A stretch of DNA of 64,000 bases from Pseudomonas sp. K2I15 (GTDB lineage Bacteria > Pseudomonadota > Gammaproteobacteria > Pseudomonadales > Pseudomonadaceae), in contig NZ_NIXO01000003.1 of the NCBI RefSeq assembly GCF_002204795.1, positions 124,001-188,000 of the forward strand. Reading direction: 5' to 3'. Made by a program: the position numbers and the translations under genes. Under the pieces are notes generated by a model. It saw only the letters and a list, made by a program, of their open reading frames with translations. It was not told the origin of the DNA and ran no database searches. Positions 1 through 64,000 of this stretch are shown here, piece by piece (within the stretch, counting starts at the first letter, position 1; each line of letters starts with the position of its first letter).

Positions 1-133
1 AGCGCAAGCAAGCGCTCACGCATTCTATCGGCGCGTAATGGCGATGTAATATTAGCGCTGGTAGAATTCGTGCCGCGATTCCAGACGCGTATCCGGACAC
101 CGCGTCTGTCTCGTTCAACTCTTGCAGGAAACA

Positions 134-1693
134 ATGATTAACCTACTGGCCGTGTGTCGTAGCTATCGGGCGATTTCCTTCGCAGATGGCATTTTGTGTG
201 CTGTGGTGTTGGCGCTAGGGATGTCTGTCACTGCCGCTGTTTGTGCGATCACTGACCAGTTAAATCAAGCCGCAATCAAGAGGTCTTTTGATTTTGCGGT
301 GGATGAGCGAGTGAGCCGTATTCAACGGCGCTTTGTCATTCAGACCCTTCAGTTGGACAGCCTCCGACGATTCTTTATCAACGCCGACGATGTGACTGAT
401 AAGGAGTTTCGCGGGTTTGTGACGCCGTTAATCAATGAAGGCGAAAGTTACGGGTGGCTGCAGCGCGTTTCGCAACAGGGCCTGGACGATCTGCGCGCCA
501 AGGCGCTGTCGGATGGCGTGAGCGATTTTTCATTGCACGAGCGCGACCCTGCCACTCGCGGAAGGGTGCCGATTCAGAGTCGTCCCGAACATTTCATTCT
601 TCTCTATTTGGTCGCGCACGATTACACCGACGCGACCGTTAGCCCTGGTATGGACATTGTTTCGCGTCCTGGTCGCTTGGCTCTTCTGCAACAAGCCCGG
701 CGTACCCAGAAGATGGCGGTGTCCGAGCCGTTGGTTATGATGAATGGGCAAACCGGTATCTTCTTCGTCGCTCCGGTATTTGACGACGAATTAAAGAAAG
801 CGGGTGATGACGGCCTACGAGGTTTCGCGCTTGCAACGATGCAAGTGAGCTTCTTGATGGAGCAAAATATTCCGGCGTCCAGCTTGGAGTATCTGAATGT
901 TGTACTCACAGTGAACGACGCCGATCAACACGAAAAAGAGGTGTATCGCAGTCGCGAACCGGCGGTAGATTCGCAACTTTACGCCCAGCATAAGCTGACA
1001 TTCGCCGACCGTAGTTACACGCTCAAATTGAGTGCGACCAGGGATTTTCTGCGCCTCAACGATAATCATCTAAACCTCTATGGCGTTGCCGCTGCCGGCG
1101 GCTCCCTGACGTTGCTGCTGACGCTGGTCATCTACTTGCTGATCAGTCAGCGTGCGCGGGCAGTCTCTCTGGTTGAAGAGAGGACGGGAGAGCTGGTGCG
1201 ACTCAGTACCACGGATTATTTAACCGACGTTTATAACCGCCGTTACTTTGAGCAGTCCATGGCGCGTTTACTGATCGAGTCGAGGGACGGTGCCTTGGCC
1301 CTCTGCGTGGTGATGTTTGACATCGATCACTTCAAGAGAATCAACGATTGTTTTGGTCATCTCCAAGGCGATCGAGTGCTCAGGCAACTGAGTCAGATGA
1401 TTCGCTCAACAACGCGCAGCAGCGATATTCTGTGCCGAACGGGTGGGGAAGAATTCACCTTGATTTGCCCGAACACGACGCTGGGCGCCGCGGGCCAGAT
1501 GGCGGAAAAACTGAGACAGACTATTGGGGCTGGCTCTTTCGCAGATGTCGGGCACGTGACCTGCAGCTTTGGAGTGGCTGAATGGCAGACGTGGGAGTCG
1601 CTTGATCACTTGCTCAAGCGAGTTGATGATGCGGTCTATGAGGCCAAGGCCGACGGGCGAGACCGAGTGGTTGTTCACTCGTGCGTAGCGTGA
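134..1693 (+). CDS. CHASE-domain diguanylate cyclase (GGDEF)
   Basis: This is a membrane-bound enzyme expected to make cyclic di-GMP from two GTP. An N-terminal membrane segment (about residues 20-45) is followed by a periplasmic CHASE-type sensor region (about 65-290), a second membrane segment (about 315-340) and a C-terminal GGDEF domain. The active-site motif is intact, GGEEF at residues 437-441. An RxxD inhibitory site (RSSD) lies five residues before it, so product inhibition is likely. There is no EAL domain. I start at ATG 134 because CAGGAA lies just upstream; an in-frame TTG at 122 would add four residues. The gene appears monocistronic and unrelated to the nutrient operons that follow. 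The ligand of the CHASE domain cannot be read from the sequence. Confidence 0.9.
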   Translation: MINLLAVCRSYRAISFADGILCAVVLALGMSVTAAVCAITDQLNQAAIKRSFDFAVDERVSRIQRRFVIQTLQLDSLRRFFINADDVTDKEFRGFVTPLINEGESYGWLQRVSQQGLDDLRAKALSDGVSDFSLHERDPATRGRVPIQSRPEHFILLYLVAHDYTDATVSPGMDIVSRPGRLALLQQARRTQKMAVSEPLVMMNGQTGIFFVAPVFDDELKKAGDDGLRGFALATMQVSFLMEQNIPASSLEYLNVVLTVNDADQHEKEVYRSREPAVDSQLYAQHKLTFADRSYTLKLSATRDFLRLNDNHLNLYGVAAAGGSLTLLLTLVIYLLISQRARAVSLVEERTGELVRLSTTDYLTDVYNRRYFEQSMARLLIESRDGALALCVVMFDIDHFKRINDCFGHLQGDRVLRQLSQMIRSTTRSSDILCRTGGEEFTLICPNTTLGAAGQMAEKLRQTIGAGSFADVGHVTCSFGVAEWQTWESLDHLLKRVDDAVYEAKADGRDRVVVHSCVA

Positions 1694-1803
1694 CGAGACA
1701 CCGAACATACAGGGTGTAAGTAAGCAGGTCTTGAGCGGGGCGTCAGAGGCGCCTCCGTGGTGAGGGGCGCTGGTTTGGGTCGTGGCGTGATGAACAAATG
1801 GAA

Positions 1804-1822
1804 GCCCGGCGTAACGCCGGGC
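1804..1822. terminator. Hairpin between convergent genes
   Basis: GCCCGGCG-TAA-CGCCGGGC is a perfect 8-bp stem with a 3-base loop. It lies between the diguanylate cyclase stop and the stop of the minus-strand porin. It has no strong T tract on either side but probably limits read-through in both directions. Confidence 0.6.
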
Positions 1823-1831
1823 CTCATCGCC

Positions 1832-3160
1832 TTACAGAATGTTCATCGGATAGCTGATGATCACCCGATGCTCATCGCTGTCCCGCTGTGTAGATACTCC
1901 GGTACGCAGTGAGGCGTGGCGCAGGGCGATGCTCAGGTCCTTGAGCGGCCCTTGCTGTACCACATAGCTCACTGTCAGGTTGCGTTCCCATTCACTTTTG
2001 TCGCCAGTGGGGGTGCGGATGTTCGAGCCGCTTTCGTACATGCCCAGGAAGCTCAGGCCGGGAATTCCGACTTTCGCAAAGTCATAGCCATACCGAACCT
2101 GCCAAGTGGTTTCCCCGGCGCGCTGGAACTTGCCGATCATCGATTCCGTCATGAAGTAGGCCGTCGAACCGTCCCCCTGGTTCAGCCAGACTGCATCACT
2201 GTCCCCACTGACTTGCTGCAGGCCGGCGGAGAACGTATGGCCGTTCACCAGGTAGGTGAATTGAGCGCTGTCCAGGCGGCTGTCGACTTTGCCTTTGGTG
2301 ACGCCATTGCCGTAGTAGCCGAAGGTGTAGAAATCGGGATCATGGCCGTTGGCGCCGTCGGAGCGGTTGTCGAAGTGCCGCAAATCGGTGCGCAGTGTGC
2401 CGGGGCCGACCTGCATATCGTATTTGAGACCCAGGAAGTTCTGTTTGTAGAAGTCCTGCAGGTTGCCGTAGTAGTACTGCAACGTCAGGTCCTTGGTGGC
2501 TTTGTAGTCCACACCGCCGTAGTAGAACTTGTTCACGAACTCGCCGGTTTGCGCATTGTTTGCACCGGGAATCGACATGCCCATCTGGTTGCTCGAACCG
2601 CGCCCTTTGACATGCTCCAACTGGCCGAGGGTGAACGTGAAGTTCTCCAGGTCCTTGGACTCGATTTGTCCGCCGTTGAACGTCTGTTGAAGCATCCGGT
2701 CAGTCGACATCACCACCGGCAACATCGGCACCAGCGTGCCGTATTTCAATACGGTGTTGGAAAACTTTGCCTTGGCCGTCAGGCCCAGGCTGCCGAACTC
2801 ATCCACGGCACGCCCGTTGTCGGTCGGGAAGACGTTGCCGTTGAACGCCGTGCCTTGCGGGTTGTAGTGCCTGCCTTTGCCAGAGTCCAAGCGGACGCCG
2901 AACATGCCGATAGCGTCCACGCCGAAACCGACCGTGCCTTGGGTAAAACCGGACTGGAAGTTGGCGATGAAGCCCTGACCCCATTCCTGGGTGTAGTTGG
3001 GGTCGGCGGCGCCGCTGCGGTTGTCGGCATTGCTGAAGAAGTTGCGGGCCAGCACGCTGAGCTTGCTGTCTTCCACCAATCCTGCGGCATACCCTTGTTG
3101 AGCGATGATCAGGCCGCAAATGCCGGCCACTACTTTAGGTGCGCGATTGAAAAGCTCCAT
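1832..3160 (-). CDS. OprD-family outer membrane porin
   Basis: This is a substrate-selective outer membrane channel of the OprD family, which usually admits amino acids, small peptides or carboxylates. A signal peptide ending around QQGYAA precedes a mature region with the OprD-like opening SKLSVLARNFF and later WQVRYGYDF. About 440 residues is normal for the family. ATG 3160 has GGGGA eight bases upstream; in-frame ATGs at 3169 and 3175 are alternatives. The gene follows the MFS transporter by 63 bases on the same strand and is probably the last gene of the aminotransferase-MFS-porin operon. That links it to uptake of the compound this operon handles. Its substrate is not evident. Confidence 0.88.
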   Translation of the reverse strand: MELFNRAPKVVAGICGLIIAQQGYAAGLVEDSKLSVLARNFFSNADNRSGAADPNYTQEWGQGFIANFQSGFTQGTVGFGVDAIGMFGVRLDSGKGRHYNPQGTAFNGNVFPTDNGRAVDEFGSLGLTAKAKFSNTVLKYGTLVPMLPVVMSTDRMLQQTFNGGQIESKDLENFTFTLGQLEHVKGRGSSNQMGMSIPGANNAQTGEFVNKFYYGGVDYKATKDLTLQYYYGNLQDFYKQNFLGLKYDMQVGPGTLRTDLRHFDNRSDGANGHDPDFYTFGYYGNGVTKGKVDSRLDSAQFTYLVNGHTFSAGLQQVSGDSDAVWLNQGDGSTAYFMTESMIGKFQRAGETTWQVRYGYDFAKVGIPGLSFLGMYESGSNIRTPTGDKSEWERNLTVSYVVQQGPLKDLSIALRHASLRTGVSTQRDSDEHRVIISYPMNIL

Positions 3161-3223
3161 CGGAGTCATCCCCATGAGTTATTGAGTGTTGTGAGAGGCA
3201 GTCAAAAGCGGCAGTAAAGTTTT

Positions 3224-4768
3224 TTATTGTTTTTCAGGAGCGACGGTGGCCGGTAAGACGTTCAGTCTTACGGGCGGCAAGCGGTACAGGATGAACAGTG
3301 CCAACACGCCGAGGCCGGCGCAGAGCAGCAAGCCGACGCCCACCGACTGAGCCAGGGCATCGCGGGCCAGGTTCAGCCACTGCGGGTGTTGGAGCAGGGC
3401 GGCATCGGGGCGCAACAGGACCTGTGGGTCGGCGTACAACGCCAGTCCGTCAGCGTGCCCTTGGGCGATAAACAGTCGTTGCAGGTTGGCGCTGTAAAGC
3501 AGGTTGACCAGCACGCCCATCGAGGCGGTTCCAAGCAAGCCGCCTACCAGGCGCAGCGATTGGGTCAGTGCAGTAGCGATCCCTAGAAACTGACGCTCGG
3601 CGAGGGTTTGAGTGAAGACCGTCAGGTTCAACAGGATGAAACCCAGGCCAAGACCTGCCAGCAGGATCAAGCCGAGTAACGCGTTGAATGAAGCCCTTCG
3701 CCCGGCAATGGCCAAGCCCAGGCACGCCAGCAGCAGCGCTACAAAACCGCACAGGGGCAATAGGTTTGGATTGCGCAAACGAGTGACGATCCGACTGTTG
3801 ACGATGGCGCCCAGGGTGATGCTCAGCGCGAGTGGCGTAATCAACAGGCCGGCATCTTGCGGCGAGTAGCCGTAGCTGCCTTGCAGCAACAGCGGCAGAT
3901 AGAACAACAACGAAAACATGATCGCCCCGGCCGCCATCGACAGCACAAACAGCAGGCGCATGCTCGGCAACCCGAGTAACGCCGCTGGCAGCAGTGCGTG
4001 CTGGCAGCGGCGTTCCCAGCGCCATAAGGCGAGGGTTGCCACGATGCAACTCAAACCCAGTGCGGCACTCAGCATCAGGCTGGAATGCCCCAGCCACTCG
4101 ACGAACAATTGCAGGCTGCCCAGCGCCAGCGCAATCAGCAAGGCGCCGGGCCAGTCGAGGCTGATCTTCGTTTGTTGAAGCGGGCGGTGATAAGGCAAGT
4201 AACGCCAGGCAAAGAACAGCGCCAGGCAGCCCAGCGGCAGATTGATGTAGAACACCGAGCGCCAACCGTAAGCCCCCGTCAGATAACCGCCCAACCCCGG
4301 CCCGATGGCGTTGACCACACTGAAAAGAGCACTGAGCAGCATCTGCCAGCGCAGGCGTTGGCGGGTGTCGGGAAACAGTTCTGGAATGCAGGCGAACGCC
4401 GTGCCGATCAACATGCCACCGCCGACACCCTGCAAGGCGCGGCCGATCACCAGCCAGAGCATGTCAGTGGCAAGTGCGCAGGCCAGTGATGCCAGGGTGA
4501 AGATCACCGTGGCCGCGATGACGAAGGGCTTGCGCCCGTAGTAATCGCCCAGTCGGCCGAAGATCGGAATCGTGACAATCGATGCCAGCAAGTAACCCGT
4601 GGCCACCCAGGCGTAGAGTTCAAAGCCCTTGAGCTCGGCGACGATGCTCGGCAAAGCATTGCCGATCACCGTTTGGTCGAGCGCCGAAAGCATCAGCACC
4701 AGCGAGATGCCGAGCATTGCGAGCAGGGCCTGCTTGAAACTCAGGGGAGGGTGGGTGGCCACGGTCAT
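3224..4768 (-). CDS. MFS transporter, DHA2 (EmrB/QacA) family
   Basis: This is an inner membrane proton-coupled transporter of 514 residues with about 14 hydrophobic segments, as expected for the DHA2 drug:H+ antiporter family. Motif A appears as GRLGDYYGRKP after the second helix. The sequence GWRSVFYINLP near the sixth helix is also typical of the family. The start has GAGGA upstream. It begins nine bases after the aminotransferase stop, so the two are almost surely cotranscribed. In this context it may export an amine or amino acid product, or import a substrate together with the porin. The family name suggests efflux, but direction and cargo are unknown. Confidence 0.88.
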   Translation of the reverse strand: MTVATHPPLSFKQALLAMLGISLVLMLSALDQTVIGNALPSIVAELKGFELYAWVATGYLLASIVTIPIFGRLGDYYGRKPFVIAATVIFTLASLACALATDMLWLVIGRALQGVGGGMLIGTAFACIPELFPDTRQRLRWQMLLSALFSVVNAIGPGLGGYLTGAYGWRSVFYINLPLGCLALFFAWRYLPYHRPLQQTKISLDWPGALLIALALGSLQLFVEWLGHSSLMLSAALGLSCIVATLALWRWERRCQHALLPAALLGLPSMRLLFVLSMAAGAIMFSLLFYLPLLLQGSYGYSPQDAGLLITPLALSITLGAIVNSRIVTRLRNPNLLPLCGFVALLLACLGLAIAGRRASFNALLGLILLAGLGLGFILLNLTVFTQTLAERQFLGIATALTQSLRLVGGLLGTASMGVLVNLLYSANLQRLFIAQGHADGLALYADPQVLLRPDAALLQHPQWLNLARDALAQSVGVGLLLCAGLGVLALFILYRLPPVRLNVLPATVAPEKQ

Positions 4769-4777
4769 TGTCGGTCC

Positions 4778-5986
4778 TCAGCTCAACGCCGCAACGGCAG
4801 CGGCAATCCGCGAGCAACCTTCGTCGAGGGTCTTGATGTCGGTGGCAATCGACATCCGGAAGAACGGCGCCAAGCCATAGGCCGTGCCAGCGACCACGGC
4901 CACCCCCTGGCTTTCCAGCAGGTACATGACCACGTCGTAGTCGGTGTCCAGGCGCTTGCCCTGAGTCGTCGCTTTGCCCAGCAACCCCGAGCAGTTCACA
5001 TAGAGATAAAACGCACCATCGGGTTTGCGGCAACTCAGGCCGTCGATGGCGTTGAGCAAGTCCAGGCAGTGATCACGGCGTTGCTGATACACCGCCACGC
5101 TGTCCGTGACGAAGGTCTGGTCGCCGCTTAGCGCTTCGACGGCGGCCGCCTGGCTGATGGAGCACGCATTGCTGGTCGATTGCGATTGCAGGGTGGCCAT
5201 CGCGCCGATCAAATCAGCCGGGCCGGCAGCGTAGCCGATGCGCCAGCCCGTCATGGCGTAGGTCTTGGACACGCCGTTGACCACCACCGTACGCTCGGTC
5301 AGCGCCGGTTCGATGGCGAGGATGTGCGGGTTTTCCAGGCCTTCATAGCGGATGTGTTCGTAGATGTCGTCGGTCATCAACAACACCTGCGGGTAGTCGA
5401 GCAACACATCGGCCAGGGCGCGCAGTTCGGCCGCACTGTAGCTGGCGCCGGTCGGGTTGCTCGGTGAGTTGAGCAGCAGCCAGCGCGTGCGCTCGGTGAT
5501 CGCGCCGCGCAGTTGCTCCGGGGTCAGTTTGAAAGCGTTTTCTTCGGGGCAAGCGAGGGTCACAGGTTCGCCTTCGCAGGCCAGCACCATGTCCGGGTAC
5601 GACACCCAGTACGGCGCCGGGATCAACACTTCATCGCCAGCGCCCAGGGTCGCGGCGAAGGCATTGAAAATTGCACTCTTGGCGCCGCTGGTGACCAGGA
5701 TCTGATTCGCGCCATACGTCAGGCCGTTTTCCCGGGCCAGCTTGTCGACGATTGCCTGACGCAACTGCGAGGTACCGGCATTTTGTGTGTAGCGGGTTTC
5801 GCCACGTTCGATGGCGGCGCTGGCGGCTTGCCGAATGTGTTCCGGCGTATCGAAGTCCGGTTCGCCGACCACCAGGTTGATGATCGACTGGCCTTGCCGG
5901 CGCAGCTCATTCGCACGGTCGGAAGCGGCGCTGCTGGGGGACGGCTTGATACGTTGCACACGGGCGGCGATGCGGGAGGCGGTCAC
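4778..5986 (-). CDS. Class I/II PLP-dependent aminotransferase (aspartate aminotransferase-like)
   Basis: This cytoplasmic PLP-dependent enzyme transfers an amino group between an amino acid and a 2-oxo acid. The 402 residues match fold-type I aminotransferases of the AspC/AAT-Ib group. The PLP-lysine motif SKTYAMTGWRIG places the Schiff-base lysine at residue 241. NSPSNPTG (about 173-180) and the C-terminal RMS arginine region are also present. The start is a GTG at 5986 with GAGGAA upstream. It is first in an operon with an MFS transporter and a porin, divergent from the Nac-like regulator. A Nac-type site at 6073-6087 lies upstream, suggesting use in nitrogen scavenging. The exact amino acid is not predictable. 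Confidence 0.9.
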   Translation of the reverse strand: MTASRIAARVQRIKPSPSSAASDRANELRRQGQSIINLVVGEPDFDTPEHIRQAASAAIERGETRYTQNAGTSQLRQAIVDKLARENGLTYGANQILVTSGAKSAIFNAFAATLGAGDEVLIPAPYWVSYPDMVLACEGEPVTLACPEENAFKLTPEQLRGAITERTRWLLLNSPSNPTGASYSAAELRALADVLLDYPQVLLMTDDIYEHIRYEGLENPHILAIEPALTERTVVVNGVSKTYAMTGWRIGYAAGPADLIGAMATLQSQSTSNACSISQAAAVEALSGDQTFVTDSVAVYQQRRDHCLDLLNAIDGLSCRKPDGAFYLYVNCSGLLGKATTQGKRLDTDYDVVMYLLESQGVAVVAGTAYGLAPFFRMSIATDIKTLDEGCSRIAAAVAALS

Positions 5987-6072
5987 GTGTCGTTCCTCGT
6001 TGATGACGTTGACGAGGCCCTACAGTACGAGTCGCTGCTTGCACCGCCATAAGACGAGATCGTTCTGGTCGG

Positions 6073-6087
6073 ATAGGAATCGCTTAT
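6073..6087 (-). promoter_or_regulatory. Candidate Nac-type operator, aminotransferase side
   Basis: ATAGGAATCGCTTAT fits ATA-N9-TAT and shares ATA-N6-GCTTAT with three other sites here. Its centre is 94 bases from the aminotransferase start codon. Reading the minus strand, TTATGG (6052-6047) and TACTGT (6027-6022) could be -35 and -10 elements, 19 bases apart. Confidence 0.6.
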
Positions 6088-6177
6088 GGCTGGAACTGAA
6101 CACGCCTTGCACCACCGTGGTGCGCTCAAGCCTGTATGCCCAAGGCGGGTGTCGATCAGGATCGCCCCGATCCAGCC

Positions 6178-6192
6178 ATAGCAAAGGCTTAT
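6178..6192 (+). promoter_or_regulatory. Candidate Nac-type operator, regulator side
   Basis: ATAGCAAAGGCTTAT again fits ATA-N6-GCTTAT. It lies 105 bases before the LysR start and overlaps a 9-bp inverted repeat (6181-6189 with 6198-6206). It may serve autoregulation; a clear promoter for the regulator was not seen. Confidence 0.5.
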
Positions 6193-6296
6193 GGTTGAGC
6201 CTTTGCCTTAACCACGCACGCAAGGTTTTTGGGCTGGCCTGGCTCTTGCTAACACTCGTGGGCTGTCTCCCTTTTTCGAGTAAGAGCATCGCCACC

Positions 6297-7202
6297 GTGA
6301 ATCTGCGCCGTTTGAAGTATTTCGTGAAACTCGTCGATATCGGCAGCATGACCCAGGCCGCCGATGTGCTGCATGTCGCGCAACCGGCGCTCAGTCAGCA
6401 ACTGGCCACGCTGGAAGCGGAGTTGCAGCAACAGCTGTTGATTCGGACCAAACGCGGCGTCACCCCGACCGAGGCGGGCAAGGTCCTTTACGGCCATGCG
6501 CAAATCATCTTGCGCCAGTGCGAGCAGGCTCAAAGCGACATCAATGCCACAGGCCATGCCTTGTCCGGGCAGGTATCGGTCGGACTGGCGCCGGGCACCG
6601 CCGCATCGTCGCTCTCTTTGCCGTTGTTGCGCCGGGTGCGCGAGCGTCATCCGGGCATTCTGCTGTACCTCAACGAAAACTTCGGCACCACGTTGAGCGA
6701 ACTGATCATGAACGGCCGGATGGATATGGCCGTGCTCTATGGCGGGCGCGAAGTCCACGGCTTGAGCTTCGTTTCGCTGCTGCGCGAGCACCTTTACCTG
6801 GTGAGCGCTGACCCGGCTATCAGCACGCTCGACGAGATTCCCCTGGCCGAACTGGCGGACATGGACATGCTCTTGCCGCGTCCCTACAACGTTATGCGGC
6901 GGCTGGCGGATGAAGCCTTCCAGCGCATCGGCATGAGCGCGCGGGTGGTGGCAGAAATCGAATCGTCGATCACCCTGACGGCTGCCGTCTCCGGGCATTT
7001 CGGCTCGACCATCCTGCCCGAATCCTCGGCGCGGGTGATGGTTGCCGCCACCTCAGTGCATATGTGCCGCATCGTCGAGCCGGAAATCGAAGCACCACTG
7101 GCGCTGTGTTTGTCCGGGCATCTGCCGCTGTCGGTACCGGCCCAGGCGGTCAAGGCAATCCTGCTGGAACTGGTCGCGCAGATGCGTGGCAGCCTGATAT
7201 GA
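6297..7202 (+). CDS. LysR-family regulator resembling Nac (nitrogen assimilation control)
   Basis: This is a 301-residue LysR-type DNA-binding regulator. The N-terminal winged helix (about 1-60) reads LRRLKYFVKLVDIGSMTQAA, followed by HVAQPALSQQLATLE and RTKRGVTPTEAGK. The effector domain begins QVSVGLAPGTAAS. From memory this agrees closely with enterobacterial Nac, much better than with a generic LysR. I chose GTG 6297 because the domain starts there; longer upstream reading frames do not look coding. The same intergenic region and two downstream promoters carry ATA-N9-TAT sites, the Nac recognition pattern. It is therefore the likely regulator of the aminotransferase operon, the 5-oxoprolinase operon and the SDR-ABC operon. 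A sequence search would settle Nac orthology. Confidence 0.85.
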   Translation: MNLRRLKYFVKLVDIGSMTQAADVLHVAQPALSQQLATLEAELQQQLLIRTKRGVTPTEAGKVLYGHAQIILRQCEQAQSDINATGHALSGQVSVGLAPGTAASSLSLPLLRRVRERHPGILLYLNENFGTTLSELIMNGRMDMAVLYGGREVHGLSFVSLLREHLYLVSADPAISTLDEIPLAELADMDMLLPRPYNVMRRLADEAFQRIGMSARVVAEIESSITLTAAVSGHFGSTILPESSARVMVAATSVHMCRIVEPEIEAPLALCLSGHLPLSVPAQAVKAILLELVAQMRGSLI

Positions 7203-7208
7203 GCGGTC

Positions 7209-7223
7209 ATAAGGACGGCTTAT
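7209..7223 (+). promoter_or_regulatory. Candidate Nac-type operator of the 5-oxoprolinase operon
   Basis: ATAAGGACGGCTTAT is a dyad of ATAAG and CTTAT fitting ATA-N9-TAT. Its centre (7216) is 28 bases before a TTGGTC -35-like element, so about 64 bases before the inferred start of transcription. Confidence 0.65.
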
Positions 7224-7243
7224 CACCCCAAAGCCAAAGCGTC

Positions 7244-7273
7244 TTGGTCGTCGTTGAACGGGCTCGCTACATT
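7244..7273 (+). promoter_or_regulatory. Sigma70-like promoter of the 5-oxoprolinase operon
   Basis: TTGGTC (7244-7249) and TACATT (7268-7273) are separated by 18 bases. The poor -35 is consistent with a promoter that needs an activator. The same layout recurs at 12000-12029. Confidence 0.5.
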
Positions 7274-7316
7274 GACCCCATTCACTCAGACACGCTCGAC
7301 AGGCAGGGGCCCACGC

Positions 7317-7736
7317 ATGGATTCAGAACGCATCAAGGGGTTGATCGATTTGCTCGCCGAATCGGATCTGCTCGAACTGAGTCTGACCGAAGGCGACAGT
7401 ACGATTCGCCTTTTCAAGCAGGCCGGGACGGTCGTGACGACCGCGCCGCAGGCTGATCAGGCGCCGGTAGCGAGCGTCGAATCAGCCAAGCGCCCTTCGG
7501 CAGCGGCCGAGGTCAAGGCCAGCCTTTACGGTGTGCTGCATCTGACGCCGGCAGCCGGGGAAGCACCGTTTGTTGCGGTCGGCGACCAGGTTGAGGTCGG
7601 GCAGACCCTGGCGATCCTCGAAGCGATGAAGATGTTCCACCCGGTCAAGGCCAAAACCGCCGGCCAGGTCACCGCGATCCTTGCCGAGGGTGGCGCCGAA
7701 GTCGAAGCCGGTCAGTCGCTGTTCCGTCTCGGTTGA
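7317..7736 (+). CDS. Biotin carboxyl carrier protein (AccB-like) of the 5-oxoprolinase operon
   Basis: This 139-residue AccB-like carrier has an N-terminal helix and strand region (1-36), an Ala/Pro-rich linker, and a C-terminal biotinyl domain (about 66-139). The biotinylation motif EAMKM is intact with the acceptor at Lys105. ATG 7317 is preceded by CAGGGG; an upstream in-frame start would add an unrelated segment. It is followed after 31 bases by a biotin carboxylase gene and then by PxpB/PxpC/PxpA. It is therefore probably an operon-specific paralogue rather than the housekeeping acetyl-CoA carboxylase carrier. Which acceptor receives the carboxyl group is unknown. Confidence 0.88.
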
Positions 7737-7767
7737 TCCACAGCCTTTTCTCTTTCAGGTGAATTCA

Positions 7768-9120
7768 ATGTTCGACAAAGTGCTGATCGCCAACCGCGGC
7801 GAAATCGCCCTGCGCATTCAGCGTGCCTGCCATGGCCTGGGGATACAGACCGTGATCGTGCACTCCGAGGCTGATCGCCACGCGCAGTACGTGCAAAACG
7901 CTGACCAGGCCCTGTGCATCGGGCCGGCGTCACCTGGCCAAAGCTATCTGAACCAGGCGGCGTTGTTGTTTGCCGCCAAGGTCAGCGGTGCTCAGGCGAT
8001 CCATCCGGGTTATGGCTTTCTGTCGGAGAACGCCGGGTTCGCCGAGCGTATCGAAGCCGCCGGCCTGACCTTTATTGGCCCAAGCGCGGCGTGCATTCGG
8101 ACCATGGGCGACAAGGTCGCCGCCAAACGGGCAATGCGTGAAGCCGGCGTCCCGTGTGTGCCGGGGCCGGACTCTGTGATGCCCACCGACGACGCCAGCA
8201 TTCAGGCGATTGCCCGTGACATTGGTTACCCGGTGATCGTCAAGGCGGCTGGCGGCGGTGGCGGGCGCGGCATGCGCGTGGTGAAAGAAGAAGGCGAGTT
8301 GCTCGACGCCATCGCCCTGACCCGTGAAGAAGCGCGGCTCGCGTTCGGCAATCCCGAGCTCTACATCGAGAAATTTCTCGGCCATCCACGGCATGTGGAA
8401 ATCCAGGTGTTGTGCGATGCCCATGGCCACGCGATCTGGCTCGGTTGCCGCGATTGCTCCTTGCAACGTCGGCACCAGAAAGTCCTCGAAGAAGCGCCGG
8501 CGCCCGGCATCGATCCCGAACTGATCGCCAAGGTCGGCGAACGCTGCGCCGCCGCTTGCCGGCAGATCGGTTATCGCGGTGTGGGTACGTTCGAGTTTCT
8601 GTATGAGGACGGCGAGTTCTTCTTCATCGAGATGAACACCCGGCTGCAAGTCGAGCACCCGGTGACGGAGATGACCACCGGTATCGATATCGTCCAGCAG
8701 CAATTGCGCATGGCGCGTGGCGAAGTACTGGAGTTGCGCCAGCAAGATGTGCAGCTCAACGGTCACTCGCTGGAGTGCCGGATCAACGCCGAAGACCCGA
8801 TCACGTTTATGCCGACGCCGGGGCTGATCCAGCGCTGGGAAGTCCCCGGCGGCTTTGGGGTTCGGGTCGACTCCCATGTCACCACCGGGTATCGGGTGCC
8901 GCCGTATTACGACTCGATGGTGGCCAAGGTCATCACCCACGGGGCGACCCGCGATGAGGCCATGGCCCGTATGCGCCTGGCGCTGCGTGAACTGTGCGTC
9001 GAAGGCATCTCGACCAACATTCCCTTGCACCGCGACATTCTCGACGACCCGGCCTTCTGCGCCGGTGGCGTGGACATTCATCACCTGGAGCGCTGGTTGC
9101 AACAACGGAGTCCGACATGA
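7768..9120 (+). CDS. Biotin carboxylase (AccC-like) of the 5-oxoprolinase operon
   Basis: This is an ATP-grasp biotin carboxylase of 450 residues, the usual AccC length. It uses ATP and bicarbonate to carboxylate the biotin on a carrier protein. Visible motifs are [12 protein letters not shown] at the N terminus, [10 protein letters not shown], the glycine-rich ATP loop [25 protein letters not shown] and the C-terminal biotin carboxylase region. ATG 7768 is the natural start. The stop overlaps the pxpB start (ATGA), implying translational coupling. No carboxyltransferase of the AccA/D type is present. The neighbouring PxpB/PxpC belong to the family that includes the allophanate hydrolase and urea carboxylase AHS1/AHS2 domains. 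A dedicated carboxylation step on a lactam or amide is therefore conceivable but unproved. Confidence 0.9.
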
Positions 9121-9788
9121 GTACTGCTTCTGTATCGCTGCGTCCGCACATCAGCCTGCTCGGCTCGACCGCGCTCTTGTTTGAAGCCCCTGGTGAACTC
9201 GATCTGGCGCCGCAACAACGGATTTGGAGCCTGGCCTTGCAGGCAGGCGAATGGGCTGAGATTCACGAAGCGGTTCCCGGCATGAACAACCTGATGCTGA
9301 CGTTCATCAAGCCGCCGCGTGACCTCAACGGGTTGTGCGAGCGCCTGCTGCAGGCCTGGGAAACCAGTCAACCGCTGCCGCTGGAAGGGCGCATCGTGGA
9401 GTTGCCGGTGGTTTACGGCGGTGAGTTCGGCCCGCACATGAATGATGTGGTAGCGCACACCGGGCTGGACATCGAGACCATCGCCAACCTGCATTGCGAG
9501 CCGTTGTACCCGGTGTACGCCTTGGGCAGCCATCCGGGTTACTGCTACCTCGGCGGCATGGATTCGCGCCTGGCCACGCCTCGTCGGCAAGTGCCGGTGA
9601 TCAGCATTGGCGCAGGTTCGGTGTCGATTGGCGGGGTGCAGACCGGCGTCTCAGCCTCGGCTGGCCCCAGTGGCTGGAACACCATCGGCCGCACCGAAAT
9701 GTCATTTTTTGACCCGACCCAAAACCCGCCGGCGATGCTCAGGCCGGGCGATATGTTGCGCTTGCGCATCGAGAGGATCATTCGATGA
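9117..9788 (+). CDS. pxpB: 5-oxoprolinase subunit PxpB (KipI family)
   Basis: This cytoplasmic subunit of 223 residues belongs to the KipI/AHS1 carboxyltransferase-domain family. It is part of the prokaryotic ATP-dependent 5-oxoprolinase that opens 5-oxoproline to glutamate. [12 protein letters not shown] and [19 protein letters not shown] are characteristic. The start overlaps the biotin carboxylase stop and its stop overlaps the pxpC start, both as ATGA, which supports a stoichiometric complex. The presence of pxpC and pxpA in the same operon makes the assignment firm, although the biotin genes raise the question whether this complex acts differently from the simple PxpABC enzyme. Confidence 0.9.
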
Positions 9789-10756
9789 TCGAGATTCTAT
9801 CGGCCACCGCCCTGGCCACCGTGCAGGACTTCGGTCGCTTCGGGAGCCTGGGTTACGGCGTCGGCACCTCCGGCGCGATGGACCATTTGGCGTTGGCGTT
9901 GGGCAACCTGCTGCTGGGTAATCCCGAAGACGCGGCAGCCATTGAGATTCCGTTGTTCCCGTTCGAAGTACGGTTTACCCACGATTGTGCGTTCGCGTTC
10001 ACCGGTGCGGCTTGCGAAGCGACTCTTGATGGTCAGCCATTGTTGCCGTTCTGGGTGGCGCAGGCCCGGGAAGGCCAGGTACTGAACCTCGGCTATCCAA
10101 CCTCCGGCAGTCGCGCTTATCTGTGCCTTGCCGGCGGCGTCGACGTGCCATCGGTGCTCGGCTCGCGCAGCACGCAATTACGCGGCGAGTTCGGTGGTTT
10201 GCAGGGGCGCGCCTTGCAGCAGGGCGATCGGATATCGGCGCTGCGTCCGGGCGTCAGTGTGCTGCCGACAGATTTCGGTGTCGTGCCCCCGAGCCAGGCG
10301 CTGCCCTTGCAACGCGATGGCCTGCCAGCGATGCGCGTACTGCCGGCGGCGGAATACGAGTGCTTTCTGGAGGAGTCCCGTGCCGCGTTTTGGGCCGGTG
10401 AATGGAAAGTCACCAGCCAGAGCAACCGTTACGGCTACCGCCTCGAAGGCGCGCCGATCTTGCCCAGGGCGCCGATGGAAGTCCGCTCCCACGGCATCGT
10501 CCCCGGCGTGATCCAAGTGCCTCACGGCGGCCAGCCGATCATCCAGATGCGCGACGCGCAACCGAGTGGTGGTTACCCGAAATTCGGCACGGTGATCGAG
10601 GCCGACCTGTGGCGCCTGGGCCAGGCGCCGATTGGCAGCAAGGTGCGGTTTATCGAGTGCAGTTACGCCGAAGCCGTTACAGCTCTGGAAGACAATCAGC
10701 GCTATCTCGCGGAGGTCAGCCGCTTGGTTGACCTTCACGGGCTGGCCTCGCGTTAA
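9785..10756 (+). CDS. pxpC: 5-oxoprolinase subunit PxpC (KipA family, biotin-dependent carboxyltransferase fold)
   Basis: This 323-residue protein belongs to the KipA/AHS2 family and is the partner of PxpB. Family signatures include QDFGRFGSLGYGVGTSGAMD near the N terminus, TSQSNRYGYRLEG, and GIVPGVIQVPHGGQPI followed by QPSGGYPK near the C terminus. The length is typical. It overlaps pxpB by four bases and is followed after 12 bases by a degenerate carrier gene. In known systems PxpB and PxpC form the ATP-dependent part that activates 5-oxoproline, with PxpA completing hydrolysis. The domain is homologous to biotin-dependent carboxyltransferase domains, which is notable because a biotin carboxylase and carrier lie in the same operon. 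Confidence 0.9.
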   Translation: MIEILSATALATVQDFGRFGSLGYGVGTSGAMDHLALALGNLLLGNPEDAAAIEIPLFPFEVRFTHDCAFAFTGAACEATLDGQPLLPFWVAQAREGQVLNLGYPTSGSRAYLCLAGGVDVPSVLGSRSTQLRGEFGGLQGRALQQGDRISALRPGVSVLPTDFGVVPPSQALPLQRDGLPAMRVLPAAEYECFLEESRAAFWAGEWKVTSQSNRYGYRLEGAPILPRAPMEVRSHGIVPGVIQVPHGGQPIIQMRDAQPSGGYPKFGTVIEADLWRLGQAPIGSKVRFIECSYAEAVTALEDNQRYLAEVSRLVDLHGLASR

Positions 10757-10768
10757 GGACATTCAACC

Positions 10769-11167
10769 ATGACAAATCAGGAAATCCGCCAGTTGGCGGT
10801 GTGGCTCAGGGAGAAGCACCTGGCTGGCGCGGAGATACGTCGGCCGGGGCTGCATTTGGTGCTCAAGCGCGGTCTCGATGAAGTCGCGGCCCCCATCGCT
10901 ATTCCCATGGCAGCACAGGTTAAGCAAGAGCAGCTACTGAAGACTCCAAACCTGGGCCGATTGCTGCTGACGCACCCGCAACAAAGTGAGGTGCTGGCCT
11001 CGGTCGGCAGCCAAGTAGCGCCAGGGCAACTGGTGGCGTTGTTGCAAGTCGGCGATCTGCTGTTGCCGGTCCGCAGCCAGAAATCCGGACGGGTGGCGGC
11101 GGTGCTGGTGCCGTGTGGCACAACGGTGGGTTATGGCGAAGCGTTCATGCGTCTGGATGCAGCATGA
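10769..11167 (+). CDS. Degenerate biotin-carrier-like protein without the biotinylated lysine
   Basis: This 132-residue protein aligns end to end with the carrier at 7317. The N-terminal helix and the strand HLVLKRG match the AccB N terminus. The C-terminal part (about 78-130) has the biotinyl fold pattern VGSQVAPGQLVALL...RVAAVLVPCGTTV. Where the true carrier has [10 protein letters not shown], this one has LQVGDLLLPV, so the acceptor lysine is replaced by Asp96. It therefore cannot be biotinylated at the normal site. It may be a structural or regulatory subunit of the complex, or a decaying paralogue. The intact frame and tight operon position argue against a pseudogene. Confidence 0.8.
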   Translation: MTNQEIRQLAVWLREKHLAGAEIRRPGLHLVLKRGLDEVAAPIAIPMAAQVKQEQLLKTPNLGRLLLTHPQQSEVLASVGSQVAPGQLVALLQVGDLLLPVRSQKSGRVAAVLVPCGTTVGYGEAFMRLDAA

Positions 11168-11183
11168 CGAGCGAGGGCAAGTG

Positions 11184-11951
11184 ATGAAAATCGATTTGAA
11201 CGCTGATCTGGGCGAGGGCTTCGGCCCGTGGCGCATGGGCGAGGATGAAGCGTTGATGAGCCTGATTTCGTCGGCCAACGTGGCGTGCGGTTTCCATGCC
11301 GGTGATCCGCTGATCATGGACAACACCGTGCGCCTGGCCAAGGCCGGTGGCATCGATCTGGGCGCGCATGTGGGCTTCCCTGATTTGATGGGCTTCGGTC
11401 GGCGGCAGATGAACATCGAAATCAAGGAGCTGGCGACCTACGTGATTTACCAGCTCGGTGCGCTGGCCGGGATGGCAGTGGTCAATGGCCATCGCATGAC
11501 GCACATGAGCTTCCACGGCGCGCTGGGCAACATGGTTGCCGCCGATGCAGCGCTGGCCGAGCCATTGGTGTGTGCGGTCGCCGCATTCGATCCGACACTG
11601 ATCATCAGTTCATCAAGCAGCCGGGCCATCGAAAATGCCGCTGATAAATGCGGGCTGCGGGTCGCCACGACGTTCCTCGCCGACCGCGCCTATGACGATG
11701 ACTGCCTGCTGGTGCCGCGCAAGGTGCCGGGCTCGGTGATCAAGGAACCGGCAGCCGTGCTGCAACGGGTTCGGCAGTTGCTGGAGGAGGGCACCGTGAC
11801 CAGCCTGAACGGCAAGCAACTCAAGGTGCCGGCGCATTCGATCCTGTTGCACGGCGACACGCCGGGCGCTGTGGAATTGGCGCGCACCCTCCGTCGAGAA
11901 ATCGAGCTGGCAGGCGGTTGCATCACACCGATTTCGCAGCTGTTGGCGTAA
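11184..11951 (+). CDS. pxpA: 5-oxoprolinase subunit PxpA (LamB/YcsF family)
   Basis: This cytoplasmic 255-residue protein of the LamB/YcsF family is the third component of 5-oxoprolinase. Signatures are KIDLNADLGEGFG at the N terminus, ANVACGFHAGDP, GAHVGFPDLMGFGRR and the C-terminal LLHGDTPGAV. ATG 11184 follows the degenerate carrier gene by 16 bases. It is the last gene of the operon. 5-Oxoproline is a common damage product of glutamine and glutamate, so the operon yields glutamate for carbon and nitrogen. That fits Nac-type control. Confidence 0.92.
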   Translation: MKIDLNADLGEGFGPWRMGEDEALMSLISSANVACGFHAGDPLIMDNTVRLAKAGGIDLGAHVGFPDLMGFGRRQMNIEIKELATYVIYQLGALAGMAVVNGHRMTHMSFHGALGNMVAADAALAEPLVCAVAAFDPTLIISSSSSRAIENAADKCGLRVATTFLADRAYDDDCLLVPRKVPGSVIKEPAAVLQRVRQLLEEGTVTSLNGKQLKVPAHSILLHGDTPGAVELARTLRREIELAGGCITPISQLLA

Positions 11952-11964
11952 CGGTTGCACGGTC

Positions 11965-11979
11965 ATAAGCAGGGCTTAT
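11965..11979 (+). promoter_or_regulatory. Candidate Nac-type operator of the SDR-ABC operon
   Basis: ATAAGCAGGGCTTAT, again ATA-N6-GCTTAT. The CGTCTTGGTC element begins 31 bases after the start of the site, exactly as at 7209 and 7240. Confidence 0.65.
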
Positions 11980-11999
11980 TGCCACACAGTCATTCCGTC

Positions 12000-12029
12000 T
12001 TGGTCCACGGCTTCAGGGCTGGATAGAGT
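12000..12029 (+). promoter_or_regulatory. Sigma70-like promoter of the SDR-ABC operon
   Basis: TTGGTC (12000-12005) and TAGAGT (12024-12029) are 18 bases apart, matching the layout at 7244-7273. The inferred start near 12036 leaves a leader of about 48 bases. Confidence 0.5.
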
Positions 12030-12083
12030 CGAAGTCATCGCGATCACCCGAGTGATCCGCATACGTAACACGAGGACAGATAC

Positions 12084-12836
12084 ATGCCATTTTCAGACTA
12101 CAAAACCGCGCTGGTCACCGGCGCTTCTTCCGGGATTGGCGCCGCTGTCGTCGAGCGTCTGTGTCAGGAAGGCGTGCAAGTCCATGCACTGGCGCGCAGC
12201 GCCGACAAGCTTGAAGAACTGGCCGCCAAAACCGGCTGCATCGCCCACGCCATTGACGTCACCGACCTCGCCGGGCTGACCCGTCTGTTCGAAACCCAGC
12301 AGTTCGACATTTTGGTGAACAACGCTGGGGTCGATAAACCGGGTTCGATTCTCAAGGCTGACGCCGACGGCATCGACTTGCTGATCGACGTCAACCTGCG
12401 GGCGGTGTTGCACCTGGCGCGGCTGGCGTTGCCGGGGATGGTTGAGCGTGACTGCGGCCATATCATCAACATCAGTTCGATTGCCGCGGCCTACAACTTC
12501 GGTGGCAACTCCACGTACCACGCCACCAAGGCTGCCGTGAGCATGCTCTCACGGCAATTGCGCATTGATGCCTTTGGCAAGCGGGTTCGGGTCACCGAGA
12601 TTTGCCCGGGGCGCGTGGCCACCGACATTTTCGCCCATGTGCACGGTGACTCCGAGGAGACCTACAAGCGTTTCGTGGAAGGCTTCGAACTGCCCCAGGC
12701 CAAGGACATTGCCGACGCCATTGCGTTTGCCATTGCCGCACCGATTGCAGTCAACGTCGGGCACATGGAAATCACCCCGACCCTGCAAGTGCCAGGCGGG
12801 CTGTCGACGGCCCGTCCGCAGGATTACCAGGGCTGA
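12084..12836 (+). CDS. Short-chain dehydrogenase/reductase (SDR)
   Basis: This is a cytoplasmic NAD(P)-dependent oxidoreductase of 250 residues with the classical SDR fold. The cofactor motif TGASSGIG spans residues 12-19, NNAG follows, and the catalytic residues are Ser132, Tyr145 and Lys149 (YHATK). It resembles the YdfG-type group of hydroxy-acid or serine dehydrogenases, but this is inference. It heads a unit followed by a four-gene polar amino acid ABC importer 119 bases downstream. It probably oxidises the imported hydroxylated compound or one derived from it. A Nac-type site and promoter lie just upstream. Confidence 0.85.
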   Translation: MPFSDYKTALVTGASSGIGAAVVERLCQEGVQVHALARSADKLEELAAKTGCIAHAIDVTDLAGLTRLFETQQFDILVNNAGVDKPGSILKADADGIDLLIDVNLRAVLHLARLALPGMVERDCGHIINISSIAAAYNFGGNSTYHATKAAVSMLSRQLRIDAFGKRVRVTEICPGRVATDIFAHVHGDSEETYKRFVEGFELPQAKDIADAIAFAIAAPIAVNVGHMEITPTLQVPGGLSTARPQDYQG

Positions 12837-12955
12837 GCTTTAACCGCGTAACAGCACCGAAGAAGAACGGATAAATCCGTCATCGCTCCACTTCCGCCAC
12901 GGCTCGGCCTGGCGTCTTGTTTCTGCCCCTAGCCCAATGCCGATAGGGATTGACC

Positions 12956-13657
12956 ATGAAGCATGACTTCGATTTGGCCGCGGTTCTGCAAGGCGAATAT
13001 GCCGAGCTGATCGTCAAGGGCATCGAAATAACACTGCAGCTGGCGCTGTTCGCCTGGCTGCTGGCAATGGCCCTGGCGCTGTTGCTGGTGACCATACGCC
13101 TGACCGGCAACAAGTTAGCAGACCGACTGGTGGCCGGCTATGTGTCGTACCACCGCAACGTGCCGACGCTGGTGCAATTGATGCTCTGGTACTTCGGTGT
13201 ACCGACATTGCTAAGCGAGTCCACGCAGCTGTGGCTGGCGAACTACAGCACCGAATACTTGTTCTCGGTGATTGCTTTGGGGCTGTGCCAGGCCGCGTAT
13301 TTCTGTGAAGACATTCGCAGTGGCCTGCGGGCCATTCCGGCCGGGCAGACCGAAGCGTCCCGGGCGCTGGGGTTGGGGTATGTGCGTTCGATGCGCTACG
13401 TGATCCTGCCGCAAGGCGTGCGCAATAGCCTGCCGTCCCTGATCAACCACACGGTGCTGTTGTTCAAGAACACCAGCCTGGCCATGGCCATCGGCGTGGT
13501 CGAGCTGACCTACGCCACCCGCGAAGTCGAGAACTACACCTTCCGCACGTTCGAATCCTACCTGGTGGCCACGGTGTTCTACCTGATCTTTTCACTGCTG
13601 TTGATGGGGCTCGGCGCGCTGTTGGCGCGACGCTTCAACAAAGCGCTGGCGAGGTAG
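12956..13657 (+). CDS. Polar amino acid ABC transporter, permease subunit 1 (HisM/GlnP type)
   Basis: This inner membrane permease of 233 residues has about five hydrophobic segments. The cytoplasmic EAA loop, [21 protein letters not shown], is the site of contact with the ATPase. A related EAA motif in the next gene shows that the two permeases form a heterodimer. ATG 12956 follows GGGA. The second permease begins six bases after its stop. Together with the ATPase and binding protein it forms a polar amino acid uptake system; the neighbouring SDR hints at the substrate class but does not identify it. Confidence 0.9.
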   Translation: MKHDFDLAAVLQGEYAELIVKGIEITLQLALFAWLLAMALALLLVTIRLTGNKLADRLVAGYVSYHRNVPTLVQLMLWYFGVPTLLSESTQLWLANYSTEYLFSVIALGLCQAAYFCEDIRSGLRAIPAGQTEASRALGLGYVRSMRYVILPQGVRNSLPSLINHTVLLFKNTSLAMAIGVVELTYATREVENYTFRTFESYLVATVFYLIFSLLLMGLGALLARRFNKALAR

Positions 13658-13663
13658 GCGACG

Positions 13664-14407
13664 ATGTTCGATCTCTTCTCGATTGTGCAAAACAACTGGG
13701 CCCTGTTCCTGATCGGTCAGTACCCGCATGGCCCACTGGGCGGTTTGGCCAATACCTTGATCCTGGCGGCCCTGGCGTTGTTGCTGGCATTTCCGTTCGG
13801 CCTGCTGCTGGCGCTGGCTCGGGTTTCTCCGTGGCGCGGCCTGCGTTGGGCTGCCACGGTCTGGGTCTATGTGCTGCGAGGCATTCCGCTGCTGATGGTG
13901 ATCTTCTGGACGTACTTCCTGGTGCCCTTGTTGATCGGCCACAACATCACTGGCTTCGTCACGATGCTGTGCACCCTGGTGATCTACCAGAGCGCGTACC
14001 TGTGCGAAATCATCCGTGGCGGTATCCAGGCGTTGCCGCCCGGGCAGTACGAAGCGTCCCGTGCGCTCGGCCTCGGTTACCTGCGCACGACGATCTGGGT
14101 GATCTTGCCGCAAGCGCTCTACAACGCGCTGCCCAGCCTGATCAGCCAGTTCATCTCGATCATCAAGGAAACCTCGCTGGGCTACGTGATCAACGTCCAG
14201 GAAGTGACCTTCGCTGCCAACCAGGTCAACAACCAGTTACTGACCAAGCCGTTCCAGGTGTTTTTCATCCTGGCGATCATCTACTACCTGCTGTGTTTCG
14301 GCCTGACCCATCTGGCGGGCTGGGTGGAACGCCGTATCGCTCGCAAGCGCCTGGGCAACGGCGGTCCGGCTGCGGCTGCCGACCCGTTGCTGGCCATTGA
14401 TAATTGA
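13664..14407 (+). CDS. Polar amino acid ABC transporter, permease subunit 2
   Basis: This inner membrane permease of 247 residues is homologous to the preceding gene, with an EAA loop reading [21 protein letters not shown]. It probably pairs with the upstream permease. The stop overlaps the reading frame leading to the ATPase start, and the ATPase ATG lies 14 bases downstream. The spacing indicates one operon and translational coupling. Confidence 0.9.
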
Positions 14408-14421
14408 AGAGGGTTGCGACC

Positions 14422-15159
14422 ATGCATCCAATGATCATGTTTTCGAATATCAACAAATGGTACGGCGAGTACCACGCACTGACCGACATCACCGCCGAGG
14501 TGAAACCCGGTGAAGTGGTGGTGTTGTGCGGGCCGTCCGGTTCCGGAAAATCCACGTTGATCCGCACGGTCAATCGTCTGGAAGACATCCAGAAAGGCCA
14601 GATCCTGTTCGATGGCCAGGACGTGCACGGCACCGACGCACACATCAACAGGTTGCGCAGCCGGGTGGGTTTCGTGTTCCAGAGCTTCAACCTGTTTCCG
14701 CACCTGTCGGTGTTGGAAAACATCACCCTGGCGCCGAGCAAGATCCGCAACCTTAAAGGTTCGGCCGCCAAGCAACAGGCCATGCAATTGCTGGATCGGG
14801 TTGGGCTGGCACACAAGGCTGGCGCTTATCCGGCGCAGCTCTCCGGCGGCCAGCAACAGCGGGTGGCGATTGCCCGCGCATTGGCGATGGAGCCGCCGGT
14901 GATGCTGTTCGATGAGCCTACCAGTGCGCTCGACCCGGAAATGGTCGGCGAAGTGCTGAGTGTGATGAAAGGCCTGGCCAAGGATGGCATGACCATGATG
15001 TGTGTGACCCACGAGATGAATTTTGCCCGTGAAGTCGCCGACACCATCTGGTTTATGGACGCGGGTCAGATTCTGGAAAAGAGCACGCCCGAAAGCTTCT
15101 TCAATCAGCCGACGCACCCGCGCGCGCAACGCTTTATCGCCGACCTGCGGGCTCATTGA
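14422..15159 (+). CDS. Polar amino acid ABC transporter, ATP-binding subunit
   Basis: This cytoplasmic ATPase of 245 residues belongs to the GlnQ/HisP group. The Walker A motif is GPSGSGKST, the signature is [15 protein letters not shown], and Walker B is [13 protein letters not shown]. The H-loop histidine is in CVTHEM. ATG 14422 is preceded by GAGGG; an upstream TTG at 14404 overlaps the permease stop but lacks a better ribosome site. It drives import through the two preceding permeases. Confidence 0.93.
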
Positions 15160-15216
15160 GCCGCAGCGGTTTTGCTCACTCTGCCATCCGACTTTCCCAT
15201 CTCCGGAGTTTTTTCC

Positions 15217-16050
15217 ATGCGTATGAAGCATCTGTTTGTCACGCTGGCGTTAGGTCCTTTGGCCGTTTCGGTCGCACAGGCCGACCAATTGAGCGACATC
15301 ATGGCCAAGAAGTCGTTGAGCTGCGGCGTGTACGCCGACGTGCCGCCGTTCTCGGCGCCGGATCCGAAAACCCGCGAACTGGTGGGCATGGACGTCGATT
15401 TGTGCAAGGCGCTGGCCAAGACCATGGGCGTCGAACTTGAACTCAAGCCGCTGTCGGTCGAAGCCCGGATTCCGGAAGTGAAAATGGGCCGCGTCGATGT
15501 AATCTTCGCTAACCTGGCTTACACCAAGACGCGGGCCGAACAGATTCAGTTCAGCGACCCGTACTACATCGCCAAGGAAACCCTGGTGGTGCGAGCGGCG
15601 AATGCCGATCAACCGAAAAGCTTCTTCAAGGACAAGCGCATCAGCTCCACCAAAGGCTCGACCTCCGAGCAGTCGATCCGAATTGCCGGGGCCACTCCGG
15701 TGACGTTCCAGGACACTGGCTCGGCCTACATGGCCTTGCAGCAGAACAAGGTCGTGGGCCTGGTGACCAACACCATGACCGCCTTGAAACTGGTCAATCA
15801 AGCCAGGGCCAGTGGTATCGAATTGGCGCTTGCCAAGGAGCCGATGGCGCTCGAGCCGATTGGCGCGGGCATGCGCAGGGATGAGCCGGCGTTCCTTGCC
15901 AAGGTCAACGAGTCATTGGCGGCAATGGAAAAAGCCGGGGAGATCGATGCAATCTGGGATCGCTGGATCGGCCCAAACACTGAGTACAAAATGGTGCGCG
16001 AGGATAAAGTGCAGAGCCTCAGCAGTTTGAAGTTCGATCCTTTGCCTTAA
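15217..16050 (+). CDS. Polar amino acid ABC transporter, periplasmic binding protein
   Basis: This is a type 3 periplasmic solute-binding protein of 277 residues with a signal peptide ending near SVAQA. The mature part contains the usual two-lobe pattern. ELVGMDVDLCKALAK near the N terminus and RVDVIFANLAYTKTRAEQI are typical of amino acid binders. It is the last gene of the importer operon and is followed by a clear terminator. The ligand is unresolved. Confidence 0.9.
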   Translation: MRMKHLFVTLALGPLAVSVAQADQLSDIMAKKSLSCGVYADVPPFSAPDPKTRELVGMDVDLCKALAKTMGVELELKPLSVEARIPEVKMGRVDVIFANLAYTKTRAEQIQFSDPYYIAKETLVVRAANADQPKSFFKDKRISSTKGSTSEQSIRIAGATPVTFQDTGSAYMALQQNKVVGLVTNTMTALKLVNQARASGIELALAKEPMALEPIGAGMRRDEPAFLAKVNESLAAMEKAGEIDAIWDRWIGPNTEYKMVREDKVQSLSSLKFDPLP

Positions 16051-16064
16051 AATCGATACAGGTG

Positions 16065-16100
16065 AAAAAGCCCGGCGAGAGTTCCAGCGTCGGGCTTTTT
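16065..16100 (+). terminator. Rho-independent terminator of the SDR-ABC operon
   Basis: AAAAAGCCCG and CGGGCTTTTT form a hairpin with a short GCG-rich extension and a T tract on the plus strand. It lies 15 bases after the binding-protein stop. The flanking A run makes it potentially bidirectional. Confidence 0.85.
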
Positions 16101-16206
16101 CACGTGTGTCGGTTGTTGGCTTGCTATAAGGCGGCGTCTGTAATTCAGCTCAAGCGTTGATAGGCCAGCAAGCGGTGCTCAGGCAGGCCTAACGGAACAA
16201 TGCAGG

Positions 16207-17436
16207 CTAAAAGGACGTAAACAAGTAGCTTGCGATCAAGCGTGTCTCGTCAATATCCCTGGCGTCGTCACTGCGGTAGGTCGCGTTCCTCAACCGCACA
16301 GAAAAGCCTTTAAGGCTCCCCTGAAAGGCGTAGCTCACATCCACATCGCGCTCCCATTCCTTGTCGGCGCCGACTTTCTTCAAGCCATCGCCATGGATAT
16401 ACGCGGTAAAAAAGCTCAGGCCGGGAACACCCATGGCGGCGAAGTCGTAACCATAGCGCAGCTGCCAGCTACGTTCGCCGGCGCTCCCGAAGTCATGGTA
16501 TTGAACGTAGTTGGGCAGGTAGGGGTTATTGATGTAAGGAAAGCCCGTAGCCCCGCCCATGACTTGGTAGGTCGCCATGACGCTATGCCCATTATCCAGG
16601 GCATAGCCGAACGCGGCGGCGTATGCGCGGTTATCCACCTCTCCCGCTTTGGCTGCACCAACATCACGACTTGAGAAGGCACGCAGGTCAGTGGTCAACG
16701 TACCTTTGCCGAGGCGCGTGTTGTGTATCAACCCAGCGAACTGCTGGCGGTACACATCATCAAGCTCGCCATAAAAGTACGTTGCACTTAGCGCTGGCGT
16801 CAGCTTGTAGGTCCCGCCGCCATATCGATAGTTATCGCCTATACCGGTTGCACGATAGCGACCGTCTTTCACCGCGAGGGTGATGTCCTGAAGGTCGGTA
16901 GAGTCGGGCGTAATCGTCTTATCGAATTGAGCCAGGTTCAAGGTCAGGCGATCTACGTCGGTAGAGTTGATCTGCCAGCCCTGGAATGTCTGAGGAAGCA
17001 GTCGACTGTTGTTGTACTGAAGAACCGGAACCTTTGGCAATGACATCCCATAGCGCAAGGATGTCTGAGATATTTTGAGTTTGACGCCATAGCCTGCTTT
17101 TGAATATTCATCAACGGCCTCACCGGAAGCCCGTTTGGGGAGGAGGCCGCTACCGGAACGGTCTGGGCTCGAGTCCAGTTTGTAGCCCGCAAACACCAGT
17201 GCGTCGACGCCAAAGCCGATGATTCCCGGTGTGTATCCCGACTCATAGTTGAGCAAAAAACCTTGAGCCCATTCTTCTCTTTTGGAGACGCCCGTTCCCT
17301 GACGAAAATCCCCGTTGTAGTAGAAGTTTCGTGCTTCCAGGCGAATCTTGCTGTCCGCGATAAAGTCATCGGCCATTGAGGTGTCGATGGAGATAAGTAC
17401 AGGTGTGAGCAAAGCAACATATAAGGCGCGGTTCAT
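16207..17436 (-). CDS. OprD-family porin of the PDC/oxalomesaconate operon
   Basis: This outer membrane channel of 409 residues has a signal peptide ending near TSMA and an OprD-type mature start, SKIRLEARNFYYNGDFRQG. WQLRYGYDFAAMGVPG recurs as in other OprD porins, and the C terminus ends in Phe. I start at ATG 17436 because AGGA lies about ten bases upstream; the in-frame extension upstream has no signal-like character. It lies 91 bases after dctA on the same strand and is probably the last gene of the operon. It resembles GalP-type porins in position, so a dicarboxylate or tricarboxylate substrate is likely. Confidence 0.88.
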   Translation of the reverse strand: MNRALYVALLTPVLISIDTSMADDFIADSKIRLEARNFYYNGDFRQGTGVSKREEWAQGFLLNYESGYTPGIIGFGVDALVFAGYKLDSSPDRSGSGLLPKRASGEAVDEYSKAGYGVKLKISQTSLRYGMSLPKVPVLQYNNSRLLPQTFQGWQINSTDVDRLTLNLAQFDKTITPDSTDLQDITLAVKDGRYRATGIGDNYRYGGGTYKLTPALSATYFYGELDDVYRQQFAGLIHNTRLGKGTLTTDLRAFSSRDVGAAKAGEVDNRAYAAAFGYALDNGHSVMATYQVMGGATGFPYINNPYLPNYVQYHDFGSAGERSWQLRYGYDFAAMGVPGLSFFTAYIHGDGLKKVGADKEWERDVDVSYAFQGSLKGFSVRLRNATYRSDDARDIDETRLIASYLFTSF

Positions 17437-17527
17437 TTTTATTATTTTCCTGACGCAGGGAGTCGCTGCTCGGTGCTGGACCGAACAGGGACTGTTTAGA
17501 AATGGTGTGATCGATAGAGCAGAAGTT

Positions 17528-18841
17528 TTACGGTTTGGTGCCAAGTTCCAGAGCGAGCTTGTCGCGATCCAGTTCTTTTTCCCACGCTGAGACAACCAAT
17601 GCGGCAACGCCGTTACCCACCAGGTTAGTCATGGCAAGTCCGGTGCCCATGAAGCGGTGGATACCCAGAATCAATACCATGCCCGCCACCGGTACAAGCG
17701 GTACCACCATCAAGGTGCTGGTCAACATGACAAAGGCTGCACCTGAAACACCGCTGGCACCTTTGGAGGTGAGCATGGCCACGATGACTAACGTCAGTTG
17801 CTGAGACAGTGACAGGTCAATGTTCAGCGCTTGGGCGATGAACAGCACCGACATCGTCAGATAGATGTTGGTACCGTCGAGGTTGAATGAATAGCCGGTG
17901 GGAATAACCAGCCCGACGACGGGTTTGGAGCAGCCCAGTCGTTCCATTTTTTCCATGATCTGAGGCAGTACCACTTCCGATGAACTGGTGCCGAGTACGA
18001 CTAGCAACTCCTCTTTGATGTAAGCGATAAAACGCAGGATACTGAACCCGCAGATTTTCGCGACGCCACCCAACACTACAATCACGAACAGCGCACACAG
18101 GATGTAGAAGCTGCCGACCAGTTTCATGAGGGGCAGGAGCGCACCTATACCGTAAGTACCGACGGTGAAAGCGATGGCGCCGAATGCACCGATGGCGGAA
18201 AGCTTGGCGATGATGTGCACGATGCGAAAGAACACACCCGACAGACCTTCGATCATGTCGTAAACCGGTTTGCCTTTCTCTCCCATGGCTGACAAGGCGC
18301 ACCCGAAGAGTACGGAGACCAGCAATATGCAAAGCACATTCCCTTCAGCAAAGGCCTGAACAAACGTCGAGGGGATGATCCCCATCAGAAATTCGACCAT
18401 GTGCATGTGCTGAGCTTTCTCGGCGAACCCGGTGACCGCTGACGCGTCCAGCGTATTCACGTCCACATTGAAGCCCGCACCCGGCCTGAACAGGTGGCCG
18501 CCAATAAGGCCTATCAGCAGCGAAACAGTCGAAATGACTTCGAAGTAGAGCAATGCTTTCCCGCCGACCCGACCGACTTTTTTCAGGTCGCGCATACCGG
18601 CGATACCGGTGACAACTGTGCAGAAAACCACAGGGCCGATGATCATCTTGATCAGCTTGATGAATGCATCGCCCAGCGGCTTGAGGTCGGCAGCAAAGGT
18701 TGGCCAGAAGTGGCCGACGGCGACGCCCGCGATAATTCCCAACAGGACTTGAAAGTACATCGCGCGATAGAAGGGCGGCTTGGTCTTCACCTTCATCGGA
18801 AGGGTTACATCGACCTGAGCAGATGCAGGACTGGGGTTCAT
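17528..18841 (-). CDS. Dicarboxylate:cation symporter, DctA family
   Basis: This inner membrane symporter of about 437 residues belongs to the DAACS family (DctA/GltP). Diagnostic motifs are [27 protein letters not shown] and [12 protein letters not shown]. The family imports C4-dicarboxylates or acidic amino acids with protons or sodium. In this operon it is the likely importer of 2-pyrone-4,6-dicarboxylate or a related aromatic-derived acid. That substrate is an inference from the neighbours. ATG 18841 has AGAGAG upstream; GTG 18850 is an alternative. A housekeeping dctA is presumably elsewhere on the chromosome. Confidence 0.9.
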
Positions 18842-18895
18842 GGCGTTCACTCTCTGTAAGTCTTATTGTTGGAGGTGCAGCAAAGCGTGGTGGGC

Positions 18896-19759
18896 TTAGC
18901 GTCCGTACAGCTTCATCGGGTTATCGATCAGCAGTTTTTGACGCAGCCGAGGATCGGTACAGAAGTTGAACATCAGATCTACCAACTCACCGTCGTTGGG
19001 CATGTCTTTACTGATGTTTGGGTGCGGCCAATCAGTGCCCCACAGGACGCGATCTGGTGCTATCTCAATCAGCTTCTGTGCAAATGGCGCGGCATCATCG
19101 AATGGTCGCCGGCCCACGGATACGCGTTCCGCGCCACACACCTTGACCCATGCCAGCGGATTTTCCATCAGTTGCTGCAACGCCAGGAAGGACTGCTGTT
19201 CAATGCCATCCTGAGCTTTTACCCGACCCATATGGTCGATGATGAATGGTACGGGGATCCGCGCCAATCTGTCGGTATAGGTCAGGATATCTTGTGCATC
19301 AAGATGCAGGACGACATGCCATCCCAAATCCGCAAGGCGATCTACAGTGCTATCAAAGACGTCCAGATCTGGCGCGCCACCCAGGTGTGCCACGAAGTTG
19401 AACCGCACGCCGCGAACACCGCCGGCGTCCATCTCGGCAAGCTGTTCATCGGTCTCACTGCCGTCAACGATTGCTACGCCTCGATACCGTCCTTCACTAC
19501 GAGCAATAGCGTCCAACATCGCGCGATTGTCGCTGCCGTGACAGCTGGCCTGGACAATCACACCACGCGTGAATCCCAAGTGGTCGTGCAATGCCCGCAA
19601 TGTTTCAAACGGGGCGTCTGGTGGGGTATAGCTACGATCTTCGGCATAAGGGAAGTCAGCCGAAGGGCCGAAGACGTGGCAGTGAGCATCCCAGGCGCCA
19701 GCAGGAAGCGGCTGCTTTGGTTGTGTAGGGTTGGCGTCAGGGGCGAGGCAGGTTTTCAT
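18896..19759 (-). CDS. ligI: 2-pyrone-4,6-dicarboxylate lactonase (LigI-like amidohydrolase)
   Basis: This cytoplasmic amidohydrolase-superfamily enzyme of 287 residues should hydrolyse 2-pyrone-4,6-dicarboxylate (PDC) to 4-oxalomesaconate. The N-terminal metal motif DAHCHVFGP has His26 and His28. VIVQASCHGSDN, IIDHMGR (His176) and WGTDWPHPN (Asp243) follow. The pattern matches remembered LigI of Sphingobium closely. ATG 19759 has AAAGGA upstream. It starts 113 bases after the LysR gene, with a LysR-type dyad in the gap, and is followed by dctA. The galD, galC and galB genes upstream encode the following steps. Other small hydrolases of the same COG are the main alternative. Confidence 0.87.
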   Translation of the reverse strand: MKTCLAPDANPTQPKQPLPAGAWDAHCHVFGPSADFPYAEDRSYTPPDAPFETLRALHDHLGFTRGVIVQASCHGSDNRAMLDAIARSEGRYRGVAIVDGSETDEQLAEMDAGGVRGVRFNFVAHLGGAPDLDVFDSTVDRLADLGWHVVLHLDAQDILTYTDRLARIPVPFIIDHMGRVKAQDGIEQQSFLALQQLMENPLAWVKVCGAERVSVGRRPFDDAAPFAQKLIEIAPDRVLWGTDWPHPNISKDMPNDGELVDLMFNFCTDPRLRQKLLIDNPMKLYGR

Positions 19760-19849
19760 CTCGTGTCCTTTAGTTATCGTTAGCGCAAGCGATAGCCGAT
19801 GGTGGCTGTCTCGACGCCTTACAACAACAAGACACAGGGTCTAGCAGTT

Positions 19850-19864
19850 ATGCGGATTTTGCAT
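19850..19864 (-). promoter_or_regulatory. LysR-box candidate upstream of ligI
   Basis: ATGCGGATTTTGCAT contains ATGC-N7-GCAT, a T-N11-A dyad of the type bound by LysR proteins. It lies 91 bases upstream of the ligI start and would let the ligI-dctA-porin part be expressed from its own promoter. Confidence 0.4.
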
Positions 19865-19872
19865 GTGTCGGT

Positions 19873-20757
19873 TCATTCTATGCAGATCTCGCGAACCAAT
19901 GACATTGTCTGTGCTGCCAGCCGAGACAATGGACGCTGCTCAAATGTGGCGATAAACAAGTGCGTCTGGATCGACGGATCAACGATCTGTGCAGCTTTAA
20001 GGCCTTCGAGTTTTCCATCGCCGTTCGCCAAACCCGAGCGGAACAGCACGCCGTAGCCCATCCCAAGATTGATCAGTTCCAATAGCGACGGGATGCTGTC
20101 CACTTCCAGGCAAACGTTCAGATGCACCTCATGCCTTGATGCTTCACTCTCAATGAGTCGGCGTATGGAGTGAGGTTCACTGGGAGTGATTAAAGGGTAT
20201 TGGCCCAAGTCTTTCATCGCGACCTGGGAAGGGAGATTCGATTGCTGGCTACCGATGAGCATCAGCGGCTCTGAGTGGATGTGCTCATATTGCAGTTGTG
20301 CGCTGTGGCCAGGATTGAAGAGCAGGGCGAAATCCAGGCGACCCAGCAGTAGCCACTCGCGCATCGAATGCGTCAGGCCTTCCTTGATGCCCAATATGCA
20401 GTCAGGAAAGCGTTCGCGAAAGGCCGAGACCACTGCCACGGTGTGGCGCCGGGATATGCTGGGAGGAAGCCCGACGACCACCTTGCCAGACAGCGTATCG
20501 CGTTGTTCGCGCAGGTCCTCACGAGCCACCTGCACCTGTCGCAAGATGCCTTTGCCGTGATCGAACAAGCGTTGCCCGGAAGCGGTCAGTAAAACACCTC
20601 GACCATTTCGCAAGAGCAGATGCTCTTGCAGTTCGACCTCAAGCTGCCTGACCTGACGGCTGACGACCGATTGAGAAATGTTCAGTACCGCGGCGGCCTT
20701 GGTGAAACTTCCGAACTCAGCCACCCGTACGAAACATTCGAGCTGTTTTAGGTCCAT
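19873..20757 (-). CDS. LysR-family regulator within the PDC operon (GalR-like position)
   Basis: This LysR-type regulator of 294 residues has an N-terminal winged helix, DLKQLECFVRVAEFGSFTKAA, then ISQSVVSRQVRQLE. The effector domain starts at KVVVGLPPS. I choose ATG 20757, which has GGAG eight bases upstream; GTG 20766 is possible. It begins 27 bases after the dehydrogenase stop on the same strand, so it is probably part of the operon. Regulators of this subgroup (Cbl/CynR-like, GalR of gallate clusters) respond to aromatic or ring-cleavage acids. That it senses PDC or oxalomesaconate is an inference. Confidence 0.87.
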   Translation of the reverse strand: MDLKQLECFVRVAEFGSFTKAAAVLNISQSVVSRQVRQLEVELQEHLLLRNGRGVLLTASGQRLFDHGKGILRQVQVAREDLREQRDTLSGKVVVGLPPSISRRHTVAVVSAFRERFPDCILGIKEGLTHSMREWLLLGRLDFALLFNPGHSAQLQYEHIHSEPLMLIGSQQSNLPSQVAMKDLGQYPLITPSEPHSIRRLIESEASRHEVHLNVCLEVDSIPSLLELINLGMGYGVLFRSGLANGDGKLEGLKAAQIVDPSIQTHLFIATFEQRPLSRLAAQTMSLVREICIE

Positions 20758-20784
20758 GGGTGCCACTCCGGGAAAAACGCTATG

Positions 20785-21708
20785 TTACCGCTTTTCCCGG
20801 ACAGCACTTTCATGAGTGATTGGCTTGCCATACAGCGTGTCGATCAGGTTTATCCAGTCGAATGGCTCAAGGTGTGAGTAATCAATATCGGCATCAAGCA
20901 TGGCATCGACGAGCCCGAGCTGGGCGCTGACGATGGCTTGGCTCATGTTCGGAACCACGTCGACGTCGCGAGCGGTTTTTGCGACCTCTTTCATTTCCTC
21001 CGCGCGGCGCCGACCGTGCTCTGCCACGCGACTGATCAGGTAATGGGGGAGTGCGCCGTCCCAACCCATCTGCGGGAAACTCTTGTGCAATGACGCCAGC
21101 ACCTCGTCCTCGGCATGGTATTGGCGAGCGGTGCTCAAGCATTCGGTGGTGAGTGCTTCCAGGCCTTTGATCATGATGCTTCGACACATCTTTATCGCCG
21201 ACGCTACGCCAACCACCTCCGCCACTACCCGCACGTTCATGCCCAACCCGCTTAATCGTTCAGCAACCAGGGTAGCGTGTTGGCCGCCTAACAGGATCGG
21301 TGTTTTCAAGCGTTGCGGTGGTACCGGCGCCATGACGGCGGCATCGATGTAATCGACGCCATGCTGCTGCATCGCTATGGCCGCTGCGCGCTTGGTAGAG
21401 GGCGCCACTGAGTTGATGTCGATGAACAGTTGTCCGGGCTTCATCAGTGACGCCGCGCTCAGTGCGACTTCGAGTGCGTTATCCGCTGTGACGGCTGAAA
21501 TGATCCACTCGCCAAGCGCTATCGCTTGAGCCGCACTTTCGCACAGTTGAACGCCACACCGCTGGGCTTTTTCATGCAGCGCTGCTCGTTTGGCCGGGTC
21601 TTCAAGGAGGCGATCATAGGCGTAGATCTTTACGCCCTGTGCCGCAAGATCCTCGCCCAGAATGGCACCGGCTTCGCCGAAGCCGATCATGGATACGGTC
21701 GTGGTCAT
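20785..21708 (-). CDS. NAD(P)-dependent dehydrogenase of the 6-phosphogluconate dehydrogenase family (DUF1932 type)
   Basis: This 307-residue protein has an N-terminal Rossmann domain starting VSMIGFGEAGAILGEDLA, and FIDINSVAPSTK in the substrate-binding region. The C-terminal helical domain (about 190-265), with SAIKMCRSIMIKGLEALTTE, corresponds to DUF1932. The structure resembles beta-hydroxyacid dehydrogenases. The ATG overlaps the galD stop as TAATG, so it is cotranslated with the oxalomesaconate genes. No step of the known PDC-to-pyruvate route needs such an enzyme. It may reduce or oxidise a hydroxy-acid side product, or act on a substrate that feeds PDC. The exact function is unknown. 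Confidence 0.85.
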   Translation of the reverse strand: MTTTVSMIGFGEAGAILGEDLAAQGVKIYAYDRLLEDPAKRAALHEKAQRCGVQLCESAAQAIALGEWIISAVTADNALEVALSAASLMKPGQLFIDINSVAPSTKRAAAIAMQQHGVDYIDAAVMAPVPPQRLKTPILLGGQHATLVAERLSGLGMNVRVVAEVVGVASAIKMCRSIMIKGLEALTTECLSTARQYHAEDEVLASLHKSFPQMGWDGALPHYLISRVAEHGRRRAEEMKEVAKTARDVDVVPNMSQAIVSAQLGLVDAMLDADIDYSHLEPFDWINLIDTLYGKPITHESAVREKR

Positions 21709-22805
21709 TACGATTTCACCGGTTTTTGCCAGACGTTCCCAGGAATGAGCACGTTGCCTTCGAACAACAGCCGTGCCGTGCGCACCAACCCGCAACCGGC
21801 TAACTGACCGTCAATCACACGCAGCTCCACCGTGAACTCGCCGGTTGGATGCTCGACAGACAATTGGACACGATCACCGGTTTCTACTTGGGCCAAACGG
21901 CTCGCGACTGTCCCTGGAATCAGGCAGGCAGAGGCGACACTGACAGCGCCGAACACCCCGATTGAGGTGTGACAGCGGTGAGGAATGAAGGTACGGCTGC
22001 CAATGGCGCCTCCGTTGCGGGGGGCTGCTATCAGGGACATTTTTGGTACGGTGCGCTCGCGCACATCCCCCAGGTTCATCAACGGGCCCGCCTGCAGCCG
22101 GATTGATTCGAGCAACGCTTTGAGCGCGATGTTGGCGTCCAGTTGCTCGGGGTTTTCATCGCCCGTGCACCCCACATCCGTTGCCCTGATCAGCACAACA
22201 GGCATTCCATTGTCGATACACGTCACTTCGATGCCATCGAAGCGGTCAATGGTGTTTCCGGTAGGCAAGAGCGCTCCGCAACTGGAACCGGCAATGTCTT
22301 CGAACTCGACAATCAGAGGAGCACTGGTGCCAGGAACGCCATCGATGCGGGTATCCCCTGCGTACTCGACGATGCCACCGGGTGTGCGGACGTCAGCCAC
22401 GGCGATCTGGCCGGTATTCACCATGAAAATCCGCACAGTCGTCATCCATTCGTCAGCGCTGATCAGCTCCCGCTCGATTGAAAAAGGGCCGACGCCGGCA
22501 AGGATGTTTCCGCAATTCTGGCCGTAATCAACTTGGGCCTGTTCGACGCAAACCTGGGCAAACAGATAATCGACATCAGCATCCGGGCGAGCCGAGCGGC
22601 GGATGATGGCGACCTTGCTGGTCAGTGAATTTGCGCCCCCAATGCCGTCTATCTGGCGTGCATCGGGTGAACCCATGGCGGCCAGTAATACTTGATCACG
22701 CAGCTTGCCTTCCGGCGGCAGGTCGTCAGCCAGGAAGTAAGCGCCCTTGGAGGTGCCGCCACGCATCATGAGGCACGGAATTCGGGTCTGGCGCATGAAG
22801 GTCAT
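21708..22805 (-). CDS. galD: 4-oxalomesaconate tautomerase (GalD, PrpF-like)
   Basis: This cytoplasmic isomerase of 365 residues belongs to the PrpF/DapF-like fold. It converts between keto and enol forms of 4-oxalomesaconate. RIPCLMMRGGTSKGAYF, MGSPDARQIDGIGGANSLTSK, DYGQNCGNILAGVGPF and NRFSCGALLPTGN-like segments match remembered P. putida GalD nearly throughout. It overlaps galC by four bases (ATGA). In the gallate pathway it acts on the ring-cleavage product; here it prepares the LigI product for GalB. The PrpF family also contains aconitate isomerases, but the galC-galB neighbours support GalD. Confidence 0.92.
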   Translation of the reverse strand: MTFMRQTRIPCLMMRGGTSKGAYFLADDLPPEGKLRDQVLLAAMGSPDARQIDGIGGANSLTSKVAIIRRSARPDADVDYLFAQVCVEQAQVDYGQNCGNILAGVGPFSIERELISADEWMTTVRIFMVNTGQIAVADVRTPGGIVEYAGDTRIDGVPGTSAPLIVEFEDIAGSSCGALLPTGNTIDRFDGIEVTCIDNGMPVVLIRATDVGCTGDENPEQLDANIALKALLESIRLQAGPLMNLGDVRERTVPKMSLIAAPRNGGAIGSRTFIPHRCHTSIGVFGAVSVASACLIPGTVASRLAQVETGDRVQLSVEHPTGEFTVELRVIDGQLAGCGLVRTARLLFEGNVLIPGNVWQKPVKS

Positions 22806-23518
22806 CCTTGCACGTCAGTGAGGCTGTCGTAATAAGTCAGGCCCCGCTCGACGAGCTTCTGGCGCATCGCGTAGATGTCGAGTCCCAATTCGCCGGCCGC
22901 CAGGCGCACGCGTTTCTGCTCTTCGATTTGGGCGCGTTTTCGGCTGGTTTCAAACACATCGGGCAACTCTTTGCGGCGCACAATGACCACGCCGTCATCG
23001 TCTGCCACTACGACGTCCCCGGGCTCGACCAATTGGCCGGCGCAGATGATGGGCACGTTGACCGAACCCAGGGTTTCCTTGACCGTGCCCTGGGCATGCA
23101 CCGCCCGCGACCATACCTTGAAGCCCATCTCCCGCAGTGTTCGGGTATCGCGCACCCCGGCGTCAATGATCAGGGCGCGTACCCCTCGGGCCATCAACGA
23201 GGTGGCGAGCAAGTCGCCGAAGTAGCCATCGGTGCAGGGCGACGATGTCGCGACCACCAGGATATCGCCGGGTTGGCATTGTTCGACCGCCACGTGAAAC
23301 ATCCAGTTGTCACCCGGCGCGACCAACACGGTCACCGCCGTTCCGCTGATGCTCTGGTTCTGCTGGATGGGGCGAATGGCCGAATCCAACAGACCTTTAC
23401 GCCCTTGGGCTTCATGCACGGTAGCAACGCCAAAGCGATCCAGTTCGTCGATCAGCGCCGAATCACCACGGGGAATGTTGCGCACGACAATGCCGGTTTT
23501 TCCGATCAGTGTGCTCAT
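22802..23518 (-). CDS. galC: 4-carboxy-4-hydroxy-2-oxoadipate aldolase / oxaloacetate decarboxylase (GalC, RraA-like)
   Basis: This class II aldolase of 238 residues with an RraA-like fold cleaves 4-carboxy-4-hydroxy-2-oxoadipate to pyruvate and oxaloacetate. The family's Gly-to-Arg-Asp pattern is present: GDLLATSLMARG followed by IIDAGVRD. VVADDDGVVIV near the C terminus is also typical. The length matches LigK/ProA/GalC, not the shorter RraA proteins. Start and stop both overlap the neighbouring genes as ATGA. Confidence 0.92.
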   Translation of the reverse strand: MSTLIGKTGIVVRNIPRGDSALIDELDRFGVATVHEAQGRKGLLDSAIRPIQQNQSISGTAVTVLVAPGDNWMFHVAVEQCQPGDILVVATSSPCTDGYFGDLLATSLMARGVRALIIDAGVRDTRTLREMGFKVWSRAVHAQGTVKETLGSVNVPIICAGQLVEPGDVVVADDDGVVIVRRKELPDVFETSRKRAQIEEQKRVRLAAGELGLDIYAMRQKLVERGLTYYDSLTDVQG

Positions 23519-24249
23519 GCCAGGTTCTCCGTCACCCGTGGGAAGATGCTTTGATAGCCTTCGGCGTAAACGATGTTACGGGTAGAGGCGATACCCACGT
23601 TGCGTTTGGCCTGCACACCGCGTTGCAGGGCGACACGGGTGTAGTACTCCCAGAGATGTTCCTGGCCTGCCATGCACTGGATGGCGGCGTATTTCTTGTC
23701 CCATACCTCGGTGATGTCCAACAGCACATCCGGGCGCCATTCGCATTGCTCAGGCTGATGGGGTTCGAAGCTGTAAACGGGTGGGGCCCCCACAATTTTT
23801 TCGCCAGGCTTGTAGCCTTCAGCTTGAGCGATGATGCGCGCTTCCTGCGTCAGGTTCATCGCCAGCGGGTGATCGTAGTTGTAGGGGTCCTTGATCGAGT
23901 GACTGAGGACAAACTCCGGTTGCACGCGACGAAACACATCGGCCAAACGAAACAGCGTTTCTTTGTCGGCGCGCATCGGGTAGTCGCCGATGTCGAAGAA
24001 TTGCACGCTCGCGCCAAGGATCTGCGCTGCAGCTTCAGCCTCACTGCGACGCGCGGTTTTGACCTTGTCTTCAGACATCTCGCCTTTGCGCCAGAGCTTG
24101 GCCGACTCACCTCTTTCGCCATAGGACAGGCACACGATGTGTACGGCATAACCTTGTTCGGCGTGCAGGGCGATGGCGCCGCCTGCGCGCCAGACGAAAT
24201 CGGCAGAGTGGGCGCTGACGACTAATGCAGTTTTTGTTTTATTGATCAT
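23515..24249 (-). CDS. galB: 4-oxalomesaconate hydratase (GalB, PIG-L/LmbE superfamily)
   Basis: This metal-dependent enzyme of 244 residues adds water to 4-oxalomesaconate to give 4-carboxy-4-hydroxy-2-oxoadipate. It is a PIG-L fold protein with the variant metal motif SAHSADF in place of AHPDD, as in GalB. VLSHSIKDPYNYDHP carries further ligands. ATG 24249 has AGGAAGAG upstream. It is first in the long minus-strand operon and divergent from the tandem-HTH LysR gene. The substitution of a hydratase for the LigJ type of sphingomonads shows the Pseudomonas variant of the pathway. Confidence 0.9.
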   Translation of the reverse strand: MINKTKTALVVSAHSADFVWRAGGAIALHAEQGYAVHIVCLSYGERGESAKLWRKGEMSEDKVKTARRSEAEAAAQILGASVQFFDIGDYPMRADKETLFRLADVFRRVQPEFVLSHSIKDPYNYDHPLAMNLTQEARIIAQAEGYKPGEKIVGAPPVYSFEPHQPEQCEWRPDVLLDITEVWDKKYAAIQCMAGQEHLWEYYTRVALQRGVQAKRNVGIASTRNIVYAEGYQSIFPRVTENLA

Positions 24250-24313
24250 CGAAGGGCTCTTCCTGCGGCTGTTTGATAGCGCCCACAGTCGCATTTGAGG
24301 GGGAGGGTGAATA

Positions 24314-24341
24314 ATGCGTTCCGCGGCAAGAGGTATGCGTT
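24314..24341. promoter_or_regulatory. Direct repeats in the galB/LysR divergent region
   Basis: ATGCGTT occurs at 24314-24320 and again at 24335-24341, 21 bases apart, two helical turns. The 155-base gap between galB and the divergent LysR gene is the expected place for the regulator to bind. No other clear promoter was recognised. Confidence 0.35.
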
Positions 24342-24404
24342 TTACTTATCGTGATCAGTTATGCATGCTGTCCGCCCGCTTTCTGGAAAACTCGGCAGGT
24401 AGAC

Positions 24405-25616
24405 ATGCACAGCCCTGAATTGCCCAATCTGATGCAGGTTCGAGCGTTCCTTCGAGTTGTCGAATACGGCAGCGTGTCCAAGGCATCCGCCGTGCTTTAT
24501 CGTGCCCAGCCTGTAGTGACACGCGCCATCCTGGCGCTGGAGAAGCGCCTCGGCGTCTTGCTGTTTGAGCGCAACGTCAATGGTATGCGTCTGACCGATT
24601 ATGGTGAGCGTGCTGTTCCCCGGGCTCGTCGTGCCATGGATGAACTGCTGGTCGTGCCGTCTTTGCTGGGGCAGGTACTGGGTCATTCCGCCGAGCCGCT
24701 TTACCTGTTCCAGACCCGGCGCCTGGAAATGTTCGCGAAACTCTGTGAAACCCACCATATGCAAACCACGGCGAGTGCCCTTGGCGTTTCGCAGCCCGCG
24801 ATCAGTGCCGCCATCAAAGTCCTGGAGCAGGGCAGTGGCGCTGGCCTGTTTGAACGCACGCCTCACGGTTTGCTGCCCACCCGCGCGTGCCTTGCAATGT
24901 TGCTGCGAGTGCGGCGAGCACTCAATGAACTGCGTCACATCGATGCGGACATCGCCGCGTTGAGTGGTTCCCTTCAAGGTGCCGTGCACGTGGGGGCCTT
25001 GCCGCTGGGGCGCACGGGAATACTGCCAGAAGCCATCGTGCGCCTGACCCTGGAACACCCCCACGTACGAGTCGTCACAAACGAAAGCCCGTTTGACCTG
25101 CTGGCCAGTGAAATGCGCGCTGGCGATGTGGATTTTGTACTCGGCGCTCTACGCCCGTCGGCCTACGCCAGCGACCTCTATAGCGAGGCCTTGCTGCAGG
25201 AAGAAATGGTGATCCTTGTACGCCGCGGCCACCCTTGGCTGAAGCAGGTTCCCGTGTATGAAGACTTGAGTGCCGCGCGCTGGATCTTGCCTCGCGCCGG
25301 CTCTCCGGCACGACAACTGCTGGACGCGTTTTTTGCCCACATCGGCATCGCCGCACCCAGCCCGGTGATTGAAACGGGTGACCTGGCGATTTTGCGCGGT
25401 GTGTTGCTGCGCTCAGACATGCTCGCTGCCGTTTCGGCGCATCAGCTGGAACACGAAATGGTCAGCGGTGAGCTGGTGCGACTGCCGCTTTCCCTTAGCC
25501 ACACCACGCGCCCCATTGGCCTGATCTCCAGAGCGGGCGCGCTTCAATCGCCTGCGGCGCAGGCGTTGATGGACAAGATTCGGGAGGTGGTAGGGGAGTC
25601 GGTGATGTTTCAGTGA
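24405..25616 (+). CDS. LysR-family regulator with two N-terminal DNA-binding domains
   Basis: This 403-residue regulator is about 100 residues longer than ordinary LysR proteins. A first winged helix spans about residues 8-70 (LMQVRAFLRVVEYGSVSKAS, then LYRAQPVVTRAILALEKRLG and LLFERNVNGMRLTDYG). A second one spans about 100-165 (LEMFAKLCETHHMQTTASAL, GVSQPAISAAIKVLEQ, LFERTPHGLLPT). One effector-binding domain follows from about 185. ATG 24405 is preceded by CAGGTAG; the frame extends upstream to GTG 24351. It is divergent from galB and is the likely activator or repressor of that operon. Related double-HTH LysR regulators are known near aromatic acid genes, but their mode of binding is poorly described. 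Confidence 0.87.
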   Translation: MHSPELPNLMQVRAFLRVVEYGSVSKASAVLYRAQPVVTRAILALEKRLGVLLFERNVNGMRLTDYGERAVPRARRAMDELLVVPSLLGQVLGHSAEPLYLFQTRRLEMFAKLCETHHMQTTASALGVSQPAISAAIKVLEQGSGAGLFERTPHGLLPTRACLAMLLRVRRALNELRHIDADIAALSGSLQGAVHVGALPLGRTGILPEAIVRLTLEHPHVRVVTNESPFDLLASEMRAGDVDFVLGALRPSAYASDLYSEALLQEEMVILVRRGHPWLKQVPVYEDLSAARWILPRAGSPARQLLDAFFAHIGIAAPSPVIETGDLAILRGVLLRSDMLAAVSAHQLEHEMVSGELVRLPLSLSHTTRPIGLISRAGALQSPAAQALMDKIREVVGESVMFQ

Positions 25617-25684
25617 TTAACGCGACACACATGATGGCCGAGGTTACGGCATAACCCCAGCCATCGACGGTTGATACAAGCCTG

Positions 25685-27835
25685 CTAGTAGCGCATTTCC
25701 ACCGCCACATAAGCCCCAATGCCATCCCCCGGATACAATGACGCCGTATCCTGCCCCTTCGCATCATAGAGCGGCTGCACCGCCGTCACGTACTTCTGAT
25801 TGGTCAGGTTCTTTAAGTCCAGCGACACCTTCCAGTCCTTGCTCGGCGTTTCATACCCTACGTTCGCCCCAAAGATCGTGTAGGAGGGCGCGTAGAAGCT
25901 GTTTGCATAGTCCACCGCCGTACGCGAAGCCGATTGCACATTCACCCCGGTATAGAAGCCCGCAGGATGCTGATATTGCACCTCGCCCTGATAAATATGC
26001 TTCGGAATCCCCGGCAGTTGGTTGTCGCCGAAGGTCGGGTCGTGCCGGTAGTAGAAGTCGTTATAGGTATACACCTGGCGCAAGGTGATCTTTTCACCTG
26101 AAGTGTTTTCCCACATGCGCGTATTCAAGCCGGCCTCGATCCCTTGGTGGATTGTCGGTGTGGCGTTGAATGCACCGGTCACCGCAGCGGCAGTGGATGT
26201 CGCCGGAATGATCTGCACATTGAGCAATTCATTGCTTACCCATGAGCGGTAGAGCGCCAGGCTGCCCTCGAAGATGCCCGATGAACCTTTGATCCCGACT
26301 TCTACGGTATTGGCTTTCTGTTCCACCAGCGGCCGTACGTACGGCGAGGTCGGCCCGGAACCGGAGTATTCCCACGACGCCGGTGGGTCGACGGAGCGGC
26401 TGACGTTGGCGAACACTTGCAGTTGCGGGTTGAACTCGTAACGCACGCCCACCCGCGGTGCCAGGCTCCAGTTGTCGTAGGTCACGTCGCTCGGGTAGGT
26501 GGTGGTGTTGGCCACCAGGGCTTCCTTGACGTCGGCATGGCGGCGCACGTTGATCGCCGAGACGCCGCTGGTCAGCCACAGGCCGTCCACCAGTTCGAGG
26601 TCGTTGCCCAGGGAGAACACGTGGTCGAACGAGGAGCTGTAGTCGACGAACTTGCGGGTCTGCTTGTTGGCGAAGGTGGAGTCGACCTGGCCCTTGAGGT
26701 GTTCGGTGGAAGTGAAGGCCAGGCTGGAGCGGCTTTCGTGGCCGAACAGGGTGTCGCGGCGGTCGTAGTTGATCACCGCGCTCAGGTCATGCCAGTCCCA
26801 GTAGCTTGGGTTGCTCGGGCTGTTCGGGCTGTTGTTGTGGGCGTACTGGTAGTAGACGAAACCCACCGACAGGGTGGCGTCGTCGTCGAAGGTGTAGGTG
26901 GTCTTGCTGCCGGCCCACACGCTGCCAGGGCGTCGGCTGCCGGCGCCGCTGCTTTCGGCGGTGGCACTGGCGCGGTCGGAGTGGTGCTTGACCGCATCCA
27001 GGGTGGTGGCGCTCGGGTCGTTGTGGAACTCGTCGCGGTAACGCAGCATCACCCGGGTTTCGAGTTGCGGGCTGAAGCGGTAGCCAAAGTTGGCCACCAC
27101 GCCCTGGCTTTTCGACAGACTGTAATCGCGGTAGCCGTCGCTGCGGTAGTTGTCGGCATTGAGGTAGTAGTCGAACGCACCCTCGACGCCGCCGACACTC
27201 AGGCTTTGCTTGTTATAGCCGTAGCTGCCGGTTTCCGCGCGAACCCGCAGGCCGGGTGCGGTGTAGCCGGTCTGGTTGACGAAGTTGATGGCGCCGCCAA
27301 GGCTTAGCGCACCGTACTGGAAGGCGTTGGCACCGCGCAGGATTTCGGTGTAGTTCACCCCCGAGCCGTTGAGAAATTCATAGGGTGTGCCACCCGGGCC
27401 GGTGATTGGCAGGCCGTCGAACAGGAACTTGATGCCCTCACGGAAATACCCCGGCGAGGTGTTGGCGCCCGACCCACGGATGGAAATCTTGGCCGCGTCA
27501 TTGCCACCGGTGGACTGCACGAACACGCCCGGCTGATAGGCGAGGGTGTCTTGCAAGGTGGCGGTGCGTCCCTTGGCCACCTGTTCACTGTCGACCACGC
27601 TGGTGCCGCCTGGCACCTCGGACAACTGACTCTTGGCCGCCTCAACGGGCGTGATTTTTTGTGCCTCTACTGTCACCGTCTTTAGCCGTGTGCCGGTCGT
27701 CGGTGTGACCTCATCGTCGGCCTGTACGCTGGCGGAAAAGACCAGGGTTGAGCCCAGTCCCAGCATCGCCAGCCAAGTTGCTTGCCGCACGGCAAGTGTC
27801 AACTTTTGCAACTCTCCCCGAAAGAATGGATCCAT
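25685..27835 (-). CDS. TonB-dependent outer membrane receptor (module A)
   Basis: This is a 716-residue outer membrane receptor for energised uptake. It has a signal peptide ending near SASVQA, a TonB-box-like TVTVEAQ, a plug domain with ISIRGSGANTSPG and FDGLPITGPGG, and a long beta-barrel ending in an aromatic residue (EMRY). It is a paralogue of the receptor at 51763: the plug segments and YRSWVSNELL-type barrel segments correspond. ATG 27835 has AAGGA upstream. A -24/-12 sequence lies 74 bases upstream on this strand. It is divergent from the peptide-type ABC operon, suggesting the receptor brings the same compound through the outer membrane. The ligand is unknown; the context suggests organosulfur rather than iron. 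Confidence 0.9.
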   Translation of the reverse strand: MDPFFRGELQKLTLAVRQATWLAMLGLGSTLVFSASVQADDEVTPTTGTRLKTVTVEAQKITPVEAAKSQLSEVPGGTSVVDSEQVAKGRTATLQDTLAYQPGVFVQSTGGNDAAKISIRGSGANTSPGYFREGIKFLFDGLPITGPGGTPYEFLNGSGVNYTEILRGANAFQYGALSLGGAINFVNQTGYTAPGLRVRAETGSYGYNKQSLSVGGVEGAFDYYLNADNYRSDGYRDYSLSKSQGVVANFGYRFSPQLETRVMLRYRDEFHNDPSATTLDAVKHHSDRASATAESSGAGSRRPGSVWAGSKTTYTFDDDATLSVGFVYYQYAHNNSPNSPSNPSYWDWHDLSAVINYDRRDTLFGHESRSSLAFTSTEHLKGQVDSTFANKQTRKFVDYSSSFDHVFSLGNDLELVDGLWLTSGVSAINVRRHADVKEALVANTTTYPSDVTYDNWSLAPRVGVRYEFNPQLQVFANVSRSVDPPASWEYSGSGPTSPYVRPLVEQKANTVEVGIKGSSGIFEGSLALYRSWVSNELLNVQIIPATSTAAAVTGAFNATPTIHQGIEAGLNTRMWENTSGEKITLRQVYTYNDFYYRHDPTFGDNQLPGIPKHIYQGEVQYQHPAGFYTGVNVQSASRTAVDYANSFYAPSYTIFGANVGYETPSKDWKVSLDLKNLTNQKYVTAVQPLYDAKGQDTASLYPGDGIGAYVAVEMRY

Positions 27836-27908
27836 TAAGCGTGTTCCTTGTGAATAGATAAATTAGCCCCAGCTTTCTATTCGAATAGTCATGCCTGTTT
27901 CGCTCTGA

Positions 27909-27923
27909 GCAGTTTCTATGCCA
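27909..27923 (-). promoter_or_regulatory. Sigma54 (-24/-12) promoter candidate for TonB receptor A
   Basis: Read on the minus strand, TGGCATAGAAACTGC has GG and GC exactly ten bases apart. Predicted transcription begins near 27897, about 60 bases before the receptor start. Confidence 0.6.
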
Positions 27924-28037
27924 ACGCTGTTTGCCAAGGAATACGGGTGTTTAGTGCGGGTGAAGTGTTTTGCGGGATACTTTGTTTTGAATCGCTGTTT
28001 GATTCTCAACAGCCAACTTTTGCAGGTGGTTTTACTG

Positions 28038-28061
28038 CAACTGTCGCGAACGCAACAGTTG
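28038..28061. promoter_or_regulatory. Dyad between the divergent sigma54 promoters (possible enhancer)
   Basis: CAACTGT (28038-28044) and ACAGTTG (28055-28061) form a perfect 7-bp inverted repeat spaced by ten bases. It is about 150-170 bases from each predicted start of transcription, a normal distance for a sigma54 activator. The rest of the 423-base gap is AT-richer and shows no gene. Confidence 0.4.
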
Positions 28062-28195
28062 ATATGCAGTGTGTAAGGCTATCAACAATTCAATGGGTAT
28101 AACTATATAAGTGTTTGACAGGATGAAGGGCTTTGGTGTCCGGTTTATAGGGTTTTTGCCTCTATTCTCAGAGCGAGACGGCGTTTCTTATAGAC

Positions 28196-28210
28196 TGGCA
28201 TGCTCACTGC
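28196..28210 (+). promoter_or_regulatory. Sigma54 (-24/-12) promoter candidate for ABC operon A
   Basis: TGGCATGCTCACTGC with GG and GC ten bases apart, close to TGGCAC-N5-TTGC. The predicted start near 28222 is 37 bases before the TTG start codon of the binding protein. Confidence 0.65.
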
Positions 28211-28258
28211 ATTACTCCCTGTAGTTGCAAACTTTCGAGTGCCTCTAAGGAAGCGTCA

Positions 28259-29962
28259 TTGACAACCATTCTGAAACTTTCGGCGGTTATATCACTGTCC
28301 CTGGCGATCAATGCCTGTTCGCCGGCTGCTGCACCACAACATGAAACTTCGACGCCCGATGGCGTCGTTACCAATGGCGTGGTGACGTATTCGGCGGCGG
28401 ACTTTCATGAGTCATCACCAGGGCGTAGTGGCGGAACTTTGCGAGTGTCTGCCGCCTCCGACGCCGGCAGTTTCGATGTTCACGCGTTATCCAATGGCAA
28501 TATCCAGTGGATGGGCCGGATTCTCTTCGATTGCCTGGTGTATCAGGACGAGCAGGGCAATATCAGCCCATGGCTGGCCCGCTCCTGGGACATCTCCGAA
28601 GACGGCAAGACCTACACCTTTCACCTGCGCGATGACGTGACCTTCAGCGACGGCGAGAAATTCAACGCCCAGGCGCTGCAAACCAACCTGGAGCACATGC
28701 GCGATCCGGCGACCAAGTCTCCGCTGGCAGCGGCCTATATCGCGCCATATCTCGACGGCAAAGTCATCGACGACTACACCTTCGAAGCCCATTTGCGCGA
28801 ACCCTACACGCCATTCCTCGACGTGCTGGCGCAGTCCTGGCTCAGCATGATCTCGCCCAAACAGATCCGCGAAGCGCCCAAGACCATCGCCGAACACCCT
28901 ATTGGCAGCGGCCCGTTCCTGTTGCAGAGCTACACCCGTGACCAGGGCGCGGTGTTCATCAAGCGCCCCGGCTACCACTGGGCGCCGCCGGTGACGCGTC
29001 ACCAGGGTGAGGCATACCTGGACCGCATCGAACTGAGCTACGTCCCCGAAGCCATGATCCGCTTCACTGCACTTGAGTCCGGCCAGTCGGATTTCGCCCT
29101 CGACGCCCCGGCCCAGAACGCTGCCGCCATCCGCGCCAACCCCGACCTGGTGATGCGCAGCCGGATTCGCAAAGGCAACCCGAGCCGCGGCATCGTGTTC
29201 AACATTGAGCAGCCGCCATTCGACGACGTGCGAGTGCGTCGCGCCGTGGCTAAAGCCGTCGACCGCGAAGGATTGGCGTGGATTTCCGGCTTCGGCGAAT
29301 ACATCGCCAAAGCCGATTTCCTGGCGGCTAATACCCGGTTTTATCAACCCAACAAAGATGCCCTGGCCTACGACGTCAAGGCGGCCAATACCTTGCTCGA
29401 CGACGCCGGCTGGACAGGGCGCGATGCCCAGGGCTATCGGACCAAGGGCGGGCAGCGCTTGAAGGCGACCCTGTTGGCCTATAGCAGCCCGTCCTTTCCC
29501 GGCAGTGTCTCGGTGGCCATCCAGGCCGACCTGAAAAAAGTCGGCTTCGAGATGACCGTCGAGATGCTGCCGTTGACCCGGGTGATCGAGAGACGCTATG
29601 CCGGGAAGTTCCAGGCGATGGCGGACGGTTACTGGCACACCAACACACCTGATGGCCTGTTCGTGCTCTACCACAGCAGCTCCATCAGCACCGATAAAAG
29701 GATCGGCCAGAACGTCGGGCGCTTTCGCGATGCCGAGCTGGATCGCGTGCTCAGCGCTGCGCGTCAGTCCCGCGATCCGGTCGAGTTGCAGGCGCTCTAT
29801 GGCGAAGCACAAAAACGCCTGACCGAAACCGTGCCGTCGGTGCCTGCGCTGGAAGCCCAGGTGCTCACCGCGTACGGCCGTCAAGTCCAGGGCGTGATCT
29901 TCGATACCTCCCATAACGTACCGTTTTTCACCAGCATCTGGCTGGACCGGGGGCAACCATGA
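28259..29962 (+). CDS. Peptide-type ABC transporter binding lipoprotein (module A)
   Basis: This 567-residue solute-binding protein belongs to family 5 (DppA/OppA type). The N terminus has a lipoprotein signal with lipobox INAC. The mature part carries PWLARSWDISEDGKTYTFHLR, shown here as two overlapping short motifs (PWLARSWDIS, KTYTFHLR), and PIGSGPF. I place the start at TTG 28259 because AAGGAAG lies seven bases upstream and no ATG fits. Operon order is this gene, permease, SfnB-like protein, aldo-keto reductase, permease, ATPase, monooxygenase, GNAT. It overlaps the first permease by four bases. Family 5 proteins bind peptides, nickel or other compounds; context suggests an organosulfur ligand. 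A paralogue lies at 38593. Confidence 0.88.
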   Translation: MTTILKLSAVISLSLAINACSPAAAPQHETSTPDGVVTNGVVTYSAADFHESSPGRSGGTLRVSAASDAGSFDVHALSNGNIQWMGRILFDCLVYQDEQGNISPWLARSWDISEDGKTYTFHLRDDVTFSDGEKFNAQALQTNLEHMRDPATKSPLAAAYIAPYLDGKVIDDYTFEAHLREPYTPFLDVLAQSWLSMISPKQIREAPKTIAEHPIGSGPFLLQSYTRDQGAVFIKRPGYHWAPPVTRHQGEAYLDRIELSYVPEAMIRFTALESGQSDFALDAPAQNAAAIRANPDLVMRSRIRKGNPSRGIVFNIEQPPFDDVRVRRAVAKAVDREGLAWISGFGEYIAKADFLAANTRFYQPNKDALAYDVKAANTLLDDAGWTGRDAQGYRTKGGQRLKATLLAYSSPSFPGSVSVAIQADLKKVGFEMTVEMLPLTRVIERRYAGKFQAMADGYWHTNTPDGLFVLYHSSSISTDKRIGQNVGRFRDAELDRVLSAARQSRDPVELQALYGEAQKRLTETVPSVPALEAQVLTAYGRQVQGVIFDTSHNVPFFTSIWLDRGQP

Positions 29963-30891
29963 GCCTGTTCAAATCGATTGGCTGGCGCTTGCTGGCCGGC
30001 ATCGGTGTGCTGTGGGGCGCGGCGACGCTGACCTTCCTCGCCGTCAACTTCAGCGGCGGTGACACGGCGCTGGCGATCCTCGGCGGCCCGGATGCGATGC
30101 CCACGCCGGAGCTGTTGGCCCGGGTGCGTGCCGAGTACGGCCTGGACCAACCGCTGATCGTGCAATACGGCAATTACCTGGTGCGCCTGGCCCATGGCGA
30201 CCTGGGCGAATCCTACCGCCTGCGCATCCCGGTGCAGCAGGCGATTGCCGAGCAGATTGGCGCAACCATTCAACTGTCCCTGAGCGCTGCACTGCTGGCG
30301 GTGGTGTTGGCACTGGTCTGCGCGATCCTCACCGCCAACCGTTCGCGCTGGGTGCGCTCAGTCGCCTCCGGCAGTGAGCTGGTGCTGTCATCAGCGCCTT
30401 CGTTTGTGATCGGCATGCTGCTGTTGCTGGTGTTTTCGTTCCATTGGCACTGGTTGCCGCCGTCCGGCTCCGTGGGTTGGCGCTCGTTGATTTTGCCCTC
30501 GGTCGCGCTGGCCTTGCCGGTGGCGGCGGTGCTGACCCAACTGTTGCGCCAGTCCCTGGAAGACACCCTGGAACAACCTTTTATCGCCATGGCCCGTGCA
30601 CGCGGCTTGTCCGAAACGGCCGTGCGCCTGCGCCATGCCTTGCGCCACGCACTGGTGCCGTTGGTGACCCTGTCCGGGTTCGTGTTCGCCAGCTTGTTGG
30701 GCGGCGCGGTGGTCGTGGAGTTGCTGTTTGCACGCCAGGGCATCGGGCGCTTGATGCTCGATGCCACCAGCAACAAAGACGTGCCGATGGTGTTGGGCGT
30801 GACCTTGCTCGCGGCCAGCGTGTACGTGCTGGTGAACCTGGCCGTCGATTTGATCAACCGCTGGATTGACCCCCGGACCAACCAAACGTGA
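29959..30891 (+). CDS. Peptide-type ABC transporter permease, DppB family (module A)
   Basis: This inner membrane permease of 310 residues has about six hydrophobic segments. GDLGESYRLRIPV and the EAA-like loop ARARGLSETAVRLRHALRHAL are typical of DppB/OppB. The start overlaps the binding-protein stop (ATGA). Its partner, the DppC-type permease, is separated from it by two enzyme genes, an unusual arrangement. Confidence 0.9.
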   Translation: MSLFKSIGWRLLAGIGVLWGAATLTFLAVNFSGGDTALAILGGPDAMPTPELLARVRAEYGLDQPLIVQYGNYLVRLAHGDLGESYRLRIPVQQAIAEQIGATIQLSLSAALLAVVLALVCAILTANRSRWVRSVASGSELVLSSAPSFVIGMLLLLVFSFHWHWLPPSGSVGWRSLILPSVALALPVAAVLTQLLRQSLEDTLEQPFIAMARARGLSETAVRLRHALRHALVPLVTLSGFVFASLLGGAVVVELLFARQGIGRLMLDATSNKDVPMVLGVTLLAASVYVLVNLAVDLINRWIDPRTNQT

Positions 30892-30914
30892 GTGCCTTTG
30901 AAGAAGGAAAAACC

Positions 30915-32168
30915 ATGAGTGCTTCGATCCCTGTGCAGTTGAGTTATGCAGACTTGCACCGGCGTTTCGCCGACGTATTTTCCCGGATAGCCGATACCGC
31001 CGTCGCCCGCGAGCAGCAGCGCGAACTGGCGCATGAAGCAGTGGCGTGGCTGCGCGAGGCCGGCTTTGGAGCGCTGCGTGTGCCGATCGCACAGGGCGGC
31101 CTGGGTGCGAGCCTGCCGCAGTTGTTCCGCCTGTTGATTGAACTGGGCGAGGCCGATTCAAACCTGCCGCAGATCGTGCGCGCGCATTTCGGTTTCGTCG
31201 AAGGCCGGCTTTCCAGCCGCGACAGTGCTTCCCAGGATTACTGGTTTGCTAAAGTCGTCGACGGCGAACTGTGGGGCGCCGCCATGGCCGAGCGCACCGA
31301 CACCACCCGTAACTCGGTGACCCTTAGCGCGGTCGACTCCGGCTGGCAACTGGACGGCGAGAAGTACTACTGCACCGGCACGCTGTACGCCAACTGGATC
31401 GCCGCCGTCGCGTTGGACGGCGAAGACTTTGTCAGCCTTGCGGTGCGTACCGACGCGCCGGGTGTCACCGTCGAGGACGACTGGGACGGCTTCGGCCAGC
31501 GCCTCACCGGCAGTGGCACCACGCGCTTCAAGGCGGTCGACGTACCGGCGCAGCACATCGTGCGGCGTTTCAAGAAAGACGAGCTGCGCGCCGAGTCCTA
31601 CCTGAGCGCGTTCTACCAGTTGTTCCACCTGGCGACCCTGGCCGGCATCGCCAACGCGGTGCTACGCGATGCCACCGAGTTTGTCAAAGGCCGGACCCGC
31701 GCGTTTGGTGTGCCGGGGCAATCGAGCCCCAAGGACGATCCGCTGGTGCAGCGGGTGATCGGCCGGCTGTCGAGCCTGGCCTATGCCGCCCGCACTCAGG
31801 TGCTGGCTGTCGCCGAGGTGCTGCAGGAAGCACACGAAGCGGAGCAGGGCGGCTACGCCAACGAACAGCATTACACCGAGGCTGAGATTCGTGCGTATCA
31901 GGCGCAACAGATCGTGCTTGAGCAAGTGCTGGAAGCCACCACGCTGCTGTTCGAAGTCGGCGGCGCCTCAGCCACCAGCGAGTCGCGGCGCTTCGATCGC
32001 CACTGGCGCAACGCGCGCACCCTGGCCTCCCACAACCCGGCGATTTTCCGCGAACGGGCCCTGGGCAATTACTACCTCAACGACGTCACCCCCAACGCCG
32101 CCTGGCGCAGCCTGCAAGCCGCCGACGCCGAGCAGCAGGCCGCTCGCGACGAAGCGAGTGCGGTATGA
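30915..32168 (+). CDS. SfnB/DszC-like acyl-CoA-dehydrogenase-fold flavoprotein (module A)
   Basis: This 417-residue protein has the acyl-CoA dehydrogenase fold: an N-terminal helical domain, a middle beta domain (GEKYYCTGTLYANW, GFGQRLTGSGTTRF) and a C-terminal helical domain ending FEVGGASATSESRRFDRHWRNARTLASHNP-like, of which RHWRNARTLASHNP is the key part. The group includes SfnB, DszC and related reduced-flavin monooxygenases. Several family members act on sulfur compounds rather than acyl-CoA. ATG 30915 has GAAGGA upstream. It sits inside the transporter operon. Two paralogues occur at 43824 and 50136. A probable role is oxygenation of the imported compound; reduced flavin would have to come from elsewhere. 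Confidence 0.87.
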   Translation: MSASIPVQLSYADLHRRFADVFSRIADTAVAREQQRELAHEAVAWLREAGFGALRVPIAQGGLGASLPQLFRLLIELGEADSNLPQIVRAHFGFVEGRLSSRDSASQDYWFAKVVDGELWGAAMAERTDTTRNSVTLSAVDSGWQLDGEKYYCTGTLYANWIAAVALDGEDFVSLAVRTDAPGVTVEDDWDGFGQRLTGSGTTRFKAVDVPAQHIVRRFKKDELRAESYLSAFYQLFHLATLAGIANAVLRDATEFVKGRTRAFGVPGQSSPKDDPLVQRVIGRLSSLAYAARTQVLAVAEVLQEAHEAEQGGYANEQHYTEAEIRAYQAQQIVLEQVLEATTLLFEVGGASATSESRRFDRHWRNARTLASHNPAIFRERALGNYYLNDVTPNAAWRSLQAADAEQQAARDEASAV

Positions 32169-32200
32169 GCCTCCAACCCTTGAATACAAAAGGATCACCC

Positions 32201-33253
32201 ATGCGTTACCGTCAACTGGGCAACAGCGACATCCAAGTCAGTGTGCTGGGCCTGGGCACCATGACCTGGGGCCACCAGAACACCGAAAACGACGCCCATC
32301 AGCAGATCGACCTGGCGCTGGCCGAAGGCATCAACTTCATCGACACCGCCGAGATGTACCCCACGCCGACCAAAGCCGAAACCTGGCGCACCACCGAGCG
32401 CTATATCGGCAGTTGGCTGGCGGCCAGTGGCCGACGCGACGAGGTAATCCTGGCGAGTAAAATTGCCGGCCCGGCCCGCGACCCAAGCAGCCAGCAGCAC
32501 ATTCGCGATGGCTTCAGCCACCACGACCGGCGCAACATCGTCGAAGCCCTGGATGGCAGCCTCAAACGCCTGAACACCGACTACCTCGACCTCTACCAAC
32601 TGCACTGGCCCGACCGCACCACCAACATCTTCGGCCAGCGCGAATACCCGTATCAGGCAGACACCCAGAGCGTTGCCATCGAAGAAACCCTGGCGGTGCT
32701 GGCCGATCAGGTCAAGGCCGGCAAGGTGCGATACATCGGCGTTTCCAACGAAACCCCGTGGGGCGTCGCCGAGTTTCTCAAGCAAAGCGAACGCCTCGGC
32801 CTGCCGCGGATTGCCAGCGTGCAAAACCCCTACAGCCTGCTTAACCGCCTGTACGAAGGCGGCCTCTCGGAGTTCACCCACCGCGAAGGCGTTGGCCTGC
32901 TGGCGTACTCGCCGCTGGCCTTCGGCGCACTCACCGGCAAGTACCTGGGCGGCGCACGCCCCGAGGGCTCGCGGCTGTCGGCGGTGTACCGCACCTTCAA
33001 TCGCTATGACAGTGCCTCGGCGCAGGAAGCCATCTCCGGCTACGTGGAAATTGCCCGGCAACATGGCCTGACTCCGGCACAGTTGGCCCTGGCGTTCATC
33101 ATCGACAAACCCTTCGTCACCAGCGCGCTCACCGGGCAAACCAGCCTGGCGCAATTGCGCGACAACCTCGGCGCGCTGGACGTGACCCTCAACGACGAGA
33201 TCAAGGCGCAGGTCCAGGCCATCCACCAGCGCATTCCCAACCCAGCGCCATAG
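32201..33253 (+). CDS. Aldo/keto reductase, Tas-like
   Basis: This cytoplasmic NADPH-dependent oxidoreductase of 350 residues has a TIM-barrel fold. The catalytic tetrad is visible: Asp48, Tyr53, Lys87 and His135. RYIGVSNETPWG and GLLAYSPLAFGALTGKY are family motifs. The layout matches the Tas/YajO branch. ATG 32201 has AAAGGA upstream; an ATG at 32165 overlapping the previous stop is an alternative. It lies between two permease genes and probably reduces an aldehyde or ketone released from the imported compound. Confidence 0.88.
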   Translation: MRYRQLGNSDIQVSVLGLGTMTWGHQNTENDAHQQIDLALAEGINFIDTAEMYPTPTKAETWRTTERYIGSWLAASGRRDEVILASKIAGPARDPSSQQHIRDGFSHHDRRNIVEALDGSLKRLNTDYLDLYQLHWPDRTTNIFGQREYPYQADTQSVAIEETLAVLADQVKAGKVRYIGVSNETPWGVAEFLKQSERLGLPRIASVQNPYSLLNRLYEGGLSEFTHREGVGLLAYSPLAFGALTGKYLGGARPEGSRLSAVYRTFNRYDSASAQEAISGYVEIARQHGLTPAQLALAFIIDKPFVTSALTGQTSLAQLRDNLGALDVTLNDEIKAQVQAIHQRIPNPAP

Positions 33254-33268
33254 AACGAGGAGCCTGGC

Positions 33269-34144
33269 ATGACGCAAACCATTGAAACGTTGATCGTGGG
33301 GCCGAGCGGCAATCGCCCGTTGCGTCTTGCCGGCTTCACCCGGCTGCGGCCTGGCCTGTTGCTGGCCGGGGTGTTTGTTGCGTTGTTGCTGTTGGCCGCC
33401 GTTGTTCCTCAATGGCTGGCCCCGTATGACCCGCTGGACGCCTCGGCGCGCATGGCGTTCCAGGCGCCGAGCAACTTGCACTGGCTGGGCACCGATGAGA
33501 ACGGGCGTGACGTGCTCAGCCGATTGATTTATGGCGTGCGTTCCTCGCTGTTCATGGGCATCGCTGCTACAGCACTGGGGCTGGCCTGGGGCACCTTCCT
33601 CGGCTTGATCGCCGGCCTTGGCCCGCGCTGGCTGGATGGCGCATTGATGCGCGGGATCGACGTGCTGCTGTCCTTTCCCGACCTGTTGCTGGCGCTGGTG
33701 ATCATCACGTTTTTCGGCCAGGGCACGGCCAATCTGATTCTCGCGATAGGCATCGCCGGCGTGCCGCGTTATGCGCGGCTGGTGCGGGCGCAAACCCTCA
33801 CCGTGCGCAACGCAGGCTATGTCGAATCCGCCGTCACCCTCGGCCAATCGCAGCTGGCGGTAGTACTGCGGCACATCCTGCCAAATGCATTCAAGCCGGT
33901 GCTGATCCTCGCCACCATCGGCATCGGCGGCGCGATCACCGCCGGCGCCGCCTTGAGCTTCCTCGGCTTTGGCGCACCGCCGCCCGCGCCGGAGTGGGGC
34001 GGGATGATGTCCATCGGGCGCAGCTTCCTGGCCAACGCGCCGTGGCTGGTCGCCTGGCCCGCGCTGATCATCACGCTAACCGTTGTTTCTATCAGTGCCA
34101 TCGGCCGCGAACTGCTGCGCCGCAGCGAAGGAAAGCCCCTATGA
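33269..34144 (+). CDS. Peptide-type ABC transporter permease, DppC family (module A)
   Basis: This inner membrane permease of 291 residues has the DppC/OppC pattern. HWLGTDENGRDVLSRLIYG follows the first membrane segment. The coupling loop reads VRNAGYVESAVTLG, and the C-terminal region has GFGAPPPAPEWGGMM. It starts 15 bases after the aldo/keto reductase and overlaps the ATPase by four bases. It pairs with the permease at 29959. Confidence 0.9.
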   Translation: MTQTIETLIVGPSGNRPLRLAGFTRLRPGLLLAGVFVALLLLAAVVPQWLAPYDPLDASARMAFQAPSNLHWLGTDENGRDVLSRLIYGVRSSLFMGIAATALGLAWGTFLGLIAGLGPRWLDGALMRGIDVLLSFPDLLLALVIITFFGQGTANLILAIGIAGVPRYARLVRAQTLTVRNAGYVESAVTLGQSQLAVVLRHILPNAFKPVLILATIGIGGAITAGAALSFLGFGAPPPAPEWGGMMSIGRSFLANAPWLVAWPALIITLTVVSISAIGRELLRRSEGKPL

Positions 34145-35799
34145 CGATGAATATCCATACCCTCGGTCCGCTGGTCGATATCCGCGACCTGACGGTACGT
34201 TTCGGCCAGGCCGAGCCGGTGTTGCACGGCGTCAGTTTGCAGTTGCATCGCGGCGAATGCCTGGCGCTGGTGGGGGAGTCGGGGTCCGGCAAAAGCGTCA
34301 CCGCCCGCACCCTGGCCGGCCTGACCGGCAAGGACGCTCACGTCCAGGCCGCCAAGTTGGCGTTCCAGGGTGTCGACCTGCGCCAGCTCAACGAGCGGGC
34401 CTGGCAGCAACTGCGCGGCGCGAGCATCGGCTTTGTGATGCAGGATGCACTGGGCGCGCTGGACCCGCTGCGCCGCGTCGGGGCCGAGATTGAGGAACCG
34501 TTGCACCTGCACACCAACTTGGGACTGGAAGCGCGCCGCCTGCGAGTGCTGGAACTGCTGCGGGATGTCGGCGTGCCGGAACCGGAACTGCGTGCCAGCC
34601 AATACCCGTGGCAACTCTCCGGCGGTTTACGCCAGCGCGCATTGATCGCCTCGGCGATTGCCTGCAATCCACGCCTGATCATTGCCGATGAACCGACCAC
34701 GGCGCTCGATGCCACGGTGCAAGCCCAGGTCATCGCGCTGCTGGAAAGCCTGCGCGGCGAAGACAACGCACTGCTGATGGTCAGCCACGACCTGTCGGTG
34801 GTCTCACGCCTTGCCGATCGCGTGGCGGTGATGCGCCATGGGGTAATCGTGGAGGAGGGCAGTACCAAGCAGGTACTGCAAGCCCCGCGTCATCCGTATA
34901 CGCAACTGCTGCTGCGGGCTGCCAAGGCCGTGCACTTCCAGTCCACGCGCCGGTTGCTTGCGGCGGTGGAGCCCGAGCCTGAGCCACAGGGCGAAGTACT
35001 GCTGGAAGCGCGCACGCTGTCCAAATCCTTCGTCGGCCCCGACGGGCAAACCCGCACGGTGCTGAACCAGGTGTCGTTGCAACTGCGTCGCGGCGAGACG
35101 CTGGGCGTGGTGGGCGAATCGGGTTGCGGCAAGACCACATTGACCCGCCTGATACTCGGCCTGGAAACCGCCGACGCCGGTGAGGTGTGGATCAAGGGCC
35201 AGCGCTGGTCCGACCTCGACGCCAAGCAAAAACGCGAGGCGCGGCGTGCGGTCCAGGTGGTATTCCAGGACCCGCTAAGCTCTTTCGACCCGCGCTACAC
35301 CGTACAACGCGTGCTGTTCGAAGCGCTGGTGGTGGCCGGCGTACCGCGTCATGCCCGGCGCGACCGCGCGCTGGAATTGCTGGACCTGGTACGCCTCGAT
35401 GCCAGCGCATTATCGCGCCGGCCCATCGAACTCTCCGGTGGCCAGCGTCAACGCATCGCGATTGCCAGGGCCCTGGCTTCCGAGCCTCAAATTCTTATCT
35501 GCGATGAGCCGGTGTCGGCGCTGGACGTGTCGGTACAGGCACAGATTCTGGAGCTGCTCGACGACCTCAAGCGCCGCCTCGGCCTGGCCTGCCTGTTCAT
35601 CTCCCATGACCTTGGGGTGATCAACCACGTCAGCGAGCGCGTGCTGGTGATGAAGGCCGGCGAAGTGGTGGAGTCCGGCACGGTGCGCGCGGTGTTCGAT
35701 CGCCCGGCACATGCCTATACCCGTGCGCTGATCGACGCGATTCCAACCCTTGAAACCGACTACACGCCAGTCCCGTTCTACTTGAACGTCGCGATCTGA
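34141..35799 (+). CDS. Fused dual ATP-binding protein of peptide-type ABC transporter (DppDF-like, module A)
   Basis: This 552-residue cytoplasmic protein carries two complete ATPase domains. The first (about 1-270) has [23 protein letters not shown] and [11 protein letters not shown]. The second (about 285-552) has [24 protein letters not shown] and [12 protein letters not shown]. This corresponds to a fusion of DppD and DppF, as in GsiA-like proteins. The start ATG overlaps the previous stop (ATGA). The second halves of this protein and of the one at 42088 are closely related. Confidence 0.92.
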   Translation: MTMNIHTLGPLVDIRDLTVRFGQAEPVLHGVSLQLHRGECLALVGESGSGKSVTARTLAGLTGKDAHVQAAKLAFQGVDLRQLNERAWQQLRGASIGFVMQDALGALDPLRRVGAEIEEPLHLHTNLGLEARRLRVLELLRDVGVPEPELRASQYPWQLSGGLRQRALIASAIACNPRLIIADEPTTALDATVQAQVIALLESLRGEDNALLMVSHDLSVVSRLADRVAVMRHGVIVEEGSTKQVLQAPRHPYTQLLLRAAKAVHFQSTRRLLAAVEPEPEPQGEVLLEARTLSKSFVGPDGQTRTVLNQVSLQLRRGETLGVVGESGCGKTTLTRLILGLETADAGEVWIKGQRWSDLDAKQKREARRAVQVVFQDPLSSFDPRYTVQRVLFEALVVAGVPRHARRDRALELLDLVRLDASALSRRPIELSGGQRQRIAIARALASEPQILICDEPVSALDVSVQAQILELLDDLKRRLGLACLFISHDLGVINHVSERVLVMKAGEVVESGTVRAVFDRPAHAYTRALIDAIPTLETDYTPVPFYLNVAI

Positions 35800-35836
35800 C
35801 GTATTAGAAAAAGTATCTACGAAAGGAGTGTTCCTG

Positions 35837-37237
35837 GTGCCCAAGCAACTGCACGTGAATTTGTTTGAGATGAACTGCGTCAGTCACATCGTCCATGGTT
35901 TGTGGGTGCACCCGGACAACAACCGGCACCGCTTCAACGACCTGGACTATTGGACCGAGCTGGCGCAATTGCTGGAATACGGCACCTTTGACGGCGTATT
36001 CCTGGCCGACGTGATTGGCACCTACGACCGCTTTCGCGACGGCCCCGAAACCTCGCTGCGCGAAGGCATGCAGATCCCCAGCAATGACCCGTTGCTGGTG
36101 ATTCCGGCGATGGCCGGGGTGACCAAGAATCTTGGTTTCGGTGCGACCTTTTCCACCACCTACGAACCGCCGTTCGCCTTCGCGCGTCGCATGAGCACCC
36201 TCGATCACCTGACGAAGGGCCGGGTGGGCTGGAACATCGTTACCTCGTACCTGCCGAATGCGGCACGCAACTTTGGGCACGACACCGAGGTGGTCCACGA
36301 TCACCGCTACGAGATCGCCGACGAATACCTCGACGTGCTCTACAAACTTTGGGAAGGTTCCTGGGACGACGACGCCGTGATCGTCGACCGCGAGCGCCGG
36401 ATCTACACCGACCCGGACAAGGTGCGTTATATCAACCACGTGGGCGAACACTTCAAGGTCGCCGGGCCGCACCTGTGCCAGCCTTCGCGGCAGCGCACGC
36501 CGGTGCTGTTCCAGGCCACCGGCTCACCGGCTGGTATCGAGTTTGCCGGGCGGCACGCTGAAGTGGTGTTCACCGGTGGTAATGATGCGCCGGCGGTGCG
36601 TGCGAATATCCAGGCCATGCGGCAAAAGGCGGTCGAGCATGATCGCGATCCGGCGGGGTTGAAGTTTATCGTTATGGCCGGGGTGATCGTTGGGCGTACC
36701 GACGAGGATGTCAGTGCCAAGCTCGACAGTTATCGCAAGCTGGTGAGTGTTGACGCGTCGCTGGCTCATGGGCAGTCGGCGATCGACTTGACCGCGTATC
36801 CTCGCGATACGTTGATCAGTGATCTGGTCAGCCGTCAGGTCAAGGGGTGGGAGAGCTTGAGCCGGTACAAATCGGACTCCACTGTGGGGGCGGTACTGGC
36901 GCAGCTTGGCGGCTTTAATCGCGAGCGGTTTTTTGTGGCGGGTACACCGACGGTGGTGGCGGATGCCATTGAGAAGTGGCTGGATGAGGATGGGATCGAC
37001 GGGATTAATCTGCGTCAGTACCTGTCGTTTGAAACAGCGCGGGATTTCATTGAATTGGTGGTGCCGGAGTTGCGCCGTCGTGGGCGGTTTCGTGAGCGTT
37101 ACAACGAGGGGGAGACGCTGCGGGAGCGGTTGTTTGGCGCCGGGCAGGCACGTTTGCCGGGGGACCATTTTGGCGCGCGTTATCGGGATCCTGCGGCGTT
37201 GCTTTCGCCGGCGTTGCCGTTGCGGTTTCCATCGTGA
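35837..37237 (+). CDS. LLM-class flavin-dependent monooxygenase, NtaA/SnaA/DszA family
   Basis: This 466-residue bacterial luciferase-like monooxygenase uses reduced FMN and oxygen. The family includes DszA (dibenzothiophene sulfone), SnaA and NtaA (nitrilotriacetate). MSTLDHLTKGRVGWNIVTS and PVLFQATGSPAGIEFA are characteristic. I prefer GTG 35837, eight bases after AAAGGAG; a GTG at 35828 lies within the ribosome site. It is near the end of ABC operon A. C-S or C-N bond cleavage on the imported substrate is the likely reaction. The partner flavin reductase is not in the window. Confidence 0.9.
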   Translation: MPKQLHVNLFEMNCVSHIVHGLWVHPDNNRHRFNDLDYWTELAQLLEYGTFDGVFLADVIGTYDRFRDGPETSLREGMQIPSNDPLLVIPAMAGVTKNLGFGATFSTTYEPPFAFARRMSTLDHLTKGRVGWNIVTSYLPNAARNFGHDTEVVHDHRYEIADEYLDVLYKLWEGSWDDDAVIVDRERRIYTDPDKVRYINHVGEHFKVAGPHLCQPSRQRTPVLFQATGSPAGIEFAGRHAEVVFTGGNDAPAVRANIQAMRQKAVEHDRDPAGLKFIVMAGVIVGRTDEDVSAKLDSYRKLVSVDASLAHGQSAIDLTAYPRDTLISDLVSRQVKGWESLSRYKSDSTVGAVLAQLGGFNRERFFVAGTPTVVADAIEKWLDEDGIDGINLRQYLSFETARDFIELVVPELRRRGRFRERYNEGETLRERLFGAGQARLPGDHFGARYRDPAALLSPALPLRFPS

Positions 37238-37791
37238 GTGGGGCGTCTCTGGACCTGCTGCATTTGCGGCCGGCTCGGGTGGAGGACGCCCCGCAATTGG
37301 CGCACATTCATTTGCAGACTTGGCAGGCGGCGTATCGGGAGATTTTGTCGGAGCGTTTTCTATCCGACCTGAACGGCGGTGTGCCACAGCGCACGGCTTT
37401 TCTGGCCCAGGCCATCGCGGGCGGTGCGCTGTCGGTGTGGGTGGTGGAGCTGGAGGGGGAGCTGGTGGCGTGGGCGTCCTTTGGTAGCAGTCGGGATGTG
37501 GATGCGTCGGCGGCTACCGGGGAATTGCGAGCGCTCAATCTATTGCCCGGGATCTGGGGGCAGGGCATTGGCACGCGGCTTTGGGGGCAGGTGCGTCAGC
37601 AGTTGGTCGAGGCCGGTTATGCCAGTGCGACCGTTTGGGTGGTGCAGGGGAATCGGCGTGCTCTGGGTTTCTACCAGGCGCTTGGGTTTGTGGCTGAGCC
37701 GCATACCGAGAAGACCGTGGTGGAGCACGATGAGCCGTTGTCTCTGGTGCGTTATAGGGTGCAGTTACCGCAGGTAGCGGCTGAAGGTTGA
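37234..37791 (+). CDS. GNAT-family N-acetyltransferase (module A)
   Basis: This 185-residue acetyltransferase has the GNAT fold. The acetyl-CoA loop is LLPGIWGQGIGTRLW and the C-terminal region VVQGNRRALGFYQALGF. It starts at a GTG overlapping the monooxygenase stop. A related GNAT ends module B (46474): both begin with an R-A-x-x-E-D-A pattern and continue W-Q-x-A-Y-R-E. Acetylation of an amine product or antimetabolite from the imported compound is possible. The strong G/T bias of this gene and the last third of the monooxygenase contrasts with the C-rich upstream genes. Confidence 0.85.
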   Translation: MSGASLDLLHLRPARVEDAPQLAHIHLQTWQAAYREILSERFLSDLNGGVPQRTAFLAQAIAGGALSVWVVELEGELVAWASFGSSRDVDASAATGELRALNLLPGIWGQGIGTRLWGQVRQQLVEAGYASATVWVVQGNRRALGFYQALGFVAEPHTEKTVVEHDEPLSLVRYRVQLPQVAAEG

Positions 37792-37813
37792 GTGCATATC
37801 CGTTTCTTCGATA

Positions 37814-38418
37814 ACGGCCACTTATGGTTTCGCTCTTACAGCGAGTCACTTTTTTACAAACGCCTAAAAAAGTAACCAAAAAACGCTTTGCCCCACCACT
37901 CGGTGCCTCGCTTAGGCTCGGCATGCCGGAACGAAGGCCATCGTGGTTGACGGGGCCCGCAGATCAAGATCAAAAGCAGATCAAGAGCACGGCAGCCTGA
38001 AAGCCGACCTGAGTGTTAGAAGCAAAGGCAAGGGCAAGGTCTAGAGCGAAAGCAGAGCTGCTTTTCTGTGGGAGCGGGCTTGCTCGCGAAAAACCTGAGG
38101 ACGCCGCGTTGAATCAGAAAACCATCGTCATCGTTAACGACCTTCGCGAGCAAGCCCGCTCCCACATTTGGACCGTGCCCGCGTTTGATTTTGCCGTTGC
38201 TCTACACCACTCAAGCCGGCCGGTAGGCCGCTGTGTTCTTGATCTGCTGTTGATCTTGATCTTAGGCGCCCCGTTAAACCACGCGGCCCGCGCAGTACTA
38301 CCGGAGAGAGGGCACACCGAGCCTAAGCGAGGTGCCGAGTGGTGGGGCAAGAGCGTTTTGCTTACTTTTGCGCTGTTCAAAAGTGAGCCGCTGTAAGAGC
38401 GGAACCAATAGCGGCCCT
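37814..38418. repeat. Nested long palindromic repeat with REP doublet core
   Basis: The whole gap between the modules forms an imperfect palindrome. The outer arms are about 37814-37922 and 38317-38418 (shared CTCTTACAGCG, CCCCACCACTCGG, CCTCGCTTAGGCTCGG). Inner arms lie at 37961-37993 and 38230-38264 (AGATCAAGATCAA with its complement). The core is a REP doublet at 38067-38166. Short open frames within it are not considered genes. Half of the unit recurs at 63713-63940. This looks like a dispersed Pseudomonas intergenic repeat or a non-autonomous element. Confidence 0.75.
38067..38166. repeat. REP doublet (REPIN) at the palindrome core
   Basis: TGTGGGAGCGGGCTTGCTCG at the left is answered by its reverse complement at the right end, with a variable centre of about 50 bases. 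This is the common GGAGCGRGCTTGCTCGCG class of fluorescent pseudomonads. Confidence 0.85.
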
Positions 38419-38541
38419 GACCGCAGCAACGGATATGTACCGCCACCACTAGCTGTTGGCTGACCAACACTTCCCACACACATTGTCGTTTTCAGCAATC
38501 GCCCAAACCCCCAATGTCCCCTGTTTACAGCCCCAAAAACC

Positions 38542-38556
38542 CGGCATGCCTTGTGC
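38542..38556 (+). promoter_or_regulatory. Sigma54 (-24/-12) promoter candidate for ABC operon B
   Basis: CGGCATGCCTTGTGC has the GG and GC elements ten bases apart but a weaker -24 than the other sites. The predicted start near 38568 leaves 25 bases before the binding-protein ATG. Confidence 0.45.
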
Positions 38557-38592
38557 AATGACCCTGTTCCCGGACTTTAGGCCTCAGTAATC

Positions 38593-40254
38593 ATGCGAGA
38601 ACCCGCCCCTTACCCGCGACGATCCAGCCCGTTGCTCCTTATCGGCACCGCCGCACTCTGCAGCCTGTTGCTAGGCTGCGGCCAAAGCGGCTCAACCGTC
38701 ACACGCAGTGACCAGCCGGTAAAAGGCGGCACCCTCGTCTACGCCACCGACCGCGAACCCACATGCCTCGACCCCCACGTGGCCGGCGACATGCCCCAAG
38801 TGTTCGTCGCCCAGCAATACCTGGACTCCCTGGTCTCGATGGACGCCGACGGCCGCATCGGCCCCTGGCTCGCCAAAACCTGGGACATATCGCCCGACGG
38901 CCTGACCTACACCTTCCACCTGCGCAACGACGTGTACTTCACCGATGGCACCCCGTTCAACGCCGCAGCGGTCAAGGCCAACCTCGACCACATGGCCAAC
39001 CCCAAGACCCAGTCCAGCACCGCAGGCGGCTACATTCGCCAATACCGCAGCACCGACGTGCTCGACGAATACACCGCAGTGGTGCACCTGGCCACACCTT
39101 ACGCAGCGTTTCTTGAAGTGTTGGCCCAAGGCTTCCTGGGCATCGAGTCCCCCACAGCGCTACTACGTTCACGCGACGTGAACTGCGAAAGCCCCGTGGG
39201 CAGCGGCCCGTTCAAGGTCGTACGCTGGGACCGCCAGAGCCAGGTCGAACTGGTACGCAACCCCGACTACAACTGGGCGCCGCCCACCGCCAAACACCAG
39301 GGCCCGGCATGGCTGGACCGCATCGTCTGGAAGTTCATCCAGGAGCCTTCCGTGCGTTTTGCCTCGTTGCAGGCCGGCGAGGTCGACGTGATCGAAGCGT
39401 TGCCCCCCGAATCCCACGAGGCCGCCCGACGCAACCCGGACCTGACCCTGGTGATCGCCCAACGCCCCGGTAACCCCACCAACGGCACACTGAACATCAC
39501 CCGTGCGCCGTTCGATGACCTGCGGGTGCGCGAAGCCTTCGTGCGCAGCTCCGACATCGAGGGCGCGTTGAAGAGCGTGTACTTCAACGAATTCCCCCGC
39601 GCCGGCGGACCATTGAGCCCGGCCACGCGCTTCTACAGCCCAGAATTCCAGCACGCCCAGGATTACGACCCGGCACGGGCCGCACAGTTACTCGATCAAG
39701 CCGGCTGGACCCAGCGCGACAGCGAAGGCTACCGCACCAAAGACGGCAAGCGCCTGCAAGTCCACGTGGTGATGGGCAACCGCACGTCACCCTCGGAATA
39801 CACCCTGTGGGAGCAGGTACAGGCCACCACCCGGCAGACCGGCTTCGAGCTGATCGTCGACCAGATGAGTGACGTACAGGCCACCAAACGCCAGGCCGAT
39901 TGGGACTACGACATTCGCCTGGGCTACTGGAACACCAACACCGCTGACGTGCTGCGGATCATCTTCGGCAGCGAGTTCATTCGCCCCGCAGGCGTGGGTG
40001 GTTACCACCAGAACACCGCAGGCTTCAGTGACCCGGCCTTCGACACGCTTATCCAGCAGGCCCTCACCACCCAGGACAGCGAACAGCGCCGGGCCCTGTA
40101 TTACCAAGCGCAGAAAATCGCTTCCAGCCAGTACCTGCAATTGACCACCTACCCGCAAAGCACGCGGCTGGGTATCTACAAGACCACCCAGGGCGTGCGG
40201 CTGGAGCCGTCGCTGGCGGTGACGTATCTCTATGACGCATGGGTGAACAAATGA
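38593..40254 (+). CDS. Peptide-type ABC transporter binding lipoprotein (module B)
   Basis: This 553-residue family 5 solute-binding protein has a lipoprotein signal with lipobox LLGC. Mature segments WDISPDGLTYTFHLRNDVYF and SPVGSGPFKV parallel those of the module A protein, as does the C-terminal GYWNTNTADVLR. It begins the second transporter operon, in which the order is binding protein, two permeases, dual ATPase, SfnB-like protein, MFS and GNAT. The ribosome site is weak. Ligand unknown; its divergence from module A suggests a related but different compound. Confidence 0.88.
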   Translation: MREPAPYPRRSSPLLLIGTAALCSLLLGCGQSGSTVTRSDQPVKGGTLVYATDREPTCLDPHVAGDMPQVFVAQQYLDSLVSMDADGRIGPWLAKTWDISPDGLTYTFHLRNDVYFTDGTPFNAAAVKANLDHMANPKTQSSTAGGYIRQYRSTDVLDEYTAVVHLATPYAAFLEVLAQGFLGIESPTALLRSRDVNCESPVGSGPFKVVRWDRQSQVELVRNPDYNWAPPTAKHQGPAWLDRIVWKFIQEPSVRFASLQAGEVDVIEALPPESHEAARRNPDLTLVIAQRPGNPTNGTLNITRAPFDDLRVREAFVRSSDIEGALKSVYFNEFPRAGGPLSPATRFYSPEFQHAQDYDPARAAQLLDQAGWTQRDSEGYRTKDGKRLQVHVVMGNRTSPSEYTLWEQVQATTRQTGFELIVDQMSDVQATKRQADWDYDIRLGYWNTNTADVLRIIFGSEFIRPAGVGGYHQNTAGFSDPAFDTLIQQALTTQDSEQRRALYYQAQKIASSQYLQLTTYPQSTRLGIYKTTQGVRLEPSLAVTYLYDAWVNK

Positions 40255-41231
40255 GCAGCACAACACTTGCCAACCCACGACGCGAGCGCCTGGCCCGGCT
40301 CGGCAAGCGTGCGCTGTGGCGCCTTGCCGGCGGAGTGCTGGTGCTCTGGGCGGTGGCCACGCTGACCTTCTTTGCCTTGCGCCTGATGCCCGGTGATCCG
40401 GTGCTGGCGATCCTCGGCGGCCCGAGCGGCAACCCCACCGCCGAGACCATCGCCGAAGCCACCCGCGAGTACGGCCTGGACAAGCCACTGGCGGTGCAAT
40501 ACGCGTTGTACCTTGGGCGCCTGGTGCAAGGTGACCTGGGGGTTTCCTATTCCCAGCATCTGCCGGTAACCCGAGTGCTCGCCGAGCAATCCTGGCCGAC
40601 CCTGGAGCTGACCCTCACGTCTCTGGCACTGGCCTGGGTTCTGGTGCTGGCGCTGACGGTGTTGACTGCCGGGCGCCGGCGCTGGGTTGCCAGCCTGGCC
40701 TCGCTCGCCGAAACCCTGGCCGCCGCGCTGCCGCACTTCTGGCTGGGGATTCTGCTGCTGGCGGTGTTTGCATTCGGCCTGCGACTGTTCCCTCCGGCGG
40801 GCAGCGATGGCTGGCGCACGCTGGTGCTGCCGTCGTTCGCCCTGGCGATTCCGCTGGCGGGGTTTATCGCCCAGGTCACCCGCGAATCCCTGGATCTGAC
40901 CCTCGACCAACCCTTCATCCTGACCGCCCGAACCCGTGGCCTGAGTGATTTCAACGTGCGCTTCAAACACGCGTTACGCCACGCCGTACTGCCGGGCATC
41001 TCACTGTCGGGCTGGGCCATCGGCGCGCTGATCAGTGGCGCGGTGGTGATCGAAGTAATTTTTTCCCGCAAGGGCCTCGGCCGCCAGTTGTACCAGGCCG
41101 TACAGGCACAAGACCTGCCGCTGACCATCGGCATAAGCCTGGTGGTCGCCGCCGGTTATGTGCTGGCCAACATCCTGGTCGACCTGCTGTACCTGTGGGT
41201 CGACCCTCGCCAACAGGAGATTCCAGCATGA
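40251..41231 (+). CDS. Peptide-type ABC transporter permease, DppB family (module B)
   Basis: This inner membrane permease of 326 residues has about six membrane segments. LRLMPGDPVLAILGGP and the coupling loop TARTRGLSDFNVRFKHALRH are typical. The start overlaps the binding protein and the stop overlaps the second permease, both as ATGA. It is a paralogue of the permease at 29959. Confidence 0.9.
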   Translation: MSSTTLANPRRERLARLGKRALWRLAGGVLVLWAVATLTFFALRLMPGDPVLAILGGPSGNPTAETIAEATREYGLDKPLAVQYALYLGRLVQGDLGVSYSQHLPVTRVLAEQSWPTLELTLTSLALAWVLVLALTVLTAGRRRWVASLASLAETLAAALPHFWLGILLLAVFAFGLRLFPPAGSDGWRTLVLPSFALAIPLAGFIAQVTRESLDLTLDQPFILTARTRGLSDFNVRFKHALRHAVLPGISLSGWAIGALISGAVVIEVIFSRKGLGRQLYQAVQAQDLPLTIGISLVVAAGYVLANILVDLLYLWVDPRQQEIPA

Positions 41232-42091
41232 GCGGCCTGACCCTGGAAACACCGCTGCCCGCGCTGCGGATTCAGCGCATCACCCGCACGCTGCGGCTTG
41301 GCCCGCTGTTGGCGATTACCTTTCTGCTGCTGGTGATTGTCGCGGCGCTGGTGCCGCAACTGTTCGCCTACAGCGACCCGCTGGCCATCGTCCCCCGCGA
41401 TGCGTTTCATTCGCCGAGCTGGGCTCACTGGTTTGGCACCGATCAATCGGGGCGGGACATCTTTTCGCGGGTGATCTACGGCACCCGCCAGTCGTTGTTC
41501 ATCGGCCTGGCAGCCACGGCGATAGCCATGAGCATCGCCATCGTGCTCGGCCTGCTGGGCGGGCTTGGTGGTGCGCGGGTGGACCGTGGCGTGGGTTGGC
41601 TGCTGGAAGTGTTGTTTGCCTTCCCGAGCCTGATTCTGGCGCTGCTGTTCGTGGCGATCTTCGGCAGCGGCATCGGCCCGCTGATCGTCGCTACCGGCCT
41701 TGGCAGTGCGCCCGGTTACGCGCGCATGGTCCGTGGCCAGGTGCTGGCGGTACGCAATGCGGGCTACATCGAAGCCGCCCGGGCCCTCGGGCATCCGCCG
41801 TCGCGCATCATCCTGCGCCAGTTGCTGCCGAATGCCATGCGCCCGTTGATCGTGACCCTGACCATGGGTGTGGGCCAGGCGATTGTCTGGGCCTCGGCCC
41901 TGAGCTTTCTCGGCTTGGGCGCACGTCCGCCCGCGCCGGAGTGGGGGACGATGCTATCCATGGGCCGCGACTTTATCGCGAATGCCTGGTGGCTGACGTT
42001 TTTCCCCGGCCTGTTCATTGTGCTGACCACCCTGTCGACCACGGTCACTGGCCGTTACCTGCAACAACGCCTGGAGGGCCGTCTTTCATGA
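41228..42091 (+). CDS. Peptide-type ABC transporter permease, DppC family (module B)
   Basis: This inner membrane permease of 287 residues contains HWFGTDQSGRDIFSRVIYG and the coupling loop VRNAGYIEAARALGHP. The C-terminal GLGARPPAPEWGTMLSMG is the usual family segment. Start and stop overlap its neighbours by four bases, so all four transporter genes of module B are coupled. Confidence 0.9.
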   Translation: MSGLTLETPLPALRIQRITRTLRLGPLLAITFLLLVIVAALVPQLFAYSDPLAIVPRDAFHSPSWAHWFGTDQSGRDIFSRVIYGTRQSLFIGLAATAIAMSIAIVLGLLGGLGGARVDRGVGWLLEVLFAFPSLILALLFVAIFGSGIGPLIVATGLGSAPGYARMVRGQVLAVRNAGYIEAARALGHPPSRIILRQLLPNAMRPLIVTLTMGVGQAIVWASALSFLGLGARPPAPEWGTMLSMGRDFIANAWWLTFFPGLFIVLTTLSTTVTGRYLQQRLEGRLS

Positions 42092-43803
42092 GCGACCAGA
42101 AACGCTTGATCGTTGAAGGGCTGTCCATCGAGTTTGCCGGGCAGTCTGTAGTGCGCAACCTGTCTTTCACTCTGGAACCGGGCAAGACCCTGGCGCTGGT
42201 GGGTGAGTCCGGTTCAGGCAAAAGCGTCACCGCCCGCAGCCTGATCGGCCTGGCCGGTGGGGGTGCCAAGGTGACAGCGCGCACCTTGAGCTATGACGGT
42301 GTGGATTTGCTTAGCCTTTCCGAGCGCGGCTGGCGCCGTTTGCGTGGCAACGGTATCGGCTTCGTATTGCAGGACGCTCTGGTGTCACTCGACCCGTTGC
42401 GGCCGGTGGGCAAGGAAATTCTCGAAGTGCTGGAGACCCATTGCTGGGGTGACCGTCGCAGTCGTGGCGAACGTGTCATCGAACTGCTGGACCTGGTCGG
42501 CGTACCCGAGCCGAAACTGCGAGCCCGCCAGCGTCCCGATCAACTCTCCGGCGGCCTGCGCCAGCGTGCGCTGATTGCCAGCGCACTCGCGCTGAACCCT
42601 GGCCTTGTGATTGCCGATGAACCGACTACTGCGCTGGATGCCACGGTGCAGGCGCAGATTCTGCAAGTGCTGCAACAGATTAAGGCCCGTGGCGATTCGT
42701 TGCTGATCATCAGCCATGACCTGGCCGTGGTCGCGCAACTGGCGGATGAAGTGCTCGTTTTGCGCCACGGCGAAGTGGTGGAGCAGGGCCCGATGGATCA
42801 GGTGCTGCTCAACCCACGGCACGCGTACACGCGCTCGCTGCTGGATGCGGTGCCCGCCGAACATGCCCGTGGCACACGCCTGTCGCCGGAGCGCAGCACG
42901 GCGATAGCGCAGCCACGGCCGGGCGCGGATTCGCCGGTGTTGCTGCGGGCCTCCGGCCTGGGCAAACGTTATATCGGCCCTGATCAACAGTCGCGCCAGG
43001 TGGTGGACGACGTCAGCTTCGAGCTGCGCGCCGGCCGCACCTTGGGCATCGTCGGTGAGTCCGGCTCGGGCAAAACCACGGTGGCGCGTATTGCCCTCGG
43101 GCTGCTGCAACCGGATGCCGGCGAGGTGCATTTTCTCGACCAGCCATGGGCAGCCGCAGGCACCGAGCGGGTTGAGGAGAAGACTCGACGTTTGCATCGC
43201 CGCGACATCAGCGTGATCTATCAGGACCCGCTGAGTTCGTTCGACCCGCGCTGGACGGTAGGGCAGATCCTCAGTGATGCGCTGGACGTCGCCGGTATCG
43301 CCGCTGAACAACAAGCGGCCCGCGTGGCGCAGTTGCTCGACCAGGTACGCCTGGCGCCGCAAGTGGCCGAGCGTCGGCCGCTGCAATTGTCGGGCGGGCA
43401 ACGCCAGCGCGTGGCGATTGCCCGGGCGATTGCCAGCAACCCCAAAGTGATCATCTGTGACGAGCCGGTTTCGGCGCTGGACGTGTCGGTGCAGGCCCAG
43501 GTACTGGACCTGCTGGCCGACCTGCAAGCCTCGCTGGGGCTGGCGTACCTGTTTATCTCCCACGACCTTGGAGTGATCCGTCACGTCAGCGACGAGGTGT
43601 TGGTAATGCGCCACGGCCAGGTGGTGGAAAGCGCCAGCGTCGAGACGTTGTTTGAATCACCCCAACACGAATACACCCGGCGCCTGCTGGGCGCAGTGCC
43701 GCGCCTGCCCGGCAGCGGTACGCAGTTGGTGGTGCCGGCCCTGGAGCCGGAAAACCCCGGCTGGCTGTTTGATGAATCGCGCCTGTGGAAAATCGCCATC
43801 TAG
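42088..43803 (+). CDS. Fused dual ATP-binding protein of peptide-type ABC transporter (DppDF-like, module B)
   Basis: This 571-residue protein contains two ATPase domains. The first has [23 protein letters not shown] and [11 protein letters not shown]. The second has [24 protein letters not shown] and [11 protein letters not shown]. Both halves should be active. The start ATG overlaps the permease stop. It powers the module B importer. Confidence 0.92.
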
Positions 43804-43823
43804 ACCTGAATCAAGGAATTGCC

Positions 43824-45032
43824 ATGAGTACGTTGTCTGCTGTGCCCAAGCCACCGGTCGTGACGGTGGCTGAATTGAATGCCCGCGCCGACCGCATCCT
43901 GCCGCAGATCGCCGCCGGCGCTGCGCAACGCGAGCGCGACCGCCAACTGCCGTATGAGGCCGTGGCGCAGATCGCCAAGGCAGGACTGTTCACCGCACGG
44001 ATTCCCAAGCGCTTTGGCGGCGCCGGTGGTTCGGTCAAGGACGTGATTGCCTTGCTGATTCGCATCGCCTCGGCCGACTCCAACGTGGCTCAGGCTCTGC
44101 GCCCCGGTTTCGGGTTTGTCGAAGGCCTGTTGGCGTCCCGCGCCGAGGGGGCGGAGGAGGAGCGTGAGCGCTGGTTTACGCGCTATCTGCAAGGCGCCGT
44201 GATCGGCAACGCGGGCTGGGAAGTCGGCGGTGCCAACGGTTCCATCAGCGCACGCATCGTGCGTGACGGCGAGCACTATCGCGCCTCCGGCAGTAAGTAC
44301 TACAGCACCGGTTCGTTGTATGCCGACTGGGTCAGTGCCGTTGCCCTGGACGAGAATGATCAGCCGGTGTCGTTCATCCTGCCCCGTGACCGCCAGGGCC
44401 TGGAGCTGCTGGACGATTTCGACGCCATGGGCCAGCGCCTGACCGCCAGCGGCACCACCCACCTGCATGATGTGCAGGTGTTGGCCAGCGAGATCCGCAC
44501 CCGCACCGTCGAGGAAGGCAAACGCACGATTGTCACGCCGTTCCTGCAAGTGTTCCTCGCGGCGGTGCAGGCCGGTATTGCACGCAATGCGCTGAATGAT
44601 GCGGTGACCTTTGCCAAGGACCATGCACGGCCCATCAAGCACAGCAGTGCCACGCGCTCGGTGGATGATCCATACGTGGAGCTGACCGTGGGCGATGTCT
44701 CGGCCCGGGCCTTTACTGCCGAAGCGGTGGTGCTGCACGCGGCTGAGTCCATCGACCGCGCCTGGGCTGCCGATCTCAACGCGGTAGCGGTGGACCAGGC
44801 AGCGGTGGATGTCGCCCAGGCGCAGTACATCGCGGCCGAGTCGGCGCTCAAGGCTGCAGAGCTGGTGTTCGACGTGGGTGGCGCCTCCACCACCGGCCGT
44901 GCCCATAACCTCGACCGGCACTGGCGCAACGCGCGCACCGTGGCCAACCACAATCCCCGGCACTGGAAGGCAGCGGCCGTGGGCGCCTGGCAACTCAAGG
45001 GCACGCCGCCTCCGACATCGGGGCTGTTTTGA
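43824..45032 (+). CDS. SfnB/DszC-like acyl-CoA-dehydrogenase-fold flavoprotein (module B)
   Basis: This 402-residue flavoprotein is a paralogue of those at 30915 and 50136. The middle domain reads SGSKYYSTGSLYADWV and MGQRLTASGTTHL; the C-terminal region has FDVGGASTTGRAHNLDRHW. ATG 43824 has AAGGA upstream. It follows the dual ATPase by 20 bases. The sulfur-acquisition branch of the family is the best fit, with oxidation of the imported organosulfur compound as the likely role. A true acyl-CoA dehydrogenase is less likely given the transporter context. Confidence 0.87.
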   Translation: MSTLSAVPKPPVVTVAELNARADRILPQIAAGAAQRERDRQLPYEAVAQIAKAGLFTARIPKRFGGAGGSVKDVIALLIRIASADSNVAQALRPGFGFVEGLLASRAEGAEEERERWFTRYLQGAVIGNAGWEVGGANGSISARIVRDGEHYRASGSKYYSTGSLYADWVSAVALDENDQPVSFILPRDRQGLELLDDFDAMGQRLTASGTTHLHDVQVLASEIRTRTVEEGKRTIVTPFLQVFLAAVQAGIARNALNDAVTFAKDHARPIKHSSATRSVDDPYVELTVGDVSARAFTAEAVVLHAAESIDRAWAADLNAVAVDQAAVDVAQAQYIAAESALKAAELVFDVGGASTTGRAHNLDRHWRNARTVANHNPRHWKAAAVGAWQLKGTPPPTSGLF

Positions 45033-46474
45033 ACAAAGCCATCGACAATAACCTTTCACACGCCTTGGGCGCGGTGGCCAGCGGTCATTCTCGCCGGGTG
45101 CCGATGATCATCGGTTGTGCGTTGTTCATGGAACTGATCGACGCCACGGCGGTGCTGACGGCGCTGCCGCAGATGGCCCAGGATTTCGGCGAGCCCAGTG
45201 TGCGCATGAACCTGGTGGTGTCGCTGTACCTGCTGGCGGTGGCGCTGTGCGTGCCGGTCAGCGGCTGGGCGGCTGACCGCTTTGGGCCGCGCCGGGTATT
45301 TATCAGCGCGATCGTGCTGTTCACCCTGGCGTCGGTGGCCTGTGCCTGCTCGGGCTCGCTGCTGCAATTGTCCGTGGCGCGCATGGTCCAGGGCGCGGCG
45401 GGCGCAATGATGGTGCCGGTGGGGCAGGTGATCCTGCTGCGCTGGTCGGCGCGGGAAAACCTGCTGCGCGCCATGTCGTACCTGACGGTGGCGGCGCTGG
45501 TGGGGCCGCTGCTGGGTCCGCCGCTGGGCGGGCTGCTGGTGACGGTGTTGTCGTGGCACTGGATCTTCCTGATCAACGTGCCGATCGGCGTGCTGGGGGT
45601 GATCCTGGTGTTGCGCTACATCCCGGATTACTCCGGGGCGCCTGGTCAGCCACTGGATATTCCCGGGCTGTTGCTCAGCGGTGTGGCGTTGGGCGGGCTG
45701 GTGTTCGGCTTCGAGGTGTTGGGCCACGGCTTGTTGCCGCGTCAGTGGGCGTTGCTGCTAATTGGAGGCGGGCTGTTGAGTGCCTGGCTGTATGTCCTGC
45801 ATGCGCGGCGTACGACGCACCCATTGATCGATTTTTCACTGTTGAAAATACCAACCTTTGCGGTGAGCTTCTGGGGCGGCAACCTGATGCGCATCGGCAG
45901 TGCGTCACAGCCGTTTTTGCTGGTGCTGCTGTTTCAGCTGTGCTTCGGGCTTAACCCGTTGCAGGCCGGGCTGCTGAGCGTTGCCGGCGGGGTGGGCGCG
46001 TTTCTGATGAAGATGCTGGCGGTACGGATCGTCAGCCGCTTTGGCTTCCGGCGTACCTTGATCAGCAATGCCGTACTCACGAGCCTGACCATCCTGGCGT
46101 GCAGCCTGTTCGAGGTGTCCACGCCGTACTGGATTGTGGTGCTGGTGCTGTTTGGCAGCGGGATCATTCGCTCGCTGCAGTTCAGCACCCTGGGCGCGCT
46201 GACCTACGCCGATGTGCCGCCGGAGCAATCCAGCCGCGCCAGCAGCCTGTCGGCGATGACCATTCAGTTGACCCTGAGTTTATCGGTGGGCATCGCGGCG
46301 GCGCTGCTGGGCTTGATCATGGCCGCGCGCGGGCATGCCACGGTCGAGCAAAGCGATATCGCCTGGATCATGGTAGGTGCCGGGTTGTTGTGTGGGTTGT
46401 CGGGGTTGGTCTACCGTAGGTTGTCGCCGCAGGCGGGCTCGGCGATATATGCAAAACGCGCAGAGGGTATTTGA
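45029..46474 (+). CDS. MFS transporter, DHA2 family (module B)
   Basis: This 481-residue inner membrane transporter has about 13-14 hydrophobic segments. Motif A reads GWAADRFGPRR, and WHWIFLINVPIG follows near the fifth helix. It starts at TTG 45029, overlapping the preceding stop by four bases (TTGA); no better start is available before the first helix. Its place in the operon suggests export of a by-product of the imported compound, or of a toxic analogue. Cargo unknown. Confidence 0.85.
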   Translation: MNKAIDNNLSHALGAVASGHSRRVPMIIGCALFMELIDATAVLTALPQMAQDFGEPSVRMNLVVSLYLLAVALCVPVSGWAADRFGPRRVFISAIVLFTLASVACACSGSLLQLSVARMVQGAAGAMMVPVGQVILLRWSARENLLRAMSYLTVAALVGPLLGPPLGGLLVTVLSWHWIFLINVPIGVLGVILVLRYIPDYSGAPGQPLDIPGLLLSGVALGGLVFGFEVLGHGLLPRQWALLLIGGGLLSAWLYVLHARRTTHPLIDFSLLKIPTFAVSFWGGNLMRIGSASQPFLLVLLFQLCFGLNPLQAGLLSVAGGVGAFLMKMLAVRIVSRFGFRRTLISNAVLTSLTILACSLFEVSTPYWIVVLVLFGSGIIRSLQFSTLGALTYADVPPEQSSRASSLSAMTIQLTLSLSVGIAAALLGLIMAARGHATVEQSDIAWIMVGAGLLCGLSGLVYRRLSPQAGSAIYAKRAEGI

Positions 46475-46986
46475 TGATTCGTACGGCACGTATCGAGGAT
46501 GCAGGTGACATCGCCTGGGTGCATATTCGCAGTTGGCAGCAGGCTTACCGTGAGTTGATGCCTGCGGATTACCTGGCTTCGCTGGAGGCTACTCAGCCTC
46601 GGCGTGAGGCTCTTTGGCGGCAGTCTATTGAGCAGGGAAGTGAAGCTGTTTTTGTCGCGCGGGTGGAGGAGCGTGTGGTGGGCTGGATTGCCGTGAGCCC
46701 GAGCCGTGATGAGGATGCGGATTCTGGCAAAACCGGTGAAGTGCAGGCGCTGTATGTGCTTGCCGAGCATTGGGGAACCGGAGTGGGGCGGGCGCTGTGG
46801 CTCAAAGGCCTGGAACATCTCGCAGGCCTGGGCCTGGAGACTGCGACGTTGTGGGTGCTGGCTGAAAACCGCCGGGCAATACGCTTTTACCAAAACGCCG
46901 GATGGACAGCGCAGGCCGAATCAAGCCGTACCCTTACCCGGGGCGGTCGTGAGCTGGAGGAAGTTCGCTACCAATCCCAAAAGTGA
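46474..46986 (+). CDS. GNAT-family N-acetyltransferase (module B)
   Basis: This 170-residue GNAT protein resembles the module A acetyltransferase at 37234. It begins IRTARIEDAGDIAWVHIRSW and has the acetyl-CoA loop EHWGTGVGRALW and ENRRAIRFYQNAGW near the C terminus. The ATG overlaps the MFS stop as TGATG. The recurring GNAT at the end of both modules points to a shared chemistry, perhaps acetylation of an amine released from the substrate. Confidence 0.87.
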   Translation: MIRTARIEDAGDIAWVHIRSWQQAYRELMPADYLASLEATQPRREALWRQSIEQGSEAVFVARVEERVVGWIAVSPSRDEDADSGKTGEVQALYVLAEHWGTGVGRALWLKGLEHLAGLGLETATLWVLAENRRAIRFYQNAGWTAQAESSRTLTRGGRELEEVRYQSQK

Positions 46987-46995
46987 CGCTGAACT

Positions 46996-47090
46996 TGTGG
47001 CGAGGGAGCGTGCTCCCGCTGGCCTGCGTAGCAGGCCCATCTTTTAGGGCCGCTTCGCGCTCCCAGCGGGAGCAAGCTCCCTCGCCACAG
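46996..47090. repeat. REP doublet (GGCGAGGGAGC class)
   Basis: TTGTGGCGAGGGAGCGTGCT and its near-complement at 47063-47090 form 28-base arms with two mismatches around a 39-base centre. This class differs from the repeats at 38067 and 53885. It lies just after the GNAT stop and probably also ends transcription there. Confidence 0.85.
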
Positions 47091-47171
47091 GGGAATGTTT
47101 GTCTGTTTCATGGGGCACAGTTGCAGCCCTTTTTTGCCTGAAAGCTGCGCGGCCACAGGCGTCATTCAGGA

Positions 47172-48989
47172 ATGCCATTGGCCATGAGCTCGTCTTTTTC
47201 ATTGTTTCGCACCTGGAATGTCCAACATCTGCCGTCGACGCCGGCGGCCTTTGTGCGGCATTTCATCGGTCATTTCAAAGGATGGTACCTGGCCATTTTG
47301 CTGCTGCAGATTGCCGCCGTGGTGTGTTCGATTCTGACGCCCTGGGGGCTGGGGCAGATTACCCGAACCGTCAGCAACGGGCTGGAGGCTGAGCGTGCCT
47401 TTGAAGTGCTGCAATGGCCGCTGACGCTGCTGAGTGTGCTGCTGGTGTGCCAGGTACTGTTTACCCGTGCATCCGCAGGCTGCCATATCCATGTCTTGCC
47501 GTTGCAGCGGCGCACGGTGACGCATGTGGTGTTTGCCTATCTGCAACAGCATTCCCATCGTTTCATCAGCAATGAGTTCGCCGGGGCACTGGCACATCGG
47601 GTTGCCGAAATTACCCTCGGCGTTAATCAGACCCTGAGCATTTTGTTGTTCGACCTGATCCCGTTGCTGGTGACGCTGAGCCTGGCCACGGCCTTGCTCT
47701 GGACCGCATCGCCGCTGTTGGCGTTGTTCATGGCGGGTTGGTCGGTGGCATTCATCGCCATCTGCTACGTGCTCGCACGCCGCAGTCACCCTCTTGCCCA
47801 ACAGTATTCGGCAGCGCGCAGCACCAGCACCGGCAAGGTGGTGGATGCGGTCTCCAACCTGGCCAATATCCGTCTGTTTGCGCGCCACGCGTTCGAGCAC
47901 AGTTACCTCGGCACCTTTCTCGACAAGGAGGTGGCGGCTGCCTATCGATCCTTGGGTTACATGGAGAAAATTCGCTGGTTCCAGGCCAGTTGTGGCGTGG
48001 TGCTCAAACTGGGCCTGTTGTTGCTGGCGCTCTACCTGTGGCGCAGTCACCGTATCGACATTGCTGCGTTTGTGATGTCCACCAGCCTGTCGTTATTGAT
48101 CATCAGCGATGTTGAAAACCTGTCCCGGCGCTTTCTCGAATTCTTCGAAGCCACCGGCAATATCGCCAACGGCGTACGCACGCTGATTCGCCCCCATGAA
48201 GTCATCGACCAACCCGGCGCCAAGGCGCTGCAGGTTCAGCGTGGCGATATCGAGTTTCGCGACGTGGGCTTCAGCTACGGCGGTGACCGCTCGATTTTCG
48301 AACACCTGAATATCGTCATCCCCGCCGGCCAGAAAGTCGGCCTGGTGGGCGCCTCGGGCTCCGGCAAGTCGACGCTGCTGAGCCTGCTGCTGCGCCTCTA
48401 CGACGTACAACAAGGCCAGGTGCTGGTGGACGGCAAGGACGTACGCGACGTCACCCAGCATTCGCTGCACCAGCAGATCGGCCTGATTCCCCAGGAACCC
48501 GGCCTGTTCCACCGCAGCATTCGCGAAAACATTCATTACGGCCGCCTGGATGCCTCGATGGACGAAGTCGCCGAGGCAATTCACCGCGCTGGCGCCAGTG
48601 AGTTTATCGACAGCATGGAGCACGGCTACGAATCGCTGGTGGGCGAGCGTGGTGTGAAGTTGTCCGGTGGCCAGCGCCAGCGCATTGCGATCGCCCGGGT
48701 GTTGCTGAAGAACGCGCCGATCCTGGTGATGGATGAAGCCACCTCCAGCCTGGACTCGATCACCGAGCGCTTCATCCAGGACAAGCTCGACGAAATCATG
48801 GAAGACAAGACCGTGCTGGTGGTCGCGCACCGGCTGTCCACCGTGGCCCACCTGGACCGGATCCTGGTGTTCGACAATGGCCGGGTAATCGAGGACGGCA
48901 GCCACGCACAGCTGCTGCGCCAGGGCGGGCAATATGCGCGGTTGTGGAGTCGCCAGTTCAGCGATGCGCTGGATGAAGTGGCGCTGTGA
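47172..48989 (+). CDS. ABC exporter, fused membrane and ATPase domains
   Basis: This half-transporter of about 605 residues is expected to work as a homodimer. The N-terminal part (about 25-320) has six hydrophobic segments. The C-terminal ATPase contains [24 protein letters not shown] and ILVMDEATSSLDS. The layout fits type IV exporters such as MsbA and multidrug or peptide exporters. ATG 47172 touches its ribosome-like AGGA; ATG 47184 and TTG 47178 are alternatives. It follows a REP doublet and may be transcribed on its own. Cargo cannot be predicted. Confidence 0.87.
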   Translation: MPLAMSSSFSLFRTWNVQHLPSTPAAFVRHFIGHFKGWYLAILLLQIAAVVCSILTPWGLGQITRTVSNGLEAERAFEVLQWPLTLLSVLLVCQVLFTRASAGCHIHVLPLQRRTVTHVVFAYLQQHSHRFISNEFAGALAHRVAEITLGVNQTLSILLFDLIPLLVTLSLATALLWTASPLLALFMAGWSVAFIAICYVLARRSHPLAQQYSAARSTSTGKVVDAVSNLANIRLFARHAFEHSYLGTFLDKEVAAAYRSLGYMEKIRWFQASCGVVLKLGLLLLALYLWRSHRIDIAAFVMSTSLSLLIISDVENLSRRFLEFFEATGNIANGVRTLIRPHEVIDQPGAKALQVQRGDIEFRDVGFSYGGDRSIFEHLNIVIPAGQKVGLVGASGSGKSTLLSLLLRLYDVQQGQVLVDGKDVRDVTQHSLHQQIGLIPQEPGLFHRSIRENIHYGRLDASMDEVAEAIHRAGASEFIDSMEHGYESLVGERGVKLSGGQRQRIAIARVLLKNAPILVMDEATSSLDSITERFIQDKLDEIMEDKTVLVVAHRLSTVAHLDRILVFDNGRVIEDGSHAQLLRQGGQYARLWSRQFSDALDEVAL

Positions 48990-48994
48990 TCAAG

Positions 48995-49013
48995 CGGCGT
49001 ACCGGGTACGCCG
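48995..49013. terminator. Hairpin between convergent genes
   Basis: CGGCGTA-CCGGG-TACGCCG is a 7-bp stem between the exporter stop and the sfnR stop. It has no strong T tract but suits a shared terminator. Confidence 0.5.
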
Positions 49014-49024
49014 TGTCTTGAGGT

Positions 49025-50113
49025 TCAGATGGACAGGTGCAGCACTCGTTCATCCTTGGCGGTGGCCAGCGGGCGGCGCTTGTTGACCTTCAGCTCACCC
49101 AAATTGATGAGTAAGGTGCGGGTCACGTTGCGGCTCAGTCCCAGCAGCTCGGCGGTGTGCACCTGGTTGTGGTGGCAGAGCCGGTAGGCGGCGGTCAGCA
49201 GGCTGCGTTCAACCTGTTCGTGGAGGTTGTCGATCTGCTCTTCGAACAGCCGCTGGAACGCCTGGTCGAGCAAGTCATGGGCCGTGGTGCTGTCCTCCTG
49301 GCGCTCGATACGCAGGTTGGACATGCGCAAGTCATCGGCCTGGATCACGCCGTCGCGGCAGATCAGCAAGGTGTGGTGGATGACGTTTTCCAGCTCGCGG
49401 ATATTCCCCGGCCAACTGTAGGTGGCCAGCCGTTGCTCGGCTTCCTTGCTCAAGATGATCTCGCCATAGCCGAGGCGGCGGGTGTAGGTGTCGATAAAAT
49501 ACTGCACCAGCGGCAGGATATCGCCGGGGCGTTCCCGCAGCGGGCTGAGTTCGAGGTTGACCACGTTCAGGCGGTAGAACAGGTCCTCGCGAAAATGCCC
49601 GGCGTTGATCGCTTTTTCCAGCTGCACGTTGGTCGCCGCCAGCACTCGCACATTGATCGGAATGCTTTTGCGCGAACCCAGGCGCACCACTTCACGCTCC
49701 TGCAACACGCGCAGCAGCTTGACCTGGATCGACATCGGCAGGTCGCCGATTTCATCCAGGAACAGCGTGCCGCCGTTGGCTTCTTCAAACCAGCCGGCCT
49801 TGGCGCTGAGGGCACCGGTGAAGGCGCCTTTCTCGTGGCCGAACAGTTCGGCTTCCACCAAAGATTCGGAAAACGCGCCGCAATTCACCGCCACGAACGG
49901 CTGTGCCTTGCGGCCGCTGAGGTTGTGAATGTGGCGCGCCACCAGCTCTTTGCCGGTGCCGGTTTCACCGATGATCAGCACGCTGGCTTCGCTCGGCGCG
50001 ACTTGTTGCACATGCTTGAGCAAGGCCTTGGACCTGGGGTCTTCAAACACCTGCGCGGTGGCGCGGATGGAGGTGGCAAGGGCGGGTGAGGGCGGTAAGG
50101 TCAGCAGTTGCAT
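49025..50113 (-). CDS. sfnR: Sigma54-dependent activator, SfnR-like
   Basis: This 362-residue enhancer-binding protein consists of a central AAA+ domain and a C-terminal Fis-type helix-turn-helix, with almost no N-terminal sensor domain. This is the architecture of SfnR. Walker A is GETGTGKE, the sigma54 contact loop is GAFTGA, Walker B is GGTLFLDEIGDLP, and SWPGNIRELENV is present. The DNA-binding helix is HTAELLGLSRNVTRTLL. ATG 50113 has AAAGGGA upstream. It follows the SfnB-like gene by 22 bases. In P. putida, SfnR activates dimethyl sulfone use under sulfate limitation and its level is set by transcription, as expected for a protein without a sensor. Here it probably activates the -24/-12 promoters listed. 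Confidence 0.88.
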   Translation of the reverse strand: MQLLTLPPSPALATSIRATAQVFEDPRSKALLKHVQQVAPSEASVLIIGETGTGKELVARHIHNLSGRKAQPFVAVNCGAFSESLVEAELFGHEKGAFTGALSAKAGWFEEANGGTLFLDEIGDLPMSIQVKLLRVLQEREVVRLGSRKSIPINVRVLAATNVQLEKAINAGHFREDLFYRLNVVNLELSPLRERPGDILPLVQYFIDTYTRRLGYGEIILSKEAEQRLATYSWPGNIRELENVIHHTLLICRDGVIQADDLRMSNLRIERQEDSTTAHDLLDQAFQRLFEEQIDNLHEQVERSLLTAAYRLCHHNQVHTAELLGLSRNVTRTLLINLGELKVNKRRPLATAKDERVLHLSI

Positions 50114-50135
50114 GGTTATCCCTTTGAATAAAAGA

Positions 50136-51323
50136 TCAGGAATAAAACGTCGGGATGGGCGGGGTACGGTTAAGTGCCCACTCGCCCAGTTCATGAAGTT
50201 TGTAGTCCAGCGGGTCATGCAGGCTCTGGGTGCGCAAATTGCGCCAGTGCCTGTCGAGTGCCACCGAGGCGTTGGTAGCCCGCGCGCCGGTGACCTCGAA
50301 GACCTTGCTACACAACTCCAGGCCATTGCGGCTGGCGGCGACTTTGGCAGTGGCGATGGCAATGGCAACTTCGCCGCGTTCCTCGCTGGTCAGCGCCGGG
50401 CCCTTGGCCCATGCCGCGTCCAGCACCTGACCTGCGCGTTCTACCAGCAGGCGGGTGCTTTGCAGCGCCACCCAGAAATCGCCGTAGTGGCTGAGGATGT
50501 AAGGGTCCTGGCTGCTGTGGGTGGCGCTGGAGCGGAACCATGGACGGGCTTCTTCCTGGGTGTATTGGCGCGCTTCTTCGAACGCGCCCTCGGCGATCCC
50601 GAGGAAGATATTGGCGAAGTGCAGCTGCGCAATCAGCGGGCGCAGGCAGGCGAACGGCGTGCTCAGCGGGCCTGGGTCCAGCAGCAGGTCGGACTCTTCC
50701 ACGCGCACGCGCTTGAAGGTCACGCTGCCGCTGTCGGTCTGGCGCTGGCCCATGTTGTTCCAGTCGTTGTGCAGGATGATCCCGCTGCGGGCGCTGGGGA
50801 TCGCCGCGATCAGCAACTTGCCGCCGGCGGTTTCATCAATGGCCGAGGCGATCAGCATCTCTGAGTCGTTGGCGCCGGAGCAGAAGTTTTTCTGCCCCGA
50901 AAATTCTCGCCAGCCCGTGTGGCGCTTGACCACCGTGCGCGTGTCCAGCGGGTTCAGGGTGTTGCCCCAGAACCAGTTGTTGCTGGCGGTCAGGCTGAAC
51001 CAGGTTTGCCACTGCGCCGGGGTGGCGAACAACCTGACGGTGGCGAGCATCAGGTGATGAAAGCCGAATACGTGGGCGATCGAGCTGTCGACCCGGGCGA
51101 ATTCGCGCACCACTTCGAAGGTGTCCGACCAGTCGGCGTCCAGCCCGCCAAATTGTCCAGGAATGCTCAGGGACAGCAGGCCGCTGCTGCGCAGCTTGTC
51201 GCGTTCGGCTTTGGGCGTGCCGCCGGTGGCATCCCGGTCGACGGCGGTGCGGGCGAACTCGGTCGCCAGGTCACGGGCAATCTCCAGTGGCGTCCTGCGG
51301 GTGCAGAGTAAGTTGACCGTCAC
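50136..51323 (-). CDS. SfnB-like acyl-CoA-dehydrogenase-fold flavoprotein (sulfur acquisition)
   Basis: This 395-residue flavoprotein is the third paralogue of its type here and is paired with sfnR, as sfnB often is. The middle domain has WNNMGQRQTDSGSVTF, and the C-terminal region has FEVTGARATNASVALDRHWR. The N-terminal helical domain is typical of the family. A -24/-12 sequence lies 70 bases upstream, so the sfnB-sfnR unit is probably self-activated. Known SfnB proteins are needed for growth on organosulfur sources, but their exact reaction is not well defined. Confidence 0.87.
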   Translation of the reverse strand: MTVNLLCTRRTPLEIARDLATEFARTAVDRDATGGTPKAERDKLRSSGLLSLSIPGQFGGLDADWSDTFEVVREFARVDSSIAHVFGFHHLMLATVRLFATPAQWQTWFSLTASNNWFWGNTLNPLDTRTVVKRHTGWREFSGQKNFCSGANDSEMLIASAIDETAGGKLLIAAIPSARSGIILHNDWNNMGQRQTDSGSVTFKRVRVEESDLLLDPGPLSTPFACLRPLIAQLHFANIFLGIAEGAFEEARQYTQEEARPWFRSSATHSSQDPYILSHYGDFWVALQSTRLLVERAGQVLDAAWAKGPALTSEERGEVAIAIATAKVAASRNGLELCSKVFEVTGARATNASVALDRHWRNLRTQSLHDPLDYKLHELGEWALNRTPPIPTFYS

Positions 51324-51392
51324 GCGTGAATACCTCGTTGCTTAATCGTCGAGTGTGCTCGAACTGATTTGTTTCAATAGTCAATTGATTGA

Positions 51393-51407
51393 GCAAGACC
51401 CATACCA
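51393..51407 (-). promoter_or_regulatory. Sigma54 (-24/-12) promoter candidate for sfnB-sfnR
   Basis: Read on the minus strand, TGGTATGGGTCTTGC matches TGGYAY-N5-TTGC with correct spacing. Predicted start near 51381. Confidence 0.65.
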
Positions 51408-51675
51408 AGTAACGATGGGCCGATAACTTGCGCCTTCTTATGGGCGTGCAGGAATAGACAGTGTCGGATACGCAACTTTTGTTGGTGGGCTGTCGGGATT
51501 TGAACAGTTTCGTCCGGAGCCCGTATGGCGGGCCTTTCGTTATGCTTTTATCGCTTAAACATATAATTTATTGTGATTTTTAAGCGTTGTTTGGAATCGA
51601 ACATTTCACCAGCAAAGTGTTGCGCCTGTGGCGGTTAAATAGGTGTTTGGTCCCGTATTTATTGATGTTTTGACG

Positions 51676-51690
51676 TGGCACGAACCCTGC
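51676..51690 (+). promoter_or_regulatory. Sigma54 (-24/-12) promoter candidate for TonB receptor B
   Basis: TGGCACGAACCCTGC is near consensus (TGGCACG-N4-YTGC). The predicted start near 51702 is about 60 bases before the receptor ATG. The 439-base divergent gap shows no gene; CAACTTTTG at 51473-51481 is shared with 28014-28022 of the other divergent region. Confidence 0.75.
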
Positions 51691-51762
51691 AAAGTTGGAA
51701 GTAGAGCGCGACTATACGAATAGATGCTCCCACTAATTCGAGACCCCAGGAGTATTTAATTC

Positions 51763-53868
51763 ATGCGGCAACTGTTTGAACCACGCGCTCGCTTTTTTGA
51801 GTCACTGGCCACCGCTTCCAGCCTTGGCGTGCTGTTGATGCTGGTAAACGGCGCGGCATTCGCCGCCCAGGCCGACCCTACTTTGGCCACGGTGGTGGTC
51901 ACCGGCGCCGAAGCCACCGAAGCGCAAAAGGCCGAAAAGCAGCTGGCCAAGGTGCCGGGAAAAACCGCAGTGATCGACAACCGCAAAATCGAGCAGGGCC
52001 GTGCGGCGAATGCCGAGGACGTGCTGGCGTTGCAGCCGGGCGTATTCGCCCAGGCCACCAGCGGTTCGGGCGCCAACAAGATTTCGATCCGTGGTTCGGG
52101 CCTCAACACCTTTTATCAAGGCTATGTGCTGGGGATTAAATTCCTCTACGACGGCCTGCCGTTGACCGGCCCGGGCGGCACCCAGGAAGACATGCTGGAC
52201 ATGGCCTCCGTGGACCACACCGAGGTGCTCTACGGCGCCAATGCCTTCCGTTATTCGGCCCTGTCACTGGGCGGCGCGATCAACTTCGTGAGCAAGACCG
52301 GCCGCACCGATCCGGGCAACTACGCACGCTTCGAAGCCGGCAGCTTCGGCTATCGCAAGCAGCAACTGAGCACCGGTGGCGTGGAAGGCGACAACGACTA
52401 CTACGTCAGCATCCAGCACAACGAGCGCGAGGGTTATCAGGACAATACGCCCAACAAGGGCCAGGGGATCGTCGCCAACTTCGGCCACGTGTTCAGCCCG
52501 CAACTGGAGACGCGCTTCTACATTCGCTACAAGGAAGAAACCCTGAGCCAGGGCAACACCCTGACCAAGTACCAACTCAAACACGACCCCACGAGCAACC
52601 TCGTGCCCATCGGGCGCAAGAAGGACGGCTCGACCCTGCTGGGCAGCACCACCACCTACACCTTCGACGACAATGCCAAGCTCGAAGTCGGCCTGGGCTA
52701 CAACGATTACCCGCTGGACAACGGCTGGCGCTATTCAGCAACACCTCAGGAATGGCGCTCCCAGGACGTCAACCTGACCCTGCGCTACCTGCGCACCGCC
52801 GACACCTTCTTCGGCCTGCGCAGCGACAGCAGCGTGACCTTCAGCAACACCCTGGCGTACCTGGCCGATGTGAAATCCCACAGCAAGGCCACCGGCATCA
52901 CCCAGCAGAAAACCAACTACACCGGCTCGCGCGACACGGTGTTTTCCCTCGGCAACGAACTGCAACTGGGGGATCGCACCTGGCTGTCTACCGGGCTGTC
53001 GCTGATCGATATCAAGCGCAAGGCGCAGATCGAATACAGCACCAGCACCAACACCAGCGCGTTTCCCAGTGGCGTTGAATACGACGAGACTGACGTCGCC
53101 CCGCGCATCGGCCTGCGCTATCAGTTAACCCCGGAATTCGAAGTGTTCGGCAACGTCAGCCGCTCGGTGGATCCACCGGTCACCTGGCAGTTGGGCAGCA
53201 CCGGCACCCCTTATATCCGCGATGTACGGCCACAAAAAGCCAACACCGTGGAGTTCGGTATTCGTGGCGGTCACGGTATTTTCGACGGCAGCCTGACGGT
53301 CTACCGCTCGTGGGTGCAGAAAGAGCTGCTGTCGGTGGTGGTGCGCCAGGCAACCGCTACCCAGGACCAGTTGGTCGCCACCTCCAACGGCAGCGCGACG
53401 ATTCACCAAGGCATCGAAGCCGGCTTGAACGCGCAACTGTGGGATGGCGGCAATGGCGACACCGTGACCCTGCGCCAGGCCTACACCTTCAACGACTTCC
53501 ACTACCGCAATGACTCAGTATTCGGCGACAACCAACTGCCGGGCCTGCCGCGCCAGGTCTACCAGGCCGAGCTGGAATATCGCCAGGGCAGTGGCTTCTA
53601 TGCGCAGCTCAACGCCCGGGCGGCGTCCAGCTATTACGTCGACTTCGCCAACTCCCTGAGCGCGCCGTCCTATACGTTGTGGGGCGCGAAGGTGGGCTAC
53701 GAAGCCCCGAGCAAGAAGTGGGAAGTGTTCGTTGATGCGCGCAACCTGACCAACAAGCGCTACGCCACGGCCACCAACACCGCGTATGACGCCAAGGGCC
53801 AGGACTCGGCCAACTTCTATGTGGGGGATGCGTTTAACGTGACCACGGGCGTTGCGTTTCACTTCTGA
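51763..53868 (+). CDS. TonB-dependent outer membrane receptor (module B)
   Basis: This 701-residue receptor is a paralogue of the one at 25685. It has a signal peptide ending near GAAFAA, the plug segment ISIRGSGLNTFYQGYVLGIK, then FLYDGLPLTGPGGTQED, and a barrel ending in Phe (TGVAFHF). ATG 51763 has AGGAG upstream. It is divergent from sfnB-sfnR and has a near-consensus -24/-12 promoter. The combination points to uptake of a bulky organosulfur compound or a conjugate. Iron-siderophore transport is a weaker alternative because no Fur-like site or siderophore gene is seen. Confidence 0.9.
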   Translation: MRQLFEPRARFFESLATASSLGVLLMLVNGAAFAAQADPTLATVVVTGAEATEAQKAEKQLAKVPGKTAVIDNRKIEQGRAANAEDVLALQPGVFAQATSGSGANKISIRGSGLNTFYQGYVLGIKFLYDGLPLTGPGGTQEDMLDMASVDHTEVLYGANAFRYSALSLGGAINFVSKTGRTDPGNYARFEAGSFGYRKQQLSTGGVEGDNDYYVSIQHNEREGYQDNTPNKGQGIVANFGHVFSPQLETRFYIRYKEETLSQGNTLTKYQLKHDPTSNLVPIGRKKDGSTLLGSTTTYTFDDNAKLEVGLGYNDYPLDNGWRYSATPQEWRSQDVNLTLRYLRTADTFFGLRSDSSVTFSNTLAYLADVKSHSKATGITQQKTNYTGSRDTVFSLGNELQLGDRTWLSTGLSLIDIKRKAQIEYSTSTNTSAFPSGVEYDETDVAPRIGLRYQLTPEFEVFGNVSRSVDPPVTWQLGSTGTPYIRDVRPQKANTVEFGIRGGHGIFDGSLTVYRSWVQKELLSVVVRQATATQDQLVATSNGSATIHQGIEAGLNAQLWDGGNGDTVTLRQAYTFNDFHYRNDSVFGDNQLPGLPRQVYQAELEYRQGSGFYAQLNARAASSYYVDFANSLSAPSYTLWGAKVGYEAPSKKWEVFVDARNLTNKRYATATNTAYDAKGQDSANFYVGDAFNVTTGVAFHF

Positions 53869-53884
53869 CCGCGACAGCAACCCA

Positions 53885-53986
53885 CTGTAGGAGCGAGCTT
53901 GCTCGCGAAAAACGTCAACGATAACGTGTACCCTCTGAATTGATGCGGTGTCCTCGGCTTTTTCGCGAGCAAGCTCGCTCCTACAG
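53885..53986. repeat. REP doublet with perfect 28-base arms
   Basis: CTGTAGGAGCGAGCTTGCTC opens the left arm (53885-53912), and its exact reverse complement closes the right arm (53959-53986), with a 46-base centre. It lies 16 bases after the receptor stop and may terminate transcription. Confidence 0.9.
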
Positions 53987-54123
53987 AGGCGCTTAGTTGT
54001 GTGGCCGTTGCTTGGTCGAATCCAGCTCGGCCGTTTTACCGGTGCTGACCTCGGTGATCTGCGCCGGCTTCACACCACTTCGCAGCGGCCGGAAAATTTC
54101 ACAGCGTTTCGCACAGGGAAGGG

Positions 54124-55413
54124 ATGGTGTTCAGGACGAATCAAGGGAAAAGCCGCTTTGCCGGGGTTTTCATCAGCCGCAATTTTTCACTTTTATGGCT
54201 GGGCCAGGCGCTCTCGTCCTTCGGCGAGTTTGTTTTAGAGAGCACGATCATCGTCTGGCTGGTGACGGACCTGTTCCGTGACAACACCTTTCTACCCAGT
54301 GCCGTTGGCCTGGCGGTGGCGGCATCGGCGATCCCTCGGGTGCTGGTGGCGCCATTGGCGGGTGCCTGGGTCGACCGCCTGACGCCGCTCTACGTGATGA
54401 TCACCGCAGACGCTATCCGGGTGATCAACTTCCTGATCTTTATCCTGATCTATTCACTGTCCGGCCTCGGCCAGATGCAGGTGTTCGCCGGCGTGCTGCT
54501 GTTACTGGTGATGAACAGCAGCGCCGCGCAGTTCTTCAACCCGTCCCGCCAGGCGATCATGCAAGTGATCATTCCCGCTGAGCGCCGGGTGGAAGCCTCG
54601 GCCAAGACGATGTTTTCCCTGACGGGCATTTCGGTGCTGTCAGCCTCCGTGGGCCCGGCCTTGTTTGTGTGGGTGGGGCCGATCTGGGCGTTGCTGATCA
54701 ATGTACTGGCCTTCAGTTGTTCGGCGTTGTGCCTCGTGGCCACCCGCGGCCTGGGTGCTGCGTTGCCGGTAGAGCGCGCTTCGTTTTGGGGGAGCTTGGT
54801 CGCTGGCCTGCGGTTTTCCTGGGGCCACCCGTCGATTCGAACCCTGCTGACTGGCGTGGCGTTGTACGGATTTTCCCTCGGCATCAACAACGTCGTGTTG
54901 TCCTTGTATGCCTTCAAGACCCTGGGCCTGAGCCCGCGTGAATATGGCGTGGTCCTCGCCGCATTCCCCATCGGCGGGCTGGTGGCGGCATTACTGGTGC
55001 GGCCGCTGTTGAAGGCATTGAGCATTCGCCGGGCGTTTACCGTTGCGCTGCTGTGCCTGGGGTTAAGCTACCTGGGCTACGCGTCGCATCCTCCGTTTTA
55101 TCTGGCCTGGGCGCTGATGTTCTGCTGCGGGGTGTGCTTTTCGGTGTTCGCCATGGTTCAGGGGCCGATGCTGCAAGAGGCCGTGCCGGCGGGCTATATG
55201 GGCCGGGTCTGCGCGACGGTGACGCCGGTGTTGGCCATTGCTTCGCTGACCGGCACGCTGGTGTGCTCCCAGACGATCAACCTTGCGCAGGGTGTTGTGG
55301 GGGATGTCTACGGCGGTTACATCTTTATCGCGGCGGGCTTGCTGCTGACGGGCGGCGGGTTGATGCTGCTCGGTGAGCGTGCCGGTAAACACCGGGTCGC
55401 CTACTCAAAGTGA
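54124..55413 (+). CDS. MFS transporter, EntS/DHA3-like
   Basis: This 429-residue inner membrane protein has about 12 hydrophobic segments. It opens SRNFSLLWLGQALSSFGEF and has motif A-like GAWVDRLTPLYVM, typical of the MFS_3 exporters related to EntS and macrolide efflux proteins. ATG 54124 follows GGAAGGG directly; a GTG at 54127 is also possible. The stop overlaps the photolyase stop by nine bases on the opposite strand. It may export a product of the organosulfur island or be unrelated. Confidence 0.85.
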   Translation: MVFRTNQGKSRFAGVFISRNFSLLWLGQALSSFGEFVLESTIIVWLVTDLFRDNTFLPSAVGLAVAASAIPRVLVAPLAGAWVDRLTPLYVMITADAIRVINFLIFILIYSLSGLGQMQVFAGVLLLLVMNSSAAQFFNPSRQAIMQVIIPAERRVEASAKTMFSLTGISVLSASVGPALFVWVGPIWALLINVLAFSCSALCLVATRGLGAALPVERASFWGSLVAGLRFSWGHPSIRTLLTGVALYGFSLGINNVVLSLYAFKTLGLSPREYGVVLAAFPIGGLVAALLVRPLLKALSIRRAFTVALLCLGLSYLGYASHPPFYLAWALMFCCGVCFSVFAMVQGPMLQEAVPAGYMGRVCATVTPVLAIASLTGTLVCSQTINLAQGVVGDVYGGYIFIAAGLLLTGGGLMLLGERAGKHRVAYSK

Positions 55414-56943
55414 TTCACCCGCATCCAGTTTGGCCAGCAGCCTCTGGCCACGGTTCCACAGCGCGTCCTGCTTGGCTTCAGGCATGCGGTCGAGATTTTT
55501 ATACAGCATGGCCATGCGTTGATTGCCCCGCAGCAGGTCGCCGTGGCGCATCAGGAAGTGCCAGTAAAGCGAATTGAACGGGCAGGCATTGTCCGCGGTG
55601 CTTTCAGTGACTTTGTAGGCACAGCCTCGGCAGTAGTCCGACATGCGCTTTATGTATTGGCCACTGGCGCAGTAAGGTTTGGAACCCAGGTAGCCACCGT
55701 CGGCGTGCATCACCATGCCCAGGGTGTTGGGCAGCTCGACCCAGTCGAAAGCGTCCATGTAGATCGCCAGGTACCACTCGCATATCTGTCTGGGTACGAT
55801 CCCGGCCAGCAGCGCGAAATTGCCGGTGACCATCAGCCGCTGGATATGGTGGGCGTACGCATGTTTCAGACTTTGGCCGATCGCCTGGCGCATGCAGTTC
55901 ATTTGCGTCTCGCCCGTCCAGTAGAACTCCGGCGGCGGGCGGGTGTTGCCGAATGAATTGCCGGCCGCGTAGTCCGGCATCTTCAGCCAGTAGACGCCGC
56001 GCACGTATTCACGCCAGCCAATCAGTTGGCGGATAAAACCTTCGGCCGCATTCAGTGCAATGCTGCCCGACCAATAGGCCGCCTCCACATCGCTGCACAG
56101 CCGGCGCAGATCCAGCAGGCCGATGTTCAGCGCCGCACTGATGCGAGCGTGAAACAGAAACGGTTCGTCGCTGGCCATGGCGTCCTGGTAGTCGCCGAAC
56201 CCCGCCAGGCCGTAATCCAGAAAGTAATCCCAGAGTGCCTGGGCGTCGGCGTGGGTCACCGGGTAGTCGAAAGTGTCGAGGGCGCCGTAGTGACTGCTGA
56301 AGTGTTTAGCCACCAGCGCCAGCACGTCCTGGGTGATTGAGTCCGAGCCAAAACGCGCCGGGTAGGGCGCTTTGGTGCCCTTGGGCAGTGCCTTGCGGTT
56401 GTCTGCATCAAAGTTCCAGGCGCCGCCGACCGGCGTACCGTCGCCGTTGAGCAACAGCCCGCTCTTGCGGCGCATCTCCCGGTAGAAGAACTCCATGCGC
56501 AGCTGCTTTTTGCCGTTTGCCCAGGCTGCGAATTCGTCACGGCTGCACAGGAATCGGCTGTCGGCATGCCACTGGATCGGTAAGCCGCAGTCCTTCAGGG
56601 ATTGCTCCAGGCGCCAGTCACCGCATTCGGTCAGGTGCAGTTCGTGCGCTTGCATCAGCGATTGCCAGCGCCTTAACTCGCCGGGTACCGAGCCGGTATT
56701 TTGCGGGTCATCCAGGCTGACGTACTGCACCCGAACGCCACGCTGCTGCAATGCCTGGGCAAAATGGCGCATGGCGCTGAAGATCAGGGCGATTTTCTGC
56801 GGATGGTGGGGCACATGGCTGGCTTCCTCCATGACCTCGACCATCAAGACCGCGTCGCGTTGGTTATCCAGCCCATTTAACGAGGCCAGGTCAAACGACA
56901 ACTGGTCGCCCAGGACCAGGCACAGCCGGTGAGTCTCATGCAT
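55405..56943 (-). CDS. Iron-sulfur bacterial cryptochrome/photolyase (FeS-BCP, CryB/PhrB-type)
   Basis: This 512-residue protein of the photolyase-related class begins LCLVLGDQLSFDL and ends with a helical FAD-binding domain. AYAHHIQRLMVTGNFALL and RQICEWYLAIYMDAFDWVE lie in that domain. Four cysteines that could bind a 4Fe-4S cluster are visible: one in GETQMNCMRQ and three in CRGCAYKVTESTADNACPF. Members repair (6-4) photoproducts or act as light sensors. ATG 56943 lies four bases after the DUF3833 gene on the same strand. A LitR-type operator before that gene suggests light-induced expression. Confidence 0.9.
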   Translation of the reverse strand: MHETHRLCLVLGDQLSFDLASLNGLDNQRDAVLMVEVMEEASHVPHHPQKIALIFSAMRHFAQALQQRGVRVQYVSLDDPQNTGSVPGELRRWQSLMQAHELHLTECGDWRLEQSLKDCGLPIQWHADSRFLCSRDEFAAWANGKKQLRMEFFYREMRRKSGLLLNGDGTPVGGAWNFDADNRKALPKGTKAPYPARFGSDSITQDVLALVAKHFSSHYGALDTFDYPVTHADAQALWDYFLDYGLAGFGDYQDAMASDEPFLFHARISAALNIGLLDLRRLCSDVEAAYWSGSIALNAAEGFIRQLIGWREYVRGVYWLKMPDYAAGNSFGNTRPPPEFYWTGETQMNCMRQAIGQSLKHAYAHHIQRLMVTGNFALLAGIVPRQICEWYLAIYMDAFDWVELPNTLGMVMHADGGYLGSKPYCASGQYIKRMSDYCRGCAYKVTESTADNACPFNSLYWHFLMRHGDLLRGNQRMAMLYKNLDRMPEAKQDALWNRGQRLLAKLDAGESL

Positions 56944-56947
56944 TGAT

Positions 56948-57490
56948 TCAGTTGGCCTCTTGGGCGGACTGGCGGCGGAAGAACAACGTCACCTGGCCCA
57001 CTTCGACGCCCAACTTGGACATGCTGGAGCGATTGATCAGTGTGTCTTCGTCCATCAGGTACATCCAGTCGTCCAGGCTCACTTCGTACACGGAGCCATC
57101 GACCGGCAGGTTCAGAATGTAGCGCCAGCGCAACGCGTTGCCGGCCACTTCGCCCTTGGCTTCACCCACTACATCATCAGCACGACCGCGCCAGTGGCCC
57201 GGGCCGTCGGGGGTGAGGGTCCAGACACGCCGCTGGCGAGTACCGTCGCTGTATAGAAAGCGTTCGTCGAGAATCAGGTTCTCACCCTCGCGGCGGCTGG
57301 CGATATTCACCTCGAAGCGCTTGGCGACTTCCCCGGAGCGTTTCTCGAATATTCCCCAGGCTTTAACGGGTTTGCTGAAGAAGCGCACCAGGTCCAGTTG
57401 CGGTTGTTGGTCGGCATAGTGTTTTACATCCACGCTGCCACAACTGCACAGACCGAGAACCAAGGCCAGCGAAACCAATAGACGGGTCAT
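56948..57490 (-). CDS. DUF3833 lipoprotein
   Basis: This 180-residue predicted lipoprotein has a signal with lipobox LCSC and a mature region containing FEKRSGEVAKRFEV, LYSDGTRQRRVWTL and YVYEVSLDDWMYLMDE-like segments typical of DUF3833. Its biochemical role is unknown. The family is often found with photolyase genes in light-induced clusters. It is the first gene of a two-gene operon with the photolyase and is preceded by the TGTACA-N12-TGTACA site. Confidence 0.87.
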   Translation of the reverse strand: MTRLLVSLALVLGLCSCGSVDVKHYADQQPQLDLVRFFSKPVKAWGIFEKRSGEVAKRFEVNIASRREGENLILDERFLYSDGTRQRRVWTLTPDGPGHWRGRADDVVGEAKGEVAGNALRWRYILNLPVDGSVYEVSLDDWMYLMDEDTLINRSSMSKLGVEVGQVTLFFRRQSAQEAN

Positions 57491-57536
57491 TGCATTTCTC
57501 CCTGAGCGGGCGTGATACAGAGGAAGCTTCGATACT

Positions 57537-57560
57537 TGTACAGAATTATAAGTTTGTACA
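57537..57560 (-). promoter_or_regulatory. LitR/PplR1-type operator overlapping the photolyase-operon promoter
   Basis: TGTACA at 57537-57542 and 57555-57560 are separated by 12 bases. This fits T(G/A)TACA-N12-TGTA(C/T)A, which I recall for class II LitR (PplR1) of P. putida. The minus-strand sequence TATAAT (57550-57545) lies inside the spacer, so a bound protein would cover the -10 element. The leader to the DUF3833 ATG would be about 48 bases. Confidence 0.7.
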
Positions 57561-57714
57561 GGTTTTTAGGAGGCTATCCGCTACTGTCCTGCACATTTAT
57601 GGGCCTTGCCCTGAGCCATTTGGTAGCACATTCCTGCAACGCGCTTTCGCGCAATGGCCGCGGCGGCCCACCAACTTCATCTGAATCAATCGCTTGAATC
57701 TCTTGCCGTGCACT

Positions 57715-57729
57715 TGGCACGCAAACTGC
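57715..57729 (+). promoter_or_regulatory. Sigma54 (-24/-12) promoter candidate for the GntR-ABC-GGT cluster
   Basis: TGGCACGCAAACTGC is near consensus with GG and GC ten bases apart. Predicted start near 57741, 39 bases before the GntR ATG. NtrC or a related activator is a likely partner. Confidence 0.65.
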
Positions 57730-57779
57730 TTTTTTGCATCTGTGGATAATTGGATACAAAAATTCAAAAGGTGCTGCCG

Positions 57780-58448
57780 ATGCAATTCGCTCCCGCTTAC
57801 GTTGAACGCCAGCCGCTGACCGCCGAGGAGGAGGCCTATGCCTTCCTGCTGGACGCGATTTGCAGTGGCCGCTACCGCAAGGGCGACCGGTTGATCGCCG
57901 AAGACATTGCCAGCGAGATCGGCATGAGCCGCATGCCGGTGCGCGAAGCCTTTCGCCGCCTCGATGCCCAGGGCCTGGTGACCCTGCGGCCCAACCGTGG
58001 GGCGATTGTCAGTGGCCTGGATATTGACGAATTGCACGAAGTCTTCGAGATGCGCAGCGCCCTCGAAGGCCTGGCGGTGCGCGTGGCGGTCGGCCGGATC
58101 GGCGAGCGCCAACTGGCCGCGCTGGAGCGGCTGCTGGACGAGATGGATGACTACCGCGATGAAAGCGCCGAGTGGGTCAGCCGGCATCGTGCCTTTCATG
58201 AATACCTGTGCAGCCTCAGCGGCCGCCCGCGCCTGATGAAGCAAATCTCGGCGCTGTATTCGCTGGTGGAAGCGCCCATGCGCCTGTGGTTGCAGCACGG
58301 TGAGAAACCCCTCAGCGCCCGCCAGGAACACGCGGTGATCCTTGATGCGATCCGTGCCGGTGACGCCGACCGCGCCGAAGCCGTGGTACGCGAACACATC
58401 GAAGGCACCGTGCCGGCGCTGATCCAGTTCCTGCAATCGGAAAAATAG
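57780..58448 (+). CDS. GntR-family regulator, FadR/FCD subgroup
   Basis: This 222-residue regulator has an N-terminal winged helix (about 15-75) with GDRLIAEDIASEIGMSRMPV, then REAFRRLDAQGLV, and a C-terminal all-helical FCD ligand domain with EVFEMRSALEGLA and RHRAFHEYLC. ATG 57780 has AAAGGTG eight bases upstream; a TTG at 57750 is a weaker alternative. It stands 74 bases before the transporter operon and probably controls it, with an amino acid or organic acid as effector. Confidence 0.88.
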   Translation: MQFAPAYVERQPLTAEEEAYAFLLDAICSGRYRKGDRLIAEDIASEIGMSRMPVREAFRRLDAQGLVTLRPNRGAIVSGLDIDELHEVFEMRSALEGLAVRVAVGRIGERQLAALERLLDEMDDYRDESAEWVSRHRAFHEYLCSLSGRPRLMKQISALYSLVEAPMRLWLQHGEKPLSARQEHAVILDAIRAGDADRAEAVVREHIEGTVPALIQFLQSEK

Positions 58449-58522
58449 AAGCGGGCCCGAGCCCGACCGTGTTTTGACGTTGAGTCCTGCCCCCGTTGTT
58501 CAACGAACTGGAGTGTCTGGTC

Positions 58523-59329
58523 ATGCATAAACGCCGCGCCTTGCTGGTCGCCGTATCCCTGGGCCTTTGCACACCATGGGCCTTTGCTGCGCCCCAGGTG
58601 CCGGAGCGCCTGCAGAAGGTCGATAAATTGGTGTATTGCTCGGGGATGGATTCACCGCCCCTGGTGTCCTTCGACGAAACACAGAAACCCCGGGGACTGA
58701 CCGTCGACCTGGGCCTGGAAATCGCCAAGCGGCTGGGGAACAAACAGGTGCAGTGGCGGGTGATCCCGTTCTCCGGGCTGGTGCCGGCCCTGTTGGCCCA
58801 GCAGTGCGACATGATCGTCGACCAGTTGTTCGACAAGCCCGAGCGCCGGCAAGTGATCGACATCGTCAACTACATGTATTCCAGCCAGTCGGTGGTGGTG
58901 CCCAAGGGTAACCCCAAGGGCATCCAGGCGCTGGATGACCTGTCCGGGCACAAGGTTGCGGTGCTCAACGGTTCCACCATCAAGACCCTGCTCGACGCGC
59001 AGAATGACAGCCTGGCCAAGGCCGGCAAGCCGCCCATGAAACTGGTGGTGTACAACACCGACACCGATGCCTTCCAGGCACTGCGCATCAACCAGGTGGA
59101 CGCCTATGGCACCACCGTGGAAACCGCCGGCTACTACGCCGCGATGGCCCCGGAGCTGTTCCAGGAAGGCGTGCCGGCGTTCAGCCGGATCCTCACTGGC
59201 CTGGGCATTCGCAAGGATGACCCGCAACTCAGCGCCGCCGTGCAGCAAGTGGTCAGCGACATGCGCAGCGACGGCAGCTACGTCCAGTTGTTGAACAAGT
59301 GGCACGTGAGCAGCGACACACTCGACTGA
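58523..59329 (+). CDS. Amino acid ABC transporter periplasmic binding protein (glutamine type)
   Basis: This 268-residue family 3 solute-binding protein has a signal peptide ending near [39 protein letters not shown] and [19 protein letters not shown] are typical segments. ATG 58523 is chosen for the signal peptide. It is followed by one permease and one ATPase. A second, unrelated binding protein (60921) occurs in the same operon. Ligand unknown. Confidence 0.88.
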
Positions 59330-59341
59330 GGCAAATCCACG

Positions 59342-60118
59342 ATGAATTTCAATTGGGATGTGTTCTGGCAGTACCTGCTGCAGCCCAGCGGGGTGTACCT
59401 GACCGGGCTGTGGCTGACGTGCCTGATCGCAGTGTCGGCGATGTTGTTGGGCTGTGTGCTGGGGCTGGCAGCGGCGTTGTTGCGGTTGTCGAAGAACCCG
59501 CTGCTGCACCTGCCGGTGCGCTTTTATGTGTGGCTGATGCGCGGCACGCCGTTGCTGGTGCAGATCGTGTTTCTGTACACGGCGCTGGCAGCGGGCGGGA
59601 TTTTTCGTTTCGAAGATATCGACCTGTTCGGGTTGGTCATCCCCGGAAATATCCAGGCGGCGATCATTGCCCTGGGCCTGAACGAAGGCGCCTATATGGC
59701 CGAGATCATCCGGGCAGGCATCGGCGCAGTGGACAAGGGCCAATACGAAGCCGGGCGCTCGCTCGGCATGGGCTTCGCCAAGCTGATGCGGCGCATCGTG
59801 CTGCCCCAGGCGTTCCGGGTCATCGTCCCGCCGCTGGGCAACGAGTTCAACGTGATGCTCAAGAACACCACGCTGGTGAGTGTGATCGGCGTGCAGGAGC
59901 TGCTGCTCAGTACCCAGATGGTCACCTCGGCGACGTTCCGGGTGTTCGAGTTGTACCTGGTGGTCGCGATCTACTTCCTGTTGCTGACCACGCTCTGGGG
60001 CTTTTTCCAGCGTTGGCTGGAAGCGCGTTTTGGCCAGTCGGACCGGCCTTCGTCACCGCCGCCGGCCTCCAGCCGGATGTTCGGCCGCAGCACCCTGAAA
60101 TTGCTGAGGGGACGCTAA
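59342..60118 (+). CDS. Amino acid ABC transporter permease
   Basis: This inner membrane permease of 258 residues has about five hydrophobic segments. The coupling loop is [20 protein letters not shown]. It is the only permease of the operon, so the transporter is probably a permease homodimer. It lies 12 bases after the binding protein and two bases before the ATPase. Confidence 0.9.
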
Positions 60119-60120
60119 CC

Positions 60121-62012
<1,892 letters not shown>

Positions 62013-62037
62013 ACCCTTGTTTTGAAGAGCCTTTGCC

Positions 62038-63648
62038 ATGTTAAAATTTTCTGCCCATGAATACCCTTATCCGTCCCAGCGCCAGAGCGTATTTGCCCGG
62101 CGCGGCATGGTCGCAGCGTCGCAACCCTTGGCCGCCCAGGCGGGCATCGAGGTCATGCAGAAGGGCGGCAACGCGATCGACGCCGCCATCGCCACGGCGG
62201 CTGCGCTGACGGTGGTCGAGCCCACCGGCTGTGGCCTGGGGGGCGACGCGTTTGCGCTGGTCTGGTGCAAGGGCCAGTTGCATGGCCTTAACGGCAACGG
62301 GCATGCGCCTGCGGCGCTGTCGATCGAGGCGGTCAAGGCCGCTGGCCATGAACAGATGCCGCTATATGGCTGGACCCCGGTGACGGTACCGGGCTGCCCG
62401 TCGGCGTGGGCCGAGTTGTCGCAACGTTTTGGCAAGCTGCCGTTTGCCGAACTGTTGCAACCGGCGATCAGCCTGGCGCGGGACGGATTTGCGTTGTCGC
62501 CGGTGGTTGCCCATCAATGGCAGGTCGCCCTGGACGAGTTCACGCCCCATCGTGACCCGGTGCTGGAGGCCTGGTTCGAGACGTTTCTGATCGACGGCCG
62601 GGCGCCACAGGCGGGCGAGCTATTTCGCAACCCGGCCCAGGCGCGAACCCTTGAAGAGCTGGCCGCGACTCGTTGCGAAAGCCTGTATCGCGGCGCCCTG
62701 GCCGAGCGCCTGGACGCCCATTCCCGTGCGACCGGCGGCTACCTGCGGGCCACCGACCTCAACGGTTACCGTGCACAGTGGGTGGAGCCGATCCATATCA
62801 ATTATCGAGGCGTCGACGTCTGGGAAATCCCGCCGAGCGGGCAGGGGTTGGTAGCGCTGATGGCCCTGAAGATTCTGGAAGGTTTCAGCTTCGATCACCG
62901 TGACAGCCAGCAGACCTGGCATCGCCAGTTGGAGGCGATGAAACTCGCCTACAGTGACGGCCTGCACTACATCACCGACCCGCGGCACATGCGCGTGGCG
63001 GTGGCCGAATTGCTCAGCGATGACTACAACACCCGGCGGCGCGGGCAGATCGGCGAACAGGCCCAGCCCCCCAAACCCGGCGACCCCCACGCCAGCGGTA
63101 CCGTGTACCTGGCCACCGCCGACGCGGAAGGCAACATGGTCTCGTTCATCCAGAGCAACTACCACGGCTTCGGTTCTGGCGTGGTACTGCCCGACAGTGG
63201 AATCGCCCTGCAAAACCGTGGGCAGGAATTCAGCCTCGATCTGGCCCACGCCAACTGCCTGGCGCCTGGCAAAAAAACCTTCCACACCATCATCCCCGGC
63301 TTCCTCACACAAAATGGCCAGGCCCTTGGCCCGTTCGGCGTGATGGGCGGCTACATGCAGCCTCAGGGCCATGTGCAGATGGTGATGAACCTGGTGGACT
63401 TCGGGCTCAACCCCCAAGCGGCCCTGGATGCACCGCGTTGGCAATGGCTGGGGGATATGAAGGTGGGCATCGAGCAAGGCGCGTCCCGGGACCTGGCGAA
63501 TGCCTTGGCGCGGCGTGGGCACCAGGTGCAGATCGCCAGCGACCTTACGGACTTCGGGCGCGGGCAGATCATCCTGCGAGACCCGGTCAGCGGCGTGTTG
63601 TGCGGCGGTACCGAGCCCCGGGCGGATTCGCATATTGCGGTGTGGTAG
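62038..63648 (+). CDS. Gamma-glutamyltransferase-like Ntn hydrolase (YwrD-type)
   Basis: This 536-residue protein belongs to the gamma-glutamyltranspeptidase family, whose precursors cut themselves before a catalytic threonine. The candidate nucleophile is Thr355 in SGTVYLATAD. Early motifs GMVAASQPLAAQAG and GGNAIDAAIATAAAL are diagnostic, and the C-terminal GVMGGYMQPQGHVQ is also typical. There is no obvious signal peptide, unlike the classical periplasmic enzyme, so it may act in the cytoplasm. With the PotF-like binder and amino acid transporter it may release glutamate or an amine from gamma-glutamyl compounds such as gamma-glutamyl polyamines. That is an inference. Confidence 0.88.
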   Translation: MLKFSAHEYPYPSQRQSVFARRGMVAASQPLAAQAGIEVMQKGGNAIDAAIATAAALTVVEPTGCGLGGDAFALVWCKGQLHGLNGNGHAPAALSIEAVKAAGHEQMPLYGWTPVTVPGCPSAWAELSQRFGKLPFAELLQPAISLARDGFALSPVVAHQWQVALDEFTPHRDPVLEAWFETFLIDGRAPQAGELFRNPAQARTLEELAATRCESLYRGALAERLDAHSRATGGYLRATDLNGYRAQWVEPIHINYRGVDVWEIPPSGQGLVALMALKILEGFSFDHRDSQQTWHRQLEAMKLAYSDGLHYITDPRHMRVAVAELLSDDYNTRRRGQIGEQAQPPKPGDPHASGTVYLATADAEGNMVSFIQSNYHGFGSGVVLPDSGIALQNRGQEFSLDLAHANCLAPGKKTFHTIIPGFLTQNGQALGPFGVMGGYMQPQGHVQMVMNLVDFGLNPQAALDAPRWQWLGDMKVGIEQGASRDLANALARRGHQVQIASDLTDFGRGQIILRDPVSGVLCGGTEPRADSHIAVW

Positions 63649-63712
63649 GCGAATCAGTCCGGGCCGTGGGATTCAGGCAGCTTGAGTACGTAACCGCGGT
63701 TAACCGCCTTTA

Positions 63713-63812
63713 TGTAGGAGCGAGCTTGCTCGCGAAAAACCGGAGGGCGCTGCGTTGGATCAGGATGCCAACGTCATCGTTAACGACCTTCGCGAGCAAG
63801 CCCGCTCCCACA
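63713..63812. repeat. REP doublet, second copy of the 38067 unit
   Basis: TGTAGGAGCGAGCTTGCTCG to CGAGCAAGCCCGCTCCCACA, with the centre GTCATCGTTAACGACC shared with the copy at 38067-38166. The arms are not perfectly matched. Confidence 0.85.
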
Positions 63813-63940
63813 TTTGGACCGTGCGCGCCTTTGATTTTGCTTTTGCTCTACACCACTCAAGCCGGCCGGCAGGCCGCTGTGTTCTTGATCTGCTGTTGAT
63901 CTTGATCTTAGGCGCCCCGTTAAACCACGCTGGCCGAACG
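63813..63940. repeat. Partial copy of the 38 kb palindrome's right half
   Basis: The segment after the REP doublet nearly repeats 38167-38293, including CTCTACACCACTCAAGCCGG, TTGATCTGCTGTTGATCTTG and GCGCCCCGTTAAACCACGC. The outer arm is absent or lies beyond the window end. Confidence 0.8.
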
Positions 63941-63958
63941 CAGGTAGTACGGAGCGGG

Positions 63959-63981
63959 TAAACCGGCAGGACGCCGGTTTA
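63959..63981. terminator. Hairpin near the window end
   Basis: TAAACCGGC-AGGAC-GCCGGTTTA is a perfect 9-bp stem with a 5-base loop. It may belong to the repeat unit or serve as a terminator. Nothing else was recognised in 63649-64000. Confidence 0.45.
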
Positions 63982-64000
63982 GCCGCGACGGGGCAGGGAC

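Follow-up and report, generated by a model that had tools for sequence, protein, structure and literature searches.

Lysine-less biotin-carrier paralogues in pxp operons of Pseudomonas and relatives: a candidate structural subunit of PxpABC-type enzyme complexes

The stretch of DNA analyzed here (the window) comprises 64,000 nucleotides of Pseudomonas sp. K2I15 and contains a run of genes in the order LysR - B1 - biotin carboxylase - pxpB - pxpC - B2 - pxpA - short-chain dehydrogenase - two permeases - ATPase - solute-binding protein (Table 1; G and L numbers below are our handles for genomes and loci). PxpB belongs to the carboxyltransferase family CT_C_D and PxpC to CT_A_B, and homologues of PxpA, PxpB and PxpC, the gene set that marks a PxpABC system, stand together in the operon. 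Because relatives of B1 align from ATG 7317, this codon is a more likely B1 start than TTG 7254. Behind the operon, on the opposite strand (16207-19759, -), genes for an OprD-family porin, a sodium:dicarboxylate symporter, and an amidohydrolase were found. Elsewhere in the genome pxpA occurs twice more: at L202 (G000:C5:54000-66000) it has its own pxpB and pxpC at 32-37% identity, and at L201 (G000:C118) it lies close to where a short contig ends, accompanied by a partial pxpC. Together with the importer and the dehydrogenase, these other pxpA genes suggest that the substrate of the operon is some lactam or cyclic amide instead of 5-oxoproline or in addition to it.

Table 1 Genes of the pxp operon and features of B2 (window positions)
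Feature	Position	Strand	Remark
LysR-type regulator, upstream of B1	6309..7202	+	
B1, intact biotin carrier ([10 protein letters not shown])	7317..7736	+	
Operon's biotin carboxylase	7768..9120	+	
pxpB, carboxyltransferase-like subdomain C/D	9117..9788	+	ATG 9117 inferred, overlaps preceding gene's stop
pxpC, carboxyltransferase-like subdomain A/B	9785..10756	+	PxpC equivalog model 320.6 bits, under cut-off 500
B2, lysine-less biotin-carrier paralogue, 132 aa, Asp96 at biotin-lysine position	10769..11167	+	Alignment, Pfam, fold match
B2 N-terminal helix and beta-hairpin, residues 1-35	10769..10873	+	Carrier/biotin carboxylase assembly element in known structures
B2 codons 91-100 around former biotin site	11039..11068	+	Hairpin turn = codons 95-96 (GGC GAT)
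pxpA, LamB/YcsF family	11184..11951	+	
Short-chain dehydrogenase	12084..12836	+	Linked in relatives too
ABC importer: two permeases, ATPase, family-3 solute-binding protein	12950..16050	+	

A first-pass annotation had described B2 as a protein with intact frame and operon spacing that aligns with the intact carrier 3 kb upstream and has Asp96 at the position of the biotin lysine, and our analyses bore out each of these points. The B2 frame (10769-11167) fits between the end of pxpC (10756) and the start of pxpA (11184). Local alignment of B2 with B1 scored 100, compared with a mean of 31.5 and a maximum of 55 in 500 shuffles, Pfam Biotin_lipoyl matched residues 57-128 (E 6.5e-08, 32.7 bits vs. 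a cut-off of 22.1), and a profile-profile comparison of the B2 and B1 families aligned 134 columns including the N-terminus (probability 99.1, E 4.8e-19). The resemblance is thus well above chance, and B2 is a full-length paralogue of B1. On TIGR00531, the model of the acetyl-CoA carboxylase carrier, B2 reached 25.9 bits, far under the cut-off of 115.2, which B1, the operon's real carrier, likewise missed (87.0 bits). The core around the site aligned gap-free in both the profile-profile and the structural alignment. In LQVGDLLLPV (residues 92-101), Asp96 replaces the lysine of the E-A-M-K-M-like motif that would be biotinylated; B2 has the fold of a biotinyl domain and, lacking this lysine, is not a functional biotin carrier. 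A PADLOC run assigned B2 to no family, and tblastn with B2 as query gave no match in the plasmid collection.

The AlphaFold2 model of B2, built from 33 aligned sequences (mean pLDDT 81.3, core about 94), begins with a helix (residues 3-15) and a hairpin (20-24/29-33), which a linker of low confidence (37-51) joins to the core, where strands 88-94 and 97-102 border the turn 95-96; a similar layout was predicted for B1. Foldseek ranked the E. coli BCCP biotinyl domain first (1bdo, E 5.6e-06), and VIA-align 2 matched the model to E. coli BCCP chain 4hr7_G with Z 15.3 and an rmsd of 1.2 over 77 residues (Arabidopsis BCCP1, 9a87: Z 14.7). Since the matched ranges, 54-130 in B2 and 80-156 in 4hr7_G, are of equal length, a single offset of 26 applies, which places Asp96 on residue 122, which we take to be the biotin lysine of E. 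coli BCCP, and the invariant H69-P70 of B2 on residues 95-96, presumably within the thumb. By sequence, the best solved relative of B2 was 4hr7_B (E 6.5e-19), the full-length E. coli carrier as solved in complex with the carboxylase, and this match begins at the carrier's own first methionine (chain position 21). As modelled, B2 retains at its N-terminus the helix-hairpin through which, in known structures, the carriers of bacteria assemble with biotin carboxylase. In window-type operons, the net charge of this segment (B1 7317-7421, B2 10769-10873) was opposite in every row of both alignments, being basic in B2 (+1 to +3, 33/33) and acidic in B1 (-1 to -2, 34/34), with several divergent B2 proteins deviating from the basic pattern. 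Such opposite charges would suit a barrel built from the hairpins of both proteins.

The B2 alignment comprised 65 rows, including the 33 named loci, and in the 63 rows that contain the site, which represent 49 distinct sequences mostly from one genus and hence not independent, the site was occupied by D (13), E (9), L (8), A (5), N (3), S (3), Q and P (2 each), or R, H, F, and G (one each), and never by lysine (0/49). The residue before the site, Met in carriers, was Gly in 46 of the 49, and all 64 B1 rows (51/51 distinct) have EAMK. C-terminal pieces of a frame-broken B2 are included in these counts and its N-terminal pieces (L046, L113) were dropped because they end short of the site; alignments A1 and A3 omit this copy altogether. 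Two ORFs without the lysine, L068 in G322 and L069 in the second operon of G081, were judged by eye from their reading frames and stand outside the 49, and seven more B2 rows from other genera also had no lysine at the site. Whether the substitution is conserved across Pseudomonas had been raised as a check on the first-pass annotation, and the answer is divided: lysine is missing throughout (49/49) and Asp is present in 13/49 only, so that the feature conserved in the B2 family, as far as the aligned sequences indicate, is the absence of lysine and not Asp. Orthologues that keep EAMKM, which were to speak against that annotation, did not occur among the 49. Residues M1, Q8, G63, H69, P70, G86, Q87, L88, L92, G95, V120, G121, and G123 were invariant in the 33-row B2 alignment, no lysine among them, and G95, L97, L99, P100, and R102 of the former biotin hairpin were invariant or almost so.

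In a few divergent proteins (L060, L198), a lysine stands one residue away from the site, where the alignment could itself be off by one. L198 is a second carrier-like ORF of G470 (6397-6885), a genome that has B1, biotin carboxylase, pxpB, pxpC, and pxpA, with this ORF further along; we left it unclassified as it scored alike with the B1 (75.9 bits) and the B2 profile (74.3 bits), and it is a possible counterexample. A candidate B2 fusion in L071, a 490-residue open frame, was rejected, as only its last 130 residues match B2 or B1 and a biotin carboxylase gene spans the rest in another frame.

A search of 398 Pseudomonas genomes with B2 gave matches at E 0.001 or better in 56, of which 31 (26 + 4 + 1) hold B2 as judged by locus and the other 25 are weak matches that were not checked one by one. 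The operon's biotin carboxylase was found at an identity of at least 75% in 26 of the 398 genomes, that of the window included, when the best four candidates per genome were scored, and all 26 have B2, 25 of them as one open frame; one copy is broken, and one, in G322, is a weak match borne out by its reading frame. In four more genomes (G194, G037, G318, G081), the biotin carboxylase next to B2 is of 61-64% identity, and G394 has B2 with no biotin carboxylase adjoining. Gene order from LysR to the ATPase was that of the window in 33/33 named loci, including those of Variovorax paradoxus and Microvirga. In four Pseudomonas genomes (G181, G335, G148, G322) pxpB and pxpC are absent from the run; none was found in the 19 kb read in G335 or the 11 kb read in G322. 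In G181 and G148 (L165, L166), pxpB and pxpC of 40-52% identity were seen about 3 kb past the B1 - carboxylase - B2 - pxpA run, on the opposite strand. A second B2 search over 95 relatives yielded no new B2 locus, the matches past the known loci, at E 1.2e-5 or worse, not being checked singly.

At four loci (G766, G616, G745, G394), B2 occurs together with pxp genes, and the stretch read contains neither B1 nor a dedicated biotin carboxylase. G766 and G616 have pxpB - pxpC - pxpA, followed by LysR - B2 - dehydrogenase - ABC importer; G745 and G394 have pxpC - B2 - pxpA, the G745 contig stopping just beyond pxpC. The nearest biotin carboxylases anywhere in these four genomes (61-63% identity) lie beside an ordinary carrier. 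In G394, another biotin carboxylase (50%), accompanied by a carrier of 118 residues, lies some 18 kb away from B2 and may be linked to it. In a phylum sample of 398 genomes, 146 had a pxpC match at 1e-30, and among the best 30 pxpC loci returned, six had a biotin carboxylase in or near them; B2 was present in five of these six, the sixth being that of G470 with its unclassified second carrier. Of the other 24 loci, three had B2, and none was found within 1.5 kb on each side of the remaining 21. Judged by gene neighborhood, biotin-type pxp operons contain B2 regularly and pxp loci that lack biotin genes contain it occasionally, and its tie to PxpABC is at least as strong as that to biotin. The four loci indicate that a role with the carboxylase is not the whole story, and as pxp genes are the commonest companions of B2, PxpBC or PxpA is at least as likely a partner as biotin carboxylase. 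The first-pass annotation had placed B2 in a biotin enzyme operon and drawn from this a scaffold or regulatory role: a structural or regulatory role remains the natural reading, and the four loci make 'biotin enzyme operon' too narrow.

In a tree of 71 proteins, B2 (30 rows) fell on one side of a branch with support 100/99, apart from B1 (28) and housekeeping AccB (13). When the biotin-motif columns were removed and four rows added, B2 (31) still lay on one side (98/94), with B1 less resolved. Both runs warned of long branches in several B2 proteins, which leaves the order within the family unsure. Since B2 forms one clade with and without the motif columns, the loss of the lysine was probably one old event; the earlier description of a paralogue that lost its lysine is right in that the lysine is gone, and needs amending in that it was not lost in this lineage, B2 being, by these trees, an old separate family.

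Among close relatives (the window and 19 of the 33 named loci), dN/dS was 0.18-0.22 for B2 and 0.02-0.12 for the other operon genes except B1, whose whole-gene value of 0.22-0.32 is inflated because it includes about 14 codons upstream of the likely start. The fair comparison is therefore by domain, where B2 had 0.07-0.20 in the N-terminus, 0.14-0.19 in the core, and 0.22-0.52 in the linker, and B1 0.03-0.08, 0.09-0.16, and 0.38-0.48, respectively. B2 is under purifying selection, though weaker than that on B1 in the N-terminus and core, in agreement with the suggestion that it is maintained. Frameshifts in close relatives, which would point to relaxed selection, occurred once: the B2 gene of P. 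cyclaminis MAFF 301449 is divided between two reading frames (L113 7001-7401, = L046). The other operon genes of this draft of about 410 contigs are open, and the break may be an assembly error.

With the loss of the site being old and common to the relatives, B2 is probably no broken gene but a structural component of an enzyme complex. In its full form, the reading that we favor is that B2 is an ancient, maintained, non-catalytic carrier paralogue that serves a PxpABC-type enzyme complex as one of its structural subunits, a reading to which we assign even odds (a probability of about 0.5). Full-length homology, the absence of the lysine, a single clade, purifying selection, constant pxp linkage, and the predicted fold are its computed basis, from which we infer partner and activity. 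In Chloroflexus aurantiacus, according to PMC11077971, two biotin carboxylase dimers are held together by an eight-stranded barrel built from the N-terminal hairpins of the carrier domain. The B2 hairpin would take places in such a barrel joining carboxylase dimers and carriers, which, where B1 exists, would be a mix of B1 and B2 hairpins, and the lysine-less core and thumb might dock on the partner without carrying CO2. B2 would in this way set the stoichiometry and geometry of the complex, and could do the same for PxpABC alone at loci without a biotin carboxylase. Coevolution singled out no partner: across 30 operons (the window and 29 of the 33 named loci), partial correlations with B2 were 0.23 for B1, 0.34 for biotin carboxylase, 0.19 for PxpB, 0.30 for PxpC, and 0.02 for PxpA, and the control genes spanned the same range (LysR 0.31, perm2 0.27, ATPase 0.43, perm1 0.06, SDR 0.04), even though four of the five candidate partners reached small p values under label permutation alone.

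The anatomy that suggests a scaffold, a cofactor-less carrier in the operon of its active paralogue, would equally suit a competing regulator that fills carrier places on biotin carboxylase or PxpBC and lowers their activity, as proposed for plant BADC, for which inhibition is one of two models in PMC11926652. The same paper argues that structural data on BADC do not fit inhibition, and in the loci read B2 stands always-on with its target in one operon, an arrangement that a fixed subunit would fit better than a switch; we regard such a regulator as unlikely. B2 might instead serve PxpBC as a pseudo-carrier, its Gly-x hairpin, in place of Met-Lys, entering the carboxyltransferase-like cleft as a lid or positioning element without biotin. 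The family membership of PxpB and PxpC, the near-invariant residues of the former biotin hairpin, and the company of pxp genes in the loci read, where biotin carboxylase and B1 are not always found, are all in keeping with this idea. It is nevertheless quite improbable given that 21 of the 24 phylum pxp loci without biotin carboxylase have no B2 within 1.5 kb and that neither pxpB nor pxpC appeared in the stretches read of G335 and G322.

That B2 still carries a group, through another residue or a shifted lysine, would be in keeping with the lysine found one residue off the site in a few divergent proteins (L060, unclassified L198). It is very unlikely, however: none of the lysines is invariant in the 33 rows, and the core around the site aligns gap-free. 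A decaying, functionless duplicate might account for the faster evolution of B2 relative to the operon enzymes and for the one frame-broken copy, yet purifying selection, the family-wide loss of the lysine, and single open frames in 25 of the 26 operon-bearing Pseudomonas genomes leave it hardly any credibility. Beyond the structural-subunit reading lies a wider speculation, which we consider possible but doubtful: that a bacterial family of biotin-free pseudo-carriers, arisen once out of a biotin carrier, might be an intrinsic subunit of PxpABC-type lactam enzymes and dock where a biotinyl domain would, also where the locus has no biotin genes. If this were true, a carrier domain would have been given a new, biotin-independent use as a non-covalent element of the active site or of assembly.

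A search of titles and abstract openings in the open-licence PMC literature, a weak negative, found no lysine-less carrier in a pxp operon. With active carrier, carboxylase, and carboxyltransferase-like subunits in one operon, and further loci seemingly without biotin parts, the question of what a cofactor-less carrier does becomes directly testable. The family also calls for caution in annotation, as a Pfam Biotin_lipoyl match alone would name such site-less genes biotin carriers.

Compared with known systems, B2 shares with E. coli AccB (BCCP) full-length homology, fold, N-terminal helix-hairpin, linker, and thumbed core, and differs from it in the missing biotin lysine, the Gly before the site, and its own invariant H69-P70 and V120-G121-x-G123. 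It is likewise a paralogue of B1 over 134 columns with the same predicted layout, from which the EAMK motif and the opposite hairpin charge of B1 set it apart. The operon resembles the PxpABC 5-oxoprolinase in its PxpA, PxpB, and PxpC homologues, the ATP-dependent opening of 5-oxoproline being a putative activity. The canonical pxpABC loci of E. coli and B. subtilis are not known to contain carrier genes, and 21 phylum loci differ from the B2 operon in having none within 1.5 kb. B2 also resembles BADC of the plant plastid acetyl-CoA carboxylase, described in PMC11926652 as a non-biotinylated carrier paralogue without the motif beside an active carrier, which touches the carrier thumb and is argued there to aid assembly, a role disputed against inhibition. 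B2, too, is a maintained motif-less paralogue beside an active carrier, the latter being absent from the stretch read at four loci, and it belongs to bacterial pxp operons, some of them without a dedicated biotin carboxylase. By analogy, B2 would thus be BADC-like in anatomy and working, a bacterial counterpart of the site-less plant carrier paralogues in tractable Pseudomonas.
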